A program made the translations under genes and the position numbers. From Candidatus Desulfofervidus auxilii (lineage in GTDB: Bacteria > Desulfobacterota > Desulfofervidia > Desulfofervidales > Desulfofervidaceae), in the NCBI RefSeq assembly GCF_001577525.1, contig NZ_CP013015.1, positions 2,180,475 to 2,244,474 on the forward strand: DNA of 64,000 nucleotides. Direction: 5' to 3'. Every line of letters starts with the position of its first letter. The first letter of the stretch is position 1. Below are positions 1-64,000 of this stretch, one piece after another. The notes below the pieces were generated by a model, which did not search any database, was not told the DNA's origin, and saw only the letters and a list, made by a program, of their open reading frames with translations.

Positions 1-638
1 CCAATCATCTTTATTTTAAGTAAAGCTCCCATAGTAAGTCTCTTATATCTCGAAAAATCAGGATACCTTACCAGAAGCCTCAACATCTTCTTGCTGTCTG
101 TATCACCAATCTCTAATATCTCAGGACATACTTCTAATAGCCTTTTTCGAAGCCTGTTTTGCAACCTTATCTTCTCATCTATCAGGGTTTGTTGATGCCG
201 AGACAGAATCTTTAACTTTTCATTGATTTTTGTTGCCTTCTCTACCGCAATGAATGCCTTTTCATTTTCAGCGTCTAAATAATCTCTTAATTTCAGCATT
301 TTTGCTAACATTTTTGCGTCCCTTTTATCGTTACGCCATTCTGCCCCAAATACATTCCGAAATTGTTTTAATTTTAAATTATCTACATTGTATAAGGTGA
401 ATCCGCTCTCTATAAGTATCCGATCAAATGGTGCTCCGTATCCATTCTTTCCTTCAATTGCAAATGATATTATCCCACCTTCTCTTTTCTCAATCTCTCT
501 AAATTCTCTAACTGCCTTATAAAATTCACTGAATTTGTGTGCTATCTTCTGGTCATACAAAATCTGTTCTTCATCATCCATGATAATTATGTGATGATTA
601 TCACTGCCAATATCGATTCCTCCAGATAACCTTTTCAC
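1..638 (-). CDS. IS110-family transposase, N-terminal part (runs off window)
   Basis: Reading leftward from a GTG at 638, with GGAGG about 7 bases upstream, gives an open frame to base 1. The first 112 residues show the acidic tetrad of the IS110 DEDD (RuvC-like) domain: D9 in GGIDIGSDNH, E62 in FAIEGKNGYG, and D104 and D107 in NDKRDAKML. A helical coiled region follows. The C-terminal Tnp_IS116/Ser domain lies outside the window, so completeness cannot be judged. IS110 enzymes are recombinases that insert without terminal inverted repeats, guided by an element-encoded RNA. The family call rests on these motifs and is secure; the subgroup is not determined. Confidence 0.85.
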   Translation of the reverse strand, partial: MKRLSGGIDIGSDNHHIIIMDDEEQILYDQKIAHKFSEFYKAVREFREIEKREGGIISFAIEGKNGYGAPFDRILIESGFTLYNVDNLKLKQFRNVFGAEWRNDKRDAKMLAKMLKLRDYLDAENEKAFIAVEKATKINEKLKILSRHQQTLIDEKIRLQNRLRKRLLEVCPEILEIGDTDSKKMLRLLVRYPDFSRYKRLTMGALLKIKMI

Positions 639-840
639 GCCTCACCCTCCTTTATGTTTGATATTTTATGGCTCTGCCAATACCTTTATCCCGTCTATAA
701 TAGCCACTTAAAGGCACCTTTCCATTAGACAGGGTATTGGCAGGAGAACATCCGGCAATTCAAACCGAGTCACAATAATTCAACATTATTGACTGACCCC
801 GTTAGCCACAAATGTTCCCCTAGCCATTTATCATTTATAT
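639..840 (-). ncRNA. Candidate IS110 left-end non-coding region / bridge-RNA locus
   Basis: About 200 non-coding bases lie upstream of the transposase start. They contain an exact 11-base inverted repeat, CTGCCAATACC (675-685) with GGTATTGGCAG (733-743). Inside it is a second pairing, GTCTA (694-698) with TAGAC (726-730). Further out is a hairpin, CAATAAT/ATTATTG (773-791). IS110 elements encode a structured bridge (seeker) RNA in the non-coding end; in the IS110 subgroup it lies on the transposase 5' side. The structure is seen in the sequence; the RNA function is inference. Confidence 0.35.
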
Positions 841-1195
841 CACATAAAGAAGGCTTCTTAATTTCATTCCCTATTTTTTACTCTCACTTTTAATTATAGA
901 CCCCAATTCCACTACATTTGGCTATTTCATTCCCTCACTATTTCACTACTCACTGGTTTTAATGTTTTGGCATTTAGATATTTGGATTTCATTTGGTATT
1001 TGGATTTTGAAATTTGGATTTTTTAGACCATATTTAAACGTTTGTTCTTTTTGTTAAATTACTTATAGCCTGACTTTGACGTAGCCCTGTTTTATAGGGC
1101 GATTGTAGGGGTCATAAATCATCTTACAATTATCATTTTTAATTTAATTTAATTTATTTTATTTTAATTTTTTTATTTTATGTTAAATAAAGTCT
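841..1195. other. AT-rich intergenic region
   Basis: About 350 AT-rich bases without a credible gene. The only recognisable content is one copy of a 74-base dispersed repeat (1012-1085) and a run of TTTAATTT-like sequence near 1135-1180. The right border of the IS110 element may lie here, but I could not identify an end. Confidence 0.5.
1012..1085 (+). repeat. Dispersed 74-bp intergenic repeat, copy 1
   Basis: Matches 12588-12661 in the same orientation with two mismatches that I can see. It starts at ATTTGGATTTTTTAGACC and ends near CTTTGACGTAG. Both copies are intergenic. Confidence 0.8.
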
Positions 1196-2353
1196 ATGCC
1201 ACCTCTTAGTATCAGAAATAGGGTAATCCTCTCTATCTTAATGTCCATTGTCCTATGTATATTGGTATTTAGCCTTATCTTTATATATATTCCTATAAAA
1301 GGATAAAAAGGGAGACAGTCTCACGGTTTTCTGTCATTGCCGATTTCCAAAAAATGCAGTTAGAAAGATGGCTTGAGGAAAGGGAGGATGTCGTAAGGGC
1401 ACTTACCCTTCAACGCGAGATAATAAAAATCCTCAAGGAATTAGAGAATCAAAAAAATATAGAGAAGATGCAAGAGAGTTTGTGTATTTATCTGAGGAAA
1501 TTGTACGAAAAAGATGGCTATTCAACCTTTGTCCTAGACAAAAATGGGACTATTGTGTGTTTCTGCCTTTAAGGAACTTATAGGAAAATCTAGGAAAAAA
1601 GGTATTATTTTAAAGAGGCGATTAACACAGACAAAGTAGTCTATTCTTTTGGTATGCAATCCCAATTTTAGCCATGAAAAGGGGGCATTTACTGGTGCCG
1701 TCCGTACAAAAAAAGGGCGTTTTGAATTGGCCCATAAAGGGACTATATTTTTGGATGAAATTGGTGAGATACCATCAACCACACAGGTAATTTTGTTGCG
1801 TGTGCTTCAAAATAGGTGCTTTGAAAGGGTAGGGGGAGAGAAGACTATAGAGGTAGATGTGAGGGTCATTGCCGCCACAAATAAGGAGTTAAAAAAGGAG
1901 ATAGCCGCTGGGCGGTTTAGGGAAGACCTATATTACCGCCTAAATGTAGTCTCTATCCATATGCCTCCTTTGAGAGAGAAAAGAAGACATACCCTTGCTT
2001 TGCGATTATTTTCTTAAAAAGTTTTGTAAAGAATTAAGGAAAGAAATAAAGGGGTCTACACCTCAGGCCATGAAGGTATTGATAACTACAATTGGCCTGG
2101 AAATGTAAGAGAATTAGAAAATGTGGTTTATCAAGTGACAATTTTGGCAAAAAAGAGGTCATAAGCAGGAATTTATTGCCGGCTCATATTATAGGCTACA
2201 CAAAAAATACATCATTAGCAGAATACGAAAAAACTTATCTTAGAAGTACTTAAAGAATGTAATTGGCATAAACATAAATCCGCACGTCGTTTGAATATTA
2301 TTAGGTCTACACTTTATAGTAAGATGAAAAAATATAAACTTATAAAAAATTAA
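1196..2353 (+). pseudogene. Decayed membrane sensor / sigma-54 activator (NtrC-type)
   Basis: Pieces of one protein lie in different frames. An ATG at 1196 opens a transmembrane helix (VILSILMSIVLCILVFSLIFI). A helical sensor remnant follows at 1354-1572. Next is a sigma-54 AAA+ segment at 1649-2017 with the GAFTGA loop, the Walker B-like FLDEIGEI and the [12 protein letters not shown] sensor region. A GNVRELENV-like fragment lies near 2095-2130. The C-terminal Fis-type helix-turn-helix (2239-2353) ends in TAA. Stops and frameshifts separate the pieces, and the Walker A segment expected before GAFTGA is missing, so the ATPase cannot work. It lies just upstream of a sigma-54 promoter. Confidence 0.85.
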
Positions 2354-2357
2354 AGGG

Positions 2358-2422
2358 TCGTATTTTAAACGATAAAAACCCAGTATATCTATTATCTTTC
2401 TTTTATAGGTCGTATTTAAAAC
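2358..2422 (+). promoter_or_regulatory. Putative upstream activator sites for the sigma-54 promoter
   Basis: The near-palindrome TCGTATTTTAAACGA (2358-2372) sits in GGTCGTATTTTAAA, and a close copy GGTCGTATTTAAAA starts at 2408. They lie about 120 and 70 bases upstream of the -24 element, where bacterial enhancer-binding proteins usually bind. Which regulator binds is unknown. Confidence 0.4.
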
Positions 2423-2475
2423 ATTTTTATTTGGGCAATCCGTTACAAAACATTTTAAGAAAAAGGAAAAATAAT

Positions 2476-2491
2476 TGGCATGACTTTTGCT
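2476..2491 (+). promoter_or_regulatory. Sigma-54 promoter (-24/-12)
   Basis: TGGCATG-ACTT-TTGCT has the invariant GG at 2477-2478 and GC at 2489-2490, exactly 10 bases apart. That matches the RpoN consensus in both sequence and spacing. Transcription would begin near 2502, about 30 bases before the ATG at 2532. Confidence 0.75.
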
Positions 2492-2531
2492 TTATACGTT
2501 AAGTTTAAGTTTCATAAGTTTGGAGGATTTG

Positions 2532-2822
2532 ATGGAGAAGATGGAACAATTTCAAAAAGATGAAGTAAGACATCATTACATTGCCTACTTGTTAGACTAC
2601 ATGACCCAAAAGGGGATGAGTGTGGAAATGGTGATGGGGTTAATACGAGAAGTAAGTCGTATTGTATTTAATAATCATTATGTTTCTTTGAAGCAGGTGA
2701 ATAAAAAGCTAGAATATTTAGGTTGGGGTAAAGATGTATTGGATGAAAAGGCTCTGCAATTGATTCTTTTATTTTTAGAAGACCGTGGTTTTATTAAAGT
2801 GCAGTGGGAGGTTTTAAATTGA
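2532..2822 (+). CDS. Conserved-looking 96-aa protein of unknown function, upstream of glgC
   Basis: The ATG at 2532 has GGAGG six bases upstream. A more distal in-frame ATG at 2487 overlaps the -12 promoter element and is unlikely. The product is soluble, acidic and mainly helical, with no motif I recognise. The C-terminal half, KKLEYLGWGKDVLDEKALQLILLFLEDRGF, resembles a small winged-helix or helical bundle only in a general way. The stop codon overlaps the ATG of the next gene by one base, so the two are translationally coupled. The sigma-54 promoter suggests nutrient- or stress-responsive control of the pair. Confidence 0.7.
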   Translation: MEKMEQFQKDEVRHHYIAYLLDYMTQKGMSVEMVMGLIREVSRIVFNNHYVSLKQVNKKLEYLGWGKDVLDEKALQLILLFLEDRGFIKVQWEVLN

Positions 2823-3976
2823 TGAAAGATGTAGTTTGTTTTATCTTGGCAGGAGGGAAAGGAGAAAGACTTTTCCCACTTACTAAATCTCGCCCTAAAC
2901 CCCTTTTGCCTTATGGAGGTATTTTTCGTTTGATTGATTTTCCATTAAGCAATTGCTTAAACTCTGGTTTACATAAAGTATTTATAATTGGCCAATATCT
3001 TAGTTATCATCTTTTAGATTATTTGAATAAATACTGGGTAAAAGAAAATAATATTAAATATATCACTCCTCAACAAGGCGGGGAGATAGGTTGCTTTAAA
3101 GGGACAGCAGATGCTATTTATCAAAATCTTAAATTGATACAAGAGATTAACCCTTCTTATATATTAATCCTAGCCAGCGATCATATTTATCGTATGGATT
3201 ATAGAGATTTTCTTATGGCACATATAGAAAAAGAAGCAGAATTAAGCATAGGAGTGGTAGAGGTGCCTAAGGAAGAGGCTTACAGATTTGGTATCTTAGA
3301 GACAAGTTTAAATGGGAGAGTAATCAATTTTTTGGAAAAACCCAGATATATAATGGGAAAGAAAAGGTGTTTGGCCTCTATGGGTATTTATATCTTTAAC
3401 ACTGATGTGCTTATAAAAATTCTTTATGAAGATGCACATAATCTTTATTCCACCCATGATTTTGGAAAAGATATAATACCATCAATGATAAAGAAATACA
3501 AGGTTTGGACATATAATTTAGACTCATATTGGAGGGATGTAGGCACTATTGATGCATATTATGAAGCAAATATGGGGTTATTAAGAGAAGAACCTCCATT
3601 TAATCTCTATGATAGCTCCTGGCCCATAAATACTTACTTAGGACAATTGCCTCCTTCCAATGTCTTTTCCCTCACTCTAAATAGTTTAATTTCTCCAGGC
3701 TGTAATATAAAAGGTCAGGTTGAATCATCTATTCTCGGTCCTGGTGTTTTTGTGGAAGAAGGCACCAGGGTTTCGGATTCTCTTCTTTTAGAAGGTGTAA
3801 AAATAGGTAAATATTGTAGGATTCACAGGGCCATTATTGATAGAGGTATAGAGATAGAAAATGCGAGGAAAATCTTAGGTAGACCTATTTTTGTGGTGTC
3901 TGAAAAGAAAGTAGAAAAGAAAATGCCTATCTTTATAAGAGAAATAAGAGACAAAAAACTAGCAAAAATAGGTTAA
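2822..3976 (+). CDS. glgC: Glucose-1-phosphate adenylyltransferase (ADP-glucose pyrophosphorylase)
   Basis: Makes ADP-glucose from glucose-1-phosphate and ATP, the committed step of bacterial glycogen synthesis. With the ATG at 2822 the protein is 384 aa. It has the nucleotidyltransferase signature FILAGGKGERLFPLTKSRPKP near residue 6, RLIDFPLSNCLNSG near 35, GTADAIYQNL near 92, the catalytic-region SDHIYRMDY near 113, and YWRDVGTIDAYYEAN near 238. A C-terminal left-handed beta-helix follows (about 285-350). GGGAGG lies upstream and the start overlaps the preceding stop. No other glycogen genes are adjacent. Close relatives such as glucose-1-phosphate thymidylyltransferase lack this full motif set. 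Confidence 0.88.
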   Translation: MKDVVCFILAGGKGERLFPLTKSRPKPLLPYGGIFRLIDFPLSNCLNSGLHKVFIIGQYLSYHLLDYLNKYWVKENNIKYITPQQGGEIGCFKGTADAIYQNLKLIQEINPSYILILASDHIYRMDYRDFLMAHIEKEAELSIGVVEVPKEEAYRFGILETSLNGRVINFLEKPRYIMGKKRCLASMGIYIFNTDVLIKILYEDAHNLYSTHDFGKDIIPSMIKKYKVWTYNLDSYWRDVGTIDAYYEANMGLLREEPPFNLYDSSWPINTYLGQLPPSNVFSLTLNSLISPGCNIKGQVESSILGPGVFVEEGTRVSDSLLLEGVKIGKYCRIHRAIIDRGIEIENARKILGRPIFVVSEKKVEKKMPIFIREIRDKKLAKIG

Positions 3977-4007
3977 ATTGTTTTAAATAGAAAATAAGGA
4001 GATGATT

Positions 4008-4115
4008 ATGGAAGAAAAAAAGGAAAGGGAAGAAGAAAACCAAGAAAGAGAGAGACAATTACCTGCAATAGTTTCTCCCATATTTATCTTGGCAGAAGTT
4101 GAAGAAGAGGAATAG
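4008..4115 (+). CDS. Small charged peptide, 35 aa
   Basis: ATG at 4008 preceded by AAGGAG (3997-4002). The first 20 residues are nearly all Glu, Lys, Arg and Gln, followed by a hydrophobic patch PAIVSPIFILAEV and a Glu-rich tail. I recognise no family. The good ribosome-binding site and tight packing between glgC and the SAP-like gene are the only support. Confidence 0.4.
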   Translation: MEEKKEREEENQERERQLPAIVSPIFILAEVEEEE

Positions 4116-4126
4116 GGAGTAACAAT

Positions 4127-4330
4127 ATGAATATGAAAGAAATAAAAGAAATGGCTAAGAATTTGGGAATATAGCCTGGACGTTTAAGGAAGACAGAGCT
4201 TATCAGATTAATCCAAAAGACAGAAGGTAATATACCCTGTTTTGCTACAGAGAGAATAAACCATTGTGAAGAAAGAAATTGTTTATGGTATGAAGATTGC
4301 TTAAAATATTTTACTCTTAAAATTGAGTAA
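4127..4330 (+). pseudogene. SAP/Rho-N-like Cys-containing small protein with in-frame amber codon
   Basis: The frame from the ATG at 4127 (GGGAG upstream) reads MNMKEIKEMAKNLGI, then TAG at 4172-4174, then PGRLRKTELIRLIQKTEG, and continues to TAA at 4330. Both sides form one SAP-type helix-hinge-helix in which a Lys or Arg would be expected at the stop; AAG to TAG is a single change. After the SAP segment come four cysteines, spaced C-x8-C-x4-C-x5-C, as in a small metal-binding module. Either a recent nonsense mutation or readthrough is possible. Preservation of the downstream frame argues the lesion is young. Confidence 0.65.
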
Positions 4331-4371
4331 TTTTATAAGTAAATTTCATCAAAAGAGCACTTTTTAAGATT

Positions 4372-4755
4372 ATGAATAACATAAAAATCGGGTTAGGATT
4401 TATGGTTACTTTTTTTGCAATTATTGGGAGTTCGCTATTACTATTCCCAGAAAAGAATATTGATATAAAGCAAGAAAATATTTCATCTGATTTAGCATGT
4501 TATGTGTATACTCGAAAAATTAATAACGTATATAGAACTGATTTGGTATTTAGTGAAAATTATAAACCCCAAGTAACCTTAAAATTGGCCTTAAAAATTA
4601 TAGATTTAGAAGCTCAGAGATTAGGAATTAAGAAACCTCAAATAAGGTCTCTTTATTTCTTAAAAAGAAAGAAGACCCTAGATTTGAATATAGTATGGAG
4701 AGAAGATAGTCCTTCCCTGCGTGTTCCGCAGAGAACAACTTTGGTAAAAAGGTAA
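4372..4755 (+). CDS. Membrane-anchored or secreted hypothetical protein, 127 aa
   Basis: The N-terminus has one hydrophobic helix (GLGFMVTFFAIIGSSLLLF), consistent with a signal anchor or signal peptide. A basic soluble domain of about 100 residues follows, with one cysteine near residue 43. I recognise no domain. The ribosome-binding site is weak. Codon and base use match the surrounding AT-rich genes. Confidence 0.55.
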   Translation: MNNIKIGLGFMVTFFAIIGSSLLLFPEKNIDIKQENISSDLACYVYTRKINNVYRTDLVFSENYKPQVTLKLALKIIDLEAQRLGIKKPQIRSLYFLKRKKTLDLNIVWREDSPSLRVPQRTTLVKR

Positions 4756-5109
4756 AGTTTCCATATTAAGACATTTTATTCCTTTACCCAACCTGTTTTC
4801 TAGTTTAACACGCTGCTTCGGTTGCTCTCAAAGCTGCTCCGTTTTACTCCGCCCCCTTTGGGCTTACGGCTTTGACAGCGCTTTGCAGCATGCTCCTGAA
4901 AAATTAAGGTTGGCGAGAAAGAAAAAACTTTTTTCCTTTCAACCAACCCTACTTTTTATAAATAGGTTAGTGAAGTTAATCTCAATTAAAATAGAATAAA
5001 AAATCAATCGCGGATTTTGGGATGAATTTCTAGCTAGACAACAGAGAATTATTTCTGTATAGTAGTTAATAAAAATATCAATGGAATTTAGATTAGAAAG
5101 GAGGATGCT
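4756..5109. other. Intergenic region with imperfect inverted repeat and dispersed repeat
   Basis: From 4808 to 4893 an imperfect dyad pairs GCTCTCAAAGC on the left with GCTTTGACAGC on the right, plus outer GCTGC/GCAGC. From about 4935 to 5030 lies a copy of an intergenic repeat (CTACTTTTTATAAATAGG and CGGATTTTGGG). Part of it recurs in reverse orientation at 12690-12740. No gene seen. Confidence 0.55.
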
Positions 5110-5442
5110 ATGTTTAGAAGATTCCTACTATTTCTTATAAGCTGTATCATAATTCTGCCATTAGTTTTCTTATCTTGTGTTCATGCAAGACCTCCAAAAC
5201 CTGGGCCTAATTTTGTTTGGGTAGCACCTCATACTACACCAAATGGTGTTTTTATTCCCGGACATTGGAAATATGTAGGACCCGCTAAAAAAGGGAAAGT
5301 GTGGATACCTGGTCATTATAGGCCTAATGGAAAATGGATACCAGGTCACTGGAAAATACTTACACCTCCACGTGCAAAAGCTGTGTGGGTGCCTGGCCAT
5401 TATGGACCTGGAGGGCGTTGGATACCAGGTCATTGGCGATAA
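5110..5442 (+). CDS. Lipoprotein with WxPGHW-type repeats (YXWGXW family)
   Basis: GGAGG at 5100-5104 precedes this ATG. The 110-residue product starts with a hydrophobic signal ending in VFLSC, a plausible lipobox, so the mature protein would be lipid-anchored at Cys 22. The remainder is a tandem array of motifs such as GVFIPGHWK, VWIPGHYRPNGKWIPGHW and VWVPGHYGPGGRWIPGHW, rich in Trp, Gly, His and Pro. These match the short YXWGXW/WxPGHW repeat proteins that are common as secreted proteins in Proteobacteria and whose function is not established. Confidence 0.75.
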   Translation: MFRRFLLFLISCIIILPLVFLSCVHARPPKPGPNFVWVAPHTTPNGVFIPGHWKYVGPAKKGKVWIPGHYRPNGKWIPGHWKILTPPRAKAVWVPGHYGPGGRWIPGHWR

Positions 5443-5494
5443 TTAAGAATTGTCTATGTATATATTGACTGATTTATCAAAGGATTAGCTTTAA

Positions 5495-6052
5495 ATGAGC
5501 GCGAGAAAGAAACTGTGGAAATTGCTTTATAAAAACTCCTTTCTTTATGACCCCATAAAAGGTTTTAATCTAAGTTCTGGGGGACATAGTGATGTCTATT
5601 TTGATTGTAAAAAAACCACCCTAACATCTCAGGGAATGATACTTGTTGGCCAATTATTTTGGGAAGAGATAAAAGGAACTCTTGCGGAGGGGATTGGTGG
5701 TCTTAGTTTAGGAGCAGATCCTATTGTATGTGCTACTGTAATACATGCAGCAAGAGAGGGTAAAGAAATTACTGGTTTTTTGGTGAGAAAAGAGCCTAAA
5801 AAGTATGGCACTCAGCGGTGGATTGAAGGGTTAATTAAGAAAGGCATGAAAGTGGTTATTGTTGAGGATGTAGTTACCACCGGAGGCTCGGTGCTCAAGG
5901 CTATTTTCAGGGCAGAAGAGGCAGGTCTTCAGGTAATAAAGGTAATAACACTTATTGATAGAGAAGAAGGAGGAAGAACCGTCATAGAAGGAAAAGGATA
6001 CGAATATATCCCTATTTTCACTCGCTCAGATTTTATAAAAAGGGAAGGGTAG
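5495..6052 (+). CDS. pyrE: Orotate phosphoribosyltransferase
   Basis: Transfers a phosphoribosyl group from PRPP to orotate to give OMP in pyrimidine synthesis. The 185-aa protein has the PRPP-binding signature VVIVEDVVTTGGSVLKAI near residue 112 and the orotate/PRPP loop FLVRKEPKKYGT near 95. It has the normal length and fold pattern of bacterial PyrE. It stands alone between a lipoprotein gene and a convergent sensory operon, with no other pyr gene nearby. Confidence 0.9.
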   Translation: MSARKKLWKLLYKNSFLYDPIKGFNLSSGGHSDVYFDCKKTTLTSQGMILVGQLFWEEIKGTLAEGIGGLSLGADPIVCATVIHAAREGKEITGFLVRKEPKKYGTQRWIEGLIKKGMKVVIVEDVVTTGGSVLKAIFRAEEAGLQVIKVITLIDREEGGRTVIEGKGYEYIPIFTRSDFIKREG

Positions 6053-6172
6053 GTCTTAAAACATTTTTTGTTAAACTAATCTTATAAGTAACCTATCAAG
6101 CACTACCATGGGGACAAAGTTTTAGCTTTACTTATTAAGGCCTTGACGCCAAAGTGAGAATAAATCCCTTCC

Positions 6173-8497
6173 TTACTTCATTTTAAGTGATATTTTACCA
6201 TTCTTTATCACTGTAAGATATACCTTATCTAGACCCTGATGGTCATAAGGCCCAAAATTGAGAGCAGCACCTATCCCCAAATAGTGCATCCTCATTGATT
6301 CTATGGCCTTAATAAACCCCTCCCTAGTTAACTCCCTGCCTGCCCGCATAAGGGCTTCAACCAATATCTTGGCGTTTATAAATCCCTCAAAACTGACAAA
6401 ATTTGGAGTATCTTCAGGAAAATATCTCTCTAGTAGCCGACAATATTCCTCACAGGCTGGCAACAACACCCTTTCGGTAGGAGGAGGCACTACTTGAGTA
6501 ATAAACACACCTTCACCATCCCTTCCCAACTCTTTAAGCAATTTATCTGCTCCCACAAAAGAAACATTGTGAAAAATGGGATTGTATCCTCTTTTTTTGG
6601 CCTCTTTAATAAACTTGGCACAGGGACTATAAGTGCCCACCATAATTACTCCCTCTGCTTGAGAGCGAATAATCTCTTCTAACGCCTTTTCTATGTCTAA
6701 AGTCCCTCTTATATAACTGCCTGTAGCTACAGGTTTAAGCCCATATTTCCTTAAAGCAATCTCCGCTCCTCTAAGACCGTCTAATCCATAGGCATCATAT
6801 TGATAAAACACAGCAATCTTTTTTAATCCCTCATGCTCTATAAAATACCTCACCATTGTCTCTATCTCTTGATAATAAGAGGCCCTTACATTAAGAATAT
6901 ATTGCCTAAAAGGATGTCTAAGCTTATCTGCTCCTGTAAAAAGTCCCAGTAAAGGTATCTTTGACTCCTCTACTAAGTCAATTATCCTTACTGTAGTAGG
7001 TGTGCCTACATAACAAAACAGACAAAATACCTTATCTTCAAAGATAAGTTTTTTGGTATTAGCTACACACCTTGGAGGGTCATAACCATCATCATAGGCA
7101 ATAATTTTTATCTTTCTCCCATGAATCCCACCTTCTCTATTTATATGCTTTATGTAAGACAAAGCACCATGCAGATATTGGGTGCCCAGAAAACTAGCAT
7201 GCCCACTTAAGGCTAGAGATGAACCTATGAGAATTTCTCTGCTTTTTACTCCAGGGGTAGCTGTCTTATAAATCCATTTTTCAGGGATTAACTCAAATTT
7301 ACCATTCTTTATCACTGTAAGATATACCTTATCCAGGCCTTGATGGTCATCAGGCCCAAAATTGAGAGCAGCACCTATCCCCAAATAGTGCATCTTCATT
7401 GATTCTATGGCCTTAATAAATCCCTCCTTGGTCAACTCCCTACCTGCTCGCATAAGGGCTTCAACCAATATCTTGGCGTTTATAAATCCCTCAAAACTGA
7501 CAAAATTTGGAGTATCTTCAGGAAAATATCTCTCTAGTAGCCGACAATATTCCTCACAGGCTGGCAACAACACCCTTTCGGTAGGAGGAGGCACTACTTG
7601 AGTAATAAACACACCTTCACCATCCCTTCCCAACTCTTTAAGCAATTTATCTGCTCCCACAAAAGAAACATTGTGAAAAATGGGATTGTATCCTCTTTTT
7701 TTGGCCTCTTTAATAAACTTGGCACAGGGACTATAAGTGCCCACCATAATTACTCCCTCTGCTTGAGAGCGAATAATCTCTTCTAACGCCTTTTCTATGT
7801 CTAAAGTCCCTCTTATATAACTGCCTGTAGCTACAGGTTTAAGCCCATATTTCCTTAAAGCAATCTCCGCTCCTCTAAGACCGTCTAATCCATAGGCATC
7901 ATATTGATAAAACACAGCAATCTTTTTTAATCCCTCATGCTCTATAAAATACCTCACCATTGTCTCTATCTCTTGATAATAAGAGGCCCTTACATTAAGA
8001 ATATATTGCCTAAAAGGATGTCTAAGCTTATCTGCTCCTGTAAAAAGTCCCAGTAAAGGTATCTTTGACTCCTCTACTAAGTCAATTATCCTTACTGTAG
8101 TAGGTGTGCCTACATAACAAAACAGACAAAATACCTTATCTTCAAAGATAAGTTTTTTGGTATTAGCTACACACCTTGGAGGGTCATAACCATCATCATA
8201 GGCAATAATTTTTATCTTTCTCCCATGAATCCCACCTTCTCTATTTATATGATTTATGTAAGACAAAGCACCATGCAGATATTGGGTGCCCAGAAAACTG
8301 GCATGCCCACTTAGAGCTAGAGATGAACCTATGAGAATAGTATCCTTAGAAACACCCTGGATTTTGACAAAAGCACCTACTGTGGGCTTTTGTTCAGACT
8401 TTTTAGCAACTTTGCTTTCAGGATTGAAATAACCATAGAGGCCATATATAGCAATACCTAAATTAATAAAAATAAAAAATAACCATAATCTTTTCAC
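6173..8497 (-). CDS. Double-domain branched-chain-amino-acid-type solute-binding protein
   Basis: The 774-aa protein has one N-terminal hydrophobic helix (residues 4-24, no lipobox), so it is periplasmic or inner-membrane anchored. Two nearly identical type I periplasmic binding domains (Peripla_BP_6, LivK-like) follow, each starting at ILIGSSLALSGHASFLG (about 54 and 422). Differences are few substitutions plus a divergent end: copy 2 stops at NGKISLKMK. The start overlaps the upstream receiver gene by 4 bp. No permease or ATPase genes accompany it. With a kinase and receiver in the same operon, a ligand-sensing rather than transport role is plausible (inference). The ligand is unknown. Confidence 0.85.
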   Translation of the reverse strand: MKRLWLFFIFINLGIAIYGLYGYFNPESKVAKKSEQKPTVGAFVKIQGVSKDTILIGSSLALSGHASFLGTQYLHGALSYINHINREGGIHGRKIKIIAYDDGYDPPRCVANTKKLIFEDKVFCLFCYVGTPTTVRIIDLVEESKIPLLGLFTGADKLRHPFRQYILNVRASYYQEIETMVRYFIEHEGLKKIAVFYQYDAYGLDGLRGAEIALRKYGLKPVATGSYIRGTLDIEKALEEIIRSQAEGVIMVGTYSPCAKFIKEAKKRGYNPIFHNVSFVGADKLLKELGRDGEGVFITQVVPPPTERVLLPACEEYCRLLERYFPEDTPNFVSFEGFINAKILVEALMRAGRELTKEGFIKAIESMKMHYLGIGAALNFGPDDHQGLDKVYLTVIKNGKFELIPEKWIYKTATPGVKSREILIGSSLALSGHASFLGTQYLHGALSYIKHINREGGIHGRKIKIIAYDDGYDPPRCVANTKKLIFEDKVFCLFCYVGTPTTVRIIDLVEESKIPLLGLFTGADKLRHPFRQYILNVRASYYQEIETMVRYFIEHEGLKKIAVFYQYDAYGLDGLRGAEIALRKYGLKPVATGSYIRGTLDIEKALEEIIRSQAEGVIMVGTYSPCAKFIKEAKKRGYNPIFHNVSFVGADKLLKELGRDGEGVFITQVVPPPTERVLLPACEEYCRLLERYFPEDTPNFVSFEGFINAKILVEALMRAGRELTREGFIKAIESMRMHYLGIGAALNFGPYDHQGLDKVYLTVIKNGKISLKMK
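6192..7234 (-). repeat. 1043-bp tandem direct repeat, unit A
   Basis: Pairs with 7296-8338 at a constant offset of 1104 bp with no indel. Mismatches cluster in the first ~250 bases and last ~100 bases; the middle reads as identical. Confidence 0.9.
7296..8338 (-). repeat. 1043-bp tandem direct repeat, unit B
   Basis: Second unit of the in-frame duplication within the solute-binding protein gene; see 6192-7234. Confidence 0.9.
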
Positions 8498-8865
8498 TCG
8501 GATTCTCCTAATACCTTTTCTATTTTATTTAAAAGTTCCATGGGGCTGAATGGTTTGACAAAATAATCATCCGCACCTACAGCATATCCTTTTTCTATGT
8601 CTTGTTTTTGTCCCTTTGCTGTAAGCATGATAATATAAGAACCTTTTGTCTCTGAATTATTTTTTAACCGTTTGCAGACCTCAAATCCATCCATTCCTGG
8701 CATCATGATATCCAAAAGAATAAGGGCAGGCTTTTCTTCTTGGGCAATTTTTAAGGCTTCCTCTCCATCTTTAGCCTGGAATATTTGGAAGTCACCAATA
8801 TCTAAAGTAGTCTCTATCAACCTTCTTACCCTTTCTTCATCATCTACGATTAATATCTTCTTCAT
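8494..8865 (-). CDS. Single-domain response regulator (CheY-like receiver)
   Basis: The 123-aa receiver shows VDDE near residue 8, the phospho-acceptor D52 in LLDIMMPGMDG, the Thr/Ala switch LTAKG near 83 and Lys in FVKPFSP. There is no output domain. I prefer the ATG at 8865 because GGAGG lies just before it; an upstream ATG at 8877 is in frame. It overlaps the 3' end of the kinase gene and ends in an ATGA overlap with the binding-protein gene, so the kinase is very likely its partner. It may act by protein-protein contact or pass phosphate onward. Confidence 0.88.
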   Translation of the reverse strand: MKKILIVDDEERVRRLIETTLDIGDFQIFQAKDGEEALKIAQEEKPALILLDIMMPGMDGFEVCKRLKNNSETKGSYIIMLTAKGQKQDIEKGYAVGADDYFVKPFSPMELLNKIEKVLGESE

Positions 8866-11161
8866 GTTGTCCTCCATTTATAGGTATATTGAACACCACC
8901 TTTGTTCCTTTACCTACATCACTCTCTACCTTTATTTCACCTCCATGAGCTTCAACAATATGTTTGGAAATAGAAAGTCCCAATCCTGTTCCTCTCATAT
9001 TTACTACATCAAGGCGGCTTCCTCTATAAAACTTATCAAAAATATAAGGCAAATCCTCTTTGGGAATACCAATACCTTGATCTTCAATACTTACCCAAAC
9101 ACAACCATCTTTTTTATAAACACAACAGGTAATATCACCACCTTTTGAATATTTAATGGCATTATCTAAGAGGTTTTTTATGACCTGGCTAATCTTTTCA
9201 GGGTCAATCCAAACATGAGGTATATTTTTTTCAAACTTGGTAATAAACCTATGAGTGTCCGTAGAATGCATAAAAAAATGAATATTTTTTTGGATTATTT
9301 CCAACAATTGCACATGACTCCTTTCAATTTCAAGCTCTCCTTTGGCCTCTATCCGGGAAATATCAAGCAAATCATTGACTAAACGGGCCAAATGTATAGA
9401 TTCCTCATGAATAAAGGCTAAAAATTCTTCTTTTGTTTTTTCATCCAGGCTTCTGGTTAAAAGAAGCTCACTATATCCCAGTAATGTGGTCAAAGGTGTT
9501 CTTAACTCATGAGAAGCGGTAGAAAGAAATTCTGTTTTTACTTTATCAGCTTTCTTTAATTCTTCTTGCATCTGCATCAACTGCCAGTTAGTTTTTTCTA
9601 AATTGGCAATCAGCCTTTTTATTTCACTGATATCTTTAAAAATCTCTACGCCTCCAATAGGCTTATTCTCTATACCCATCAAAGGAGCAGCGCTAGCCAT
9701 AATAGCTCTCTTTTCATTGTTTTTATCAAATATACTCATTTCTACATTCAAACATGCTCTCCCTGTTTCTATAGACTTTTTAATAGGACAATTTCTTTCA
9801 CATTCCTCAGCCTTAAATATCTCCATACACTTTTTACCAATAACCTCTTCTGCCTTATATCCCGTTAGCTCTTCTGCTGCCTTATTGAAAGAAGTTATTC
9901 TCCATTGCCTATCTATAGTAAATAGACCATCAGCAATACTTTTCAAAATTGCTTCTATCTTATCCTTTTCTAAGGCTAGCTCTTTTGTCCTTTCCTCTAC
10001 TTTTTTTTCTAAAGTCTTACTATATTTTTCAATTTCATCTCGGGACTTCTTTAAATCTTCGGCCATTTTGTTAAATGCCAAAGCTAACTCTCCAATTTCG
10101 TCTCTAGATTCTACACTTGCTCTTTGCTCTAATGCTCCTCTTGCCAACTGTTTGGTAACCTCTGTCAATCTCTTTAAAGGAGAAATAATAGCTTTAGAAA
10201 GCTGAATGGCAAAAAATACTCCCCATATAACGCTACCTATAGAAAGTAATAAACCAAATTTAAAAATTTTTGCTAAGTTCTTATAATAATCATCTGCTCT
10301 ATAACTAACATATATAACTCCCTCTAATTTTTCACTTTTTCTGAGAGGCATAGCTATTATGTAAAGTTTTTGCGAGGGTAGCAGTTGGGCAGCCAAATCG
10401 CTACCACTCATAACAGACCTTACCCATTTATTATCAGCAATGGTTTTTATTTTTTCTTCAATATTTGAAGCAATAACCCTGCCATCTTCATCAGTAACTG
10501 AAATTTCATAAATATTTTCTGATTCTCTTGCCAGTTTTTCCACCAGCCTTTGTAGATGGATAATCTTTCTTACCGCTTCCATTTTTCTGATAATGTAACT
10601 CAATGATTCTGCCATAATCCTGCTATCTATTTCCATTTGTCTTAAAATCAGTTTTCTGAATGCCTTTTTTGTTTGAAGATATTCTCTTATTTCAAAGACT
10701 GCTTCTACCGCTCCACATAACTCTCCATCTATCCTTAATGGATAGGCAGCAGCAAAGACTTTTTCCCCCATTCTAGAATCAAATCCACTGATATAATACC
10801 CTTTCTCTAAAACTTGAGGGATAATGTTGCTTTCGGTTATCTTACCTACATCTTCTCTAAAGGTAGCGGCAATGACTCTTTGATTGGTATCCACTACCCA
10901 CACACCAAACATCCCTTCGGTTAAAGAAACCTCTTCTACTAATTCCTGGAGCCTCACTTTGTCAGCAATGTCTTTTCTACTTGTAATACTAATGGTTAGG
11001 GCCTTATTTAAAACAATAGCATGTGACTTCATATTCTTAAGAAGACTGTTTTTTTCTAGCATATAGCTTATGCAAAAAGACGCACTACCCATTAAAATAA
11101 GCAGGGAAATAATGGCTAAGGTAAATTTTGTTTTAATACTTAAGTCTCTTATAGGTCTCAT
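8840..11161 (-). CDS. Membrane histidine kinase (double sensor-HAMP-PAS-HisKA-HATPase)
   Basis: The 773-aa kinase has TM1 at about 12-34, then a roughly 260-residue periplasmic part with two Cache/PAS-like halves (VWVVDTNQRVIAAT and ISVTDEDGRVIAS). TM2 is at 302-322, then HAMP (to about 375), a coiled coil and a PAS domain (400-515). The PAS has Cys445, 454, 458 and 470 in a spacing often seen in redox-type PAS domains. HisKA carries H551 in SHELRTPL. HATPase has DNAIKYS, DQGIGIP and GTGLGLSI. It sits between a tetraheme cytochrome/helical sensor pair and its receiver, suggesting a redox or ligand signal (inference). Confidence 0.9.
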   Translation of the reverse strand: MRPIRDLSIKTKFTLAIISLLILMGSASFCISYMLEKNSLLKNMKSHAIVLNKALTISITSRKDIADKVRLQELVEEVSLTEGMFGVWVVDTNQRVIAATFREDVGKITESNIIPQVLEKGYYISGFDSRMGEKVFAAAYPLRIDGELCGAVEAVFEIREYLQTKKAFRKLILRQMEIDSRIMAESLSYIIRKMEAVRKIIHLQRLVEKLARESENIYEISVTDEDGRVIASNIEEKIKTIADNKWVRSVMSGSDLAAQLLPSQKLYIIAMPLRKSEKLEGVIYVSYRADDYYKNLAKIFKFGLLLSIGSVIWGVFFAIQLSKAIISPLKRLTEVTKQLARGALEQRASVESRDEIGELALAFNKMAEDLKKSRDEIEKYSKTLEKKVEERTKELALEKDKIEAILKSIADGLFTIDRQWRITSFNKAAEELTGYKAEEVIGKKCMEIFKAEECERNCPIKKSIETGRACLNVEMSIFDKNNEKRAIMASAAPLMGIENKPIGGVEIFKDISEIKRLIANLEKTNWQLMQMQEELKKADKVKTEFLSTASHELRTPLTTLLGYSELLLTRSLDEKTKEEFLAFIHEESIHLARLVNDLLDISRIEAKGELEIERSHVQLLEIIQKNIHFFMHSTDTHRFITKFEKNIPHVWIDPEKISQVIKNLLDNAIKYSKGGDITCCVYKKDGCVWVSIEDQGIGIPKEDLPYIFDKFYRGSRLDVVNMRGTGLGLSISKHIVEAHGGEIKVESDVGKGTKVVFNIPINGGQHEEDINRR

Positions 11162-11167
11162 GAGGAA

Positions 11168-12004
11168 TTAAATATTCTTGGTATAAAATACAATCAACTC
11201 AATCCCGCCCAAAATGAGAAGAACCAAAAGGGTAGTTAGAAGAATTTGGAGTTTTTTATAAGCAAAGTCAATTTTCTGCTGAGTTGCTTTACATATACAG
11301 TGAATTACTCCTTCTATCTTTCTTACTTCTTTTCTCATCAACTCCAATGTTTTATCCATTTGTTCATAATTAGAAACAATCTCTTCAAATAATTCACTAT
11401 CTTTATCCATTAACTCATTTATACGTTTATCCCCTTCTGCCCACATTAGGAGATTTCTAACTGCGATTTTACGCTTTTCTGAATATGGCTTTTCATGAAA
11501 AAGAAGCGGTTTTTCTCGGAAAAGCATATAAGATTTTTCTTGTAACCGAATCTCCAGGAGGGCAATAGTGCCCCTTTCAGGATTAGGCTTAGAAAAAATA
11601 GTAGCTTGAATTATCCTCTCCAATTTCCTTAATTCTTCTATAATTTTCTCATTAGTTTCATGATAGAACTTTAATTGTTCAAACAATTTTTCATATAAAT
11701 CTATAGACCCATGTAATTTAGAAAAATTTATTTTCTTCAAATCACACATTTCCTCACAAGAGGAAACAAGTTTTTTTAGCTCTTTCAAGTGTTCCTTAAT
11801 TTTATTTTTTTTATAAGGATTAAGTCTGTATTCTCTCTCATCTATATTTATCTTAAAAGCAGTTTTTACTATACTATCTGCTACTTTTTGGATTTCCATG
11901 TCTTTTTTAATATCCCTCAATGTCAGATAAGCAATGCCGGCTAACAGAATAGAAAATACAATACAGACGCTAAAGGTAGTTAAAACTAGTTTTTTGCTAA
12001 TCAT
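11168..12004 (-). CDS. Two-TM helical periplasmic sensor-like protein without output domain
   Basis: 278 aa with TM helices at about 7-29 and 252-272 and a long alpha-helical periplasmic region between, like the four-helix-bundle or HBM sensor halves of chemoreceptors and kinases. No HAMP, kinase or methyl-accepting domain follows the second TM. Cysteines are grouped (SSCEEMC near 83-87, HCIC near 235). The gene overlaps the upstream cytochrome gene by 4 bp and the kinase gene starts 7 bases downstream. It probably modulates that kinase or relays redox state from the cytochrome (inference). Confidence 0.7.
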   Translation of the reverse strand: MISKKLVLTTFSVCIVFSILLAGIAYLTLRDIKKDMEIQKVADSIVKTAFKINIDEREYRLNPYKKNKIKEHLKELKKLVSSCEEMCDLKKINFSKLHGSIDLYEKLFEQLKFYHETNEKIIEELRKLERIIQATIFSKPNPERGTIALLEIRLQEKSYMLFREKPLLFHEKPYSEKRKIAVRNLLMWAEGDKRINELMDKDSELFEEIVSNYEQMDKTLELMRKEVRKIEGVIHCICKATQQKIDFAYKKLQILLTTLLVLLILGGIELIVFYTKNI

Positions 12005-12468
12005 TTCTTGATTTCTTTCTTTACTTTATGCTCTATCCGTTTTTTATATTTTTCGTAATCAAACTGAGGTGTCCAGTTTTGGTCATGACACTGAATACAG
12101 ACCGTTTTATAATCTATATGAGTGCCTACAGGCAACGAATTTGGGTCTGTGGGATTTTCCTTATGTTTACTACCTGGACCGTGACAGGCTTCACATTGCA
12201 CTCCTCTCAGTTGAGGTGTGATTTTCTCACTTATAAAACCACCTGGTTCTCCATATCCAGTGGTATGACATTTCAAACAATAAGGATTATCTTTCATTCT
12301 CCTCAGACTTTCAAAAGCCATAGCATGTAAGTCTTTCTCCCATCCTTGGAAGTAATCAAAATGGCAGAGTCTACACTTCCTACTTCCGATATAATATAAT
12401 TTTTCTTTAGATTCTGCTGGGATAACTATTATTGGAATTAATATACTTAAGATTATCAAAATTCTCAT
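12001..12468 (-). CDS. Tetraheme c-type cytochrome (cytochrome c554-like), periplasmic
   Basis: 155 aa with an N-terminal export signal (ILIILSILIPIIVIPA). Four CxxCH heme-binding motifs follow: CRLCH, CLKCH, CEACH and CIQCH, with extra His residues for axial ligands. The spacing resembles the cytochrome c554 / multiheme NrfH-related fold. It is the first gene of a five-gene minus-strand operon with a sensor, histidine kinase, receiver and solute-binding protein. That context suggests a sensory or regulated electron-transfer role rather than bulk respiration (inference). Confidence 0.85.
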   Translation of the reverse strand: MRILIILSILIPIIVIPAESKEKLYYIGSRKCRLCHFDYFQGWEKDLHAMAFESLRRMKDNPYCLKCHTTGYGEPGGFISEKITPQLRGVQCEACHGPGSKHKENPTDPNSLPVGTHIDYKTVCIQCHDQNWTPQFDYEKYKKRIEHKVKKEIKK

Positions 12469-12542
12469 TATTATTTTTTTATCATACCAAAAAAATGAAA
12501 AAAAAGCAAGAAAATCTTAAAATGACAAATGACAAAGCTCAA

Positions 12543-12574
12543 ACCTGCCTGTGCGTGTCCGCACGCAGACAGGT
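12543..12574. repeat. GC-rich imperfect hairpin
   Basis: ACCTGCCTGTGCGTG pairs with CACGCAGACAGGT across a short loop. Similar CTGCC/GGCAG hairpins occur at 26696 and 63587. It could be a bidirectional terminator or a mobile palindrome. Confidence 0.55.
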
Positions 12575-12587
12575 GTCAAATCAAGCC

Positions 12588-12661
12588 ATTTGGATTTTTT
12601 AGACCATATTTAAACGTTTGTTCTTTTTATTAAATTACTTATGGCCTGACTTTGACGTAGC
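12588..12661 (+). repeat. Dispersed 74-bp intergenic repeat, copy 2
   Basis: Near-identical to 1012-1085 in the same orientation. Confidence 0.8.
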
Positions 12662-12871
12662 TCTGAAATTGAACATTTCCCAAAATTTAAAGGTTAACTT
12701 TACTAACCTATTTAAAAAGTAGAGTTGGTTGCAAGGAATAAGATTTTTCTTTTAAAGCAATCACGGATTTTGGGGGCATCCCAATAACTACCTACCTTGT
12801 GCTAACTTAAATAAAAATTTTATTCGTCTTAAAAACCCAGCAGTTACAGTGGAGTAATTTTATGCTGCCTT

Positions 12872-13111
12872 TTATCCACTAATGGCCACGTTTATCCAGT
12901 ATGAATCTAAGTTCAGTGCCTTCTTTTCCTCATCTAAGGTCACCCAGTTTAAAGCTATTTTCTTTTCTTTTTCCTTCCCGCACTTTTCACAAAAAATGTG
13001 TTTTATCAAACCATTAAGGGAAGGAAGCGGCTCTTTAGTTTGAGCTACTTTCTGACCAGGATTAATTACTTCTCCACATCCCATACATCTGATTTCTAAA
13101 GGCTCTTTCAT
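12872..13111 (-). CDS. Small zinc-ribbon protein, 79 aa
   Basis: Two CxxC pairs (CMGC near residue 9, CEKC near 41) form a likely zinc ribbon, followed by a charged tail. A purine-rich GAGGTGAGGTAGAG precedes the ATG. It lies 59 bases upstream of uvrC in the same direction and could share its transcript. I recognise no named family. Confidence 0.6.
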   Translation of the reverse strand: MKEPLEIRCMGCGEVINPGQKVAQTKEPLPSLNGLIKHIFCEKCGKEKEKKIALNWVTLDEEKKALNLDSYWINVAISG

Positions 13112-13170
13112 CTCTACCTCACCTCATTATTATTTTTTCCCCAATAAAAATAATCTGTTTTTTTATATAG

Positions 13171-14961
13171 TCAAGGGTTTTGAATTACTTTTTTTATCCT
13201 CTTTGCTACAGCAAGAGGTAAGCCCATTTTTACCAAAGTCTCTAAAGGTGCAGTTTTTATCTCTTCTAAAGACTTAAAGTGTTCCCAAATTATCTTTTTT
13301 CGTTTTGGGCCTATTCCTTTTATATTATCTAACAATGAATCTGTAAGTATCTTACAATGAATTCGTTTATAATAAGTAATAGCAAAGCGGTGGGCTTCGT
13401 CTCGGATACGTTTGAGTAACAAAAGCTCCTGAGAATGTTTTTTTATTTGTAAAGGAGTTTTTCTCTCAGGCACATAGATTTTATCTTCTGCTCTTCCCTT
13501 TCCTTTAGCAATGGCTACTACTGATATGTTTTTTAAACCTTTCCCTTCCAACACACTTAAGGCAATATTTAACTGCCCCTTGCCTCCATCAATTAACAAT
13601 AAATCAGGTAAGTTATCTTTTTTTTCAAAACGCCTCTTGAGAGCTTCTTGCATCATGGCATAGTCATTAGGTTTTCCTTCTAGTTTTAATTTAAAACGGC
13701 GGTATTCTTCTTTGGCTGGTTGTCCATCAACAAACACTACCATGGAGGCCACAGTATATTTCCCTTGAATATTAGAAATATCAAAACATTCTATCCTTTT
13801 GGGTAAATAAGATAAACCTAAGCTAGTTTTTAAGGCATGAAGCCCTTTTTTCTCTAAGCATTTTGAGGCTAAAAGAGAATTAACATTTTCTTGAGCCATG
13901 GTTAATAGCCTCTTTTGCTCTTCTGTTTTGGGAAGTAATATTTTTACCGCTTGTTTCATTTTTTCTGTAAACCACTCTTCTAAAATTTTCCTTTCTGGAA
14001 GTAAAAAAGGCACTATAATTTCTTCAGGAATGAAGTCTTGATGGTAATAATACTGTCCTAAAAATTTCCCTAAGGCCTCCCCTAGGCCTGCCACACCTAC
14101 AGGTAAGCTATAATCTCTTTTTTCCATTAAATATCCATCTCTTATTTTGAAAACCACTACTTCCATTTTCTCTGTATCAGGCCACCGGGAGAGGGCAACA
14201 ATATCCCTATTTTTAAGGTCAGAAGAAACCATGGCCTGTTTCTCTAAGGTTTTTTTAATAGCCTCAATCCTATCCCGATAAAAAGTCGCCCTTTCAAATT
14301 CCAGATTATCTGCTGCTTGTTTCATTTCTTTTTCCAGCCTTTCTAAAAGACCCAAGGCCTTGCCTTCCAAAAAAATACAAGCTTCTTGAGCCACTTTTTT
14401 ATATTCTTCCTCATTAATATAACCCATACATGGTGCAAGGCAGCGACCAATTTGATAATTAAGGCATGGCCTTTTTCTATGTTTTAATACAAAATCACTA
14501 CATTTTCTCAAGGGGAACAATCGCTGCATGGATTTTAATGTTTCCCGCACTGCCTTGGCTGAGGCAAATGGTCCAAAATATTTGGCCCCATCTTTTTGGA
14601 TTTGCCGCACAATAGTAAAATATGGCCACTTTTCTCCTAAATCTATACGTAAGTAAGGATAGTTTTTATCATCTCTTAACACTACATTATAACGGGGCTT
14701 GTGTGTTTTGATAAAATTACACTCCAAAATGAGGGCCTCTTTTTCTGAAGATGTAATAATATAGTCAATTTGTGTGGCTTGATTTAGCATAGTTTTTATT
14801 TTAGGAGAAAATTGGCGTGAAAAATAGCTTTTTACCCGTTTTTGCAAGTCTTTGGCCTTACCTACGTAAAGAATATGACCTCTAGCGTTTTTGAATAGAT
14901 AAATACCTGGTTGGTGGGGTAACTGCTCTACCTTTTCCTTTAGACCTTTCTTAATATCCAT
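13171..14961 (-). CDS. uvrC: Excinuclease ABC subunit C
   Basis: Makes both incisions around a bulky lesion in nucleotide excision repair with UvrA and UvrB. The 596-aa protein has the GIY-YIG nuclease at 16-95 (PGIYLFKNARGHILYVGKAKDLQKR), a UvrB-binding UVR motif near 205-240, an RNase H-like nuclease core (ECFDISNIQG, LLIDGGKGQLN, DEAHRFAI) and terminal helix-hairpin-helix repeats (NIKGIGPKRKKII). Length and domain order are normal. uvrA and uvrB are not nearby. Confidence 0.95.
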   Translation of the reverse strand: MDIKKGLKEKVEQLPHQPGIYLFKNARGHILYVGKAKDLQKRVKSYFSRQFSPKIKTMLNQATQIDYIITSSEKEALILECNFIKTHKPRYNVVLRDDKNYPYLRIDLGEKWPYFTIVRQIQKDGAKYFGPFASAKAVRETLKSMQRLFPLRKCSDFVLKHRKRPCLNYQIGRCLAPCMGYINEEEYKKVAQEACIFLEGKALGLLERLEKEMKQAADNLEFERATFYRDRIEAIKKTLEKQAMVSSDLKNRDIVALSRWPDTEKMEVVVFKIRDGYLMEKRDYSLPVGVAGLGEALGKFLGQYYYHQDFIPEEIIVPFLLPERKILEEWFTEKMKQAVKILLPKTEEQKRLLTMAQENVNSLLASKCLEKKGLHALKTSLGLSYLPKRIECFDISNIQGKYTVASMVVFVDGQPAKEEYRRFKLKLEGKPNDYAMMQEALKRRFEKKDNLPDLLLIDGGKGQLNIALSVLEGKGLKNISVVAIAKGKGRAEDKIYVPERKTPLQIKKHSQELLLLKRIRDEAHRFAITYYKRIHCKILTDSLLDNIKGIGPKRKKIIWEHFKSLEEIKTAPLETLVKMGLPLAVAKRIKKVIQNP

Positions 14962-15236
14962 CAGTGTGGAGTAAAAAGAATATCACTACTGTGATAAAAA
15001 GCAACATATTTCCCTAGAAATCTTATAAAGCTTAATTAGTGAGGTATGGTACTACTTCTAAAAAGTGAGGAATTATAGGTAAAACCCAATTAAAAAACCA
15101 AATTATTCAAAACTCTGAGGTTTTCAAAAATTAGAGGGCACTCTCTCGCCAAAAATCTTACTACTTTCTTTTCTCAAAAAAGAAGATTTTTTACAAATGA
15201 GGGGCCACTCGCAAAAACTAGCTACCCCTCCTATTT

Positions 15237-15491
15237 CTACTCGCCTGTTCCTGCTTTTTCTGCAGATATGCCTCTTCCCTTCAAACCATACATGGTGCTA
15301 CTTCCAGTGGAGAAATACTCCAGCACACCTTCCTGAACTAAAGCAGTAGCTGCTTTTTTCACTTCCCTTGATTTCACATCTGGAATGGTCTTTTTCACTG
15401 CTTTTTCCATGTCTTTGAAATAAAACTTGGTTTTTTTACCTTTACCCGCATAGGCAACAATAGCTTCTTTTATTTCTTCTAATGAGGCCAT
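15237..15491 (-). CDS. dsrD: Dissimilatory sulfite reductase-associated protein DsrD
   Basis: 84 aa, close to the usual ~78-aa length, with the winged-helix sequence of DsrD (FYFKDMEKAVKK, SREVKKAATALVQEGVLEYFSTGSSTMYGLKGRG). It is the third gene of dsrABD. DsrD is found in reductive-type (sulfate/sulfite-reducing) organisms and has been reported to stimulate DsrAB activity. Its presence supports the reductive direction. A strong hairpin separates it from dsrB, and an AAGGAG-type site precedes its ATG. Confidence 0.92.
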   Translation of the reverse strand: MASLEEIKEAIVAYAGKGKKTKFYFKDMEKAVKKTIPDVKSREVKKAATALVQEGVLEYFSTGSSTMYGLKGRGISAEKAGTGE

Positions 15492-15592
15492 ATTTAACTC
15501 CTTTTAAACCAAAATTTTACATTCTTCTTATCACAATTTTTTAAAAAAAACAACCCCTTCGCCCCGATTATTTTTATCCACCAAAAATATAG

Positions 15593-15627
15593 GCTCCGCT
15601 TGTTGAGCCAATGCATACAAGCGGAGC
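15593..15627 (-). terminator. Hairpin between dsrB and dsrD
   Basis: A perfect 10-bp stem, GCTCCGCTTG (15593-15602) with CAAGCGGAGC (15618-15627), around a 15-base loop. On the minus strand only a short interrupted T run follows, so it is more likely a partial terminator or mRNA-processing/stability hairpin. That would lower or separate dsrD expression. Confidence 0.6.
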
Positions 15628-15654
15628 ACTATACCATGTTTAAGTTACCCTTGC

Positions 15655-16845
15655 TTAAATACCTCCTGCGGCCTTAGATACTGCCCAGGCATGTTCTGTA
15701 AACTTAAATTGGGTAGTAGTCCTATAAGTATCATAGGCCAAACGATAATCATCCAAAATATGCCAAGTAAAAGGCAAACCTGTCTTCTCAAAGAATCTCT
15801 CCCAGCCAATCCTTTCGGCCCAATCACCTAAACGCTCATATTTTCTGGCATCTTTGGCATAGGCTTCCACAATCTGAACCACTGTCTTGCATACACTGGG
15901 CCAGCGTGGAGGCTCATTAGGTAAAATAGGCACCACCACTTTAGAGAATTTGGGATGGCTAATGCGGTTGGAAATTTTTCCACCAGCCAAAATAGACACA
16001 CCGTCTCCCTCTTTATCGGCTAAAGGAGTGGCCATACACATGGTATAACAATTACCACAGAACATGCACCTCTGCTCATTCACCCGCACACTATTCACTT
16101 TTGTACCATCTTCCAATTCTACTTTCACCGGACGAATAGCCCCTAAAGGACAAGCGGCCACTACCAAAGGAATTTCACAAACCTTATCTAAAACCTCGTC
16201 ATCAATCATAGGGGGCTTGCGATGATAACCTAACAGAGCAATATCAGAACAATGTACTGCCCCACACATATTCAGACAACAAGCCATAGATACCCTGAGC
16301 TTGGCAGGTAAGTTCATATTTTTAAAATAGTCAAATAAAACATCATGCACAGCCTTTACCATACCAGAGGCATCAGTAGCTGGGGTATGGCAGTGAAACC
16401 AACCCTGAGTATGCACAATACCTGTAATAGATGCACCTGTTCCCCCTACAGGAAACTTATAACTACCGCCAACGTGTTTCCTGCTTTCTAAATCTTCCTT
16501 TAGGGCCTTCATTTTTTCTTCACTATCCACCATAAATTCAACTGCATTTCTAGTAGTCCATCTCACATAACCATCGCAATATTTATCTGCGATATCACAA
16601 ATCTCCCGAATATTTTCTGCAGTCACCAATCTTGGCTGACCTACCCTCACAGTGTAAACCTTCTCTCCGGTTTCAGAAACATGCATTAACACCCCTGGCT
16701 CTAAAATCTCATGATAAAGCCACTTTCCATAATTCCTCCTGATAATAGGAGGAAACATCTGCCAATAATGTGGGGGACCAATATCGGTAATCCTATCTTT
16801 CATTGGATTTTCTGGGTCATAATATCCAAATTTCCCTTTAGACAT
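15655..16845 (-). CDS. dsrB: Dissimilatory sulfite reductase beta subunit
   Basis: With DsrA it reduces sulfite, via a DsrC-bound intermediate, in the cytoplasm. The 396-aa protein has the sulfite reductase ferredoxin-like half ([24 protein letters not shown]). Siroheme/cluster-region cysteines are C152 and C189-199 in [14 protein letters not shown] ferredoxin insert (C232, then [11 protein letters not shown] at 260-270) follows. It begins 17 bases downstream of dsrA. Length and motifs are those of reductive-type DsrB. Confidence 0.95.
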
Positions 16846-16862
16846 AACACACCTCCTATTTT

Positions 16863-18299
16863 TTATCTTGGATGTTTCTTCCTGAATTCCTTAATGTCTC
16901 TCTTCCAACCACCAGGCACTTCTTCTTCTTTAAAGAACACATAGGGGTTAGAACGAGGCTCTTTTACCATCTGAGGCATGGCTGGAATTTCAAGGACTTC
17001 TAAGAACTGCCTCAGACCAAACCGCTGAATTAACTCACCCAATCTCTCACGGTTCTTTCCTTCTTCCATCCACCAATCCCAAACCTTATCTACAATCTCT
17101 TTCAGGTTATCATATGGTTTTTCTGTATACATAAAAGGTATGGTCAAGGTAGACATCTGTGCCCCTTCTAAAATAGGTGCCTTGGCTCCAAAGAGGAGAC
17201 TTACCCCGGTATCTACTCCTACCCTTAATGCCCTAGGCATTACATTTATGCAATGCATACAACGCACACATTCAGCATCATTAATCTTCAGTTCATTTCC
17301 ATCCCAAGACATACACTTACTAGGACAAAGGTCAATCACTTCCTTTTGTATATCAAAAGGACCCCAATCTCTTCCTGAAAATGCTCCAGCATTGGGTGTA
17401 ATTTCTCCTGCTACATAGGCCTTCACTGCTTCCTGGTCAATGCGAATATTATCCTTCCATGTCCCAATATAAGACATATCTGCACGGGCAATAGAGGCTA
17501 CACAGCAATTCGGACATCCATCAAATTTAAACTTAAATTTATAAGGGAAGGCTGGTCTATGTAATTCATCTTGATAATGCATAGTCATCTCGTAACACAT
17601 ATCCTGGGTATCAATCATGGCATACTCACACCTTGCCTTCCCAATACAGCAAGAGGGAGTTCTTAAATTTGAACCCGAACCACCCAAATCCACACCCAGG
17701 TCATGGGTTAAATCAAAAAATATGGGTTCTAACTGTTCCGTAACTGCTCCTAAAAAGACAGTATCACCGGTAGAGCCATGCATATTCATTATTCCACTAC
17801 CCCGATATTCACAAATATCAGCGAGTCCCCTCAAGTAATCGGTGGTATAAAACTTGCTGGAAGGTTGATTAATTCTTAAGGTATGAAATGCCCAAATAGC
17901 AGGGAATTTCTCTTGGGCATCAGAATATCTTCCAATTACACCACCACCATAGCCAAATACTCCAATGATACCACCGTGTTTCCAGTGGGTTTCCATATCT
18001 ATGTAAGATAACTCAAGTTGTCCTAACAAATCTTCACAACATTCCATAGGCCCCTGCAAATTTTCCTGCCCCAGTTTCCTTCTATGTAACGCTTCTCTTT
18101 TGATGTCACTTATTACACTAGGCCATGGCCCTTTTTCTAATTCATCAGCCATGGGAGTGTCATGTTTAATCTTAAAAGTCTTCAATTCTTCTTCGGTGTA
18201 ATTTTTTAACTGTTCGTCAGTAAAGATTCTCACATCTTCATATGTCCTATGGCCTTCTACTTCTTTATCCCACAAGTGTTCTTGTCCTTCGGCTGACAT
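16863..18299 (-). CDS. dsrA: Dissimilatory sulfite reductase alpha subunit
   Basis: The catalytic alpha subunit. I start at the ATG at 18299, six bases after GGAGG; an upstream TTG at 18305 is less likely. The 478-aa protein has the coupled siroheme-[4Fe-4S] motif C218-x5-C224 ([11 protein letters not shown]) and C262-x3-C266 (GCPNCC). A ferredoxin domain follows with CVRCMHC near 344-350. It is somewhat longer than the ~437 aa of Desulfovibrio DsrA, mainly at the ends. It heads dsrABD and lies immediately downstream of qmoC. Confidence 0.96.
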
Positions 18300-18398
18300 A
18301 TTCAACCTCCTTCTTTAATTATTTATTTTTCGCAACCAAAATAGCATCTATATAACACCCTTTTTCTTCCACCCCCTTTCTTCTAAAAAATTTTCTCT

Positions 18399-18427
18399 AC
18401 TATACTCACCTCTTTTCTCTTTGTCAA
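18399..18427 (-). promoter_or_regulatory. Sigma-70-type promoter of dsrABD
   Basis: On the minus strand TTGACA (18427-18422) is followed by exactly 17 bases and TATAGT (18404-18399). The -35 box begins only 8 bases past the qmoC stop codon. The start would be near 18392, giving a leader of about 90 bases. Confidence 0.8.
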
Positions 18428-18434
18428 GAAAAAT

Positions 18435-19559
18435 TTATTCCTTTCTAGAATAACGCTCATAAACCATAGCTAGAGTCCTATAAGCTAAATGGGCAAATTT
18501 GGAATAAGGCAAGTAAATAAATAAAACAAATACACAGGCCAAATGAAGCACATAAATGCCATAAGCAAGTGAAGCTATATTAACCAGCCTAAATATCTCA
18601 GCCCCAAGACCTGTCAATCCCACTGCCAGAATCATTCCTATGAGACTCCAATCCCAATAAGTGGAAACAGTATCTTTATCACTTAAACGGTTAGCAAGGA
18701 GCATTACCGCGCCTACAATTAAAGCAATTCCACTCACATTTGCCAAAATCTTAACAGGATTAGTCATAGCAAATGGCACTTCTGCATGCAAGAAGTCTTC
18801 AGCTATAAATACTATAGCAGTCACAATAAGTAGACCAATAAAACTCCACAGGAGCAAAAGATGAGGAGTAGCCCTATTTTCATTAGGCCCACACTTTCTG
18901 AAACGAGTATGGACTAGAATTTCTTTAAGGGTAGAAAAAATTATTCCCCACCAACCCCCTTTGAGAAGCATTTGATATTTACTAGGAGGCTCCATACCTG
19001 CAGTCATATCCTTCCAAAAACGAGAAAGACTTTTAAAAAGACTAAAGGCTAAAAAAATGCTTAAGGGGACAAAAACCAAGTCTATACCTGTAATTACAGG
19101 AATAAGATTATGGGGCTTAATCTCTTCTGCTTTAGGAGGCAAATTTCCGTTAAGAAAAGCAATCAATAAGAATAGCACTATAGGAAAGCCCAATAACAAA
19201 ATTAAGTATTTTGGTTCTCTTACCAGGTTAAAAAGCCATTTGGGATTGGCATAATCGGCAATGGCATATGCCCTGATAGCTCCCAAGACATCCCCTGGTC
19301 GCGCTCCCCTGGGACAATAAGTAGAACAATCATTACAGTTATGGCATAACCAGATAGTAGGATCCTTGACTAATGCATCCCTTTGTCCCCATTGAGTTAA
19401 AATCATGTGTTTGCGGGGAAAAGGCCTATCATCTGGAGAAAGGGGACAGACCACTGAACAAGTAGCACATTGAAAACACTTTTTTAAAGAAGACCCACCT
19501 AATTCAATCACCCCATTAATAAACTTTAAATCTGGTTCCACCATACGGCCATTTGCCAT
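18435..19559 (-). CDS. qmoC: Quinone-interacting membrane-bound oxidoreductase subunit C
   Basis: QmoC links the menaquinone pool to the QmoAB flavoproteins and on to APS reductase. The ATG at 19559 (MANGRMV) follows AAGGAGG and gives 374 aa; upstream in-frame codons lie within the qmoB end. An N-terminal HdrC-like part has two [4Fe-4S] motifs (CFQCATCSVVCP and CHNCNDCSTYCP). A NarI-like cytochrome b part with several TM helices starts at about residue 120. His residues in the helices are likely heme ligands. It is the last gene of qmoABC. Confidence 0.93.
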   Translation of the reverse strand: MANGRMVEPDLKFINGVIELGGSSLKKCFQCATCSVVCPLSPDDRPFPRKHMILTQWGQRDALVKDPTIWLCHNCNDCSTYCPRGARPGDVLGAIRAYAIADYANPKWLFNLVREPKYLILLLGFPIVLFLLIAFLNGNLPPKAEEIKPHNLIPVITGIDLVFVPLSIFLAFSLFKSLSRFWKDMTAGMEPPSKYQMLLKGGWWGIIFSTLKEILVHTRFRKCGPNENRATPHLLLLWSFIGLLIVTAIVFIAEDFLHAEVPFAMTNPVKILANVSGIALIVGAVMLLANRLSDKDTVSTYWDWSLIGMILAVGLTGLGAEIFRLVNIASLAYGIYVLHLACVFVLFIYLPYSKFAHLAYRTLAMVYERYSRKE

Positions 19560-19573
19560 CTTTAACCTCCTTT

Positions 19574-21820
19574 TTACCATCCTTTAAAAGGATTAGGTCC
19601 TATTTCTTTTATTCTATTTATGAATTTATCAATAATTCCTGGCAATTTGTCGTAATCAGTAATGGCTACTTGAACTAACTCTGCTCTTTCTGCCTCTAAT
19701 CCTAATTTGCTCAATGTCTCATGTAATTTGCTCATTCGGTAATCAGCCAACTCACTTCCTCTCACAAAGTGACATTGATAATCATCTCCAAATTTACACC
19801 CTAAAAGGAGCACTCCATCTATCCCTCTAGAGAGGGCATCAGTAATGAATACTAAATTCATGGAACCTAGACAGCGCATGGGAATAACCCTCAAAAGAGG
19901 TGAATAATTAATATGATTAATACCAGCCATATCCAAGGCAGGATAAGCATCATTTTCACAGGCTAAGCAAAGGATTCTCAGTTTCTCTTCATCATCTTCA
20001 GGCACAGAAATGGCCTTAATCATAGAAGAAATAATGTCTATATTGTAATTCTGAAAGCCTACAATTCTCTCAGGACAGGCACCCATACACACTCCACACC
20101 GTCTGCAACGAAATATGTTGGGTTTAGGTGTTCCTTTTTCATCTTCATCTAATGCCCCAAATGGACATTCTTGAGTACATCTCTTACACTGGGTGCACCT
20201 CTGGAGAAAGAATTGAGGAAAACTTAAATCTCCTGCTCTAGGATGAACAGCTGCCCCTCTGGATTCTAATTCCATACATTGAATGGCCTTTAGAGTTGCC
20301 CCCCTAGCATCTCTGATACAGCCATCAATATCTAAGGGTTGACGCACACAACCTGCAGCATAAATCCCTGTTCGGCGGGACTCATAAGGGAAACAAATGA
20401 AATTAGAGTCCGGTAAGCTATATTTCAAAACCGGTATCTCTGGTGCTTGACGATATTGTAAATTTAAAATACCTACCCAAGGCTGAGGGGTTTCAGCAAT
20501 AGTCTTCTCAATCACATCTGGCTCTTCTTGTCCTGTTAAACCATAACGTTCAAAGACTTCTTCTCTAGTAGTGGGTAATCCTTCATAACTGGATACCATG
20601 CCAGTGGCTAAAACCACTAAATCTGCTTTAACGGTGATTTTTTCTCCTAATAGGGTTTGTTCTACTTCAATGTTTAAGCTCTTGTCTGAATTTTCGCTAA
20701 TACTAACTACCTCTCCTTTAGTTAGAAAAATACCTATATCATTTTGGGCATTTTTATAAAATTCTTCAAACTGTCCTGGTGTGCGCATATCTCTATAAAA
20801 AATGTAAGCCTTTGCCTCGGGGTTTAACTCCCGCACGTATTTAGCCTGTTTAAGAGCAACTAAACAACAGTAAGAAGAGCAATAAGGTAAATGCTCCGGG
20901 TTCCTTTGGCCTGCACACTGGATAAAGGCTACACTTTGTACTGGATTTCCCGTTGCCGGAGAGGTAATTTGACCCTTTTTGGCCAACTCTTCCATCTCAA
21001 TCTGAGTAATTACATTAGGGAATTTACCATAACCTAAATCCTCCAGCTTACTAGCATCATAAGGTTTCCAACCTGTGGCCAAAATAATTGAGCCCACAGT
21101 AATTTCTTCTGTGTTCTCTCCCTGTTTTAAAGTAATTTTAAAATGTCCAGGTTGTCCTTCTGTTTTATCAATTAGAGTAGAAGTATATACCTTAATTCTA
21201 GGATTTTGTTGAACAGCTCTAATTTTTTCATTTATATCAGAATCTTCTAAGTCTTTATAAGGAGCATGCCTGGGATACACCTTCCACCACTTACTTACCC
21301 AACCTCCTAACTGGGCTTCTTTTTCCAACAAAACCACATCATAGTTAGCGTTAGCTGCTTCTAAGGCCGCAGTTAAACCTGTAATTCCACCCCCAACTAC
21401 CAAAATAGTTTTGTTATATTCTTCTTCTTCTTTATAACCTTCTGGAATTTCCACTTTTTGGGCCTTAGCTATAGACATTTTTAAGTTATCTTCAGCTAAC
21501 TCTTGGGTAAATTCTGTCTTGGGAGACTGGCACCAGGCCACAAGTTCTCTGATATTAGCCCTTTCTACGATGACCTCTGGACCAAAATTAAACACATCCC
21601 AATTAACCCGGTGTGAACAACCAGCAATCACGATGGTATTAATCCCCTCTTTTTCTATATCTTCTTTAATAATCTTTGTCCCTTCGGCCAGACATAAACT
21701 TGAGTGAGTTTTACAAGGGACTTTAAACTCTTCTGTGACCATTTGGGAAAGTTTTTCAATATCTATTGCATCTCCAATGCCACAACCTGTACAAATATAA
21801 ACACCAAGCTTTTTTTCCAT
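19574..21820 (-). CDS. qmoB: Quinone-interacting membrane-bound oxidoreductase subunit B
   Basis: HdrA-like flavoprotein of 748 aa. An N-terminal part has Cys-containing CTGCGIG near residue 10. An FAD-binding GGGITGLTAALEAA lies near 142, and NADH/FAD-type elements such as LATGWKPYDAS follow. Two [4Fe-4S] motifs (CTQCKRCTQECPFG, CRRCGVCMGACPE) lie near 560-605. A C-terminal MvhD-like region has Cys pairs (CLACEND, CLGSMN, GCKFGDDYQCHF), matching the HdrA-MvhD composition of QmoB. It starts 5 bases after qmoA ends. Confidence 0.94.
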   Translation of the reverse strand: MEKKLGVYICTGCGIGDAIDIEKLSQMVTEEFKVPCKTHSSLCLAEGTKIIKEDIEKEGINTIVIAGCSHRVNWDVFNFGPEVIVERANIRELVAWCQSPKTEFTQELAEDNLKMSIAKAQKVEIPEGYKEEEEYNKTILVVGGGITGLTAALEAANANYDVVLLEKEAQLGGWVSKWWKVYPRHAPYKDLEDSDINEKIRAVQQNPRIKVYTSTLIDKTEGQPGHFKITLKQGENTEEITVGSIILATGWKPYDASKLEDLGYGKFPNVITQIEMEELAKKGQITSPATGNPVQSVAFIQCAGQRNPEHLPYCSSYCCLVALKQAKYVRELNPEAKAYIFYRDMRTPGQFEEFYKNAQNDIGIFLTKGEVVSISENSDKSLNIEVEQTLLGEKITVKADLVVLATGMVSSYEGLPTTREEVFERYGLTGQEEPDVIEKTIAETPQPWVGILNLQYRQAPEIPVLKYSLPDSNFICFPYESRRTGIYAAGCVRQPLDIDGCIRDARGATLKAIQCMELESRGAAVHPRAGDLSFPQFFLQRCTQCKRCTQECPFGALDEDEKGTPKPNIFRCRRCGVCMGACPERIVGFQNYNIDIISSMIKAISVPEDDEEKLRILCLACENDAYPALDMAGINHINYSPLLRVIPMRCLGSMNLVFITDALSRGIDGVLLLGCKFGDDYQCHFVRGSELADYRMSKLHETLSKLGLEAERAELVQVAITDYDKLPGIIDKFINRIKEIGPNPFKGW

Positions 21821-21825
21821 GGAAA

Positions 21826-23079
21826 TTACCTCCTCACAATAGTTTGAATGGCCTTAATCGCTGCCCCAGTAGCATCTTGAACACAGGAAGCTACATCCAT
21901 TGGTCTCTTTGAACATCCCGCCGCATAAATGCCACCATCTTCTAAATCGGATAAGAAATTAAATTCATCATAAACTACCCCTTCAGCAGGAACTTTTTCC
22001 TCTGTGGTTACTGGCATCATTCCTGTAGCCAAAACTACCATTTCTACTTCCTGTTTTATTTTTTTTGCTGCTAAGGCCTCCTCGGCTTCCACAATGAGTG
22101 TTTTATCCTTTGTTTCTGTAATGTTAGCCACTTTTCCTTTAATAAAAGATACATTTTCAAGCTCTTTAATGCGATTATAGAAATCCTCAAATCTACCAAA
22201 GGCACGTAAATCTATGTAAAAGATATAAATCTTGGCATCAGGATATTGCTCTTTTATATAATTTGCTTGTTTCATGGAAGCAAGACAACATATAGCAGAA
22301 CAATAGGGTAGGTGATTTTCATCTCTTGACCCGGCACATTGCACAAAGGCTATGCTTTTTGGAGGCTTATGATCAGAAGGTCGTAATATCTTCCCCTTGG
22401 TAGGACCATTTACTGCGGCCAACCGTTCCATCATTACATTGGTAATCACATTTGGGTATTTACCAAATCCTAATTTATCCATCTTTGTGGCATCATAAGG
22501 CTTCCAACCCGTGGCCCAAATAATGGCTCCTACTTTTAGGTCAACAGTTTTAACTTCTTCGTTTAGGTCAATAGCATTGTATGGGCAAACTTCTACACAT
22601 TTGCCACACTTATTACAGGCAGTCTCATCTATAGCGTATTTGGCAGGAAAGGCCATTTCATGAGGCAGATAAATAGCCTTCGTTTTAGAAAGACCATAGT
22701 TAAACTCATCTGTTCTTTCTTCAGGACAAGCTTCAACACACTTTCCACATATGGTGCAATTGTTGTTGACATAGCGAGGTTTTATTTTGATAGTTACATC
22801 AAAGTTACCTGCCTGACCTAAAATTTTTTCCACTTCCGCTGAGGTAAAAAATTTAATGTGGGGGTTGTCTTTAATTCTTCTAAAGTTGATCTCTAAACCA
22901 CAATATGGAGGGCATAACTTAGGGAAGTATTGGTGTAACTGAGCCACACGTCCCCCTAAGTATGGTCTTCTCTCAACGATTACTACATCATATCCTACTT
23001 CTCCAATCTCTACTGCTGCAGTCAAACCACTCATTCCCCCACCCACTACTAATACACTTTGAGTTGTCTTCCCATTCAT
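21826..23079 (-). CDS. qmoA: Quinone-interacting membrane-bound oxidoreductase subunit A
   Basis: HdrA-type flavoprotein. I choose the ATG at 23079 (MNGKTTQS), directly after GGAGGAG, over an in-frame ATG 12 bases upstream. The 417-aa product has the FAD motif VVGGGMSGLTAAVEIG near 13, VERRPYLGGRVAQLHQYFPKLCPPYCG, two ferredoxin clusters (CTICGKCVEACPEER, CNKCGKCVEVCPYNA) and a second Rossmann element (WATGWKPYDATKMD). It heads qmoABC. Confidence 0.94.
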   Translation of the reverse strand: MNGKTTQSVLVVGGGMSGLTAAVEIGEVGYDVVIVERRPYLGGRVAQLHQYFPKLCPPYCGLEINFRRIKDNPHIKFFTSAEVEKILGQAGNFDVTIKIKPRYVNNNCTICGKCVEACPEERTDEFNYGLSKTKAIYLPHEMAFPAKYAIDETACNKCGKCVEVCPYNAIDLNEEVKTVDLKVGAIIWATGWKPYDATKMDKLGFGKYPNVITNVMMERLAAVNGPTKGKILRPSDHKPPKSIAFVQCAGSRDENHLPYCSAICCLASMKQANYIKEQYPDAKIYIFYIDLRAFGRFEDFYNRIKELENVSFIKGKVANITETKDKTLIVEAEEALAAKKIKQEVEMVVLATGMMPVTTEEKVPAEGVVYDEFNFLSDLEDGGIYAAGCSKRPMDVASCVQDATGAAIKAIQTIVRR

Positions 23080-23121
23080 AATCTCCTCCACTTTCTTTGA
23101 AACCTAATAAAACCTGTCTGG

Positions 23122-23150
23122 TGATTATCATATAACTAGATATCTGTCAA
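23122..23150 (-). promoter_or_regulatory. Probable sigma-70 promoter of qmoABC
   Basis: TTGACA (23150-23145, minus strand) is followed by a TGATAATCA -10 region; TAATCA gives a 17-base spacer and GATAAT a 15-base one. It lies about 45 bases before the qmoA ATG and parallels the dsr promoter. Confidence 0.6.
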
Positions 23151-23229
23151 GAGAAAATTTGCTTCTCCTAATCTCCTCACAAAAATTTTATACCTTGGCC
23201 AAAATAATTATTTAGGTTAGAATTGACAC

Positions 23230-24555
23230 ATGCGGGCAATTGAGAAAATAAGAAACTTATATCAGGTAGCCAGAGATTATTTTTATTTCGGGGATGAAGT
23301 GTTTGTTTGTCAAGAACGTTATGAACCTGTGGTACTATTGGGTATCATTACCCTTATTTTAGATGGGAAGGAGCTCATCTACGGAAGTTATGGAAGTGGT
23401 AAAACAACTTCCAGTGAACGTCTCTCCAGTTTCATAAAAGGACTTCCTTTAGAATTTTTGCAAGCTACCACTATTTTTGGCCATCCCGAGCAGACAGAAG
23501 AAAAAATAAAGGCCACTCTTGACTTAGCCGCTCTTCAGAAAGAAGGACAGGAAATAGTAAGATGGCGAGTAGTTCCCTATGCCCCTGTAGTTATTATTGA
23601 TGAAATAAATAGGCTTCCAGTGGGAAAGCAGAGTATGCTCCTCAATGAAGTGGACAGAAATATCTGGAATTGGCGAGGAGAAACCATAATTTTTAAAGAA
23701 CAAAAGGCATTCTTTGCCACCATCAATTACCAAGATTTAGGTACTACTCAAATCATCCCCCCTCTTCTGGATCGTTTTGATGTAGCCGTAGAGACCACAA
23801 GACTTCATCCCATTAGGAAAAGGTTAGTGCGAAGAGGAATAGATGACAGCATTTTAAGCCACAAAACTCTAGCGGCAAGAATGCTTAATTTTATCTTGAG
23901 CCACAACAGAACTGAACAGGCCGAAGTGGTGGAAGCATATATTAACCAAATCTCTACAGAATTTAAGGAGCAAATAGAAAAAAGGTTCTCTGAACAGGGT
24001 ATTTCCATAAAAATTCCTCGTAAGGAAGAAATGCAAGAAATAAAAGAAGAAATTGAAAATATTTCTGTCTCTGAAGATGTAGAGCTATTTTTAGATTATT
24101 TGGGACAAGAAGTTTACTGCCAAAAAAGCTTACAAAAAGATTTCTCTCGGTGTGGAGATTGTCATTATAAAAATTTCGCTTGTGCAGACCTTTACAGTAT
24201 TTCTCATCGTGCTGAACAAAGTCTATTCCATTATGCTAAGGCACTTGCTTGGATAAATGGAGAAAGCAAAGTAAGCTTGGAACACTTACAGGCCATTTTC
24301 CCTTACGTATTATGGCATAGAACTAGTTTAAGTGACGAGAGAATGGCTAAAACAAGGGATATGGAAAAAGAAACTGGAGACCGCTTTTATGCAGTCTATG
24401 AAATTTTACAGGATGTAAAAAAACGATGGGAAGAGCATAGAAATTATCAAATAGATGCATATATGGCTTTAAAAAAGGAAGATACAAAGACCATTCTATC
24501 TTTAGCGGAGCGCATTGACCATCCATTTTTTAAGGCATTAGCTAGGGAGATTTAG
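23230..24555 (+). CDS. MoxR-like AAA+ ATPase with a C-terminal Cys cluster
   Basis: 441 aa. Walker A is GSYGSGKTT (K58), Walker B VVIIDE (D124, E125), then a sensor-type ATIN and an arginine-finger region PPLLDRFD, as in MoxR/RavA chaperone-like ATPases. Unusually, Cys297, 308, 311 and 318 (C-x10-C-x2-C-x6-C) precede a helical lid, resembling an Fe-S or zinc site. MoxR proteins normally work with a VWA-domain partner; none is adjacent. No strong ribosome-binding site precedes the ATG. It is divergent from qmoA. Confidence 0.75.
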   Translation: MRAIEKIRNLYQVARDYFYFGDEVFVCQERYEPVVLLGIITLILDGKELIYGSYGSGKTTSSERLSSFIKGLPLEFLQATTIFGHPEQTEEKIKATLDLAALQKEGQEIVRWRVVPYAPVVIIDEINRLPVGKQSMLLNEVDRNIWNWRGETIIFKEQKAFFATINYQDLGTTQIIPPLLDRFDVAVETTRLHPIRKRLVRRGIDDSILSHKTLAARMLNFILSHNRTEQAEVVEAYINQISTEFKEQIEKRFSEQGISIKIPRKEEMQEIKEEIENISVSEDVELFLDYLGQEVYCQKSLQKDFSRCGDCHYKNFACADLYSISHRAEQSLFHYAKALAWINGESKVSLEHLQAIFPYVLWHRTSLSDERMAKTRDMEKETGDRFYAVYEILQDVKKRWEEHRNYQIDAYMALKKEDTKTILSLAERIDHPFFKALAREI

Positions 24556-24653
24556 AACCACTTTCTTTGCGGCCGGTTTTTCATTGGTATTTTCAACTTC
24601 AAGCAGACTACAATTGGATAGCCTGAATAAGGGTGAGAAATAAATAACCGAGC

Positions 24654-26588
24654 TTAATCTACTAGAAATTCAATAAAATCAGAGCTAATCCATTTACTGC
24701 CATCAAACACACTTTCGCCTGGAGGGACGATTACAACTCCAAAAACATAGCTTCCTTTGAGTTGCGTCTGAGTAAAAACTGTATCTCCCCATACGGTACT
24801 AAGAGCCCAGTCAGAAAATATAGGTGTGGGTGTCTCTATCACATGGCCATAGATATCCTGAAAAAATAGTATATTCCCATCAGGTAAGATTACTCCCGCA
24901 TATAAGTCCACCTGTTTTTCTTTTTCTCCTCTAAGCAGAACAGCAGTAAGTCTCACCTCATTCCCCTGCTCAATATGATAACGTGAAGCAAATACCTTTG
25001 ACAAAGCAGTATAGGGTTTTGACCAAATAAGTTGACAAAGACCATGACCATAATTGTTATCTGGTTGTGCAGAAAGGGCATAGGTCTGAGTAATTAAGGC
25101 TGTTTTGAGGATATTACTGTCATAATAGGGAGAAGCAGAGAGCAACAGGGCAGCAGTGCCTGCTACATGGGCGGCAGAGGCACTAGTGCCATAAAAAAGT
25201 TTATAACCATAAGTACTAGTAGTTACTCCATCTGGTGCACAGATATCGGGCTTGATTCGTCCATCCAAAGTAGGTCCTCTAGAGCTAAAATATTCTCTTT
25301 CATAGTTTAGACTCACTGCCCCAACGGCTAAAGCATCAGGGGAATCTGCAGGAGAAGTTAATTCTCCATAATCCACCCTATATTCAGGATATTTGCCAGG
25401 ATTTCCATAAATTAATAATCGCAACCAAGCATCACCTGTGGCTTTAGTTTTGCGAATGAAAACCGCATAATTACCTGATTGTGGAACATGATAGCTGATA
25501 GTCTCCAAAGGCTCTTGTTCTCCAGCCTGTAAATTCTCAGAGGAAGCCACTTCTTGAAAACTCCCATTACCATTCTCCCTATACAAAAATAAATCATAAT
25601 CTTGGTCAGTTACTGGCCATTTATTCCAAGTGAGTCTTATTTCTAAATCTTCCCCTTGAACTGCATAAAAAGAATTTCCTCCATCATAAGGTGTGAAATT
25701 ATGCCAATTATCTTCATCAGGGTCAGAAAAATAACCTTGCCAATATTTTCCTGCTTCATTACCAGCAGAGTTTACCCAAAGGATATTATGTTTAGCCGCT
25801 CTTCGCACAAAATCACATGCAAAGCCTGTTCCATCTCCTGGAGTAACATTATCAAACCCTGCTGAAAGAGAAATAACTTGTATTCCCTGACTTAGAAGCC
25901 AATCCACTGCTTCCCCAACCTCCACATCGGTATTGGCAGTAACTAGAAACAAACGCTGAAGACCAGGAACAATATCATATATAAGTTCCGCGCAGGCAGT
26001 TCCATGACCTGTGTCAGTAGGAGAAGTAGAAAAGTTTTTTATTACCAAGTTTGATGTAGGAGGTAGCTCACTTCCAACCAGTGCTGAATAATTGCTAAAA
26101 TCACTATCTATCACTGCTACATTTATTCCCTCACCATGATATCCTTGGGCATGCCATTGTCGGATATACATTCTATCTAAAGCTTCACTAACATAGTGAG
26201 GGGTGAGCTTATGGGGGAAACGAATATATTTTACCTCTGGCCAACTAGCGATGGTATTTATAATGGAAGGAGGAGAGAGCACTTGAAGCATGGCATTAAA
26301 TTTAGCCTCAATTTCAACCCCTAAACTTTCTAAGCGAGAAATAATTTGAGGCATATGTTCCTTTTTATCCAAAATTATCACTATGGTAACCATATCCTTT
26401 TTAGGAGAAAGAGTTAGAAAAGAAAAAATCTTTCCATTGATAACTTTAGAAAGCTTGACTAAACCCACTATATGAGAAGAGAGTTTAGGATGTTTTAAAG
26501 TAAGATCCCTCTGATTTGCAAGAGACCATGAACCTATAGCCATTAGTAAAACTAAAACCACTATTATCCTTATGATTTTAAACCTCAT
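24654..26588 (-). CDS. Secreted subtilisin-like serine protease (S8 family)
   Basis: 644 aa. A signal peptide (1-25) and an I9-like propeptide (about 65-130, VTIVIILDKKEH...VKYIRF) precede the catalytic domain. The triad is D161 (VAVIDSDF), H195 (GHGTACAEL) and S469 (YGTSASAAHVAGT), with oxyanion N277 (NSAGNEAG). A beta-sandwich insert resembling a PPC domain (about 310-395) lies between His and Ser. A further beta-rich C-terminal domain follows. It probably degrades extracellular or periplasmic protein. It is transcribed alone. Confidence 0.9.
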   Translation of the reverse strand: MRFKIIRIIVVLVLLMAIGSWSLANQRDLTLKHPKLSSHIVGLVKLSKVINGKIFSFLTLSPKKDMVTIVIILDKKEHMPQIISRLESLGVEIEAKFNAMLQVLSPPSIINTIASWPEVKYIRFPHKLTPHYVSEALDRMYIRQWHAQGYHGEGINVAVIDSDFSNYSALVGSELPPTSNLVIKNFSTSPTDTGHGTACAELIYDIVPGLQRLFLVTANTDVEVGEAVDWLLSQGIQVISLSAGFDNVTPGDGTGFACDFVRRAAKHNILWVNSAGNEAGKYWQGYFSDPDEDNWHNFTPYDGGNSFYAVQGEDLEIRLTWNKWPVTDQDYDLFLYRENGNGSFQEVASSENLQAGEQEPLETISYHVPQSGNYAVFIRKTKATGDAWLRLLIYGNPGKYPEYRVDYGELTSPADSPDALAVGAVSLNYEREYFSSRGPTLDGRIKPDICAPDGVTTSTYGYKLFYGTSASAAHVAGTAALLLSASPYYDSNILKTALITQTYALSAQPDNNYGHGLCQLIWSKPYTALSKVFASRYHIEQGNEVRLTAVLLRGEKEKQVDLYAGVILPDGNILFFQDIYGHVIETPTPIFSDWALSTVWGDTVFTQTQLKGSYVFGVVIVPPGESVFDGSKWISSDFIEFLVD

Positions 26589-27172
26589 TGGTTTATACCT
26601 CCTTTAAGTATTCAACTACACGATTTTGCAAAAAATATCAAGTTTAAAAATATTGAACATTCCCCAAAATTTAGAAGTCAATCTTTAAAAACATTCCTGT
26701 CTGCCGACAGGCAGGCAGGCCTGCCCGACCGCAGGCGGGCGGGCGAGCACTCCTTGACAGCTCCAGCTCTAAATAAAATATTTGTAGGTTTTCTTTTAGA
26801 GTTATTACGGATTTGGGAATAAAATTTCTCCTGTCTTAAATGAAAAATTATGCTATTAAGTTTCAAAGAATTAAGCTCTTTTGACAACTGAATAGGAGAA
26901 AATTGCGGGAACCTTCTTTGTGTTCCTAAGTGCCCTAAAAACCATAGAGGCTCCCGAAGGGAATTTTTGATGGTTTTTTGGGGAGTTACTGGGGTAGGTA
27001 TGTTAAATAGGAAAAAGGCAACCATAGAAATAATGAGGTTCCCGAAAAAGGGGTGTTAAGTTTCCTATAATATGCAAGAAAAAATAGGTGCTTTTGCGTA
27101 AGAAACATTGACCCGATTTGAGGGGATTGCGACCTGACTTTTTAATTAAAATTTTATTGTAAAAATAATGAT
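26589..27172. other. 584-base intergenic region with repeat segments
   Basis: Contains GAACATTCCCCAAAATTTAG (from 26654, shared with 12669), a GC-rich CTGCC/GGCAG palindrome cluster (26696-26746), and a GATTTGGGAATAAAATTTC motif related to the CGGATTTTGGG repeats. A minus-strand open frame spans these elements but has no signal, domain or ribosome-binding site and reads through the palindromes, so I do not call it. Confidence 0.5.
26696..26746. repeat. GC-rich palindrome cluster
   Basis: Contains TGTCTGCCGACAGGCAGGC at 26698-26716, which recurs exactly at 63612-63630, followed by GGCAGGCCTGCC-type and GCAGGCGGGCGGGC elements. Its base composition is far from the surrounding AT-rich DNA. Confidence 0.75.
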
Positions 27173-27418
27173 GTGGATTCTATGTTGAGGGAAAATCCTG
27201 TTATTTATGAAGAGGCTCCTAAAGATGACATTCTGTTAAAAGTTATAAAATGGCTATTTATCATGGAGGACATTATCTACTGGCATTATGAGGGACGAGC
27301 GTTTTTAAATAACTTCTTTGCATATGTTATAAATGAAATTGGAATTTTGCTTGCAAGGTGGACAAAAAAGCTACTTATCACACAGTCTGACGTAAGAGTG
27401 AATATTAGCCTGTCTTAG
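27173..27418 (+). CDS. Hypothetical 81-aa protein
   Basis: The frame opens with GTG at 27173 (ATG at 27182 is an alternative) without a clear ribosome-binding site. The product has a central hydrophobic/aromatic stretch (VIKWLFIMEDIIYWHYEGRAFLNNFFAYVINEIGILLARW) and no known motif. It may be a remnant or spurious. Confidence 0.3.
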   Translation: MDSMLRENPVIYEEAPKDDILLKVIKWLFIMEDIIYWHYEGRAFLNNFFAYVINEIGILLARWTKKLLITQSDVRVNISLS

Positions 27419-27481
27419 ATTTAGATAAGGAACTTGCCCTTTGCCATTAATGGTTTCTTTACCTATTGTTCACCATAATTC

Positions 27482-28606
27482 TCAATCTCTTCGCTGCCTG
27501 ACAAAGGTAGGAATATCTAAATCGTCTTCTTCCAGAGGGAGACGGCGGAATATTCTTGTTTTTTGATGTTCTTTCTCGTGTTTTTTCTCTTTCTTGGCCT
27601 TGTAATCTTCTAAAGACTGAGTTTTTTCTGTCTCCTCCAGAGGGATGCCATCTTGTTTAATACCAGTGGCAATTACGGTAATCATCATTTCATCACCCAT
27701 AGTATCGTCTATTACTGTTCCCCAAATGATGTTGGCATTTTCGTCTGCTTCTTTATAGATAAGACTAGAGGCAGATTCCACTTCCTCTAATGTCATTTCA
27801 CTGGAAGCGGTAATGTTCATTAATACTCCTTTAGCTCCTTTAATAGAGACGTCCTCTAAGAGAGGGCTTCTTATAGCCCTTTGGGCGGCTTCTATAGACC
27901 TATTATCACCACTAGATATACCTGTTCCCATCAATGCTAGCCCTTTTTCTTCCATGATTGTTCTAACATCGGCAAAATCAACATTGACCAATCCCTGAAT
28001 GGTGATTAAATCTGCAATCCCTTTCACAGCATAATAAAGAACTTGGTCTGCCTTTTTAAAAGTTTCCAGCAAGGTAACTGCCCGTGGTTTTAGTTCTAAA
28101 AGGCGATTATTGGGAATAGTAATAATAGTATCTACTACTTCTCTTAACTGGGCAATGCCATTTTCAGCAATTTGCATCTTTTTTTTGCCTTCAAAACCGA
28201 AAGGTTTTGTTACTACGGCTACTGTCAATGCCCCCAATTCTTTGCTAGCTTGGGCTATTATAGGAGCAGCCCCTGTTCCTGTGCCACCTCCCATACCCGC
28301 AGTGATAAATACCATATCACTACCTTCTATAACTTCCTTAATTTGGTCTATGCTCTCCAGGCCTGCTTGTCTGCCTATTTCAGGATTGGCTCCAGCTCCT
28401 AACCCTCGGGTAACATTGACACCCAGTTGGATCTTAATGGATGCCCGGCTCATATCTAGGGCTTGTAAATCTGTATTGGCTGCAATAAAAGTTACATTTT
28501 TTAGACCTGATTCTATCATATTGTTAATAGCATTACCGCCTGCACCACCTACGCCGATTACTCTGATTTTGGCTGTTAAACCTTCTTCCAAAAAATCAAC
28601 TCTCAT
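27482..28606 (-). CDS. ftsZ: Cell division protein FtsZ
   Basis: Tubulin-like GTPase that forms the Z ring. The 374-aa protein has GVGGAGGNAINNMI near 17, the GTP-binding signature GGGTGTGAAP near 106 and a C-terminal peptide DIPTFVRQRRD that binds FtsA/ZipA-type partners. It is the last gene of the minus-strand dcw cluster, 17 bases after ftsA. Confidence 0.97.
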   Translation of the reverse strand: MRVDFLEEGLTAKIRVIGVGGAGGNAINNMIESGLKNVTFIAANTDLQALDMSRASIKIQLGVNVTRGLGAGANPEIGRQAGLESIDQIKEVIEGSDMVFITAGMGGGTGTGAAPIIAQASKELGALTVAVVTKPFGFEGKKKMQIAENGIAQLREVVDTIITIPNNRLLELKPRAVTLLETFKKADQVLYYAVKGIADLITIQGLVNVDFADVRTIMEEKGLALMGTGISSGDNRSIEAAQRAIRSPLLEDVSIKGAKGVLMNITASSEMTLEEVESASSLIYKEADENANIIWGTVIDDTMGDEMMITVIATGIKQDGIPLEETEKTQSLEDYKAKKEKKHEKEHQKTRIFRRLPLEEDDLDIPTFVRQRRD

Positions 28607-28623
28607 TTTTACCCCCTTATATT

Positions 28624-29856
28624 TTAAAATGCTTCTTTAAACCAGTTTTTAATACCATTTATAAAACGTCCCAAAATACTCTGTTTCCTAAAGATAGAGT
28701 GACCATTACCTTTTTGGTTTTTAAACCCATACATAGCCAGGCCTACGGCTGTAGCATAAATAGGATTGCGGATGACATCCGAGAGCCCTCCTACTCCTCG
28801 CGGATAACCTACCCTTGTCGGTAGGTCAAAGATTTGTTCTGCAAGTTCAATCAATCCAGGTAGAAGGGAAGACCCTCCGGTAATCACCATTCCTGAAGCT
28901 AAAGTATCTTTTAACTCTGTCCTAATTAACTCTTGTTCTATTAAACATAGGATTTCTTCTACTCTAGGCTCAATAATTTGAGCCAAAACACCGCGGGAGA
29001 TACTGCGAGATTTTTTATCTCCCAAAGCAGGAATTTCTATTTCTTCGTCTTTTTCTAGAAAACTGGTGTTAGCAATACCATATTTGAGCTTTATTTTTTC
29101 AGCTTCAGAAAGAGGGGTCCGGAGACCAAAAGCAATATCATTAGTAATATTTGTTCCTCCTACTGCCAAAATAGCTGAGTGTTTTATACTATTGTTTCCA
29201 AATACAGTAATATCTGTTGTCCCACCACCTAAATCTACCAAGGCTACACCCAGGGTTTTTTCTTCTTCAGTTAAAACAGCCCTACTAGCAGCTAAGGGTT
29301 GAAGGACAATTTCCACTACATCTAAACCTGCCCTCTGAATGCAACGAATGAGGGTTTGGACAGCAGCCACAGAGGCAGTAATAATATGCACCTGCACTTC
29401 TAATCTCACACCGGCCATTCCTTGAGGGTCATGAATTCCTGTTTGGTCATCCACTATAAACTCTTGAGGAATCACGTGAATGATTTGTCTTTCTGGAGGT
29501 AAGGAAACCATTCTAGCTGTTTCAATAACTCTTTCCATATCCTTACGGGTGACCTCACGATGTTTTAGGGCAATTACGCCTTGACTATTCAAGCTCTGAA
29601 TGTGATTTCCAGCAATACCTGTATACACACTCCGAATTTCACACCCTGCCATCATTTCTGCTTCTTCAATGGCCCTTTTGATGGAGTTTATTGTTTCTTC
29701 TACGTTAACAACCATCCCTTTCCTCAAACCATGAGAAGGGTAACAGCCTACGCCGATAATCTCTAGTTTTCCTTCTTCACTAGGTTCTGCAACCACTGCA
29801 CAAACCTTAGTTGTGCCAATATCCAGTCCTACAATAAGCCCTGCTCTCCGTGTCAT
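28624..29856 (-). CDS. ftsA: Cell division protein FtsA
   Basis: Actin-family ATPase that tethers FtsZ to the membrane. The 410-aa protein shows GLDIGTTKVCAVV at the N-terminus, the SHS2/1C insert region (HVIPQEFIVDDQTGI), DLGGGTTDITVF and GGSSLLPGL. It ends in a basic amphipathic helix (RFINGIKNWFKEAF), the membrane-targeting sequence. It lies between ftsQ and ftsZ. Confidence 0.96.
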   Translation of the reverse strand: MTRRAGLIVGLDIGTTKVCAVVAEPSEEGKLEIIGVGCYPSHGLRKGMVVNVEETINSIKRAIEEAEMMAGCEIRSVYTGIAGNHIQSLNSQGVIALKHREVTRKDMERVIETARMVSLPPERQIIHVIPQEFIVDDQTGIHDPQGMAGVRLEVQVHIITASVAAVQTLIRCIQRAGLDVVEIVLQPLAASRAVLTEEEKTLGVALVDLGGGTTDITVFGNNSIKHSAILAVGGTNITNDIAFGLRTPLSEAEKIKLKYGIANTSFLEKDEEIEIPALGDKKSRSISRGVLAQIIEPRVEEILCLIEQELIRTELKDTLASGMVITGGSSLLPGLIELAEQIFDLPTRVGYPRGVGGLSDVIRNPIYATAVGLAMYGFKNQKGNGHSIFRKQSILGRFINGIKNWFKEAF

Positions 29857-29865
29857 CCAAACCTC

Positions 29866-30600
29866 CTATTCGGTTTTGGCATATATGCGATGGATGTTTG
29901 TTAAATCAATAAGTTTAATGCGGTTTTTTGTTCTCTGAAAGTAAGCTAAGACTTTCTGTAAATTTCTCAATTTTTCAGCAAAATTAGTATTTCCTAAGAG
30001 AAATTGATGGCCTTCTAAGGTAAAAATACTAAGGCCCAAATTTTCATCTACATGAATTTCTGAAAGTTTTTGACCAGAAAGGTTTTTTTGTTTCCATAGA
30101 TTTAATAAGGAAATAGCGGTTTTAACTGCTACATCATTTGGAGAGGAAAGTCCTGTAATTATAGGAAGGTCTAAACTTTCAAAAATAAGACTTGGTGTGC
30201 ATTCACCATTTTTTTCTACTATCCACCAATGTTCTCTGATATAAGCCCAAGCAATGGGCTGGCGTTCTGTAATTATTATTTTCACTGTATCTTTCCATCT
30301 CCGTTTGACAGAGGCAGTTTTTACTAAAGGAAGTTGTAATAGATGATGGGTAATCTTAGCAGTATGAATAGATAACAGACTTTTACCCTGACAATTTGCC
30401 AAAGAAAGGATTTTTTCTGTGGGGATGAGTTTGTTCCCTATGACTTGAACTGTTTTTATTTTAAAGAAAGGAAGGTGACACAGGTAAATATAACCCATGG
30501 TGAATATAATGCTTAATAAACAAAGAATTCCCATAATGCCTAAAATTATGGAATATGCTTTATAACCTGTTTTTTCCCTTTTATATCTATTTTTTCTCAT
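29866..30600 (-). CDS. ftsQ: Cell division protein FtsQ/DivIB
   Basis: 244 aa with a short basic cytoplasmic tail, one TM helix (about 17-39) and a periplasmic POTRA domain starting at FKIKTVQVIGNKLIPTEKIL. The FtsQ domain follows (VKRRWKDTVKIIITERQPIAWAYI). It scaffolds FtsL/FtsB in the divisome. The start overlaps the murB stop by 4 bp (ATGA). Confidence 0.9.
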   Translation of the reverse strand: MRKNRYKREKTGYKAYSIILGIMGILCLLSIIFTMGYIYLCHLPFFKIKTVQVIGNKLIPTEKILSLANCQGKSLLSIHTAKITHHLLQLPLVKTASVKRRWKDTVKIIITERQPIAWAYIREHWWIVEKNGECTPSLIFESLDLPIITGLSSPNDVAVKTAISLLNLWKQKNLSGQKLSEIHVDENLGLSIFTLEGHQFLLGNTNFAEKLRNLQKVLAYFQRTKNRIKLIDLTNIHRIYAKTE

Positions 30601-31478
30601 TGGACCAATTTAATTTCTGGCTCTAATTTGATATTGTTATATTTTTCTATTTTCTCCTGGATCAATTCTATTAACCCTAGGACATCAGAAGCCTTAGCCT
30701 GTCCAGTGTTGATGATGAAATTAGCATGTTTTTCTGATACCTTTGCCCCTCCAATCTTTTTCCCTTTTAATCCTGCTTTTTCTATTAAATAACCTGCACT
30801 AATATTAGGTGGATTTTTAAATACACACCCTGCTGATGGAGAAAATAATGGTTGGCTGGTGAGTTTTTTGTGAAAATAGTGTTTGATAAGGGCCTTTACC
30901 TTTTGGGGAGTAGAAATATTTAAGTTTATTTGGGCAGATAGAAGGATAGTTTCAGGAGAAAGTTGTGTGTGACGATAGTTATACATTTTATCTTCCCAAT
31001 TTATCCACAATATTTTATTTTCTGAAAATATCTTTATTTTCTTTGTTTTTTCCCCAATACTTTCTCCAAAGGCTCCGGCATTTGAAGCTATAGCGCCTCC
31101 TACAGTAGCAGGAATACCAGCCATAAACTCCAATCCTGTCCAACCTTTTTTAATGGATAAATTTAGCACATGAGAAATTCTGAGGCCTGCCCCAATTTTT
31201 AGAATAATATCAGAGTCTTCACTTTGCCATGTAATATCTTTTAGGGCTAATTTAATCACTATGCCATTATAACCATCATCCAAAGCCAAGGAATTACTCC
31301 CATTTCCCAGAAGATAATAAGGACAAGAACGCTTTTTGAGATAACATATTAAATCCGCAAGAAGCGTTTCTTTTTTCACCCAAATTACTGCTTTAGCCGG
31401 ACCACCAATCTTAAAAGTGGTCAGTCTTTTTAAAGGATAGTTAGTTTTTACCACTCCGAATTTATTCAGTTCTTTCAT
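30597..31478 (-). CDS. murB: UDP-N-acetylenolpyruvoylglucosamine reductase
   Basis: FAD enzyme that reduces enolpyruvyl-UDP-GlcNAc to UDP-MurNAc. I start at the ATG at 31478 (MKELNKFG), which overlaps the murC stop as ATGA. An upstream ATG at 31514 would lie inside murC. The 293-aa protein has LTTFKIGGPAKAVIWV, YYLLGNGSNSLALDDGYNG, GLEFMAGIPATVGGAIASNAGAFG and SAGCVFKNP, typical of type II MurB. Confidence 0.95.
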   Translation of the reverse strand: MKELNKFGVVKTNYPLKRLTTFKIGGPAKAVIWVKKETLLADLICYLKKRSCPYYLLGNGSNSLALDDGYNGIVIKLALKDITWQSEDSDIILKIGAGLRISHVLNLSIKKGWTGLEFMAGIPATVGGAIASNAGAFGESIGEKTKKIKIFSENKILWINWEDKMYNYRHTQLSPETILLSAQINLNISTPQKVKALIKHYFHKKLTSQPLFSPSAGCVFKNPPNISAGYLIEKAGLKGKKIGGAKVSEKHANFIINTGQAKASDVLGLIELIQEKIEKYNNIKLEPEIKLVQ

Positions 31479-32830
31479 ATATCCTGACTTAAAATGGTTT
31501 CTCCAATTTGCCAAATATTTCCTGCTCCTAGAGTGAGCAAGATATCCATTGGTCTTAATATTTCTTTTAATTTATCTATAATAGCTGTAAAATCAGGGCA
31601 ATAATCCACAGTTTTATATTGAGCAATACCATCTGCTAACCATTCTCCTGTAATACCTGAGATGGGTTTTTCACTAGCAGGATAAATTTCGGTCAAAATA
31701 AGTTTATCTGTTTTTTCAAAGGCAGTGAGAAAAGAGTTATAGAGGGCTTTTGTACGGGAATACCGATGGGGCTGAAAGATAGTAATTAAACGCCGATTAG
31801 GCCACCTTTGTTTAATGGCCTCCAATACAATTTTGATTTCAGTAGGATGATGGCCATAATCATCTACAATTAAGATTTTATTTTTTTCTCCTTTGATTTC
31901 TAACCTCCTGGCTACCCCTTTAAAATTTTTTAAGCCTTGGATAGCGGTTTTTATCTCTATATTTAAAACTTTAGCTACTGTCAAAGCAGCTAAGGCAGCA
32001 AGGACATTGTGTTTCCCAGGCAAGGATAAAAAAACATCTTCCAGTTTTTTCTCTTGAATATAAAGAGCGAATTTAGTACTAGTATTAAACTCAATTTCTC
32101 TAGCTTCTATATCCTGTCCAGGGGTAATCCCATAGCTGAGATAAGGAATTTTTAAATTTTTTACTAAAGTTTTTAATCTAGGGTCATCACCGCAAATAAT
32201 AGCAGTCTCTTTTACTTGATTTAAAAACTGAGCAAAGGTGGTTTCAATAGTATTTATGTTTTTATAATAATCTAGATGATCGGCATCTATATTGGTAAAT
32301 ACCCCTATCTCAGGATGTAAAAGGAGAAAACTTCCATCGCTTTCATCAGCCTCTGCGACTAAATATCTGCCATTACCTAACCAGGCATTTAAACCACTGG
32401 TATTTATCTGTCCTCCAATGATTGCTGTGGGTTTTAATTTTGCTGTTTGTAAAATATGAGCAATCATAGCTGAGGTGGTGGTTTTGCCATGAGTGCCGGT
32501 AATAGCAATACCCCTTTTTTGCCCCATAAGATAGGCCAATAGTTGCCCTCGAGAAAGCAGGGGTAATTTTTTTTCTTGGGCTGCTTTAATTTCAGGATTG
32601 TCTTCTTTTATAGCTGAGGAATAAATAATTATTTCTGCTCCATCTATTTGTTCAGGACGATGTCCCAAGTAAATAGTGGCTCCTTGAGTCGCAAGTCTTT
32701 TTAACAAAGGGTTAAAATGGAGATCAGAACCACTGATTTGATAGCCCAACTCCAGGAGAACATGGGCTAGTCCACTCATACCAATTCCACCAATGCCTAT
32801 AAAATGAAAACTATGCCACGGCAAGCGCAT
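31475..32830 (-). CDS. murC: UDP-N-acetylmuramate-L-alanine ligase
   Basis: Mur ligase of 451 aa that adds L-Ala to UDP-MurNAc. Motifs are GIGGIGMSGLA at the N-terminus, the P-loop GTHGKTTTSAM near 113, EADESDGSFL, NIDADHLDYY and DDYGHHPTEI. The first 20 bases overlap the end of murG. Confidence 0.96.
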   Translation of the reverse strand: MRLPWHSFHFIGIGGIGMSGLAHVLLELGYQISGSDLHFNPLLKRLATQGATIYLGHRPEQIDGAEIIIYSSAIKEDNPEIKAAQEKKLPLLSRGQLLAYLMGQKRGIAITGTHGKTTTSAMIAHILQTAKLKPTAIIGGQINTSGLNAWLGNGRYLVAEADESDGSFLLLHPEIGVFTNIDADHLDYYKNINTIETTFAQFLNQVKETAIICGDDPRLKTLVKNLKIPYLSYGITPGQDIEAREIEFNTSTKFALYIQEKKLEDVFLSLPGKHNVLAALAALTVAKVLNIEIKTAIQGLKNFKGVARRLEIKGEKNKILIVDDYGHHPTEIKIVLEAIKQRWPNRRLITIFQPHRYSRTKALYNSFLTAFEKTDKLILTEIYPASEKPISGITGEWLADGIAQYKTVDYCPDFTAIIDKLKEILRPMDILLTLGAGNIWQIGETILSQDI

Positions 32831-33911
32831 AACTTTTTTCCTCCAGTATTTGTATACACAAATTTGCGATTAGGTCAGCAGCTTCCGGTTTACCTAAACT
32901 CCTAGAAGCATTAATCATCAGTCCTAAGCGATTTTGGTTTTTGACTAAGTTTACTAAAATATCTGCTAGTTTTTTACCTGTGAGTTCTTCTTGAGGGATA
33001 CAAATACCTGCCCCGGTCTTTTCTATTAGCTTGGCATTATAAAGTTGGTGCCCTGTGGCCCAGGGGTAGGGGATAAGAATGCTAGGTAAACCAAGAATAG
33101 CAATTTCTGCCAGGGTAGTGGCACCTGCTCGACCTACAACTAAATCCACCTGAGCATAGGCAGAACTCATGTCTTTTATAAATGGAATGACCTCTCCTGG
33201 GATTTTTTCTTTTTCATAGATTCCCTTTATTTTTGAAAAATCTTTCTTTCCTGTCTGATGTAGGAACTTCAGTTTGTATGAATAATTTTTCAAATAAGGC
33301 CAAGCTTCACATACTGCCTTGTTGATAGCTCTTGCTCCTTGGCTTCCACCTAAAATAAGTATTCTAAAAGTCCCATCTTCTATTTTTTTCTTTTTTAGGT
33401 TTAGGATTTCCTTTCGCACCGGATTTCCAGTGAGAAGGCATTTTCCCATAGGGAAGTAACCAATAGAGCTGGGATAGGTAACACATATCTTTTCTGCCCA
33501 TCGGCTAAGAATGCGGTTGGCCTTTCCGGGCACGGCATTTTGTTCCTGAAGGACAATAGGAATATGAAGACGTCTAGCTGCCATTACTACAGGAACAGAC
33601 ACGTAACTTCCAGTGCCCAATACTAGGTGAATGCCTTCCTGGCGAAGGAGTTTTAAAGCTTGTTTCAGTCCTATGAGTATCTCCCAACTTCCTTTTAGTC
33701 TAGCAAAAAAGTTTTTACCCACTAAACCACCGGCCTTGACATTATAAAAAAGAAAACCATAATGGCTAACAATTTCTTCTTCTAGTCCCGCTTTTCTACC
33801 CACAAAGATAATTTTCTCTATCTTTGGACATACCTCAAGACTCTGAGCAACTGCAATTCCTGGGAAAATATGTCCTCCACTACCTCCAGCAACAATGGCT
33901 ATTCTATACAT
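32811..33911 (-). CDS. murG: Lipid II synthase, UDP-GlcNAc transferase MurG
   Basis: Adds GlcNAc to lipid I at the inner membrane face. The 366-aa GT28 protein has the N-terminal G loop AGGSGGHIFPGIAVA, LGTGSYVSVPVVMAA, HIPIVLQEQNAVPGKANR, LILGGSQGARAIN and GRAGATTLAEIA. The start is one base from the ftsW stop. Confidence 0.96.
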   Translation of the reverse strand: MYRIAIVAGGSGGHIFPGIAVAQSLEVCPKIEKIIFVGRKAGLEEEIVSHYGFLFYNVKAGGLVGKNFFARLKGSWEILIGLKQALKLLRQEGIHLVLGTGSYVSVPVVMAARRLHIPIVLQEQNAVPGKANRILSRWAEKICVTYPSSIGYFPMGKCLLTGNPVRKEILNLKKKKIEDGTFRILILGGSQGARAINKAVCEAWPYLKNYSYKLKFLHQTGKKDFSKIKGIYEKEKIPGEVIPFIKDMSSAYAQVDLVVGRAGATTLAEIAILGLPSILIPYPWATGHQLYNAKLIEKTGAGICIPQEELTGKKLADILVNLVKNQNRLGLMINASRSLGKPEAADLIANLCIQILEEKSYALAVA

Positions 33912-35060
33912 TTATCTCCTACCTTGCATATATATGTTTTCTAAAATGCCAATACCAATCAAGTTTGCCCAAAGAGCGGTTCCGCCATAGCTTATAAAAG
34001 GTAGAGTAATTCCCTTTGGGGGTAAAAGACCAAGGCATACACCCATATGAATGCTAGCCTGCATAAAAAACCATAAGCTAATACCCAAAGCTAGATAAAA
34101 CCCAAATAAATCCCTGGCAGCTCTAGCAATTTTTATACCTCGCCAAAAGAGGAGTAAGAATAGAAATACTACTAAAGATACCCCACAAAACCCTAATTCT
34201 TCACCGATAATGGAGAAAATATAATCTGTGTAAGGTTCTGGTAAATAAAACAGTTTTTGTTGACTTCCACCTAATCCTTGTCCTAAAATGCCACCACTGG
34301 CAAAGGCCAGTTTTGAGTGTAAGATGATATATCCTACCCCTAAGGGGTCACTTGGAAGATTTAACTCAGGGATTAACCATTTAAGGAGTGGCCTGAGAAA
34401 ATTTAACCATTCCAGCACACGTTTAACTCGGTAAGGGGCACTGATGAGGAGATAAATTAAGGCTAATAATATGGGACAGGTAGTGAGAAATAGATGCTTT
34501 ATTTTAACCCCTCCTATAAAGAACATACAAAGAGTCAGTCCACCTAAAAATACTACTGTTCCCATATCTGGTTCAAGTATCAAAAATCCTGCAATTATGG
34601 CATAGATGATTAATCCTGGTAATACACCTGTAGAAAATGATTTTATCTTTTCTTGACGAGAGAGAAGAGCAGCTAAATAAATGATATATACTATCTTTAC
34701 TAACTCAGAAGGTTGGAAGGAAAAGGGTCCTATTTTAATCCAGCGAGTTGCACCATTTGTGGTTTTACCTAAACCCGGAACAAATACCAATAAAAGACCT
34801 AGGATGGCAAAAAGTAATAATGGATAAGTAAGACGTTGATAACGTTGATAAGGAATATATCTTACCAAACCTATTATGAAAATAAAGCCTATAAAGGCGT
34901 AAAAAGTTTGCTTTTTAAAAAAATGATAAGGGTCTCCATAATATCTCTGTGCTAGCAAAAAACTACTGCTTAATATCATCATTAACCCCAAGCCAGTTAG
35001 AGTAAAGACTAATATAATTAATCCCCAATCCCATTTTTGATGTAATTGTTTAAAGCTCAT
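33912..35060 (-). CDS. ftsW: Lipid II polymerase / division protein FtsW
   Basis: SEDS-family glycosyltransferase with about ten TM helices. The ATG at 35060 (MSFKQLHQ) gives 382 aa and an 11-base overlap with murD; a longer frame starting at 35144 would add residues encoded inside murD. Motifs include GATRWIKIGPFSFQPSELVKI, EPDMGTVV and GEELGFCG, ending with PFISYGGTALWANL. It partners with the FtsI transpeptidase encoded upstream. Confidence 0.94.
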   Translation of the reverse strand: MSFKQLHQKWDWGLIILVFTLTGLGLMMILSSSFLLAQRYYGDPYHFFKKQTFYAFIGFIFIIGLVRYIPYQRYQRLTYPLLLFAILGLLLVFVPGLGKTTNGATRWIKIGPFSFQPSELVKIVYIIYLAALLSRQEKIKSFSTGVLPGLIIYAIIAGFLILEPDMGTVVFLGGLTLCMFFIGGVKIKHLFLTTCPILLALIYLLISAPYRVKRVLEWLNFLRPLLKWLIPELNLPSDPLGVGYIILHSKLAFASGGILGQGLGGSQQKLFYLPEPYTDYIFSIIGEELGFCGVSLVVFLFLLLFWRGIKIARAARDLFGFYLALGISLWFFMQASIHMGVCLGLLPPKGITLPFISYGGTALWANLIGIGILENIYMQGRR

Positions 35061-36399
35061 AAACTGCCCTTTTAAACACCCTTCCTCTTTCTTTGAAATC
35101 TTTAAACATATCAAAACTAGCGCAGGCAGGAGAGAGTAATACATTTCCTTTTGGTTTGGCTAATTCCCAGGCTTGTTTTACAGCTTCTTCAAGGGTTTTG
35201 GCTTCCACTACAGGGATAATTTCTTTGAAAGATTGGGCAATTTCTCTCTTTGCTGAGCCTATTACTACTACAGCCTTAAGTTTAGTAGTTCCTCGTTTCC
35301 CAAAAGGTGTAAAATCCTGTCCTTTCCCTAAACCACCAGCAATGAGAACAATCGGGGCTCCTAAACTATCTATTGCACATAAAGTTGCTTCCACATTAGT
35401 TGCCTTAGAATCGTTATAGAAAGAAACTCCGTTTAAAGAACGAACCCATTCTAGGCGATGCGCTAATCCTGGAAAGGAAAAAATTATCTCTTTAGTGATT
35501 TGGAAATCGCATTGGGTAATTTGGGCAATAAGAAGGGTAGCCATTATATTTTTATAATTATGTCTTCCCAATAAACGGGTATCTTTTATACTTAAACTCC
35601 ATTTTTCATAGAGCTCTGCTATAATATTTTCTTCTGTAAGATAAGCACCTGGGATGTAGGTTTTTTTCAGACCAAAAAGAAGTTTTTGGCTTTTTGTGTT
35701 TAGCCTTTTAACACCATCAATTAACTTCTTATTATCTCCCTCCAAAATGGACCAATCATTTATTTTCTGATGTTGAAATATTTTTAGCTTACAATGCAGA
35801 TAATTATTAAAATCATTATGTCTATCTATATGGTCTTCAGAGACATTCAAGCAAGCAGCAATCCAAGGATGAAAGTTAGAAGTGGTCTCTAATTGGAAGC
35901 TACTGATCTCTGCCACAATATAGTCTAAGTTTTTTTGCTCAATAGCGTTTATTAAGGGTTCTCCAATATTTCCTCCCACCCAAACATTTTTACCATTAGC
36001 CTTTAGGATTTTTCCCAAAAGTGTTACTGTAGTAGTTTTTCCATTTGTGCCTGTTATAGCAATTATTGGGGCATTGAGATAAGGATAGACCAAGTCTAAT
36101 TCTCCAATAATGGGAATGCCCTTATTTCTAGCTATATTTAAGACTGCTAAATCTAAAGGTATACCAGGACTAACTACGATATAATCAGCACTTAAAAAAG
36201 TTTCTTTTTGATGCCCGCCTGTTTCTATGGTAAAGTTAATATCCTTTAACGCTCTAATTCTATCTTTCAGTTTTTCTAAAGGAGAAGTTTCTGAGACTGT
36301 AACCTTTCCCCCATGTTGGGCTAAAAACCGGGTTATAGCTATCCCGGTTTTTCCTAAACCTACTACCACAAAGTGTTTGTTTTTTATCTCAAAGTTCAT
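35050..36399 (-). CDS. murD: UDP-N-acetylmuramoylalanine-D-glutamate ligase
   Basis: 449-aa Mur ligase with VVGLGKTGIAITRFLA, the P-loop ITGTNGKTTTVTL, NVSEDHIDRH, FYNDSKATNVEA and LSPACASFDMFKDFKERG. It adds D-Glu to the stem peptide. It starts two bases after mraY ends. Confidence 0.96.
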   Translation of the reverse strand: MNFEIKNKHFVVVGLGKTGIAITRFLAQHGGKVTVSETSPLEKLKDRIRALKDINFTIETGGHQKETFLSADYIVVSPGIPLDLAVLNIARNKGIPIIGELDLVYPYLNAPIIAITGTNGKTTTVTLLGKILKANGKNVWVGGNIGEPLINAIEQKNLDYIVAEISSFQLETTSNFHPWIAACLNVSEDHIDRHNDFNNYLHCKLKIFQHQKINDWSILEGDNKKLIDGVKRLNTKSQKLLFGLKKTYIPGAYLTEENIIAELYEKWSLSIKDTRLLGRHNYKNIMATLLIAQITQCDFQITKEIIFSFPGLAHRLEWVRSLNGVSFYNDSKATNVEATLCAIDSLGAPIVLIAGGLGKGQDFTPFGKRGTTKLKAVVVIGSAKREIAQSFKEIIPVVEAKTLEEAVKQAWELAKPKGNVLLSPACASFDMFKDFKERGRVFKRAVYEL

Positions 36400-36401
36400 A
36401 T

Positions 36402-37475
36402 CTATCTTAGTTTTAAAGTGCTAAGGGCTGTTAAGGCTAAAATAATGCCAATAATCCAGAATCGCACGATGATTTTGGGTTCAGACCAACCTTTGAGCTC
36501 AAAGTGATGATGTAAAGGACTCATTTTAAAAACCCGCTTTCCTCCAGTAAATCTGAAGTAGGCTACCTGTATAATCACAGAAATGGCTTCTAGGACAAAC
36601 AGACCTCCGATGAACATCAACAAGATCTCTTGCTTAACCATTATGGCTACCGTACCCAAGACTGCCCCTAAAGATAGAGAGCCTACATCACCCATAAACA
36701 TCTCGGCGGGATAAGTATTGTACCAAAGAAATCCCAAGCAAGCTCCCATTAAAGCCCCACAAAAAACGGCCACTTCTCCTATTCCGGGAACATAAGCAAC
36801 TTGAAGATAATTGGCAATTTTAATATGGCCAGCTAGATAACTTAAAAGAAGATAACTTCCAAAAGAGATGCTTAAAGGTCCTATAGCCAGTCCGTCTAGC
36901 CCGTCTGTGAGATTGACTGCGTTGGAACTTCCTACTATAACTAGAGTCAAAAAAAAGTAATAAGCATAGCCCAGATCAGGCGTAAATGCTTTGAAAAAAG
37001 GCACATAAAGCCGGGTGGAAAAGTGGAGATATTTAAATAGAATGATACCGATGATTAAGGCAGATAAAATTTGGAGGCCAAACTTGGTTTTGATAGAAAG
37101 TCCTTTGCCGCCTTTTATTTTTTGATAATCATCTATAAAACCAATGAGACCAAATAACACACAGACTAAGAATAACACCCAAATGAAGCTATTGGTTAGA
37201 ACACTCCATAAAAATACGGTTATGAACACCGAGAGTAATATGGGGATTCCCCCCATGGTAGGTATGCCTATTTTAGAATTGTGAGTTTGAGGTTCATATG
37301 CCTTTTTTGTTTTGGACCAATGTTTTGTTTGAAATAATCTCATAAACCAAGGGACAAGATACAGTGAAAGAAGAAGAGCCGTTAAAATAGCATAAGCAGT
37401 CCGAAAGGTAATATAGCGAAAGACATTAAAACCAATCCAATATTCATGTAAGGGATAAAGAAAATGGTATATCAT
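36402..37475 (-). CDS. mraY: Phospho-N-acetylmuramoyl-pentapeptide transferase
   Basis: Integral membrane enzyme of 357 aa that makes lipid I on undecaprenyl phosphate. Signatures are PTMGGIPIL, FIDDYQKI (Asp pair), NLTDGLDGLAIGP, MFMGDVGSLSLGA and the C-terminal PLHHHFELKGW. It overlaps murF by 4 bp. Confidence 0.97.
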   Translation of the reverse strand: MIYHFLYPLHEYWIGFNVFRYITFRTAYAILTALLLSLYLVPWFMRLFQTKHWSKTKKAYEPQTHNSKIGIPTMGGIPILLSVFITVFLWSVLTNSFIWVLFLVCVLFGLIGFIDDYQKIKGGKGLSIKTKFGLQILSALIIGIILFKYLHFSTRLYVPFFKAFTPDLGYAYYFFLTLVIVGSSNAVNLTDGLDGLAIGPLSISFGSYLLLSYLAGHIKIANYLQVAYVPGIGEVAVFCGALMGACLGFLWYNTYPAEMFMGDVGSLSLGAVLGTVAIMVKQEILLMFIGGLFVLEAISVIIQVAYFRFTGGKRVFKMSPLHHHFELKGWSEPKIIVRFWIIGIILALTALSTLKLR

Positions 37476-38851
37476 ACCTTTACTCTTTTAACTAATCCTC
37501 CAAAATCTAAAATATGTGAGGCCTTAAATAAAATTACATCTGAGGGTGCACTTATTCTTTTTAATAAAGAAATAATTTCTTCTTTCTGTTTTGCCTTATA
37601 GATCTTATGTTCATCCATCCCTGTTTCTAAGGCCCCTTTTTTTATCAAATCTGCATATTGCCCATAAATAATTAATGCCTTTAAAGGTATCCTACCTGCC
37701 TGTCTTCCTACTTCTTGATGCCAGTAAATGGCAGTTTTGCCTAATTCTAACATATCTCCAAGGACGGCTATTTTGGTGCTTGAGAATTGTTTTAGGGTGT
37801 TTAAGGCTGCTTCCATAGAAGCAGGGTTGGCATTATAGCTATCATCAATGATGGAAATACCATCTATACCTTTACAAAGACATAACCTTCCAGGTAAAGG
37901 GGAAAAGGTTTCTAAGGCGTATTTAATATTTTCAGGAGGCAATTTGAAATATACACCTACAGCCGCAGCAGCAAGTAAGGCATAAATCTGGTGTTTACCT
38001 AAAAGCTGAGTTTGAATAGAAAGGGTGGTTTCTGGCAACACTAATGTAAAATGTATGGTGTTGTTTTTTAAAAATATATTTTTAGCCCTAACTTCTCCTT
38101 TTTTTATCCCAAAGCCCATTTTTTCTTTATTGAAATCTCTGGCCAATTCAGATACCAGAGGGTCGTCTTGATTGTAAATGAAGCAATCTTTGATGTAATT
38201 TAAAAGCGCTCCCTTTTCTTTTTGAATGCCTTCAAGGGAGTTTAAGCCTAATAGATGGACAGGTTGAATGTTAGTAATGATTCCTATATTAGGTTGAGCA
38301 ATAGAGGAAAGTAATGCTATTTCCCCTTTGCTGTTGGTACCCATTTCTATACAAACGGCTTGGTAAGAGTTGTTCAAACCCAAAAGGGTAAATGGTAGGC
38401 CAATTTGATTGTTATAATTGGCTTGATTTTTAAGCACGGCAAAATGCTGTGTTAATAAATGAGCAATGGCTTCTTTGGTGGTGGTTTTTCCATTACTACC
38501 TGTCACTCCAATAAGGGGTAAGTAACTATATTTTTGCCGTTGAAAAGAAGCTAATTTACCCAAGGCCTCTAAAGTATTATCTACAGCAATGATGGCTGCA
38601 TCTTGGTAAAGATTAAAGCTGTATTGTTTTTTATTTAGAATAACCCCCCTTGCCCCCTTTTTGATGGCTTCTGGAATAAAATTGTGTCCATCATATCTGC
38701 TTCCTTTCAAGGCAATAAATAAATCATTGGCTTGCACTGATCTAGAATCATCGGTTATTCCACTAAAGGAATGCACAGTAGTATTTTTTACTAAATTTCC
38801 TTTAATACTCTCTAATACCTCAGTCAACTTCCAATTCCCTGTTTGCCGCAT
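37472..38851 (-). CDS. murF: UDP-MurNAc-tripeptide-D-alanyl-D-alanine ligase
   Basis: 459-aa Mur ligase with GITDDSRSVQANDLFIALKG, the P-loop GVTGSNGKTTTKEAI, EMGTNSKGEI, and IDDSYNANPASMEAAL. It adds D-Ala-D-Ala to the stem. The annotated ATG lies 32 bases inside murE; close packing is the norm in this cluster. Confidence 0.95.
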   Translation of the reverse strand: MRQTGNWKLTEVLESIKGNLVKNTTVHSFSGITDDSRSVQANDLFIALKGSRYDGHNFIPEAIKKGARGVILNKKQYSFNLYQDAAIIAVDNTLEALGKLASFQRQKYSYLPLIGVTGSNGKTTTKEAIAHLLTQHFAVLKNQANYNNQIGLPFTLLGLNNSYQAVCIEMGTNSKGEIALLSSIAQPNIGIITNIQPVHLLGLNSLEGIQKEKGALLNYIKDCFIYNQDDPLVSELARDFNKEKMGFGIKKGEVRAKNIFLKNNTIHFTLVLPETTLSIQTQLLGKHQIYALLAAAAVGVYFKLPPENIKYALETFSPLPGRLCLCKGIDGISIIDDSYNANPASMEAALNTLKQFSSTKIAVLGDMLELGKTAIYWHQEVGRQAGRIPLKALIIYGQYADLIKKGALETGMDEHKIYKAKQKEEIISLLKRISAPSDVILFKASHILDFGGLVKRVKV

Positions 38852-40301
38852 TTTTTAATGCCTTTTTCACCTCTTCCCTATCACTTAAGGGATATTTTTT
38901 ATTGCCTACTATTTGATAGTCTTCATGTCCTTTACCAGCAATGACTACTACATCGCCCTTCTGGGCACCCCTAATAGCCATGGCAATGGCCTGTGGTCTT
39001 TTAGGAATAATATAATAGAGTGCATTTTTTTTAATTCCCATTTCTATATCCTGAATAATCTGGCGCGATGGTTCATTTCTAGGATTGTCATCAGTGATAA
39101 TAACCATATCACTTAGTTCACTGGCAATTTTTCCCATAAGAGGTCTTTTTCCTTTATCTCTATTGCCCCCACAGCCAAACACTGTAATGAGCCTTCCCTG
39201 ACAAAGAGGACGTAATGTTTTTAATACCTGTTCTAATGCATCTGGTGTGTGGGCATAATCTACTAACACTTCAATACCGTTTTGAGAAAAACGTTCCAAA
39301 CGGCCACAAATAGAGGAAACTTTTTCCACACCTGTTTTGATAATGTTTATAGGTAAATCCATGGCTATTCCAGCAGCAACGGCGGCCAAAATATTATATA
39401 AATTTGGTTTGCCTATTAAGGGTGAACAAATAGAAAATGATTCTATGGGAGTATGGATGTAAGCTGTGGTTTTATTTATAGAGATTTGGAAATTTTCGGT
39501 CCAGATATCAGCTTTAGATGAAAGTCCATAAGTAATACAAGGACATTTTATTTCTTCTAAAATCCTTTTTCCATAAGGGTCATCTAAGTTGATAATAGCC
39601 TTGCCTTTGCTTCCCAAATAATGAGTAAAAAGTTGCTTTTTACATGCAAAATATGCCTCCATGTCTTTATGAAAATCCAAGTGGTCTTGGGATAGATTGG
39701 TAAATATGGCTAGTTGAAATTGGCAGCCAGCCACTCTTTTATAAAATAAGGCATGAGAAGAGACTTCCATTACTACATGGCTAACTCCTTCTGTAACCAT
39801 TTCTTTAAAGAGTCTTTGAATGTCTAAACTCTCAGGAGTAGTTAAAAAGGCAGAAATGGTTTTGTTTCCATATTGATAGTTAATAGTGCCAATGATGCCT
39901 GTTTTTCTTCCTGCTTCTTTCAAAATAGAAGCAATGAGATAGCTGGTGGTAGTTTTTCCATTGGTGCCAGTAATCCCCATGAGGTTGAGTTTTTTGGCTG
40001 GGTGTTGATAAAAAGCGGCCGCAAGCAAGGCCGCTGTTTTTCTGACATCAGAGGCTTGGATGTAAGTAATACCATTATGTCTTGGAACTGGGTATTCTTG
40101 AGCCAAAATGGCTACTGCTCCTTTTGAAATGGCTTCACTAACATAGCTAATTCCATCATGTTGTGTGCCTTTTAAGGCCACAAAAAGACTGTTTGGAGAG
40201 GCCAGTTTAGAATTAAAAACAATGTTATTTATTTCCTTTTCCACATCACCTGTAATATTTAAAGGCTGAATGTCTTTTAAGATTTCTCTTAGTTGCATCA
40301 A
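38820..40301 (-). CDS. murE: UDP-MurNAc-L-Ala-D-Glu:meso-diaminopimelate ligase
   Basis: 493 aa with NSKLASPNSLFVALKGTQHDG, the P-loop GITGTNGKTTTSYLIA, TTPESLDIQRL, NLSQDHLDFHKD and a DDNPRNEP motif near the C-terminus. DNPR is the diaminopimelate-specific sequence, so the wall is of the DAP type expected for Gram-negatives. It overlaps ftsI by 4 bp. Confidence 0.95.
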   Translation of the reverse strand: MMQLREILKDIQPLNITGDVEKEINNIVFNSKLASPNSLFVALKGTQHDGISYVSEAISKGAVAILAQEYPVPRHNGITYIQASDVRKTAALLAAAFYQHPAKKLNLMGITGTNGKTTTSYLIASILKEAGRKTGIIGTINYQYGNKTISAFLTTPESLDIQRLFKEMVTEGVSHVVMEVSSHALFYKRVAGCQFQLAIFTNLSQDHLDFHKDMEAYFACKKQLFTHYLGSKGKAIINLDDPYGKRILEEIKCPCITYGLSSKADIWTENFQISINKTTAYIHTPIESFSICSPLIGKPNLYNILAAVAAGIAMDLPINIIKTGVEKVSSICGRLERFSQNGIEVLVDYAHTPDALEQVLKTLRPLCQGRLITVFGCGGNRDKGKRPLMGKIASELSDMVIITDDNPRNEPSRQIIQDIEMGIKKNALYYIIPKRPQAIAMAIRGAQKGDVVVIAGKGHEDYQIVGNKKYPLSDREEVKKALKNAANRELEVD

Positions 40302-42217
40302 TTAGCCTCTAACTGGAGCAGACATACATTGTTTTTTATTTTACTACCTGGAGGTGGGATTTGCTTAACCACCTTTCCAGTCCCCTTTATTTTAACTTTT
40401 ATATTTGCATCTTGCAAAATCTTAAAGGCCAAGCGCAGGGGAAGGCCACGGAGGTCAGGCATGATTCCATCAATAACTACAGGAGGTGTAATATTTTGTG
40501 TGGTTTTCAAATTTGTTGAAGGTAAAGTAGTATTTTCTACCATTCTCATAGTAGGAGAGGATGGAGGTATTTGCCACTGCCAAATAAGATGTTCAGCGAT
40601 TTCTTTAAATACAGGTGCAGCCACTATGCCTCCATAACCCATGCCCTTAGGCTCGTTGATTATAATGCTAATAACCGCCCGCGGATGGTCAACAGGGAAA
40701 AATCCTACAAATGAGGAGATATATTTATTTTTTTGATATTTACCTGTTCTGGGATCTATTTTTTGAGCGGTGCCTGTTTTGCCAGCAATTTTATATCCAG
40801 GGATAGCAGCCATTTGCCCTGTGCCTTTTTCTACTACTTTATGTAAGATATTTTTTATTAAAGAAGCCGTTTGGGGAGAGATAACACTACGTTTTACTCT
40901 TGGTTTAAATATCTTTATTTCCTTTCCTTTGGCATCTTTAATATTTTTTATCAACATAGGATACATCAATGTTCCTTTATTAGCTATGGCTGCATAAGCC
41001 AATGTTAATTGAAGGGCAGTAACGGCCAGACCCTGGCCAAAACAAGCACTATCTGTATCTACTTCTGTCCATTTTTTTAGGGGACGTATCAAGCCACTGG
41101 CTTCTCCTGGTAAGTGTATTCCTGTTTTTTCTCCAAATCCAAATTTTTTTATATATTGGTAAAAACATTCCTTTCCTACCTTTTCGCCAATTTTAACCAT
41201 ACCAATGTTAGAGGAGTAAATCACAGCATGTTCAACTGACATCCATCCAAAGGGTTTTACATCATGGAAGACAGCGCCTTTTATTTTATATCTACCTTTT
41301 TCGCCATAAATAATATCATGACGAGACCAAATTTTTTCATTAAGGGCTGCTGCTAATAATACGGGTTTAAAAGTAGAACCTGGCTCAAAGGCGTCAGTGA
41401 TTGCCCGGTTACGCCAAATATTAGGATTGGCTTTCCAGAAATAATTTGGATCAAAGGGAGGATAGTTGGCTAAGGCTAGAATTTCTCCAGTTTGAGGAAC
41501 AATTACTACAGCACACCCACTTTTAGCGTGCCATTTTCTAACTGCTTTTTTTAAGGCCTCTTCTGTTACATATTGGATTTGGTAGTCTAGGGTTAAATAT
41601 AAATTATGTCCATCTTTGGGAGATTGAATAGGAAGACGAGGAGAGAGAGTAATATGCCCCCTTGCGTCTTTAATTCCAAAATAATAACCTGGCTTTCCTT
41701 TTAAAAGGTAGTCAAACTTACATTCTATACCTTCCAGACCTTTGCCATCCAGTCCTACAAAGCCCAACACTTGGCCTCCTAAAAAACTATGAGGATAACG
41801 TCTACAATTCTCTGGCTTAAAAGCAAGTCCCTTTATATTTAATTTTTCTATTTTTTCTGCCTCTTTTTGGGAAAGCCAACGTTTAATCCAGATAAATTCT
41901 CCTTTTCTTTTTAGTTTTTTTAGTAATTTTTGTGTCTTTATGTGTAAAATTTTGCTCAAGCGTTTAGCAGTAGTATAGGGATCAGTTATTTGATTAGGAC
42001 AAGCATAAAGAGAGGGTTTTTGCACAGTAATGGCCAATTCTTCTCTATACCTATCATAAATAAAACCACGTTTGCACGGGATAGTGATTTTAGTTAAGTT
42101 TTTTTTTAAGGGTAGTATGTCTACTACTTGTAACCTAAAGGCCTGGATTAAGATACAAAAAGCAAAGAAAGAAAAACCCCCCACTAAAATTGCAATTCTT
42201 AATTTAATTTCCTTCAT
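40298..42217 (-). CDS. ftsI: Septal peptidoglycan transpeptidase FtsI (PBP3) with PASTA domain
   Basis: Class B penicillin-binding protein, 639 aa. It has an N-terminal TM helix (about 8-28), a dimerisation domain, and a transpeptidase with S-x-x-K in PGSTFKP, SSN in YSSNIGM and KTGTAQ. A single C-terminal PASTA domain (about 575-639, MPDLRGLPLRLAFKILQDANIKV) is added. PASTA is typical of Gram-positive PBPs but also occurs in some deltaproteobacterial FtsI. It cross-links septal wall with FtsW. Confidence 0.94.
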   Translation of the reverse strand: MKEIKLRIAILVGGFSFFAFCILIQAFRLQVVDILPLKKNLTKITIPCKRGFIYDRYREELAITVQKPSLYACPNQITDPYTTAKRLSKILHIKTQKLLKKLKRKGEFIWIKRWLSQKEAEKIEKLNIKGLAFKPENCRRYPHSFLGGQVLGFVGLDGKGLEGIECKFDYLLKGKPGYYFGIKDARGHITLSPRLPIQSPKDGHNLYLTLDYQIQYVTEEALKKAVRKWHAKSGCAVVIVPQTGEILALANYPPFDPNYFWKANPNIWRNRAITDAFEPGSTFKPVLLAAALNEKIWSRHDIIYGEKGRYKIKGAVFHDVKPFGWMSVEHAVIYSSNIGMVKIGEKVGKECFYQYIKKFGFGEKTGIHLPGEASGLIRPLKKWTEVDTDSACFGQGLAVTALQLTLAYAAIANKGTLMYPMLIKNIKDAKGKEIKIFKPRVKRSVISPQTASLIKNILHKVVEKGTGQMAAIPGYKIAGKTGTAQKIDPRTGKYQKNKYISSFVGFFPVDHPRAVISIIINEPKGMGYGGIVAAPVFKEIAEHLIWQWQIPPSSPTMRMVENTTLPSTNLKTTQNITPPVVIDGIMPDLRGLPLRLAFKILQDANIKVKIKGTGKVVKQIPPPGSKIKNNVCLLQLEAN

Positions 42218-42515
42218 TTAATTTAATAATATTTTCTGGGACTTGAAGTCCTAATTTCTCTGCTTCCCCTTTTAGATAACTAGGAGAGGTAAGATGAGCC
42301 CATTGTGAACGCAAGGCATAATTATGTTCTTTAAGCCGTTTTTGGACCTGCATGGCTTCAGTAATTTGAAAACCTATCTGAATACTGTGCATACTTAACC
42401 AAACATAGATTAAACAAGTAACAAGGATTATAAGGATGTTAATACCCACCCATTTTATTTGCCATGAATAGGTGCGAAGTTTTCTATTTGCTCGTGCCCA
42501 TACAGCGATAGTCAC
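42204..42515 (-). CDS. ftsL: Cell division protein FtsL
   Basis: A small bitopic protein: basic N-terminus, one TM helix (WVGINILIILVTCLIYVWL), then a leucine-zipper-like periplasmic coil. The position between rsmH and ftsI is diagnostic. I prefer the GTG at 42515, directly preceded by GGAGG, over the ATG at 42551 that would overlap the receiver gene more deeply. That gives 103 aa. Confidence 0.8.
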   Translation of the reverse strand: MTIAVWARANRKLRTYSWQIKWVGINILIILVTCLIYVWLSMHSIQIGFQITEAMQVQKRLKEHNYALRSQWAHLTSPSYLKGEAEKLGLQVPENIIKLNEGN

Positions 42516-42891
42516 TTTTCCCTCCTGGATTTCCTTTAAAATACTCTTCAATTGCTATTTGCAATCTTTTAAGGTCTACTGGTTTTTCCAAATATACGTT
42601 GGCTCCTGCTGCATTAAATTCTTTTCTTAAATTCGAACCCGTTAAGGCAATCACATAGGTTTCTGGATACTTCTTTTTTATGATTTTTGTAAATTTTGGT
42701 CCGCTCACTTGAGGCATTAGGCCATCAGTAATGACTACATCATGACGGTCGTCTTTTAAGATTCCTAATGCTTCAAAGGCATTTCCAGCACTATTTGCTT
42801 CCCATCCACAGAGTTTAAAAAAACTCACTAAAAGTTCTCTTATTGCTGGTTCATCTTCTACTACCAGTATTTTTGTCATAAGTGTTTTCAT
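42484..42891 (-). CDS. Stand-alone receiver-domain protein inside the dcw cluster
   Basis: 135 aa. The receiver core has VEDE near 11, phospho-acceptor D56 (VVITDGLMPQ), LTGS near 83 and a Lys in YLEKPVD. A short basic tail replaces any output domain. GGAGG precedes the ATG. It lies between rsmH (23 bases upstream) and ftsL, overlapping the ftsL start by about 32 bases, so it must be co-transcribed with the division genes. No kinase is adjacent. A role in coupling signalling to division or wall synthesis is inference. Confidence 0.85.
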   Translation of the reverse strand: MKTLMTKILVVEDEPAIRELLVSFFKLCGWEANSAGNAFEALGILKDDRHDVVITDGLMPQVSGPKFTKIIKKKYPETYVIALTGSNLRKEFNAAGANVYLEKPVDLKRLQIAIEEYFKGNPGGKSDYRCMGTSK

Positions 42892-42914
42892 ATCATCCTC
42901 CTTTTTCTAAAGTT

Positions 42915-43811
42915 TTATGGCCTAAATTCTATAGCCCTCAATTTGGCACTCCTTGCCCTTGGGTTCATAGCCAATTCTTCTCTGCTGGGCTGCACAGGCT
43001 TTTTGGTCAACAACTGCACTTTTCCTTCCTTTGCCCAATTTCTAAAGGCATTTTTTACCAATCTGTCTTCTAAAGAGTGAAAAGAGATAATGACTACCCT
43101 GCCTTTGGGGGCAAGTAGCGACAAGACTTGATTAAGAAATTGTTTCAAGTTTTCTAATTCTTGATTGACCACTATGCGTAAGGCTTGAAAGGTCCTGGTG
43201 GCAGGATGAATATGTCTTGGCCAGTTTCTTCTAGGAATAGCATTAGCAACTATTTCTGCCAACTGAGTGGTGGTTTTAATAGGCATTTTCACACGTGTTT
43301 CTGTAATTTTGCGAGCAATACGATTTGCCCATCTTTCTTCTCCATACTGTTTAATTATCTCTGCAATCCGTTTCTGTGACCACCGATTTATAATTTGAGA
43401 AGCAGTGACACTAGCGGTGTTATCCATACGCATATCAAGAGGACCTGGATGAAGAAAACTAAAACCTCTTTCTGGGGCAGCCAGTTGAAGAGAGGATATG
43501 CCTAAGTCAAGTAAAAATCCATCTACTTTTTCTATATGCAAGCCACTCAAGATTTCTCTCCCCCTGGCATAATTTCCTTTTTTTAAAATATAACGTCCTA
43601 CATAAGGGGCGAGTTTCTTTTCTGCTTGTATTAAAGCCTCTCCATCTACATCAAGACCAATAACAAAACCATTGGGAGCAGATGCCTCTAGAATGGCTTG
43701 GGTATGACCACCACCTCCTACCGTTCCATCTACAAATATTTTTCCTGGACCACAATTGAGATAGAATAAAACTTCTTTTTTCAGAACAGGAATATGTTTT
43801 TGATTTTCCAT
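42915..43811 (-). CDS. rsmH: 16S rRNA (cytosine1402-N4)-methyltransferase
   Basis: 298 aa, formerly mraW. It has HIPVLKKEVLFYL, the SAM-binding VDGTVGGGGHTQAIL, LLDLGISSLQL, RGFSFLHPGPLDMRMD, HPATRTFQALRIVVN and VVISFHSLEDRLVK. It starts 3 bases after mraZ, in the usual mraZ-rsmH order. Confidence 0.97.
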   Translation of the reverse strand: MENQKHIPVLKKEVLFYLNCGPGKIFVDGTVGGGGHTQAILEASAPNGFVIGLDVDGEALIQAEKKLAPYVGRYILKKGNYARGREILSGLHIEKVDGFLLDLGISSLQLAAPERGFSFLHPGPLDMRMDNTASVTASQIINRWSQKRIAEIIKQYGEERWANRIARKITETRVKMPIKTTTQLAEIVANAIPRRNWPRHIHPATRTFQALRIVVNQELENLKQFLNQVLSLLAPKGRVVIISFHSLEDRLVKNAFRNWAKEGKVQLLTKKPVQPSREELAMNPRARSAKLRAIEFRP

Positions 43812-43814
43812 GCA

Positions 43815-44291
43815 TCATAGACCCAAATCAGCTATCACATTGCTAATTTCTTCAAAATTTTCAGTGAGGAGCTTCATTTCTTTTTCCCATCGCCCCTTAT
43901 CCCAAATTTCAAATTTATTTAACATTCCAGCAATAATTACATCTTTTTTTAACCCTGCATGTTCTCGTAAAGCAGGTGGCACTAAAATACGCCCTTGTTT
44001 GTCAAAAGTGCATTCTACGGCACCAGAGATAAATAATAATTGAAATTTTCTCACTTCTGGTTTAATTTGAGGTAACTTGCTCACTTTCTCCTCAATGACA
44101 GACCACTCTGCTAAAGGGTAAGCCACTAAAGAAACACCCAGGCTGGTAAGCATTATTCCCTCTTCTTTATATTTCCTTTTCAATACTTCTCTAAAATGGT
44201 TGGGAATACTGAGCCTTCCTTTTCCATCGATAGAGTGAATATATCTTCCTCTAAATACATTATTGTGCTTTTGTGGGAATTTTTGGTTCAT
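43815..44291 (-). CDS. mraZ: Transcriptional regulator MraZ
   Basis: Double SpoVT-AbrB-fold DNA-binding protein that opens the dcw cluster and in other bacteria regulates it. I choose the ATG at 44291 (MNQKFPQK) with AGGTGG upstream; a longer frame begins at a GTG at 44309. The two repeats are FRGRYIHSIDGKGRLSIPNHFR and AVECTFDKQGRILVPPALR. At 158 aa it has the normal length. Confidence 0.92.
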   Translation of the reverse strand: MNQKFPQKHNNVFRGRYIHSIDGKGRLSIPNHFREVLKRKYKEEGIMLTSLGVSLVAYPLAEWSVIEEKVSKLPQIKPEVRKFQLLFISGAVECTFDKQGRILVPPALREHAGLKKDVIIAGMLNKFEIWDKGRWEKEMKLLTENFEEISNVIADLGL

Positions 44292-44330
44292 TTCACCACC
44301 TTTTGACACTCTTACAGCAAAAAAAAATTT

Positions 44331-44386
44331 TTGTCAAGTAGAAATTTTACAGTTTTATTGACAAGGGTTTTTAGGTTGTTTAAAGT
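44331..44386. promoter_or_regulatory. Divergent promoter region of mraZ/dcw and purH
   Basis: TTGACA occurs on both strands: minus at 44337-44332 facing mraZ and plus at 44358-44363 facing purH, within a TTGTCAA...TTGACAA dyad. The plus-strand box has TAAAGT 17 bases downstream (44381-44386). The minus-strand -10 is poor. Confidence 0.4.
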
Positions 44387-44396
44387 TAGGCAGAAA

Positions 44397-45671
44397 ATGA
44401 AAGATTTCAAAGGTATTTATAAACAGTTAGTTGGTGATTGTTTTCCTTCTACAATAAAGATTTCCATTGGTGGACAAACATTTATTTACCAAAAAAGGAG
44501 TTGGGAGGTAGATGGAGAAAAAAAAGGGCTACGTTATGGTGAAAATCCTCATCAAATGTCGGCCTTGTATGAGTTAATCAATGGGAATATTATATTAGGT
44601 GATTGCCACTTTATTAGTCCTGGTCAAGGTTTGGTGAGTGCCTTAACTGAAAAAGACTTTCACCAATTTGGAAAACATCCCAGTCAGATTAATCTAACTG
44701 ATTTAGACCGTGGTCTTCAAATTTTACGTTATCTTATGGACAAACCGGCGGTGGTAATTATAAAGCATAATAATCCCTGTGGAGTGGCTTATGGTAACAG
44801 TTTAACTGAGGCTTTTCACCGTGCTTATTTTGCAGATAGGATTGCTGCCTTTGGTGGTTGTGTAGTGGTAAATCGGAGTTTGGATAGAGAAACAGCAGAG
44901 GAAATAAGTCAATATTATGTAGAATTGATAGCGGCACCAGACTATGCTTCTGGGGTAGTAGATATATTAAAACAGAGAAAGAATTTACGTATTGTGGAGA
45001 TTAAGCGTATAGAACGTTTGGCGGATTATGTAAACAAAACCTGGTTAGACTTTAAAAGCTTAATGGATGGAGGTCTTATTTTACAACAATCGCCATATAC
45101 TAGGATTAAATCTAAAAAAGACTTTTATCCTGCAGAAACGGAATATAAAGGAAAGACATACCGTATTAAACGAGTTCCTACAGAGAAGGAATTTAAGGAT
45201 TTATTATTTGGTTGGTATATAGAGCAAGGGGTTACTTCTAATTCTGTAATTTTTGTGAAAGATGAAGCTACAGTGGCCATAGGTACTGGTGAACAAGATA
45301 GGGTAGGGGTAGTAGAGATTGCTATTTTTAAGGCATATACCAAATATGCAGATAGCCTTTGTTTTAAAAAGCATAATATTCCTTATAAACAGTTGGAAAA
45401 AGAAATAGCAGAGGGAAAGCGTCCTTTAAGTCAAAAAGAAGAGATTGATTTTTTGACTAAAGATGCATATGGAGGAATTAAAGGAGCTGTGATGGTCTCA
45501 GATGGTTTTTTCCCTTTTAGAGACGGAGTGGATGTAGCCATTAAAGAAGGTATTACAGCTATTGCTCAACCAGGTGGTTCTATTAGGGATTTTGAATCCA
45601 TAGTTGCCTGTAATGAGGCTAAACCACCAGTAGCTATGGTCTATACTGGAGAACGTGCATTTAGACATTAA
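44397..45671 (+). CDS. purH: AICAR transformylase, stand-alone PurH-type domain
   Basis: Formyl transfer to AICAR in late purine synthesis. From the ATG at 44397 it is 424 aa; the longer frame needs a TTG at 44331 in promoter-like DNA. Motifs of the bifunctional PurH C-terminal domain are present: RYGENPHQ, VIIKHNNPCGVA, AFGGCVVVN, TVAIGTGEQDRVG and SDGFFPFRDGVD, then IAQPGGSIRD. The N-terminal MGS-like IMP cyclohydrolase domain is absent, so cyclisation to IMP needs another protein. Confidence 0.85.
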   Translation: MKDFKGIYKQLVGDCFPSTIKISIGGQTFIYQKRSWEVDGEKKGLRYGENPHQMSALYELINGNIILGDCHFISPGQGLVSALTEKDFHQFGKHPSQINLTDLDRGLQILRYLMDKPAVVIIKHNNPCGVAYGNSLTEAFHRAYFADRIAAFGGCVVVNRSLDRETAEEISQYYVELIAAPDYASGVVDILKQRKNLRIVEIKRIERLADYVNKTWLDFKSLMDGGLILQQSPYTRIKSKKDFYPAETEYKGKTYRIKRVPTEKEFKDLLFGWYIEQGVTSNSVIFVKDEATVAIGTGEQDRVGVVEIAIFKAYTKYADSLCFKKHNIPYKQLEKEIAEGKRPLSQKEEIDFLTKDAYGGIKGAVMVSDGFFPFRDGVDVAIKEGITAIAQPGGSIRDFESIVACNEAKPPVAMVYTGERAFRH

Positions 45672-45684
45672 GGAGAAAAAAATT

Positions 45685-45876
45685 ATGTCTATTCGACAAA
45701 CAGCCCAAGAATTATATCAAATAAGCAAAAAAATAGATTTGTTAAAAAAACAAATGGAAAAGGCTAATGAGGAAGAGAAAAATAAGTTAAGGATGGAATT
45801 ATCTCAACTTGAAAAGGAAAAGCTTCACTTGAGGCGGAAATTAAATAATTTAAAAGGAAAGCCGCTTCCTATTTAG
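45685..45876 (+). CDS. Small coiled-coil protein, 63 aa
   Basis: The ATG at 45685 follows AAGGAG and lies 13 bases after the purH stop, so the two are probably co-transcribed. The product is almost entirely a charged coiled coil (LYQISKKIDLLKKQMEKANEEEKNKLRMELSQLEKEK). No family recognised. Confidence 0.6.
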   Translation: MSIRQTAQELYQISKKIDLLKKQMEKANEEEKNKLRMELSQLEKEKLHLRRKLNNLKGKPLPI

Positions 45877-45994
45877 GAAATAACGAATTTAGGGAATAAC
45901 TCCAATATATGTTTTAGGCAAGGGGTTATCCAAATAATCCTTCAATTTAACATTTTTCTGTAAACGCATTATGTCAAATGCAAAGACATGCTCC

Positions 45995-46246
45995 CTATTC
46001 CTCTAGGAAATATCCTCTTCGTGTAGGTTCAAGTAACCCAGCTTGTTTCAAATAGGTTCAAGCCCAAGCAACACAATTATCAAAAATGACCTGTTGACCA
46101 CTTGGAAGTAATTGCTTCAACTCATCTTCTGTCAATTTGAAATGAGCGGCAAGATGATCAATAGTTTCTCGAAGGGAGTATTCGTGTTGATCGCCAAGAA
46201 ATTTCAATAGAGGAAGCATGCAGGTTTGATAATCAGGAATTGCCAT
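45995..46246 (-). pseudogene. Mrr N-terminal-domain fragment, last integron cassette
   Basis: MAIPDYQTCMLPLLKFLGDQHEYSLRETIDHLAAHFKLTEDELKQLLPSG matches the N-terminal winged-helix domain of Mrr-type restriction proteins. After NCVAWA comes TGA (46060-46058), where the family has Arg (CGA). The same frame then reads TYLKQAGLLEPTRRGYFLEE and stops at 45995. Thus one nonsense change and no nuclease domain. It lies at the distal end of the cassette array, just inside attC 46265-46321, and no attC follows it. Confidence 0.75.
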
Positions 46247-46264
46247 CGACTATATCCTTTGGGG

Positions 46265-46321
46265 GGATAACGACTGAAATCAACAGCGGCAATAGCCGTC
46301 TGCTGTATTGAATTGTTAGGC
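46265..46321 (-). other. attC site (distal)
   Basis: On the + strand: GGATAAC at left, GTTAGGC at right, with inner pairing around CAGCGGC/GTCTGCTG. In cassette orientation the R'' box is GCCTAAC and the R' box GTTATCC. 57 bp. Confidence 0.8.
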
Positions 46322-46409
46322 TTATAAAACTACATATTTCGCAATTATAATTAGTATTATTATACCTCCATAAAATCCCCAAACAGAGAAAAATTTTATT
46401 ACATTCCAC

Positions 46410-48314
46410 TCATTCGCCAGTCCGTTTGAGATTCCAGATGTAAGTGGTGGTGCAGTTTTCAAGTGTTTCCGTTTCGATTTTTGTGCTGCCAGAAATAGTA
46501 TTAATATCTGTGGTCTGACCTTCATAATGCAGAGGTTCAAGATCATATTTTTGTCTTTCCCTTGTAAAAGGACCCATTGATTTTTTCTTTGAATTTCCAT
46601 TGCAAACATCAGTATAAATGTCAGTTCGGGTCACTTTACCTTTCCACCATAATCCCGAAACGCCGAAATCAAATGTATATCGGTTTGACAATCGATCAAC
46701 GTGTATGGAAGGAGAAATATCAAGGTATTCCTCTACGAGTGTACCAATCATTTTGAGTGTGGACTGTTGTGTGTCCCCGGGTTTTTTTCTGAATGTTTTA
46801 CCGGTTTGTTTATCTTTGCAATCCGCCCAGCCTTTTTGTTCAAAGGTCTTTAGCAGATACCGGCTGGTTCCGGATACGTCTTTACCCAAAATCACGGCTG
46901 GTTTCCCCGGCGTTGTGAGAAATCTTATGGTCAAATGGACGGTCCTGTCAGTGGATAAAATCGATTCCTCCCTGACCCAAAAACCTCTCTTATTGTTTTT
47001 TATTTCATTCTTTTTGTACGAACATGTTTGATTCACGATCACAGTCCCCGTCCAGTCATACCCTTTCTCAACGATTGTCACACCGGCTGAAGCACGCGCT
47101 TTGTCAGGATATTTTTTCGGCTGAAAGGTGGCATGGACGGTCATGGTACTTTCTTTTAAACCGTTTTTATATCTTACGGCAATATTCCCATCCGTTTGAG
47201 TGAAGGTTTTCCCCGAAGGAGAGACGGTTCCGTCTATCAGTCCTTCCGGCGACAGCAGTACGGGCTTGCCGCTTAGCGGCTGTTCGCCTCCCTGAGGCAG
47301 AAGTTTCTTGAGCTTAAATTTGATCTCGGTTGTCTTTTCAGGGAAAACATAGCCCTCTGATTCTCCGCGCAGGCATATACCGGCAATAGGAATGAATACC
47401 TCTTTGGTCACCTCTTTGCGTACTCCACAAACTTTTATTTTAAATGTATCAATGGAGCGTTCCATGCCTTTCTTCAAAGTGTATGTGACGGACGCACCTT
47501 CCGGTCTTTGAATAGATATTTTTATAAAATTAAACCTCGTATTGGGACCCCCTCCTTGCAAGAATCCGCGGGTTGGGCGAATTTCTCCCCTTGCGGTTTT
47601 TATCGGCAGCAATACAGCCAGCCCATGGGATCTTTCCCAGACGTACTGGCCTTTGCAGTTTTTGACTTTAATTCCAATCTCCATTTCCCGCTCTGCCTCA
47701 AGCGGTGAAACATACTCCTTTTTCAAGGTCACCAGGATTTCAGGTCCGCGTGGCGGCACGGGATGCGAGGCTTCATACTCTTCGATCCTGCCACGGATGC
47801 TTCCATAGCCGTCGTCAATATTGTGCTCGATTGCAATAAAAATATCATTTTCATAATTTCCATACTTGGAAACAGTATCTTTTGCACCAAGGACACCGGC
47901 CTGCTCATAAATACAGTGCCCTGTTTGTTTTAATACCGAAACAACATTAAAGGCGTTGTATTCACTGATAAGCACTCCACCCGCTTCGATATCCTCGCCG
48001 GCACCGATCGTTGTAATATCGAAGATCATAATATAATCACTTTCTGCATTATTGCGGCTGACGGCGGGAATAAAAACAATATCCGGGGAGTTCATCTTTA
48101 GTTCAGCAAATATTTTTTCTTTTATTTGAAACAGCCATGACGGAGCAGGCTGATCAGGATGAATTTCATTCAGAAGCTTCACGAGTCTTTCCTGATCAAC
48201 ATAATTTATGTAAACACCAACTGTTATCCGGGGGCATTTGCCGCTACTGGCATTCAGTATTGTGCCGGTCAATAACAAGATTAAAGTGATAAATAAAAAT
48301 TTATAATTTGCCAT
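46410..48314 (-). CDS. Large secreted hypothetical protein, 634 aa (cassette gene)
   Basis: The N-terminal hydrophobic stretch (FLFITLILLLTGTILNA) is a signal peptide. The mature protein is beta-rich, with an early domain of possible TolB/CsgG-like flavour (ITVGVYINYVDQERLVKLLNE) and later Ig-like segments. One, VTIVEKGYDWTGTVIVNQTC, is followed by a region with paired cysteines. I cannot name a family. It is the third gene of a 3.4-kb cassette and has higher GC than the chromosome flanks. Confidence 0.7.
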   Translation of the reverse strand: MANYKFLFITLILLLTGTILNASSGKCPRITVGVYINYVDQERLVKLLNEIHPDQPAPSWLFQIKEKIFAELKMNSPDIVFIPAVSRNNAESDYIMIFDITTIGAGEDIEAGGVLISEYNAFNVVSVLKQTGHCIYEQAGVLGAKDTVSKYGNYENDIFIAIEHNIDDGYGSIRGRIEEYEASHPVPPRGPEILVTLKKEYVSPLEAEREMEIGIKVKNCKGQYVWERSHGLAVLLPIKTARGEIRPTRGFLQGGGPNTRFNFIKISIQRPEGASVTYTLKKGMERSIDTFKIKVCGVRKEVTKEVFIPIAGICLRGESEGYVFPEKTTEIKFKLKKLLPQGGEQPLSGKPVLLSPEGLIDGTVSPSGKTFTQTDGNIAVRYKNGLKESTMTVHATFQPKKYPDKARASAGVTIVEKGYDWTGTVIVNQTCSYKKNEIKNNKRGFWVREESILSTDRTVHLTIRFLTTPGKPAVILGKDVSGTSRYLLKTFEQKGWADCKDKQTGKTFRKKPGDTQQSTLKMIGTLVEEYLDISPSIHVDRLSNRYTFDFGVSGLWWKGKVTRTDIYTDVCNGNSKKKSMGPFTRERQKYDLEPLHYEGQTTDINTISGSTKIETETLENCTTTYIWNLKRTGE

Positions 48315-48389
48315 GCCGGGAATTATCGCTCTTATCTCTTCTTTCTAATATCATTTTATCTCCCATCTGTTTGCTATGCATGTAGATTC

Positions 48390-48800
48390 CTATTTGCACT
48401 CTCCGATCCATTTTCCTTTCAGGTTCTGAGTCATTTCCATGCCCGACTGTTTCATCTTTATGATCCCTTCAAAAGAGTTCCCCTTATAGGTGACTTTGCC
48501 GTTGAACACCGCGGTGCCTTCACTCGTCTTACACTCCATTACCCAGGTTACGGTATCACCTTCAATATCACGCTTTACCATCCTGCATTCCTGATTAGGT
48601 TCTTCTTTCTGCGGAACCATGTCCTTTTTTGTCAGACAATGAGTATAGGTCTGTGGAGGCATCTGCATGGGCATACCTGGCATCTCTATGGTCATGGTTA
48701 TCTGCCAGAGCCCTTCTTTCATGTTTTGAGCCTGGGCAATATTACTCAAAAAGAGAACCAAAAAAGCGAACATTGATACAAAACAGACCTTCTTAACCAT
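48390..48800 (-). CDS. Secreted DUF3617-type protein (cassette gene)
   Basis: 136 aa with a signal peptide (FVSMFAFLVLFLSNIAQAQ) and the DUF3617 pattern: MKEGLWQITMTIEMPGMPMQMPPQTYTHCLTKKDMVP, then paired cysteines (C54, C72, C91, C135 approximately) and KGNSFEGIIKM. Periplasmic, function unknown. It lies 29 bases downstream of the OmpA-like gene with GGAGGGA before its ATG. Confidence 0.85.
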   Translation of the reverse strand: MVKKVCFVSMFAFLVLFLSNIAQAQNMKEGLWQITMTIEMPGMPMQMPPQTYTHCLTKKDMVPQKEEPNQECRMVKRDIEGDTVTWVMECKTSEGTAVFNGKVTYKGNSFEGIIKMKQSGMEMTQNLKGKWIGECK

Positions 48801-48829
48801 ATTTCTCCCTCCTTATCAGTTTTTCATCA

Positions 48830-49666
48830 TTACCTTTCCACAAGCTCTACACGCCTATTTTTAGCACGCCCCTCATCGGACTTGTTCGATGCAACGGGGG
48901 CAAGAGAACCCACTCCATAAGCCTTTAGCCTTTGAGCTGAGACCTTGTATTTCATCACAAGCTCTTTCAGCACGGCATCTGCTCTTGCTTTTGAAAGTTT
49001 CATGTTGTAGTCAAGCTTTCCGACATTATCTGTATGTCCTACCACATAAAGTTTAAGTCCTTTATTCTGATGAAGGAGTTTTGCTATCTCTTTAATTGCC
49101 GCCTCAGACTCTGGCTTTACATCTGCCTTATTAAAATCGAAATAGATCCCATAGACCGAGGCATGCCCAGTTGATTGAATATCACTCATCAGGCTCTTTG
49201 CATCTGCTACAACCTCCTGCGCCATCTCAGCCTTTTCAACAACAGTAAGCTCGTAATAAGTCCCGCTTCCTCTTGGAAAAACAATTGCCCAAAATGTTTT
49301 TCCTTCCTTGTTCAGTTTCAGATATGCTATGCCACCAGATTCTTTGACAACCACACCGCCAATCTTTTTGATTGCGTTTTCATAGTTTCTCATAATTGCT
49401 AACTCACTTGGTGACTTATGGCCTTCCTTAATATAGTATTCCAGCCAGTGATATTTCCCCTCCACCTTAATTTCATTGCCCTTTTCATCCACAAATTCAG
49501 CCTGGTCGAAATCATACTCCTTGCAATTTTCGATATAGAAATTTGGCATCCTTGTAAACATCGGGTGGTCTTTGCACCCTTTCGCATCTTCCTGGGCAAA
49601 GACGATGCCACTGAATACAAACAGTAAAACGCCAATAAGGGATACTATCCTTTTGAAACTATTCAT
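48830..49666 (-). CDS. OmpA-family outer-membrane/periplasmic protein (cassette gene)
   Basis: 278 aa: signal peptide 1-24, an N-terminal domain of about 130 residues, and a C-terminal OmpA peptidoglycan-binding domain (IYFDFNKADVKPESEAAIKEIA, VVGHTDNVGKLDYNMKLSKARADAV, GVGSLAPVASNKSDEGRAKNRRVEL). It probably anchors to peptidoglycan. It is the first gene after attC 49695-49755 and, with the next two genes, forms a multi-gene cassette. Confidence 0.88.
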   Translation of the reverse strand: MNSFKRIVSLIGVLLFVFSGIVFAQEDAKGCKDHPMFTRMPNFYIENCKEYDFDQAEFVDEKGNEIKVEGKYHWLEYYIKEGHKSPSELAIMRNYENAIKKIGGVVVKESGGIAYLKLNKEGKTFWAIVFPRGSGTYYELTVVEKAEMAQEVVADAKSLMSDIQSTGHASVYGIYFDFNKADVKPESEAAIKEIAKLLHQNKGLKLYVVGHTDNVGKLDYNMKLSKARADAVLKELVMKYKVSAQRLKAYGVGSLAPVASNKSDEGRAKNRRVELVER

Positions 49667-49694
49667 ATCCTATACCTCCTGATTTGTTTAATCA

Positions 49695-49755
49695 CCCCAA
49701 CGTCCAAATTCAGCGGCCTGCCATAAGGCGGGTCCGCTGGAATAATTTGTTATGC
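49695..49755 (-). other. attC site
   Basis: CCCCAAC at left and GTTATGC at right (+ strand) with an inner CAGCGGCCTGCC...GGCGGGTCCGCTG stem. 61 bp. It overlaps the stop codon of the antitoxin-like gene. Confidence 0.85.
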
Positions 49756-50019
49756 TGTTTCTTTTTCTTGTCTTATCTTCTCAGAAATCCATAAGTTTAT
49801 CAATGTCTCAGGGGATATACCCCGTTTTCTGGCAAGTTCTAAAATATAATCTGATAACTCGCTATCAATAGGATAATATATCCGCTGTGTCTGTATATCT
49901 ACTTCAAACTTTGCTGGTTTTGTCTGATCCCAAAACTCAGATAAATCATGAGTATTCCAAAATTCTCCAATCTCTTGATATGAAGATTTCTTTGAAATTG
50001 ATGTCTTATTTTGGCTCAT
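49750..50019 (-). CDS. CopG/BrnA-type antitoxin (cassette gene)
   Basis: 89 aa. The sequence EFWNTHDLSEFWDQTKPAKFEVDIQTQRIYYPID and LSDYILELARKRGISPETLINLWISEKI matches the CopG_antitoxin family: an N-terminal toxin-wrapping segment followed by a ribbon-helix-helix. AGGAGGAAATTTT precedes the ATG. No toxin gene is adjacent in this array, so it is an orphan here, or a decoy against a toxin elsewhere (inference). Confidence 0.8.
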   Translation of the reverse strand: MSQNKTSISKKSSYQEIGEFWNTHDLSEFWDQTKPAKFEVDIQTQRIYYPIDSELSDYILELARKRGISPETLINLWISEKIRQEKETA

Positions 50020-50035
50020 AAAATTTCCTCCTTAT

Positions 50036-50057
50036 CCGCTGGATTAGGTTGTTAGGC
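50036..50057 (-). other. Truncated (half) attC site
   Basis: Only the GTTAGGC half with CCGCTGGATTAGG is present. The opposite RYYYAAC half is missing, and the antitoxin ribosome-binding site follows directly. Confidence 0.6.
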
Positions 50058-50060
50058 AAC

Positions 50061-50444
50061 TTACCATCCTGCTGAACCTTCATCTACTTCACACTCAACA
50101 GACATTTTTTGGATAAATGTGTTATTTTGCATTCGAATATTAGCTCCACCTTGAATATTAATTCCTCTGGCTTCAGAACCAACTAAACTTCGATAATATT
50201 TTTCCGCAGCATCTCGAAAACACTCATAATTAAAAGGCCCGCTATATCCTTCAGGGCGTCCAACTTCTATAGGACCCGTTTCGTAACTGCTTCCAACTGC
50301 CTGCTTTATGTCAGCATGCAAATCAAATTTCCTATCGCCAATCTGCAAGGTAAAGAATATTCTTGAAACCATGTGTTCATCATCACTACCATAATCCTGA
50401 GAATTTTGAATGCACTTATAAAATGTTATTTTTGCTGTTCCCAT
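50061..50444 (-). CDS. Hypothetical 127-aa cassette protein
   Basis: GGGGGC precedes the ATG. No signal peptide or TM. The sequence is mixed alpha/beta (ISRIFFTLQIGDRKFDLHADIKQAVGSSYE, FRDAAEKYYRSLVG), with an aromatic, Gly-rich middle. I do not recognise a domain. Bounded by the half attC and attC 50491-50551. Confidence 0.7.
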   Translation of the reverse strand: MGTAKITFYKCIQNSQDYGSDDEHMVSRIFFTLQIGDRKFDLHADIKQAVGSSYETGPIEVGRPEGYSGPFNYECFRDAAEKYYRSLVGSEARGINIQGGANIRMQNNTFIQKMSVECEVDEGSAGW

Positions 50445-50490
50445 TTAAGCCCCCTTTGATGTGAAAAATTGAGTTATATATTTTTTTCAT

Positions 50491-50551
50491 TTCTAACGGC
50501 CAAGCTCAGCGTCGAGCTGTATAGCCCGTCCGCTGGAGTGGTTTGTTAGCT
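50491..50551 (-). other. attC site
   Basis: TTCTAAC (50491-50497) and GTTAGCT (50545-50551) with imperfect GCCAAGCTCAGCG/CCGCTGGAGTGG pairing; 61 bp. Confidence 0.85.
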
Positions 50552-50595
50552 GAAGATTCTTTTTCCATTCGAGCAATTAGTCTCACCAACATGCT

Positions 50596-50892
50596 CTACC
50601 TTTTAATACAGGTCTTATACTTTCTATCACAGTAAAATCCTATGGGACAATCGGTGTCGAAATCGCAGTCGCCTTCATATTTAGGATAAACACTGTCAAG
50701 GCGCGGCAAATCATATTGTTGAACTCCAAACTCATCGACTGATTTCATGCACACGCCAGTCGTTTCGTACGGAGCCTTGACGCACCTATACCCAATGCCG
50801 CAATCAAAATCAGAAAAACAATCACTCCAAGCGTATACTGGTGCCCCCAAGAAAATGATAAGCAGAACAATCCCAAATAGCTTCTTTTCCAT
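50596..50892 (-). CDS. Small secreted Cys-rich protein, 98 aa (cassette gene)
   Basis: GGAGGGCACC precedes the ATG. A signal peptide (LFGIVLLIIFLGAPVYA) is followed by two Cys modules, CFSDFDCGIGYRC...GVC and CDFDTDCPIGFYCDRKYKTC. These are the C-x4-DC-x2-G-x2-C pattern of small EB/Dickkopf-like disulfide domains. Likely periplasmic or extracellular and disulfide-stabilised; function unknown. Confidence 0.75.
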   Translation of the reverse strand: MEKKLFGIVLLIIFLGAPVYAWSDCFSDFDCGIGYRCVKAPYETTGVCMKSVDEFGVQQYDLPRLDSVYPKYEGDCDFDTDCPIGFYCDRKYKTCIKR

Positions 50893-50923
50893 GGTGCCCT
50901 CCTTTTCTCGCTGTAACTTGCAC

Positions 50924-50969
50924 AGCTAACAGCCAAGCTCACCTGCCGCTGTGGAGCGATTTGTTAGCT
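50924..50969 (-). other. Short attC site
   Basis: AGCTAAC and GTTAGCT cores are present, but the site is only 46 bp. Compared with the relatives at 54904 and 52322 it lacks the central CAGCGGAATAGCGGTCAGG part. Confidence 0.75.
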
Positions 50970-51000
50970 GCTTGCCTAAATTTAACACAATATTCCATAT

Positions 51001-51570
51001 TTAGAACTTGCGTCCAATGCTTTTAGCTTTGTCAAATAACTTTTGAGCAATTTTTGGGTTTTTCTTAGTACCAGGTTTGACCACCTTACCAATAATTTTG
51101 TAGCCCCCATAATGTAATACCTTGCGGACAGCTCTAATGGCCCCACGACTCTCGGCAGCAATAAAATTGAATGGCCAGGGAGTAGTACAGGCAGTGATAA
51201 TAGCCGCTGGCTTTCCTTTGTGTCGAGGAATTGGGAAACCATTGGCTTTTTCACCCATAAATACAGGCACATTTCTGTCGAATAAAAGCTTGAGTTGTGA
51301 ACTCATGTTTCCCCAATGGGTCGGCGTGCCTACTATCAGACCGCCAGCATCCTTAATCTTCCGTCCAATGATATGGGCATCGTCCTCCGTCTGGACACAT
51401 TCACCATCTGGCCTGCACTTCATACACGCTATGCAAGGTTTCATTTTGAGATCATATACATCGATCCATTCTACTTCATGGTTTTTGTTGATACCTTCGA
51501 CAACTGCTTTTAAAAGTGTAGCCACGGTGCCTTTCTTCCGAGGACTACCATTAAGAATCAGTATCTTCAT
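51001..51570 (-). CDS. Flavodoxin-like NAD(P)H-dependent FMN reductase (cassette gene)
   Basis: 189 aa. The N-terminal KILILNGSPRKKGTVATLLKAVVEG is the FMN phosphate-binding loop. CIACMKCRPDGEC is the Cys-rich loop of iron-sulfur flavoprotein/NADPH-dependent FMN reductase relatives. GTPTHWGNMSSQLKLLFDR is the isoalloxazine-side loop. Cytoplasmic redox enzyme, substrate unknown. Bounded by attC sites 50924 and 51601. Confidence 0.88.
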   Translation of the reverse strand: MKILILNGSPRKKGTVATLLKAVVEGINKNHEVEWIDVYDLKMKPCIACMKCRPDGECVQTEDDAHIIGRKIKDAGGLIVGTPTHWGNMSSQLKLLFDRNVPVFMGEKANGFPIPRHKGKPAAIITACTTPWPFNFIAAESRGAIRAVRKVLHYGGYKIIGKVVKPGTKKNPKIAQKLFDKAKSIGRKF

Positions 51571-51600
51571 TTTTGAACGCTCCTTTTTCTAAATTCTTAC

Positions 51601-51692
51601 AGCTAACGACCAAGCTCACCTGACACTATGAAGCACAGCGGAATACTTGTCTGCCACCGGGCAGAGCGGTCAGATGCAGCGCCTTGTTATGC
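51601..51692 (-). other. attC site, extended
   Basis: AGCTAAC (51601-51607) and GTTATGC (51686-51692) with the CAAGCTCACCTGACACT/GCGGTCAGATGCAGCG arms. At 92 bp it has an extra variable loop relative to its neighbours. Confidence 0.85.
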
Positions 51693-52307
51693 TATTTCTG
51701 ATTTTTCTTTTAATATCTTTTTTCGTTGTTCTTTTAAGTAATTAGTAAATATTTCTATTGCTGGAAATGCTTTTTCTCCTCCTGCAGCAATTCTAAATTT
51801 TTTCAATGCTTCATGCCCTTGCTCTGGTGAAAAAAGATACGAGAACTGATGTTCAATTATCTCTCTATCTACGATACTGTATTGCCAAGCAACTAATATA
51901 GACTCAAGCATGTTTAAATAAGATATTACATACCAACGTAATTTTGATACACTGTCTCCTGATAGTATTATGAAATCGTTTTCTTCATTTAAGTCATCAT
52001 CATTTAAAGATAATATTTTCTTTAATGATTTGAGATGTTTTTTTGATATTCTTACATCTTCTTGATTAAATAAATTTCTACTTTGTTCATCATCCAAGCT
52101 TTCTACAATTTTTCTTGCTAATGATGTATTTTCTTTTAAATTCTTGGTCCAATCCAATAACAGCTCAACAGATTTTTCTCTTCTAGACCTCTCATGGTCT
52201 GTCTTAAGTTGTTTGCGTGCCAACCAGATCTGAATAAAAACTCCAATTACTGCTAGACTCCCAAATATAGTGGCTAACTGAGATATTTCTTGCAATGTTA
52301 TAGGCAT
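51687..52307 (-). CDS. Membrane-anchored hypothetical protein, 206 aa (cassette gene)
   Basis: An N-terminal TM helix (IFGSLAVIGVFIQIWLA) is followed by a basic turn and a long helical cytoplasmic domain (KQLKTDHERSRREKSVELLLDWTKNLKENTSLARKIVESL). The pattern resembles the small one-TM, helical proteins often found beside phage or defence genes, but I cannot assign a family. The stop lies in attC 51601-51692. Confidence 0.7.
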   Translation of the reverse strand: MPITLQEISQLATIFGSLAVIGVFIQIWLARKQLKTDHERSRREKSVELLLDWTKNLKENTSLARKIVESLDDEQSRNLFNQEDVRISKKHLKSLKKILSLNDDDLNEENDFIILSGDSVSKLRWYVISYLNMLESILVAWQYSIVDREIIEHQFSYLFSPEQGHEALKKFRIAAGGEKAFPAIEIFTNYLKEQRKKILKEKSEIA

Positions 52308-52321
52308 TCTACCCCTCTATT

Positions 52322-52394
52322 GCATAACGACTAAGCTCACTGGCCGCTATGGAGCGCCAGCGGAATAGCGGTCCAGTGCAGCGCTTTGTTCGCT
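52322..52394 (-). other. attC site
   Basis: GCATAAC and GTTCGCT flank arms nearly identical to attC 54904 and 56449 (GCCGCTAT-GAGCGCCAGCGGAATAGCGG). 73 bp. Confidence 0.85.
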
Positions 52395-52396
52395 TC

Positions 52397-53248
52397 TTAT
52401 TGTTTATTTGTGATAAGTTCAGCAAGTTGATATAACTTAATCTCAACAGGTATCGGAAAATCACTTAACATTTCTTTCATTTTACTTTCCATTAACTTGG
52501 CCTCATCTGGGTGCAGCTCATGGGCAATTGCAAGTATTAACTTAGCATTCTGACGCATGCTATCTGGCATATTGACGATAGCATCTTTTAATCTCATAAG
52601 CGTTTGTTTTATAACATGATGATAAGCACGCTTGTTACTAATATATTTTACTTCCACAAGTACAGGACCTCGCTTGTCTTCAAAAACAGCATCAAAGATA
52701 AATCTGCTATTTTTTAGTGCCACCTCACGACGTGCAGGTAGCTGTAACTCTTGCGATAATCTTTCAATGACCAAGCTTTCTGCCAAAATATACCTACTAC
52801 GTGGATTCTCAGTTAAAACTTTGAAAATATAGTTTTGATCATAATAATTGGATAGTCCTTTTTCGCGTGACAATGACAATTCTCTAATATCTTTAGGTAC
52901 TTTTTTACTCTCTTCTTCAATTGTTGTTTCCTTAATCTCTTCATCTAATTTTTCTTTACGCTCTACAGTTGATGAAGGTCTAAATAGGTCCATATAATTA
53001 TTCTCGTCTCGAAAATCTGAAGGAGCATAAAGAACTTTAGGATTAAAGTTTAATGTTATGAAAAATAGTACAACTAAAAGAATTGGGAAAATAATTAAAA
53101 ACCAAATATAAGTATTTTGATTAGCTTCAGAAACAAAAGGGAGAACAGCAGTCCCTGCAACCTCTGCTAAACCTGCAAAGATTGAAATTACGGTTAGAGG
53201 ATTTTTTATTATTGTATTTTCTTTCATGTTATTTAAAAAGCTAACCAT
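52397..53248 (-). CDS. Two-TM protein with PD-(D/E)XK nuclease-like domain (cassette gene)
   Basis: 283 aa. TM helices lie at about 18-40 and 47-68, then a charged linker. A domain at about 150-245 has NSRFIFDAVFEDKRGPVLVEVKYIS, with D186 and E199-x-K201 placed as in the PD-(D/E)XK nuclease core. It may be a membrane-tethered restriction/defence nuclease (inference). The ATG and ribosome-binding site come from the shared 165-bp leader. The gene then continues in cassette-specific sequence after ATGGTTA, a fusion of leader and cassette. Confidence 0.7.
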   Translation of the reverse strand: MVSFLNNMKENTIIKNPLTVISIFAGLAEVAGTAVLPFVSEANQNTYIWFLIIFPILLVVLFFITLNFNPKVLYAPSDFRDENNYMDLFRPSSTVERKEKLDEEIKETTIEEESKKVPKDIRELSLSREKGLSNYYDQNYIFKVLTENPRSRYILAESLVIERLSQELQLPARREVALKNSRFIFDAVFEDKRGPVLVEVKYISNKRAYHHVIKQTLMRLKDAIVNMPDSMRQNAKLILAIAHELHPDEAKLMESKMKEMLSDFPIPVEIKLYQLAELITNKQ

Positions 53249-53406
53249 ATATTCTACTCCTTAAAAGCCACATTACTATCCCTCATAATTTCTGTCAACA
53301 AAAACTTTTAATTAATCTATCTTTTTCTCTCTTAGGCAGTATAATATTTCATATATTTAAAATAAATGTGCGTTAGAAAGAATTTAATGATTTTTAGATA
53401 GCCTAA
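53242..53406 (-). promoter_or_regulatory. Internal copy of the attI/Pc leader
   Basis: 165 bases matching 57559-57723 with three mismatches and no gaps. Minus strand: it begins TTAGGC at the R' crossover of attC 53401-53471. It carries TTGACA (53298-53293), 17 bases, TAATGT (53275-53270), then AAGGAGT and ATGGTTA. It should drive the cassettes downstream (52.4 kb and leftward). Confidence 0.8.
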
Positions 53407-53471
53407 CACCCGAAATCAGTTGCCTAACGGAGCGCCGAAGGCGCGGAGTTAGGTCACTTGGCTTGTTATAA
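53401..53471 (-). other. attC site
   Basis: GCCTAAC (53401-53407) and GTTATAA (53465-53471) flank an internal stem, CCTAACGGAGCGCC/GGCGCGGAGTTAGG. 71 bp. Its left border coincides with the end of the internal leader copy. Confidence 0.8.
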
Positions 53472-53474
53472 GTT

Positions 53475-53748
53475 TTATGATTTTATTATAGTCCATATAC
53501 CTATAATAATAAATCCTATTCCTGCTATCCATGAAAGAATTTTTGGGTTAATTATATTTTGCAACGGCATTCCCTATCAAGACAGCGATTCCTGTGGCGA
53601 CAATTAGCGCCAGCGCTGCCGCGCAGAATATAATTATTTTTGAATTTTCTTTATTTGTCGTGAATAGGAGCGTGGCTAATTGTGTTTTATCTCCAAGCTC
53701 TGCAAACAAGACAGTGGTAAATATTGTTAGGAATATTTTAAAAGTCAT
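53475..53748 (-). pseudogene. UPF0016/GDT1-family cation exchanger half, frameshifted (cassette gene)
   Basis: The first 66 codons read FKIFLTIFTTVLFAELGDKTQLATLLF, with the family hallmark E-x-GD-K-[ST], and a second TM helix. The frame stops at AAATATAATTAA. Removing one A gives KYINPKILSWIAGIGFIIIGIWTIIKS and a stop at 53475, completing the expected third helix. So a single-base insertion has split a roughly 92-aa half-size exchanger. These proteins move Mn2+ or Ca2+ across membranes, and half-size versions work as pairs. A sequencing error is possible. Confidence 0.75.
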
Positions 53749-53766
53749 TTTATCAATTTTTTCTTC

Positions 53767-53824
53767 TCATAACGCCAAGGCTCAGCCGATGCTGAAAGCG
53801 GTCGGCTGCAGCGACTTGTTAGAC
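53767..53824 (-). other. attC site
   Basis: TCATAAC and GTTAGAC flank GCTCAGCCGA/TCGGCTGCAGCG arms; 58 bp. Confidence 0.85.
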
Positions 53825-53861
53825 CCTTTATGCACTCTTTCCCCCTGAGTGCTCATAGAGA

Positions 53862-54869
53862 TTATTCCATTATAATATTTGCAGCTTGCCATATAACTGA
53901 CCCGTCACTTATAATGGCATCCCCACCGTTTCCTCTAAAGACGCATCCTACAACGCTTGTATATGCAGATTTATCTTCTGTAGATGCAACATAAATACCA
54001 CCATTCTGATTGTTCAAGATTTGGCAACCGGAAAACATAATATCATGGACTCCATTACCTGATTCATCATGCGACAAGAATGCGGCATAGCTACCAGAAT
54101 TCTTGATAACACAATTATTGAATCGGACTTGTTTTGAATATCGGATAAATATACCCACATCGCCATTTGAATCTGCGATACAGTCTGAGAAAATGCTATC
54201 CCGCAAATTATTGTCAAGGCTTATCGCAGCATTGTTATTTGAGATCATAGAACAGCTATTCGTGTATATTCTCTCGCTGTCATAATAAGCTACACCGTCA
54301 AAAAAGTTATTGTTAAATGATGAATTGATGATGTGGATGTCCGATGAACCCCAGCTAACAACCAAACCGCCAGACCTGGCATCATGGACTACCACATTTT
54401 CTATGGTCAAACGTCGAACACTCCTTACGTCAATACAATTGTTCCTAATCCATGGACGGTCCTGTTCAACCTCCCGATCTTGATTGGCTTTGTTGCCATC
54501 AATCTCAACACCATTACCGGAGATGTAAATGTTCTCAATTGTGGTAGTCGGTGTTTGTTCCTGGCTTCCAATCGCTATTACTGGTTTATTTATATGATCT
54601 GCAAGAACAACTTTGGTTCCAGGCTCGACGATGATAGATACATTAGATTGGTTAATGCGAAAGGTATCATAAAGTATGTACGTATTGGCTTTTACGTTTA
54701 TGGTAAGCTTTGTAAACTTTCCAGAATTGATTATCTTCTCAACTTTTATTAGATCGCTGGTGTTTCTAACGGTTTGCTGGATGTTTATTGCAGAAGTTGC
54801 CAGCGCATTTGTCTTTTGTAACATCCAAAATAATAGTATGGGAAAAATTAAAGCAAATAACTTTTTCAT
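53862..54869 (-). CDS. Secreted right-handed beta-helix protein (cassette gene)
   Basis: 335 aa. A signal peptide (FALIFPILLFWMLQKTNALA) is followed by a pectate-lyase-like N-terminal cap (INVKANTYILYDTFRINQSNVSIIVEPGT). Repeated parallel beta-helix rungs follow (VHDARSGGLVVSWGSSDIHIINSSFNNNFFDGVAYYDSERIYTNSC and similar). No polysaccharide-lyase catalytic set can be assigned by eye. Extracellular or periplasmic, possibly binding or cutting glycans. Confidence 0.8.
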   Translation of the reverse strand: MKKLFALIFPILLFWMLQKTNALATSAINIQQTVRNTSDLIKVEKIINSGKFTKLTINVKANTYILYDTFRINQSNVSIIVEPGTKVVLADHINKPVIAIGSQEQTPTTTIENIYISGNGVEIDGNKANQDREVEQDRPWIRNNCIDVRSVRRLTIENVVVHDARSGGLVVSWGSSDIHIINSSFNNNFFDGVAYYDSERIYTNSCSMISNNNAAISLDNNLRDSIFSDCIADSNGDVGIFIRYSKQVRFNNCVIKNSGSYAAFLSHDESGNGVHDIMFSGCQILNNQNGGIYVASTEDKSAYTSVVGCVFRGNGGDAIISDGSVIWQAANIIME

Positions 54870-54903
54870 AGCTTGACCTCCTTCTATCTTTTACGGCAAT
54901 GGA

Positions 54904-54976
54904 GCCTAACGACCAAGCTCACCTGCCGCTATAAAGCGTCAGCGGAATAGCGGTCAGGTGGAGCGCCTTGTTAGGC
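54904..54976 (-). other. attC site
   Basis: GCCTAAC and GTTAGGC cores, full-length arms CAAGCTCACCTGCCGCT/AGCGGTCAGGTGGAGCG; 73 bp. The best example of the dominant attC type here. Confidence 0.9.
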
Positions 54977-54992
54977 AGATATTTGATGGATA

Positions 54993-55436
54993 CTAATAGT
55001 CATAAATGTTGTATCCCCCGAGGCCATCAGGGCGTATAGTTGTTGACTCTCCAGTCCCATAATCGTATGTACGGTAACCACCAAGACCATCGGGACGAGT
55101 TGTCCACGAATCCCCACTACCATAATCGTAACCTCGATAGCCACCTAAACCATCTGGTCGTATCGTCCAAGAAGAGCCTGTGCCATAATCATAACCCCTA
55201 TAACCTCCAAGACCATCTGGACGAATAGTCATTGAGTTTCCAGTTCCATAATCATATACACGGTATCCACCAAGACCATCAGGGCGTACGGTCATCGTAT
55301 TCCCTGTATTGTAATCATAAATACGGTACCCTCCGAGCCCATCTGGACGGATTGATGCGTCACCAGCGTGAGTAGTAACTATTCCTACAAACAAGATTAT
55401 CGCTATAGCATTAAGAGTTACGAACATTTGTCTCAT
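54993..55436 (-). CDS. Secreted protein with six 21-residue RPDGLGGY repeats (cassette gene)
   Basis: 147 aa. After a signal peptide (FVTLNAIAIILFVGIVTTHA) the whole protein is six units of IRPDGLGGYRxYDYGTGxSxT with a 21-residue period, the last truncated at IYDY. The DNA repeats with a 63-bp period. Conserved Asp, Gly and Tyr suggest a beta-hairpin or solenoid surface; ligand unknown. No catalytic residues are evident. GGAGGGCGCC precedes the ATG. Confidence 0.8.
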   Translation of the reverse strand: MRQMFVTLNAIAIILFVGIVTTHAGDASIRPDGLGGYRIYDYNTGNTMTVRPDGLGGYRVYDYGTGNSMTIRPDGLGGYRGYDYGTGSSWTIRPDGLGGYRGYDYGSGDSWTTRPDGLGGYRTYDYGTGESTTIRPDGLGGYNIYDY

Positions 55437-55454
55437 GGCGCCCTCCTTTCATTT

Positions 55455-55514
55455 GCCTAACGCCTTGCCGATCAGCGGCGGCCGAAGGCCATCCGCTGCA
55501 TCGGCTTGTTATCA
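55455..55514 (-). other. attC site
   Basis: GCCTAAC and GTTATCA flank GCCGATCAGCGGCGGCC/GGCCATCCGCTGCATCGGC arms; 60 bp, GC-rich like the cassette it ends. Confidence 0.88.
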
Positions 55515-56447
55515 GCCCTCACTTGGTTCGTCCGTCCATGGCGTCTCTGCCTGTAGCTTCTGCCACTCCTGTGACGACGTGCCCACCATCCGAATGGCCT
55601 TGCGTGTCAAGCCGTACTCCGCGAGGAGGTTGGCAAGATGGAAGGGGTCACATCCTGAACAGTTGACGGGCCTCACGTAGACATCATAGTTTAGGAGGAT
55701 CTGCTGCCTGAGTTTCTGCTCCCGCACCTCGATCCCTCCAATAATCGATCTGCGAGCGCCGACGTAGCCGGGTCGGTCTTTGAGCGGGTGAAACTGCTCG
55801 CCAAACGAAACTGGAAGACCGTTCTGCATTTCTCGAATTCGACACCGAATCGGATTCTCCTGTTCTGCGATGACCTCGATCTCCAGTAGAAGTGAATCTG
55901 TGGTCTCGCCTGATGGGTCATCCTCCAACGCTGCGCCCAAATGGTCGGAACGTGAGGCTACCAGTTGTTGTCGTTTTCGCTCCGTGATGACTTCGCCGAT
56001 AACTGCATCAAGCACTGTCACGGGGCAGTCGGGATCAGCAAACGGTTCAGTTTCGGGGTACGAAACGACTACGATGGGAAGGTCAGAAGACTCGCACGCA
56101 CCTATCTTCGCATCAAGTTTGAGCTTTCGGTGCTGGTCTCCCGTTTGCAGGACCTGACAGTACTCGCCGTCCCGTGAGAACCCGTGACTAAGGCCATCGA
56201 ACTCGACTACCAAGATGGGAGATCCACTGCGATCACAGACAACGAAGTCGAACTCGGTCTTGAGCAGGTACTCCTTGGCTCTGTCGCTAATGGACAGGGT
56301 CCGAAGTCTATCGTACCCAAGAGCTTTCCGAACAGGGATGTGCGGATACACGTCGAGGAATCTCGACCAGCGTGTTCGTATGGTCGAGTACGCTCGTCTT
56401 TCACTTTCGCTGTCGAATATCGTGGACATCGACAGGCTCACCTCCAC
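55512..56447 (-). CDS. DUF2726-like putative nuclease (GC-rich cassette gene)
   Basis: 311 aa. SESERRAYSTIRTRW near 12, EFDFVVCDRSGSPILVVEFDGLSH near 67, and HRKLKLDAKIGACESSDLPIVVV near 105 match DUF2726, a PD-(D/E)XK-like domain with D, E-x-D and K-D positions. The C-terminal half is unassigned. Clearly GC-rich against an AT-rich chromosome, so recently acquired. The start could be the ATG at 56447 or the internal MSTIFDSE. A defence role is plausible but unproven. Confidence 0.75.
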   Translation of the reverse strand: MEVSLSMSTIFDSESERRAYSTIRTRWSRFLDVYPHIPVRKALGYDRLRTLSISDRAKEYLLKTEFDFVVCDRSGSPILVVEFDGLSHGFSRDGEYCQVLQTGDQHRKLKLDAKIGACESSDLPIVVVSYPETEPFADPDCPVTVLDAVIGEVITERKRQQLVASRSDHLGAALEDDPSGETTDSLLLEIEVIAEQENPIRCRIREMQNGLPVSFGEQFHPLKDRPGYVGARRSIIGGIEVREQKLRQQILLNYDVYVRPVNCSGCDPFHLANLLAEYGLTRKAIRMVGTSSQEWQKLQAETPWTDEPSEG

Positions 56448-56448
56448 G

Positions 56449-56521
56449 CGATAACGACTTGGGTCACTTGCCGCTGTGAAGCGCCAGCGGAACAGCGGTC
56501 AGGTGGAGCGAATTGTTATAT
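56449..56521 (-). other. attC site of the first cassette
   Basis: CGATAAC and GTTATAT flank arms of the dominant type (CTTGCCGCTGTGAAGCG...CAGCGGTCAGGTGGAGCG); 73 bp. It overlaps the 3' end of the small gene at 56499-56693. Confidence 0.88.
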
Positions 56522-56693
56522 GTTCGATTTTATCCTTTTCCATACTTACTCTTAAGTTATCTTCTTTGTAGTTGCTGTCAAAAGAATATTCTTCTTTTCG
56601 AGTATAATTTATCTTTATATCTTTGTAAATGCTATCAAGTGCAAAGCTCCACTTGCTTTCGTCAAAATTAATAGAATATGATTCTATTTTCAT
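56499..56693 (-). CDS. Hypothetical 64-aa protein, second gene of cassette 1
   Basis: The start codon is adjacent to the stop of the Ntn-hydrolase gene (56693), with AGGAGATATCTG upstream, so the two are translationally coupled. The product is charged and beta-rich (MKIESYSINFDESKWSFALDSIYKDIKINY) and unrecognised. Its last residues are encoded by attC, common in cassettes. Confidence 0.6.
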   Translation of the reverse strand: MKIESYSINFDESKWSFALDSIYKDIKINYTRKEEYSFDSNYKEDNLRVSMEKDKIEHITIRST

Positions 56694-57532
56694 CAGATAT
56701 CTCCTTTCGGGTTTAATTTTACATCAAAATAATGCTTTCTTTTGATCCATTTGAAGCCTTCATGTTTTGTTATAGCTGCTATTTCTATAGGACCTCCAAC
56801 AGTGGGGGCTCCCGGTGCAAATTTAGAAAACTTTACAGTTGTTTCAACCAAAAATTCTGCAAGGTCAATAGCATCCTGAATTGGCATTGGAGGAGTAACC
56901 ATAGGAACCGTCAATTTTGTTCGGCATAATTGCATAATTTCATCTATTTTATTATCTTCAAGACCAGATTCTTTAAGAATTCGAGGCATTGCAGTGCCAA
57001 AGCCAAGGTATAGTCTAGTTATGGCCTCAGGTTCTCCATTCCATGTAATTCCAACTTTTTCTCTCTTCCTTAATAAATAAGGACCTTTACATTGTCCATT
57101 CAAAATGTCAATCTTCCATTCTTCAGCTAATGTTTCACCAGAGGAATAACCAACTATCATAAAGCCTAGATTGGGTTTGTCTTTCCACGATTGAAATTCG
57201 TTTACATAATTAATATCGAAAATAAATTTCTTAAATTTGTTAGCTACATCTTCTATCGTGTAATTGTTTATTTCTATTTTCCATTCTTCATCTAAAGTAA
57301 TGAGCTTTCTAAAATCTTTTACAAGGGTAGAGATGGAAGCATGCCCAATACTACCAGACCCCCAAGTAATTGCACCTATTGGTAATCCTTTTCTTAAATT
57401 AAAGATCTTATTAGCCTTATCATATATATTAATCACTCCTACACCATGTGGGGTTTGGGCCATTATAGTAGAAGCACTATCAGCCGCTAGAACAATACCA
57501 TCATTTACTTTCATTGATATAGCAATTGTCAT
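56693..57532 (-). CDS. Proteasome/HslV-like Ntn hydrolase (cassette 1)
   Basis: 279 aa. The sequence begins MTIAISMKVNDGIVLAADSAST, matching the N-terminal strands of proteasome beta and HslV subunits. Thr2 would be exposed if Met is removed, and the DSAST motif and a Lys near 40 (DKANKIF) sit as in the family. GSGSIGHAS follows. Beyond residue 120 it diverges and is longer than HslV. Self-compartmentalised peptidase or amidase activity is inference. First cassette behind Pc, so likely the best expressed. AAGGAGTAAAG precedes the ATG. Confidence 0.7.
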   Translation of the reverse strand: MTIAISMKVNDGIVLAADSASTIMAQTPHGVGVINIYDKANKIFNLRKGLPIGAITWGSGSIGHASISTLVKDFRKLITLDEEWKIEINNYTIEDVANKFKKFIFDINYVNEFQSWKDKPNLGFMIVGYSSGETLAEEWKIDILNGQCKGPYLLRKREKVGITWNGEPEAITRLYLGFGTAMPRILKESGLEDNKIDEIMQLCRTKLTVPMVTPPMPIQDAIDLAEFLVETTVKFSKFAPGAPTVGGPIEIAAITKHEGFKWIKRKHYFDVKLNPKGDI

Positions 57533-57558
57533 TCTTTACTCCTTTTTGTTTTTACATA

Positions 57559-57723
57559 TAACCATATATTCTACTCCCTAAAAGCCATATTACTATCCCT
57601 CATAATTTCTGTCAACAAAAACTCTTAATTAATCTATCTTTTTCTCTCTTAGGCAGTATAATATTTCATATATTTAAAATAAATGTGCGTTAGAAAGAAT
57701 TTAATGATTTTTAGATAGCCTAA
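57559..57723 (-). promoter_or_regulatory. Array-head leader: Pc promoter, putative attI, short ORF
   Basis: Minus strand: TTGACA (57615-57610), 17 bases, TAATAT (57592-57587), then GGGAGT and ATGGTTA. The ATG at 57565 opens a 9-codon frame, MVICKNKKE, whose stop lies within the ribosome-binding site of the first cassette gene. The cassette-specific sequence begins at GTTA, so ATATGG/TTA is my candidate attI crossover. An almost exact copy is at 53242-53406. Confidence 0.75.
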
Positions 57724-57798
57724 AAATAAAAAGTTTAAGTCTCCTAAAATGCAAAATCTCTTGCCAAATTAATCAGATTAGACTACTATGTATTTGCC
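57724..57798 (+). promoter_or_regulatory. intI upstream region
   Basis: 75 AT-rich bases between the leader and intI. I see no good ribosome-binding site and no LexA box (CTGT-N8-ACAG). intI is therefore either weakly translated or starts at another codon. Confidence 0.4.
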
Positions 57799-58788
57799 AT
57801 GGCAAAACATCATTCACATCAGCAAACCAAATCCAGACTTCTGGATCAAGTCCATAATGTCCTGAGGCTAAAGCATTACAGCTACCGCACAGAAGAGGCT
57901 TATGTGCAGTGGATTAAAAGGTTTATTGTTTTTAACGGTAAACGCCATCCCGAGGAAATGGGAGAAAAGGAGGTAAGTCAATTTCTCACCTGGCTAGCAA
58001 CAAAAAAGAAGGTAGCTGCCTCTACTCAAAATCAGGCCCTTTGCGCCTTGCTTTTTCTTTATAAAAAAGTGCTGAAAAAAGATTTTGGTTGGCTGGATGA
58101 TGTTGAAAGGGCCAAAAAACCCTCCAGATTGCCGGTTGTGTTTACCCGTGAGGAGATCAGAGCCATTTTAGCCCGTCTGGATGGTTCTAAATGGATTATG
58201 GCCAATTTACTTTATGGCTCAGGGCTCAGATTAATGGAGTGTCTCAGGCTGCGGGTAAAGGACATAGAGTTTGATTATAGCCAAATAATTGTAAGAGATG
58301 CTAAGGGAAGTAAGGATAGAGTGACTATTTTACCAGAGAAACTTAAAGAACCTCTTAAAAGACATCTTGAGAAGGTAAAAGTGCTTCATGAACAGGATTT
58401 AAAAGAAGGTTTTGGCCGGGTATATCTTCCCTTTGCTTTGGCCAGAAAGTATCCCAATGCTGAAAAGGAATGGGGCTGGCAATATGTTTTCCCTTCTAAG
58501 AAGCGGTCTATAGACCCACGTTCGGGTATAGAACGAAGACATCATGTGGATGCCAGTGTTTTACAAAGGGCCATAAAGTATGCCATCCGTGAGGCAAAAA
58601 TTGCCAAACCAGGTAACTGCCACACTTTCCGTCATAGTTTTGCTGCCCATCTTCTGGAAAATGGCTATGATATCAGAACTGTTCAGGAACTTCTGGGTCA
58701 CAAGGATGTGAAAACTACCATGATTTATACTCATGTTATCAAAAAAGGGGGGCGAGGAGTCCAAAGCCCCCTGGATGTACTTTTGTAA
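57799..58788 (+). CDS. intI: Integron integrase IntI (tyrosine recombinase)
   Basis: 329 aa, uninterrupted. Tyrosine-recombinase residues are R144 ([12 protein letters not shown]), K169/K172, H275-x2-R278 (HTFRHSFA), H301 (ELLGH) and Y310 (MIYTHV). The integron-specific extra segment between the second and third patches is present at about 209-233 ([25 protein letters not shown]), followed by [11 protein letters not shown]. This insert separates IntI from XerC/XerD and allows use of folded single-stranded attC. It is divergent from the cassette array, the standard integron layout. Confidence 0.95.
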
Positions 58789-59092
58789 AAACCACCTCTG
58801 ATAAGCTTCTCATCTATTTCTATCATTCTTGCCCCATTAGATAGTAAAGATGGTAAAAATTATGACTTTCTTGGAGTAGAAAGGTGTTGGGGTCTAAATT
58901 AAAATTTGTCAAAGCCTTTATCTTCGGCTCTTTAAACATCAAAAGAAGCTCCTGCAAAAGTCCTAAAACCTGTCTGCGAGCGGAGAGGTTAGAATAAAAA
59001 ATCAATGGCGGATTTTTGTGTTTTTTAGTGTATTGACATTTTTTTCTAAAATTCGCATAATATTATAACTGTTTATTAGGAAGTAGGTGAAG
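58789..59092. other. Intergenic region between intI and the sigma-factor gene
   Basis: About 300 bases. It includes CCTGTCTGCGAGCGGAGAGG and AAAAATCAATGGCGGATTTT (near 58995-59015), related to the intergenic repeats at 5004 and 12755. A possible sigma-70 promoter for the next gene (TTGACA-like TTGACATTTTTTTC near 59034) is also present. Right border of the integron. Confidence 0.45.
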
Positions 59093-60361
59093 ATGAAAAA
59101 CTATTTAGAACAATTGGTAAAAATAGCTCAAAAGAATGGATATATAACCTATGATGCTATTAATGATATTTTACCTGCAGAGGCTATTGACCCTGAAGAA
59201 GTAGAGAAGATTATAGAGTTTTTGGAAGAAAATAATATTTCTCTTGTTGAGGAAGAGGAATTAAAGAAAGAGAAGGAGTTAGGTAAAGAAGAAGAATTAG
59301 TCAAAAAAGAAGAAGGTATAAGTAGAGAACCAGTTACGGCTTATTTGCAGGAAATAGGGGCATATAGTCTTCTTACTCAAGAACGAGAGCAGGAGTTAAC
59401 TAAGCGTATTCGCAAAGGATACAATACAATTATGTCTCTTATTTTACATAGTAAATTGAATTATCCTGAAATTCAAAAACTCAAACTCCAAGTTCAGGAG
59501 TGGAGACGGAAAGATATAGCTCCTAAACGGAAACATTTGGATACAGTGGTAAAAATTATCACGGATTTGAGTAAAAAGTATCAAGACCCTGATTTAAAAA
59601 AACTAGCACAAAGAATTAAAAGACTTGAACACAAGGTGAGGATTGCTCGTGATGAGATGATTGGTGCCAACTTACGTTTGGTAGTGAGTATTGCTAAGAG
59701 GTATGTAGGTCAAGGACTGAATCTTTCTGATTTAATCCAAGAAGGAAATCTGGGTTTAATGAAGGCCATTTTTCGCTTTGATTATAAAAAAGGTCATCGG
59801 TTTAGTACTTATGCTACCTGGTGGATTAGACAATCTATTACGCGTGCCATATTGGATAAGGCCAAGACAATACGGTTACCTGTCCATTTTGTAGAGTTGA
59901 AAAATCAAGTATTAAAGGCATTTTACGAGTTGCTTAAAGAAGAAGGGAGGGAGCCTACTCCCATAGACCTGGCTAAAAAGACAGGTTTAAGTTTAGAAAA
60001 GGTCACCTCCATTTTATCTTCAGTCAAAGAGCCTGCATCCTTAGAATCTCCTATTGGAGACGAAGATAGTACCCTAAAGGATTTTATTGAGGATTTAAGG
60101 GTGATTTCTCCTTTTGATGCTGTGACTCATGCTGAACTTTCCACTAAACTTCAAATAATTTTGGCCACTCTTACTCCTAGAGAGCAAGAAATCCTAAGAT
60201 TGCGTTTTGGATTAGGTGGCGGAAGTGAGTATACTTTAGAAGAAATTGGAAGAAGGTTTAAGGTCTCACGGGAAAGGATTAGGCAAATTGAAAAAAGGGC
60301 CTTACAAAAATTGAGGATGGCTTCTGAAAATTTTAATTTAGACTTGGAAAACTTTCTCTAA
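59093..60361 (+). CDS. rpoD: Primary-type RNA polymerase sigma factor (sigma-70, RpoD-like)
   Basis: 422 aa from the ATG at 59093, preceded by AGGAAGTAGGTG. A sigma 1.1-like N-terminus and acidic linker precede region 1.2 (PVTAYLQEIGAYSLLTQEREQEL). Region 2 is canonical (GANLRLVVSIAKRY, GLNLSDLIQEGNLGLMKAIFRFDYKKGHRFSTYATWWIRQSI), then region 3 and region 4 (LTPREQEILRLRFGLGG, YTLEEIGRRFKVSRERIRQIEKRALQKLR). The length is shorter than E. coli RpoD because the non-conserved insert is small. An RpoS-type group 2 factor cannot be fully excluded. Confidence 0.85.
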   Translation: MKNYLEQLVKIAQKNGYITYDAINDILPAEAIDPEEVEKIIEFLEENNISLVEEEELKKEKELGKEEELVKKEEGISREPVTAYLQEIGAYSLLTQEREQELTKRIRKGYNTIMSLILHSKLNYPEIQKLKLQVQEWRRKDIAPKRKHLDTVVKIITDLSKKYQDPDLKKLAQRIKRLEHKVRIARDEMIGANLRLVVSIAKRYVGQGLNLSDLIQEGNLGLMKAIFRFDYKKGHRFSTYATWWIRQSITRAILDKAKTIRLPVHFVELKNQVLKAFYELLKEEGREPTPIDLAKKTGLSLEKVTSILSSVKEPASLESPIGDEDSTLKDFIEDLRVISPFDAVTHAELSTKLQIILATLTPREQEILRLRFGLGGGSEYTLEEIGRRFKVSRERIRQIEKRALQKLRMASENFNLDLENFL

Positions 60362-60379
60362 GTCTCTCTCTTTTCTTAA

Positions 60380-61117
60380 ATGATTTGTGTCCTGGGAGCA
60401 ACTTACAAAGAAATTTCTCTTCTTTTGTCTTCATTGGTTAATGTTCAATCACTTAACCTAGGTAAAAGTTGTTTATGGCAGGGCAAAATAAAAAAACAAA
60501 ATTTAATCGTGGCTCTTACAGGCATAGGGCCTGTTAATGCTGCTTATCTAACCACTCTTTTATTAGAGAAATATCCAATAAAGATGGTTGTTCTGACTGG
60601 TTGTGGTGGTGCTTTTCCAGGGATAGGATTGGAATTAGGTAATATTGCCTTGGCAAATGAAGAAATTTGGGCAGAAGCTGGGGCGTATACTGAGGAAGGC
60701 TGGCGTTCTTTAGCTGAAATTAATTTGCCCTATTGGGATAAAGAAGGCAAGAGACTATTTCATCGCTTCTCCTTGAAAGGATTGCACACTGAGTTTTTTG
60801 GGAAAGAGATTTCAAACTTATTATCTAGCGAAACATTCAAGATTGGCCCTTTTATTACTGTTTTAGCCTCCACAGGTAATCAACAAAGATTGAAGGTCTT
60901 AAAACAGCGATTTCCAGAAGGAATCTGTGAGAATATGGAAGGAGCGGCCGTGGCTCAGATTTGCCAGATGTATAAGCTTCCTTTTTTGGAAATACGTGGA
61001 ATAAGCAATTTTCTGGGAGAATATCGGAGATCAAACTGGGAAATTGATTTGGCCACCAATAATGTTCAAAAAATCATAATAGAACTTTTAGAAAGGCATC
61101 AAAAATGGCCCTTTTAA
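60380..61117 (+). CDS. mqnB: Futalosine hydrolase
   Basis: 245-aa nucleoside-phosphorylase-fold enzyme that removes the base from futalosine in the alternative menaquinone route. Motifs are ALTGIGPVNAAYLTTLLL, LTGCGGAFPGIGLELGNIALANEEIWAEAG, a catalytic ENMEGAAVAQIC and IRGISNFLGEYRR. It overlaps mqnD by 13 bases. Confidence 0.9.
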   Translation: MICVLGATYKEISLLLSSLVNVQSLNLGKSCLWQGKIKKQNLIVALTGIGPVNAAYLTTLLLEKYPIKMVVLTGCGGAFPGIGLELGNIALANEEIWAEAGAYTEEGWRSLAEINLPYWDKEGKRLFHRFSLKGLHTEFFGKEISNLLSSETFKIGPFITVLASTGNQQRLKVLKQRFPEGICENMEGAAVAQICQMYKLPFLEIRGISNFLGEYRRSNWEIDLATNNVQKIIIELLERHQKWPF

Positions 61118-61935
61118 GTCTGGGATTTTCTCCCTGTCCCAATGATACCTTTATGTTTGCTGGGTTAGCCAATGGTTGGGTAAGGGGAGACTTAAAATTC
61201 AAGATTATTATTTCAGATGTAGAAACACTAAATGACTTAGTAATGAGACAAAAGATAGATATCTCTAAAATTTCTTGTCATTCTCTATATTATATTCAAA
61301 ATAAATATTGTTTTCTTTCTGTAGGGGCAGCCTTAGGATATGGGTGTGGGCCACTTTTAATAACTCGTCCCGAATTAAGTTTGAATGACCTTCCCTCAGC
61401 TACTATTGCTATTCCAGGGAAATACACCACTGCTTATTTACTTTTGCGACTTTATGCTCCTTATCTGAAGGAAAAACAGGTAATATTTTTACCATTTGAT
61501 CAAATTATAGAAAATGTTTACACAAAAAAGGCGGATTTTGGCCTTCTTATCCACGAGGGCCGCTTTGTTTATTCTAAATATGGATTAAAGTCTGTGTTAG
61601 ATTTGGGTAAATGGTGGGAAAACCAAACCCATTTACCTTTACCTTTGGGTGGTATTGTAGCCAAGAAAAGCTTAGGACCAGATAAAATAGAAATATTTAC
61701 TCAAATGCTCAGAGAGAGTATATTGTTTGCCTATGCACATCCAGGTAAAGTGATGAAATATGTTAAAAAATACGCAGCTTATTTAGAAGATGAAATAATA
61801 AAGCAACACATTGAGTTATATGTTAACCAATTTAGTCTAAATTTGGGAGAACAGGGAAGGAGGGCAGTTCAGACTCTTATGGCACATATAGAAAAAAGGG
61901 AAGTTTCTGAATCTCTTTTTTGCAATCAGGTGTGA
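61105..61935 (+). CDS. mqnD: 1,4-dihydroxy-6-naphthoate synthase
   Basis: 276 aa. The N-terminus LSLGFSPCPNDTFMFAGLANG is the hallmark of MqnD, followed by the periplasmic-binding-protein-like fold (KISCHSLYYI, GYGCGPLLITR, AIPGKYTTAYLLL, FGLLIHEGRFVY, LPLPLGGIVAKK). It makes the naphthoate precursor of menaquinone, the quinol donor expected for the Qmo complex. Confidence 0.95.
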   Translation: MALLSLGFSPCPNDTFMFAGLANGWVRGDLKFKIIISDVETLNDLVMRQKIDISKISCHSLYYIQNKYCFLSVGAALGYGCGPLLITRPELSLNDLPSATIAIPGKYTTAYLLLRLYAPYLKEKQVIFLPFDQIIENVYTKKADFGLLIHEGRFVYSKYGLKSVLDLGKWWENQTHLPLPLGGIVAKKSLGPDKIEIFTQMLRESILFAYAHPGKVMKYVKKYAAYLEDEIIKQHIELYVNQFSLNLGEQGRRAVQTLMAHIEKREVSESLFCNQV

Positions 61936-61947
61936 TTAGGAGGGAGT

Positions 61948-62859
61948 ATGAAGGCATTAGTAACCGGAGGAGCGGGATTTATTGGGGCCAATTTGGCCAT
62001 TACCTTAGAGAGAAAAGGTGCTAAAGTAATTGTTTTAGATGATTTTAGTAGCGGTGATTATAGAAACTTAGTGGGTTTTAAGAGCGATGTAGTAGCAGAA
62101 AGTATAAAAGAGGTGGATTTGAAAAGATTTAAGGATGTAGATGCTATTTTCCATCAAGCAGCTATTACAGACACTACTGTGAGAGACCAAAAATTGATGA
62201 TGCAGGTAAATGTGGAAGGCTTCAGGCGGATTTTGGAATTTGCTGTGAGGTTAGGAATTCCCTTTATTTATGCTTCTTCTGCGGGCACTTATGGAAACAT
62301 TTCTGGGCCACAGAAGGAGGAGATGGCTGGCCATCCTGTTAATATATATGGATTTTCAAAATGGATATGTGATAATATTGCCAAAGAATACATGCAAAAA
62401 ACGGACTCGCTTATTATAGGATTGCGTTATTTTAATGTGTTTGGTCCTAGAGAGGCCCATAAAGGGAAGATGGCCTCCATGATTTGGCAATTAGCTAATC
62501 AAATGAAGGCTCGGCAAAGACCCAGGATATTTAAGTGGGGGGAGCAGAAAAGAGATCAGGTATATGTGAAAGATGTGGTGCATGCCAATTTACTAGCATT
62601 AAAGGCAAAAAGGAATGGTATTGTAAATATAGGAAGTGGTCAGGCTACCACCTTTAATAAAATTATTAGAGTATTAAATAAGGTTTTGGGTACTAAATTA
62701 GAACCAGAGTATATAGATAATCCTTATGTAGGTTTTTACCAAGACCATACCCAGGCAGATTTAACTCTGGCCCAACAGATTATTAACTATTCACCCCAAT
62801 GGGAATTTGAAGAAGCAGTGAAAGATTACATGAAAGAAGTGGGATTTGTAGAGAATTAG
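61948..62859 (+). CDS. hldD: NAD-dependent epimerase, ADP-glycero-manno-heptose 6-epimerase-like
   Basis: 303-aa extended SDR. The Rossmann motif is TGGAGFIGANLA, the active-site serine lies in YASSAGTYG and the pair YGFSK carries Tyr and Lys. RYFNVFGPREAHKGKMASM and the overall length match HldD (RfaD), which makes L-glycero-D-manno-heptose for LPS core. Other sugar epimerases share the fold, so substrate is inferred. AGGAGG precedes the ATG. Confidence 0.8.
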   Translation: MKALVTGGAGFIGANLAITLERKGAKVIVLDDFSSGDYRNLVGFKSDVVAESIKEVDLKRFKDVDAIFHQAAITDTTVRDQKLMMQVNVEGFRRILEFAVRLGIPFIYASSAGTYGNISGPQKEEMAGHPVNIYGFSKWICDNIAKEYMQKTDSLIIGLRYFNVFGPREAHKGKMASMIWQLANQMKARQRPRIFKWGEQKRDQVYVKDVVHANLLALKAKRNGIVNIGSGQATTFNKIIRVLNKVLGTKLEPEYIDNPYVGFYQDHTQADLTLAQQIINYSPQWEFEEAVKDYMKEVGFVEN

Positions 62860-63434
62860 TATTTCTTAAAATTCAAAACCCTATCCTTAATCAGGGAATT
62901 GTCATGAATTACTGTTAAAGCAAGTTCTTCTACAAGGCAAAAATTGGCCATTTTCATGTCTTTTTTAATTTCTTCTAAATCCATATGTTTGGGATACACA
63001 GAGATTAATCCCTCATGTTTTGAAATTCTATAAATTTCTTTTAATAATTTAATCCTTTTATTTGGGGTAAAGTAATGTGAGTGTAAGACATCATAAAGCA
63101 ATACCACATCTATCACCCCATCTTTAAAAGGAAGAAATATTTCTCCTTGGGCATTAATTACTTCTATATTCTTAATTCCTTCTTTATGGGCGATTTTTTT
63201 AATATTTTTTAAGCAACTTCTGTCTCTATCTATGGCATATACCTTTCCTGTTTGGCTTATCTGGGCTGCAAGTAAGCTGTAATAACCCATACCAGCACCA
63301 AAATCCAGTAAATTTTGTCCTTTTTTGATGCCTAGCATTTTTAAAGTTTCTTTACCTATACCTCTAAACCATTTCTCAATATTGGATTTTTTAAAATGAC
63401 CTGTTATAGTGGAATACCAATAATAGAAGCCCAT
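62856..63434 (-). CDS. Class I SAM-dependent methyltransferase
   Basis: 192 aa. SAM-binding motif I is LLDFGAGMGYYSLLAA, with the acidic YAIDRD of motif II and VDVVLLYDVLHS of motif IV. The fold is of the UbiE/Methyltransf_11 type; the substrate cannot be told from sequence. It is convergent with hldD, overlapping it by 4 bases at the 3' ends. Confidence 0.8.
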   Translation of the reverse strand: MGFYYWYSTITGHFKKSNIEKWFRGIGKETLKMLGIKKGQNLLDFGAGMGYYSLLAAQISQTGKVYAIDRDRSCLKNIKKIAHKEGIKNIEVINAQGEIFLPFKDGVIDVVLLYDVLHSHYFTPNKRIKLLKEIYRISKHEGLISVYPKHMDLEEIKKDMKMANFCLVEELALTVIHDNSLIKDRVLNFKKY

Positions 63435-63586
63435 ATTTTCTTAATCAGATTTATAACATATTATAGATAGGTATGGAACATTTCCTACTAAGGCATTTTG
63501 TATTAGAGTACTATTATTTAGTTCAATTAGATTGCAAAATGAAAATTGAAAGGCTAAACTTGTTAGGGATTTTTAACGCTATATAT

Positions 63587-63641
63587 CTTGTCTGCCCCTG
63601 CCCGACGGCCGTGTCTGCCGACAGGCAGGCGGGGACAAGGC
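63587..63641. repeat. GC-rich palindrome upstream of tmk
   Basis: CTTGTCTGCCCCTGCC pairs imperfectly with GGCAGGCGGGGACAAG. It includes TGTCTGCCGACAGGCAGGC, shared exactly with 26698-26716. It lies about 20 bases before the tmk start and would be in its leader. Confidence 0.7.
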
Positions 63642-63663
63642 AGGGAGGGCGTTACTTAGAAAG

Positions 63664-64000
63664 ATGAATCTATTTATTACATTTGAGGGAATAGAAGGGG
63701 CTGGAAAAACCACGCAGTCAATGCTTTTAGCAGAGTGGTTGAAAAAAAGGGGAAGAGAAGTATGTGTAACTTATGAGCCAGGTCATACTCCCTTGGGTCA
63801 AAGAATAAGAGAGATTTTGTTATCAGACCAGTTTTCTTCTTGTGCAGAGGCAGAATTGTTATTATATCTAGCCGATAGGGCTGAACATGTGAAAAAGATG
63901 ATATTACCTGCCCTTACAGAAAATAAATTTGTGCTTTGTGATAGATATCATGATTCTACTTTGGCATATCAAGGGTATGGTCGGGGGATTAAAATAGAGT
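63664..64000 (+). CDS. tmk: Thymidylate kinase, 5' part (runs off window)
   Basis: From the ATG at 63664: ITFEGIEGAGKTTQSMLLAEWLKKRG contains the P-loop, YEPGHTPLGQRIREILL resembles the dTMP-binding EPGGT-type loop with His in place of the usual Gly, and CDRYHDSTLAYQGYGRG is the DRY/LID-side motif. It makes dTDP from dTMP. 112 residues are visible; the C-terminus lies outside. Confidence 0.93.
   Translation, partial: MNLFITFEGIEGAGKTTQSMLLAEWLKKRGREVCVTYEPGHTPLGQRIREILLSDQFSSCAEAELLLYLADRAEHVKKMILPALTENKFVLCDRYHDSTLAYQGYGRGIKIE

Follow-up and report, generated by a model that had tools for sequence, protein, structure and literature searches.

The TorT-TorS-TorR/TorC system of TMAO respiration in E. 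coli and Vibrio brings together a binding protein, an HBM-type domain, a multihaem cytochrome, a kinase and a receiver. TorT binds the ligand-binding (HBM) domain of TorS (PMC6321045), and TorC binds the periplasmic part of TorS in both apo and holo forms with a KD near 1 uM, with apo-TorC blocking signalling (PMC11727998). In LuxP-LuxQ and XylFII-LytS, a binding protein activates a membrane histidine kinase, LuxP acting on the double-PDC kinase LuxQ (PMC8534201). GlnX, from the GlnH-GlnX-PknG system of Corynebacterium, is an all-helical, kinase-less membrane mediator that would link a binding protein to a kinase residing on another polypeptide, through contacts that are still putative (PMC9769921). 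A further type comprises the sCache_heme, or Geobacter c-haem, MCP and kinase sensors, including GSU0582 and GSU0935 (PMC12889525).

We analyzed a 64,000-nucleotide stretch (the window) from HotSeep-1 (Candidatus Desulfofervidus auxilii, GCA_001577525.1), whose genome is a single contig of 2,540,211 bp. The window encodes a five-gene cassette in which every element has a precedent among described systems, with Tor uniting most of them. To our knowledge, little has been established about how sulfate reducers, the partners of ANME archaea among them, monitor their periplasmic electron carriers. With its five defined genes, the cassette opens two putative inputs to experiment, a ligand (formate or a related C1 signal) and a redox signal.

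Organization and products of the cassette

Five minus-strand genes spanning positions 12468-6173 of the window encode, in order of transcription, a cytochrome (CYT), a helical membrane protein (HEL), a histidine kinase (HK), a receiver (RR) and a solute-binding protein (SBP). A sequence-only reading of this DNA had described five genes that overlap or nearly touch. All five open reading frames were recovered in place and on that strand, forming a tight operon with junctions of -4 (CYT/HEL), +6 (HEL/HK), -26 (HK/RR) and -4 nt (RR/SBP). Its inventory of the genes stands, with amendments to the start of RR, the tandem copies within SBP, which it had missed, and the probable anchoring of SBP. Pfam and NCBIfam profile searches of the cassette agreed with it in finding no transporter, DNA-binding output or chemoreceptor (MCP) signalling domain. 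Scanning for promoters and terminators yielded matches no more numerous than in shuffles.

CYT (12001..12468, minus strand; 155 aa) is a secreted tetraheme c-type cytochrome of the cytochrome c554 family, with four CXXCH motifs and a match to PF13435 (Cytochrome_C554) at 1.4e-17 and 64.9 bits, relative to a cut-off of 20.8. Its closest solved structure is cytochrome c554 (1bvb). Few cassette proteins are as well conserved as CYT, at 62-66% over the full alignment and 70-73% over the mature part, compared with 34-43% for HEL. A C-terminal motif, NWTPxFxYxKYxxRIxH, is kept in 12 cassette members and missing in three paralogues from the same genome; this cassette-specific motif is a candidate docking surface.

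HEL (11168..12004, minus strand; 278 aa) has hydrophobic segments at its N- and C-terminal ends that form TM helices on either side of a periplasmic helical domain of ~220 aa, and a Pfam search returned no match. An AlphaFold model (five sequences; mean pLDDT 86.6) superposed on the HBM ligand-binding domain of McpS with VIA Z 16.2 and an rmsd of 2.1 over 201 residues, a score barely over the tool's warning level for helical bundles at 6-9% identity. The TorS sensor domain gave Z 13.3, with Z 12-13 across TorS alone and TorS-TorT complexes. A Foldseek search with the model found nothing at E<=0.001, and McpS was top-ranked at E 0.004. That HEL folds as an HBM sensor domain, with a stacked pair of helical bundles flanked by two TM helices, is supported by the model but not certain, because of this Foldseek value and because helical bundles easily score high. 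HEL carries no kinase, MCP part or other cytoplasmic output domain, and should be unable to signal alone since the protein stops a few residues past its second TM helix.

HK (8840..11161, minus strand; 773 aa) has two TM helices and the Pfam domains Cache, HAMP, PAS, HisKA and HATPase, with HATPase last; PAS is present in the HotSeep-1 protein and missing from its orthologues. Modelling of residues 1-400 gave a mean pLDDT of 74 and two helix+PDC modules, for which the best match is the WalK Cache domain (Z 16.1). Neither HK nor HEL contains a CXXCH motif. RR (8494..8865, minus strand; ~123 aa) is a bare, stand-alone receiver (PF00072, 4.4e-32). The list of open reading frames placed it at 8494-8877 from an earlier ATG, but a start at 8865 is more likely, given an upstream GGAGG and orthologues that begin MKKILIVDDE, and accounts for the 26-nt overlap with HK.

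SBP (6173..8497, minus strand; 774 aa, GTG start) matches Peripla_BP_6 (PF13458) at 8.7e-121 over two stretches; the same domain is present twice in frame, with a repeat unit of 1104 bp. Domain 1 (7283..8350, minus strand; aa ~50-405) and domain 2 (6191..7249, minus strand; aa ~417-769) are 98% identical. An 803-bp block at 7449..8251 (minus strand) is 100% identical in DNA to 6345-7147, 1104 bp downstream in the gene, and the unit ends have diverged. The identical block and the near-identical halves thus indicate recent duplication or homogenisation. We consider an assembly artefact unlikely, given a genome assembled as a single contig and differences between the copies at either end. A Desulfobacterales genus (g285) likewise has tandem SBP fusions, with halves 80-87% identical. 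A shared ancestral origin was rejected, as the HotSeep-1 halves pair together on the tree and the tandems of g285 (family f144) form an independent fusion.

The N-terminal hydrophobic segment of SBP and the LYGY motif that follows it are kept in orthologues, and this conservation of the segment argues that SBP is probably membrane-anchored. Its best NCBIfam match, below cut-off, is a branched-chain amino-acid binding protein. LivJ residues Glu226 and Thr102 align to Ser and Gly of SBP at only 22% identity. An alpha-amino acid ligand is weakly disfavoured by these aligned positions, the case being weak because identity is so low.

Conservation, possible transfer and genomic neighbours

With HEL as the marker for cassette searches, 395 genomes across the phylum yielded one strong match besides HotSeep-1, in a genome (G350) with the five genes in the same order, and three further HEL carriers were found in that genome's family, two of them also represented by the MAGs Desulfobacterales CSMAG_2504 and Desulfobacteraceae CSMAG_410. 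HEL was matched at E<1e-100 in 13 of 291 Desulfobacterales genomes, from families f51, f144 and f163. Ten five-gene sets are complete, namely the window and nine from uncultured Desulfobacterales of three families (G350, G406, G408, G531, G552, G596, G631, G582 and G637); other cassettes end at a contig edge (G395, G501 and G652) or are damaged or gapped (G657). Gene order is identical in all ten, beyond what chance would give, so the conserved synteny on which the sequence-only reading had staked its proposal is borne out by nine genomes, all Desulfobacterales. Flanking genes vary between families, marking the cassette as a self-contained unit, and no permease or ATPase is present in the window cassette or in complete cassettes elsewhere. 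Strong HEL matches occur only within the cassette in the genomes searched, and HEL is accompanied by CYT wherever upstream sequence exists.

HEL is absent from the four other sampled Desulfofervidaceae and one further member of the order. In the SBP tree, the HotSeep-1 protein joins the cassette SBPs of Desulfobacterales, away from SBPs of its own family. This grouping across lineages suggests transfer of the cassette between them, in either direction.

Relatives of CYT are repeatedly encoded beside sensors. Each of the three HotSeep-1 paralogues lies immediately 5' of a gene for a two-TM sensor with one CXXCH; these are two HKs and one MCP, the latter inside a chemotaxis-like cluster. The periplasmic parts of these sensors have weak matches to PF21563, a family of c-haem sensors known from Geobacter. 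In 79 relatives, a membrane sensor or HEL lies directly 3' of a short CYT gene at 12 of the 13 loci parsed, the window's included, and the 11 sensors directly 3' of short homologues have one haem motif each. No sensor pairing was found for the long homologues (>300 aa) in this set. A term search of PMC12889525, on the sCache_heme sensors, found no mention of a tetraheme gene partner.

Relatives of SBP occur across Desulfobacterales in SBP-HK or SBP-HK-RR units. The cassette SBPs, HotSeep-1 included, form a clade (support 0.98) that is sister to, and placed outside, the clade of SBP-HK units linked to formate dehydrogenase-N alpha, FdnG (support 0.92), and the window SBP is 58-65% identical to sampled FdnG-linked SBPs. 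We compared SBP and fdnG positions in the same 291 Desulfobacterales genomes. In FdnG-bearing genomes, 21 of 34 mid-scoring SBP loci, from 11 families, lie <=25 kb from fdnG, relative to an expectation of ~0.5 that assumes an approximate genome size and ignores shared ancestry within families. Most of the linked loci lie <=10 kb from fdnG, and none of the six weakest-scoring, more distant SBPs is near it.

Individual loci extend this picture. The SBP-HK-RR unit of an unrelated family (G040) adjoins fdnG, the cassette of genus g285 is divergent from fdhAB, and a [NiFe] hydrogenase small subunit is encoded downstream of the cassette in G552. The sequence-only reading had mentioned electron-acceptor or syntrophic-partner status as a possible input; the evidence supports neither, and the context of the related SBPs lies on the electron-donor side. 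At the loci inspected from f51 and f163, FdnG is not encoded close to the cassette. HotSeep-1 lacks FdnG altogether; a search there turned up a single molybdopterin oxidoreductase, a different protein of 762 aa, which leaves HotSeep-1 itself without the formate link. For this reason, a reading in terms of formate only was not accepted outright. A formate or C1/electron-donor signal is a strong lead for the FdnG-linked sister clade and, for the HotSeep-1 cassette, no more than a lead, as its SBPs are sisters rather than members of that clade and its genome lacks FdnG. HotSeep-1 grows on H2 without ANME (PMC10553843). A literature search of partial coverage found no formate-sensing SBP system in sulfate reducers, and a term search of syntrophic-SRB genome papers found no transcriptome reports on HotSeep-1 regulators. 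Two general leads thereby reach beyond HotSeep-1: an entire clade of SBP-kinase systems is linked to formate dehydrogenase, and short tetraheme cytochromes pair with membrane sensors.

Comparison with Tor and competing explanations

As in Tor, a type I periplasmic binding protein (Peripla_BP_6) is encoded in the same operon as a kinase, and the cassette, like Tor, would serve anaerobic respiration. The HBM domain of TorS is fused to its kinase, whereas the HBM-like HEL is separate and HK carries a tandem Cache. The Tor cytochrome binds the sensor domain, whereas CYT is tied to the sensor by gene linkage; furthermore, TorC is of the NapC/NirT type and CYT of the c554 type. The anchored Peripla_BP_6 SBP also differs from TorT. 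Tor employs an unorthodox HisKA-receiver-HPt kinase and the DNA-binding TorR, in contrast to an HK that ends at HATPase and a bare receiver, and the cassette has no attached reductase operon. Lacking the sensor-kinase fusion, the phosphorelay and the DNA-binding output, the cassette falls outside the Tor family.

Other systems resemble parts of the cassette. GlnH-GlnX-PknG combines a binding protein with an all-helical protein of tandem four-helix bundles and no kinase domain, a putative relay to a kinase on another protein (PMC9769921), but that kinase, PknG, is soluble and of the Ser/Thr type, GlnX contains four TM segments, and cytochrome and receiver are missing. The double PDC of LuxQ resembles the two Cache modules of HK, whose SBP is encoded in the same operon; LuxP-LuxQ and XylFII-LytS have no cytochrome and no separate helical subunit. 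The sCache_heme sensors, the type weakly matched beside the CYT paralogues, carry haem, whereas HK and HEL have no haem motif. In the fdnG-adjacent SBP-HK-(RR) systems inspected in Desulfobacterales, CYT and HEL are missing and the kinase has another architecture; some of their RRs have a second domain. The exact five-gene set was not found described in the partial literature searched. To that extent the novelty claimed by the sequence-only reading holds, but it had left unnamed a close functional relative in Tor.

That reading had also proposed a periplasmic integrator with one kinase. This is the natural interpretation of the parts and is supported by their anatomy, and TorT/TorS/TorC provides a precedent (PMC8534201, PMC11727998). 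In the explanation that we favour, with confidence about evenly balanced, the five proteins would assemble into a single complex at the membrane and act as a two-component sensor of electron-donor and redox status, Tor-like but 'unbundled'. The anchored SBP would bind a small periplasmic ligand, probably formate or a compound that rises and falls with formate metabolism, and CYT would report on the periplasmic cytochrome pool through its redox or its haem/occupancy state. Both may dock on HEL, on the tandem-Cache domain of HK, or on both, and HEL would relay the change by way of its pair of TM helices, placed alongside the TM helices of HK. HK would then phosphorylate the lone RR, which could act on a partner encoded elsewhere. 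Electron-donor status would be the most likely input, read together with periplasmic redox state. The likeness of HEL to the HBM domains of McpS and TorS, and the binding of both TorT and TorC by the latter, support this Tor-like reading. A broader proposal, possible but somewhat doubtful, is a hitherto undescribed class of coincidence sensors in which CYT would report the redox state of periplasmic electron carriers and the anchored tandem SBP an electron donor, for instance formate; an HBM subunit with no kinase of its own would read both and gate a separate tandem-Cache kinase. On the same proposal, short c554-type cytochromes would serve many sensors of Desulfobacterota as electron-carrier subunits dedicated to them.

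Counting against the Tor-like reading, HK could function in the absence of SBP or CYT, since it has a tandem Cache sensor itself. A rather unlikely alternative, modelled on LuxPQ and XylFII-LytS, makes SBP the sole real input, docking on the tandem Cache, with CYT and HEL tuning or assembling the complex, for example through an apo-cytochrome check as for TorC, and conveying no redox signal. The two Cache modules belong to the fold class bound by LuxP in LuxQ (PMC8534201), and SBP-HK pairs without CYT or HEL are common in relatives, where they evidently suffice. Strong conservation of CYT, and a HEL never found without it, would be odd for dispensable tuners. The converse, in which CYT informs HEL or HK as its homologues seem to inform c-haem sensors and SBP is vestigial or structural, would explain the repeated pairing of CYT with one-haem sensors. 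We judge such a pure redox sensor unlikely, as the cassette's sensor proteins lack CXXCH and offer no visible electron acceptor, and SBP is highly conserved and even duplicated in HotSeep-1.

Peripla_BP_6 is mostly a transporter family, which, with the sub-cut-off NCBIfam match, could point to an ordinary ABC-transporter binding protein sharing an operon with unrelated genes by chance. Synteny already largely refutes this: the order is kept in distant genomes and no cassette locus encodes a permease or ATPase. Together with a probably anchored N-terminus and amino-acid-binding positions that are not kept, this renders the transporter explanation extremely improbable. That the cassette senses electrons transferred directly from ANME archaea (direct interspecies electron transfer) is very unlikely. 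It would suit HotSeep-1 as a known ANME partner (PMC10553843). Two cassette carriers are the MAGs Desulfobacterales CSMAG_2504 and Desulfobacteraceae CSMAG_410, their isolate prefix presumably denoting a cold seep. A 16S comparison did not assign the Desulfobacterales carriers to known ANME-partner clades; few MAGs have a 16S gene, and that of G652 (f144) shows 3 mismatches to the FISH probe SEEP1a-473. Sister SBPs are also widespread in Desulfobacterales beside formate dehydrogenase.

Tandem binding protein and cassette surroundings

In HotSeep-1, the solute-binding protein that ends the five-gene cassette (SBP, minus strand, window 6173-8497) carries its binding-protein domain duplicated in tandem and in frame, with an 803-bp block of perfect identity between the copies. 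Tandem binding-protein fusions also occur in three genomes of the Desulfobacterales genus g285 (L187 in G445, L188 in G607 and L189 in G652) and are independent of the HotSeep-1 duplication. Upstream of the cassette lies an imperfect inverted repeat, CCTGTCTGCGTGCGGACACGCACAGGCAGG (window 12544-12573), found in a single copy within the window. Farther upstream, window 15237-18305 holds what we take, by eye, to be dsrD and the dissimilatory sulfite reductase subunit genes; the adjoining uvrC is Pfam-supported. A small, secreted-looking protein with W-P-G-H repeats (window 5110-5442) matches WXXGXW slightly under the Pfam cut-off.

Possible partner of the lone receiver

A soluble histidine kinase of 285 aa, encoded convergently to the cassette (L111, 11056-11913; equivalents in L107, L110, L112 and L115), recurs in several genomes of the Desulfobacterales family f144 and one of f163, and is a possible partner of the lone receiver, RR.

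Sensors beside tetraheme cytochromes and electron-donor genes

Three additional tetraheme cytochrome genes in the window's own genome are each followed immediately by a membrane sensor with one c-haem motif (L073, 6436-8679; L074, 7786-10300; L075, 5347-8039). Two of these sensors are kinases and the third is an MCP, accompanied by chemotaxis-like genes. In genome G407, the region L086, 7449-12558, encodes a 644-aa protein of receptor length, whose N-terminal domain resembles the helical protein HEL, in the vicinity of a c-haem sensor and a tetraheme cytochrome; this arrangement is possibly ancestor-like.

A Desulfobacterales SBP-HK(-RR) clade is strongly linked to the formate dehydrogenase-N alpha gene fdnG (L195, L199, L203, L205 and L057, among others), and appears to be a previously undescribed two-component system related to formate. 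In G552, a [NiFe] hydrogenase small-subunit gene (L109, 10669-11898) lies downstream of the cassette and in the same orientation, and hypA is found upstream.
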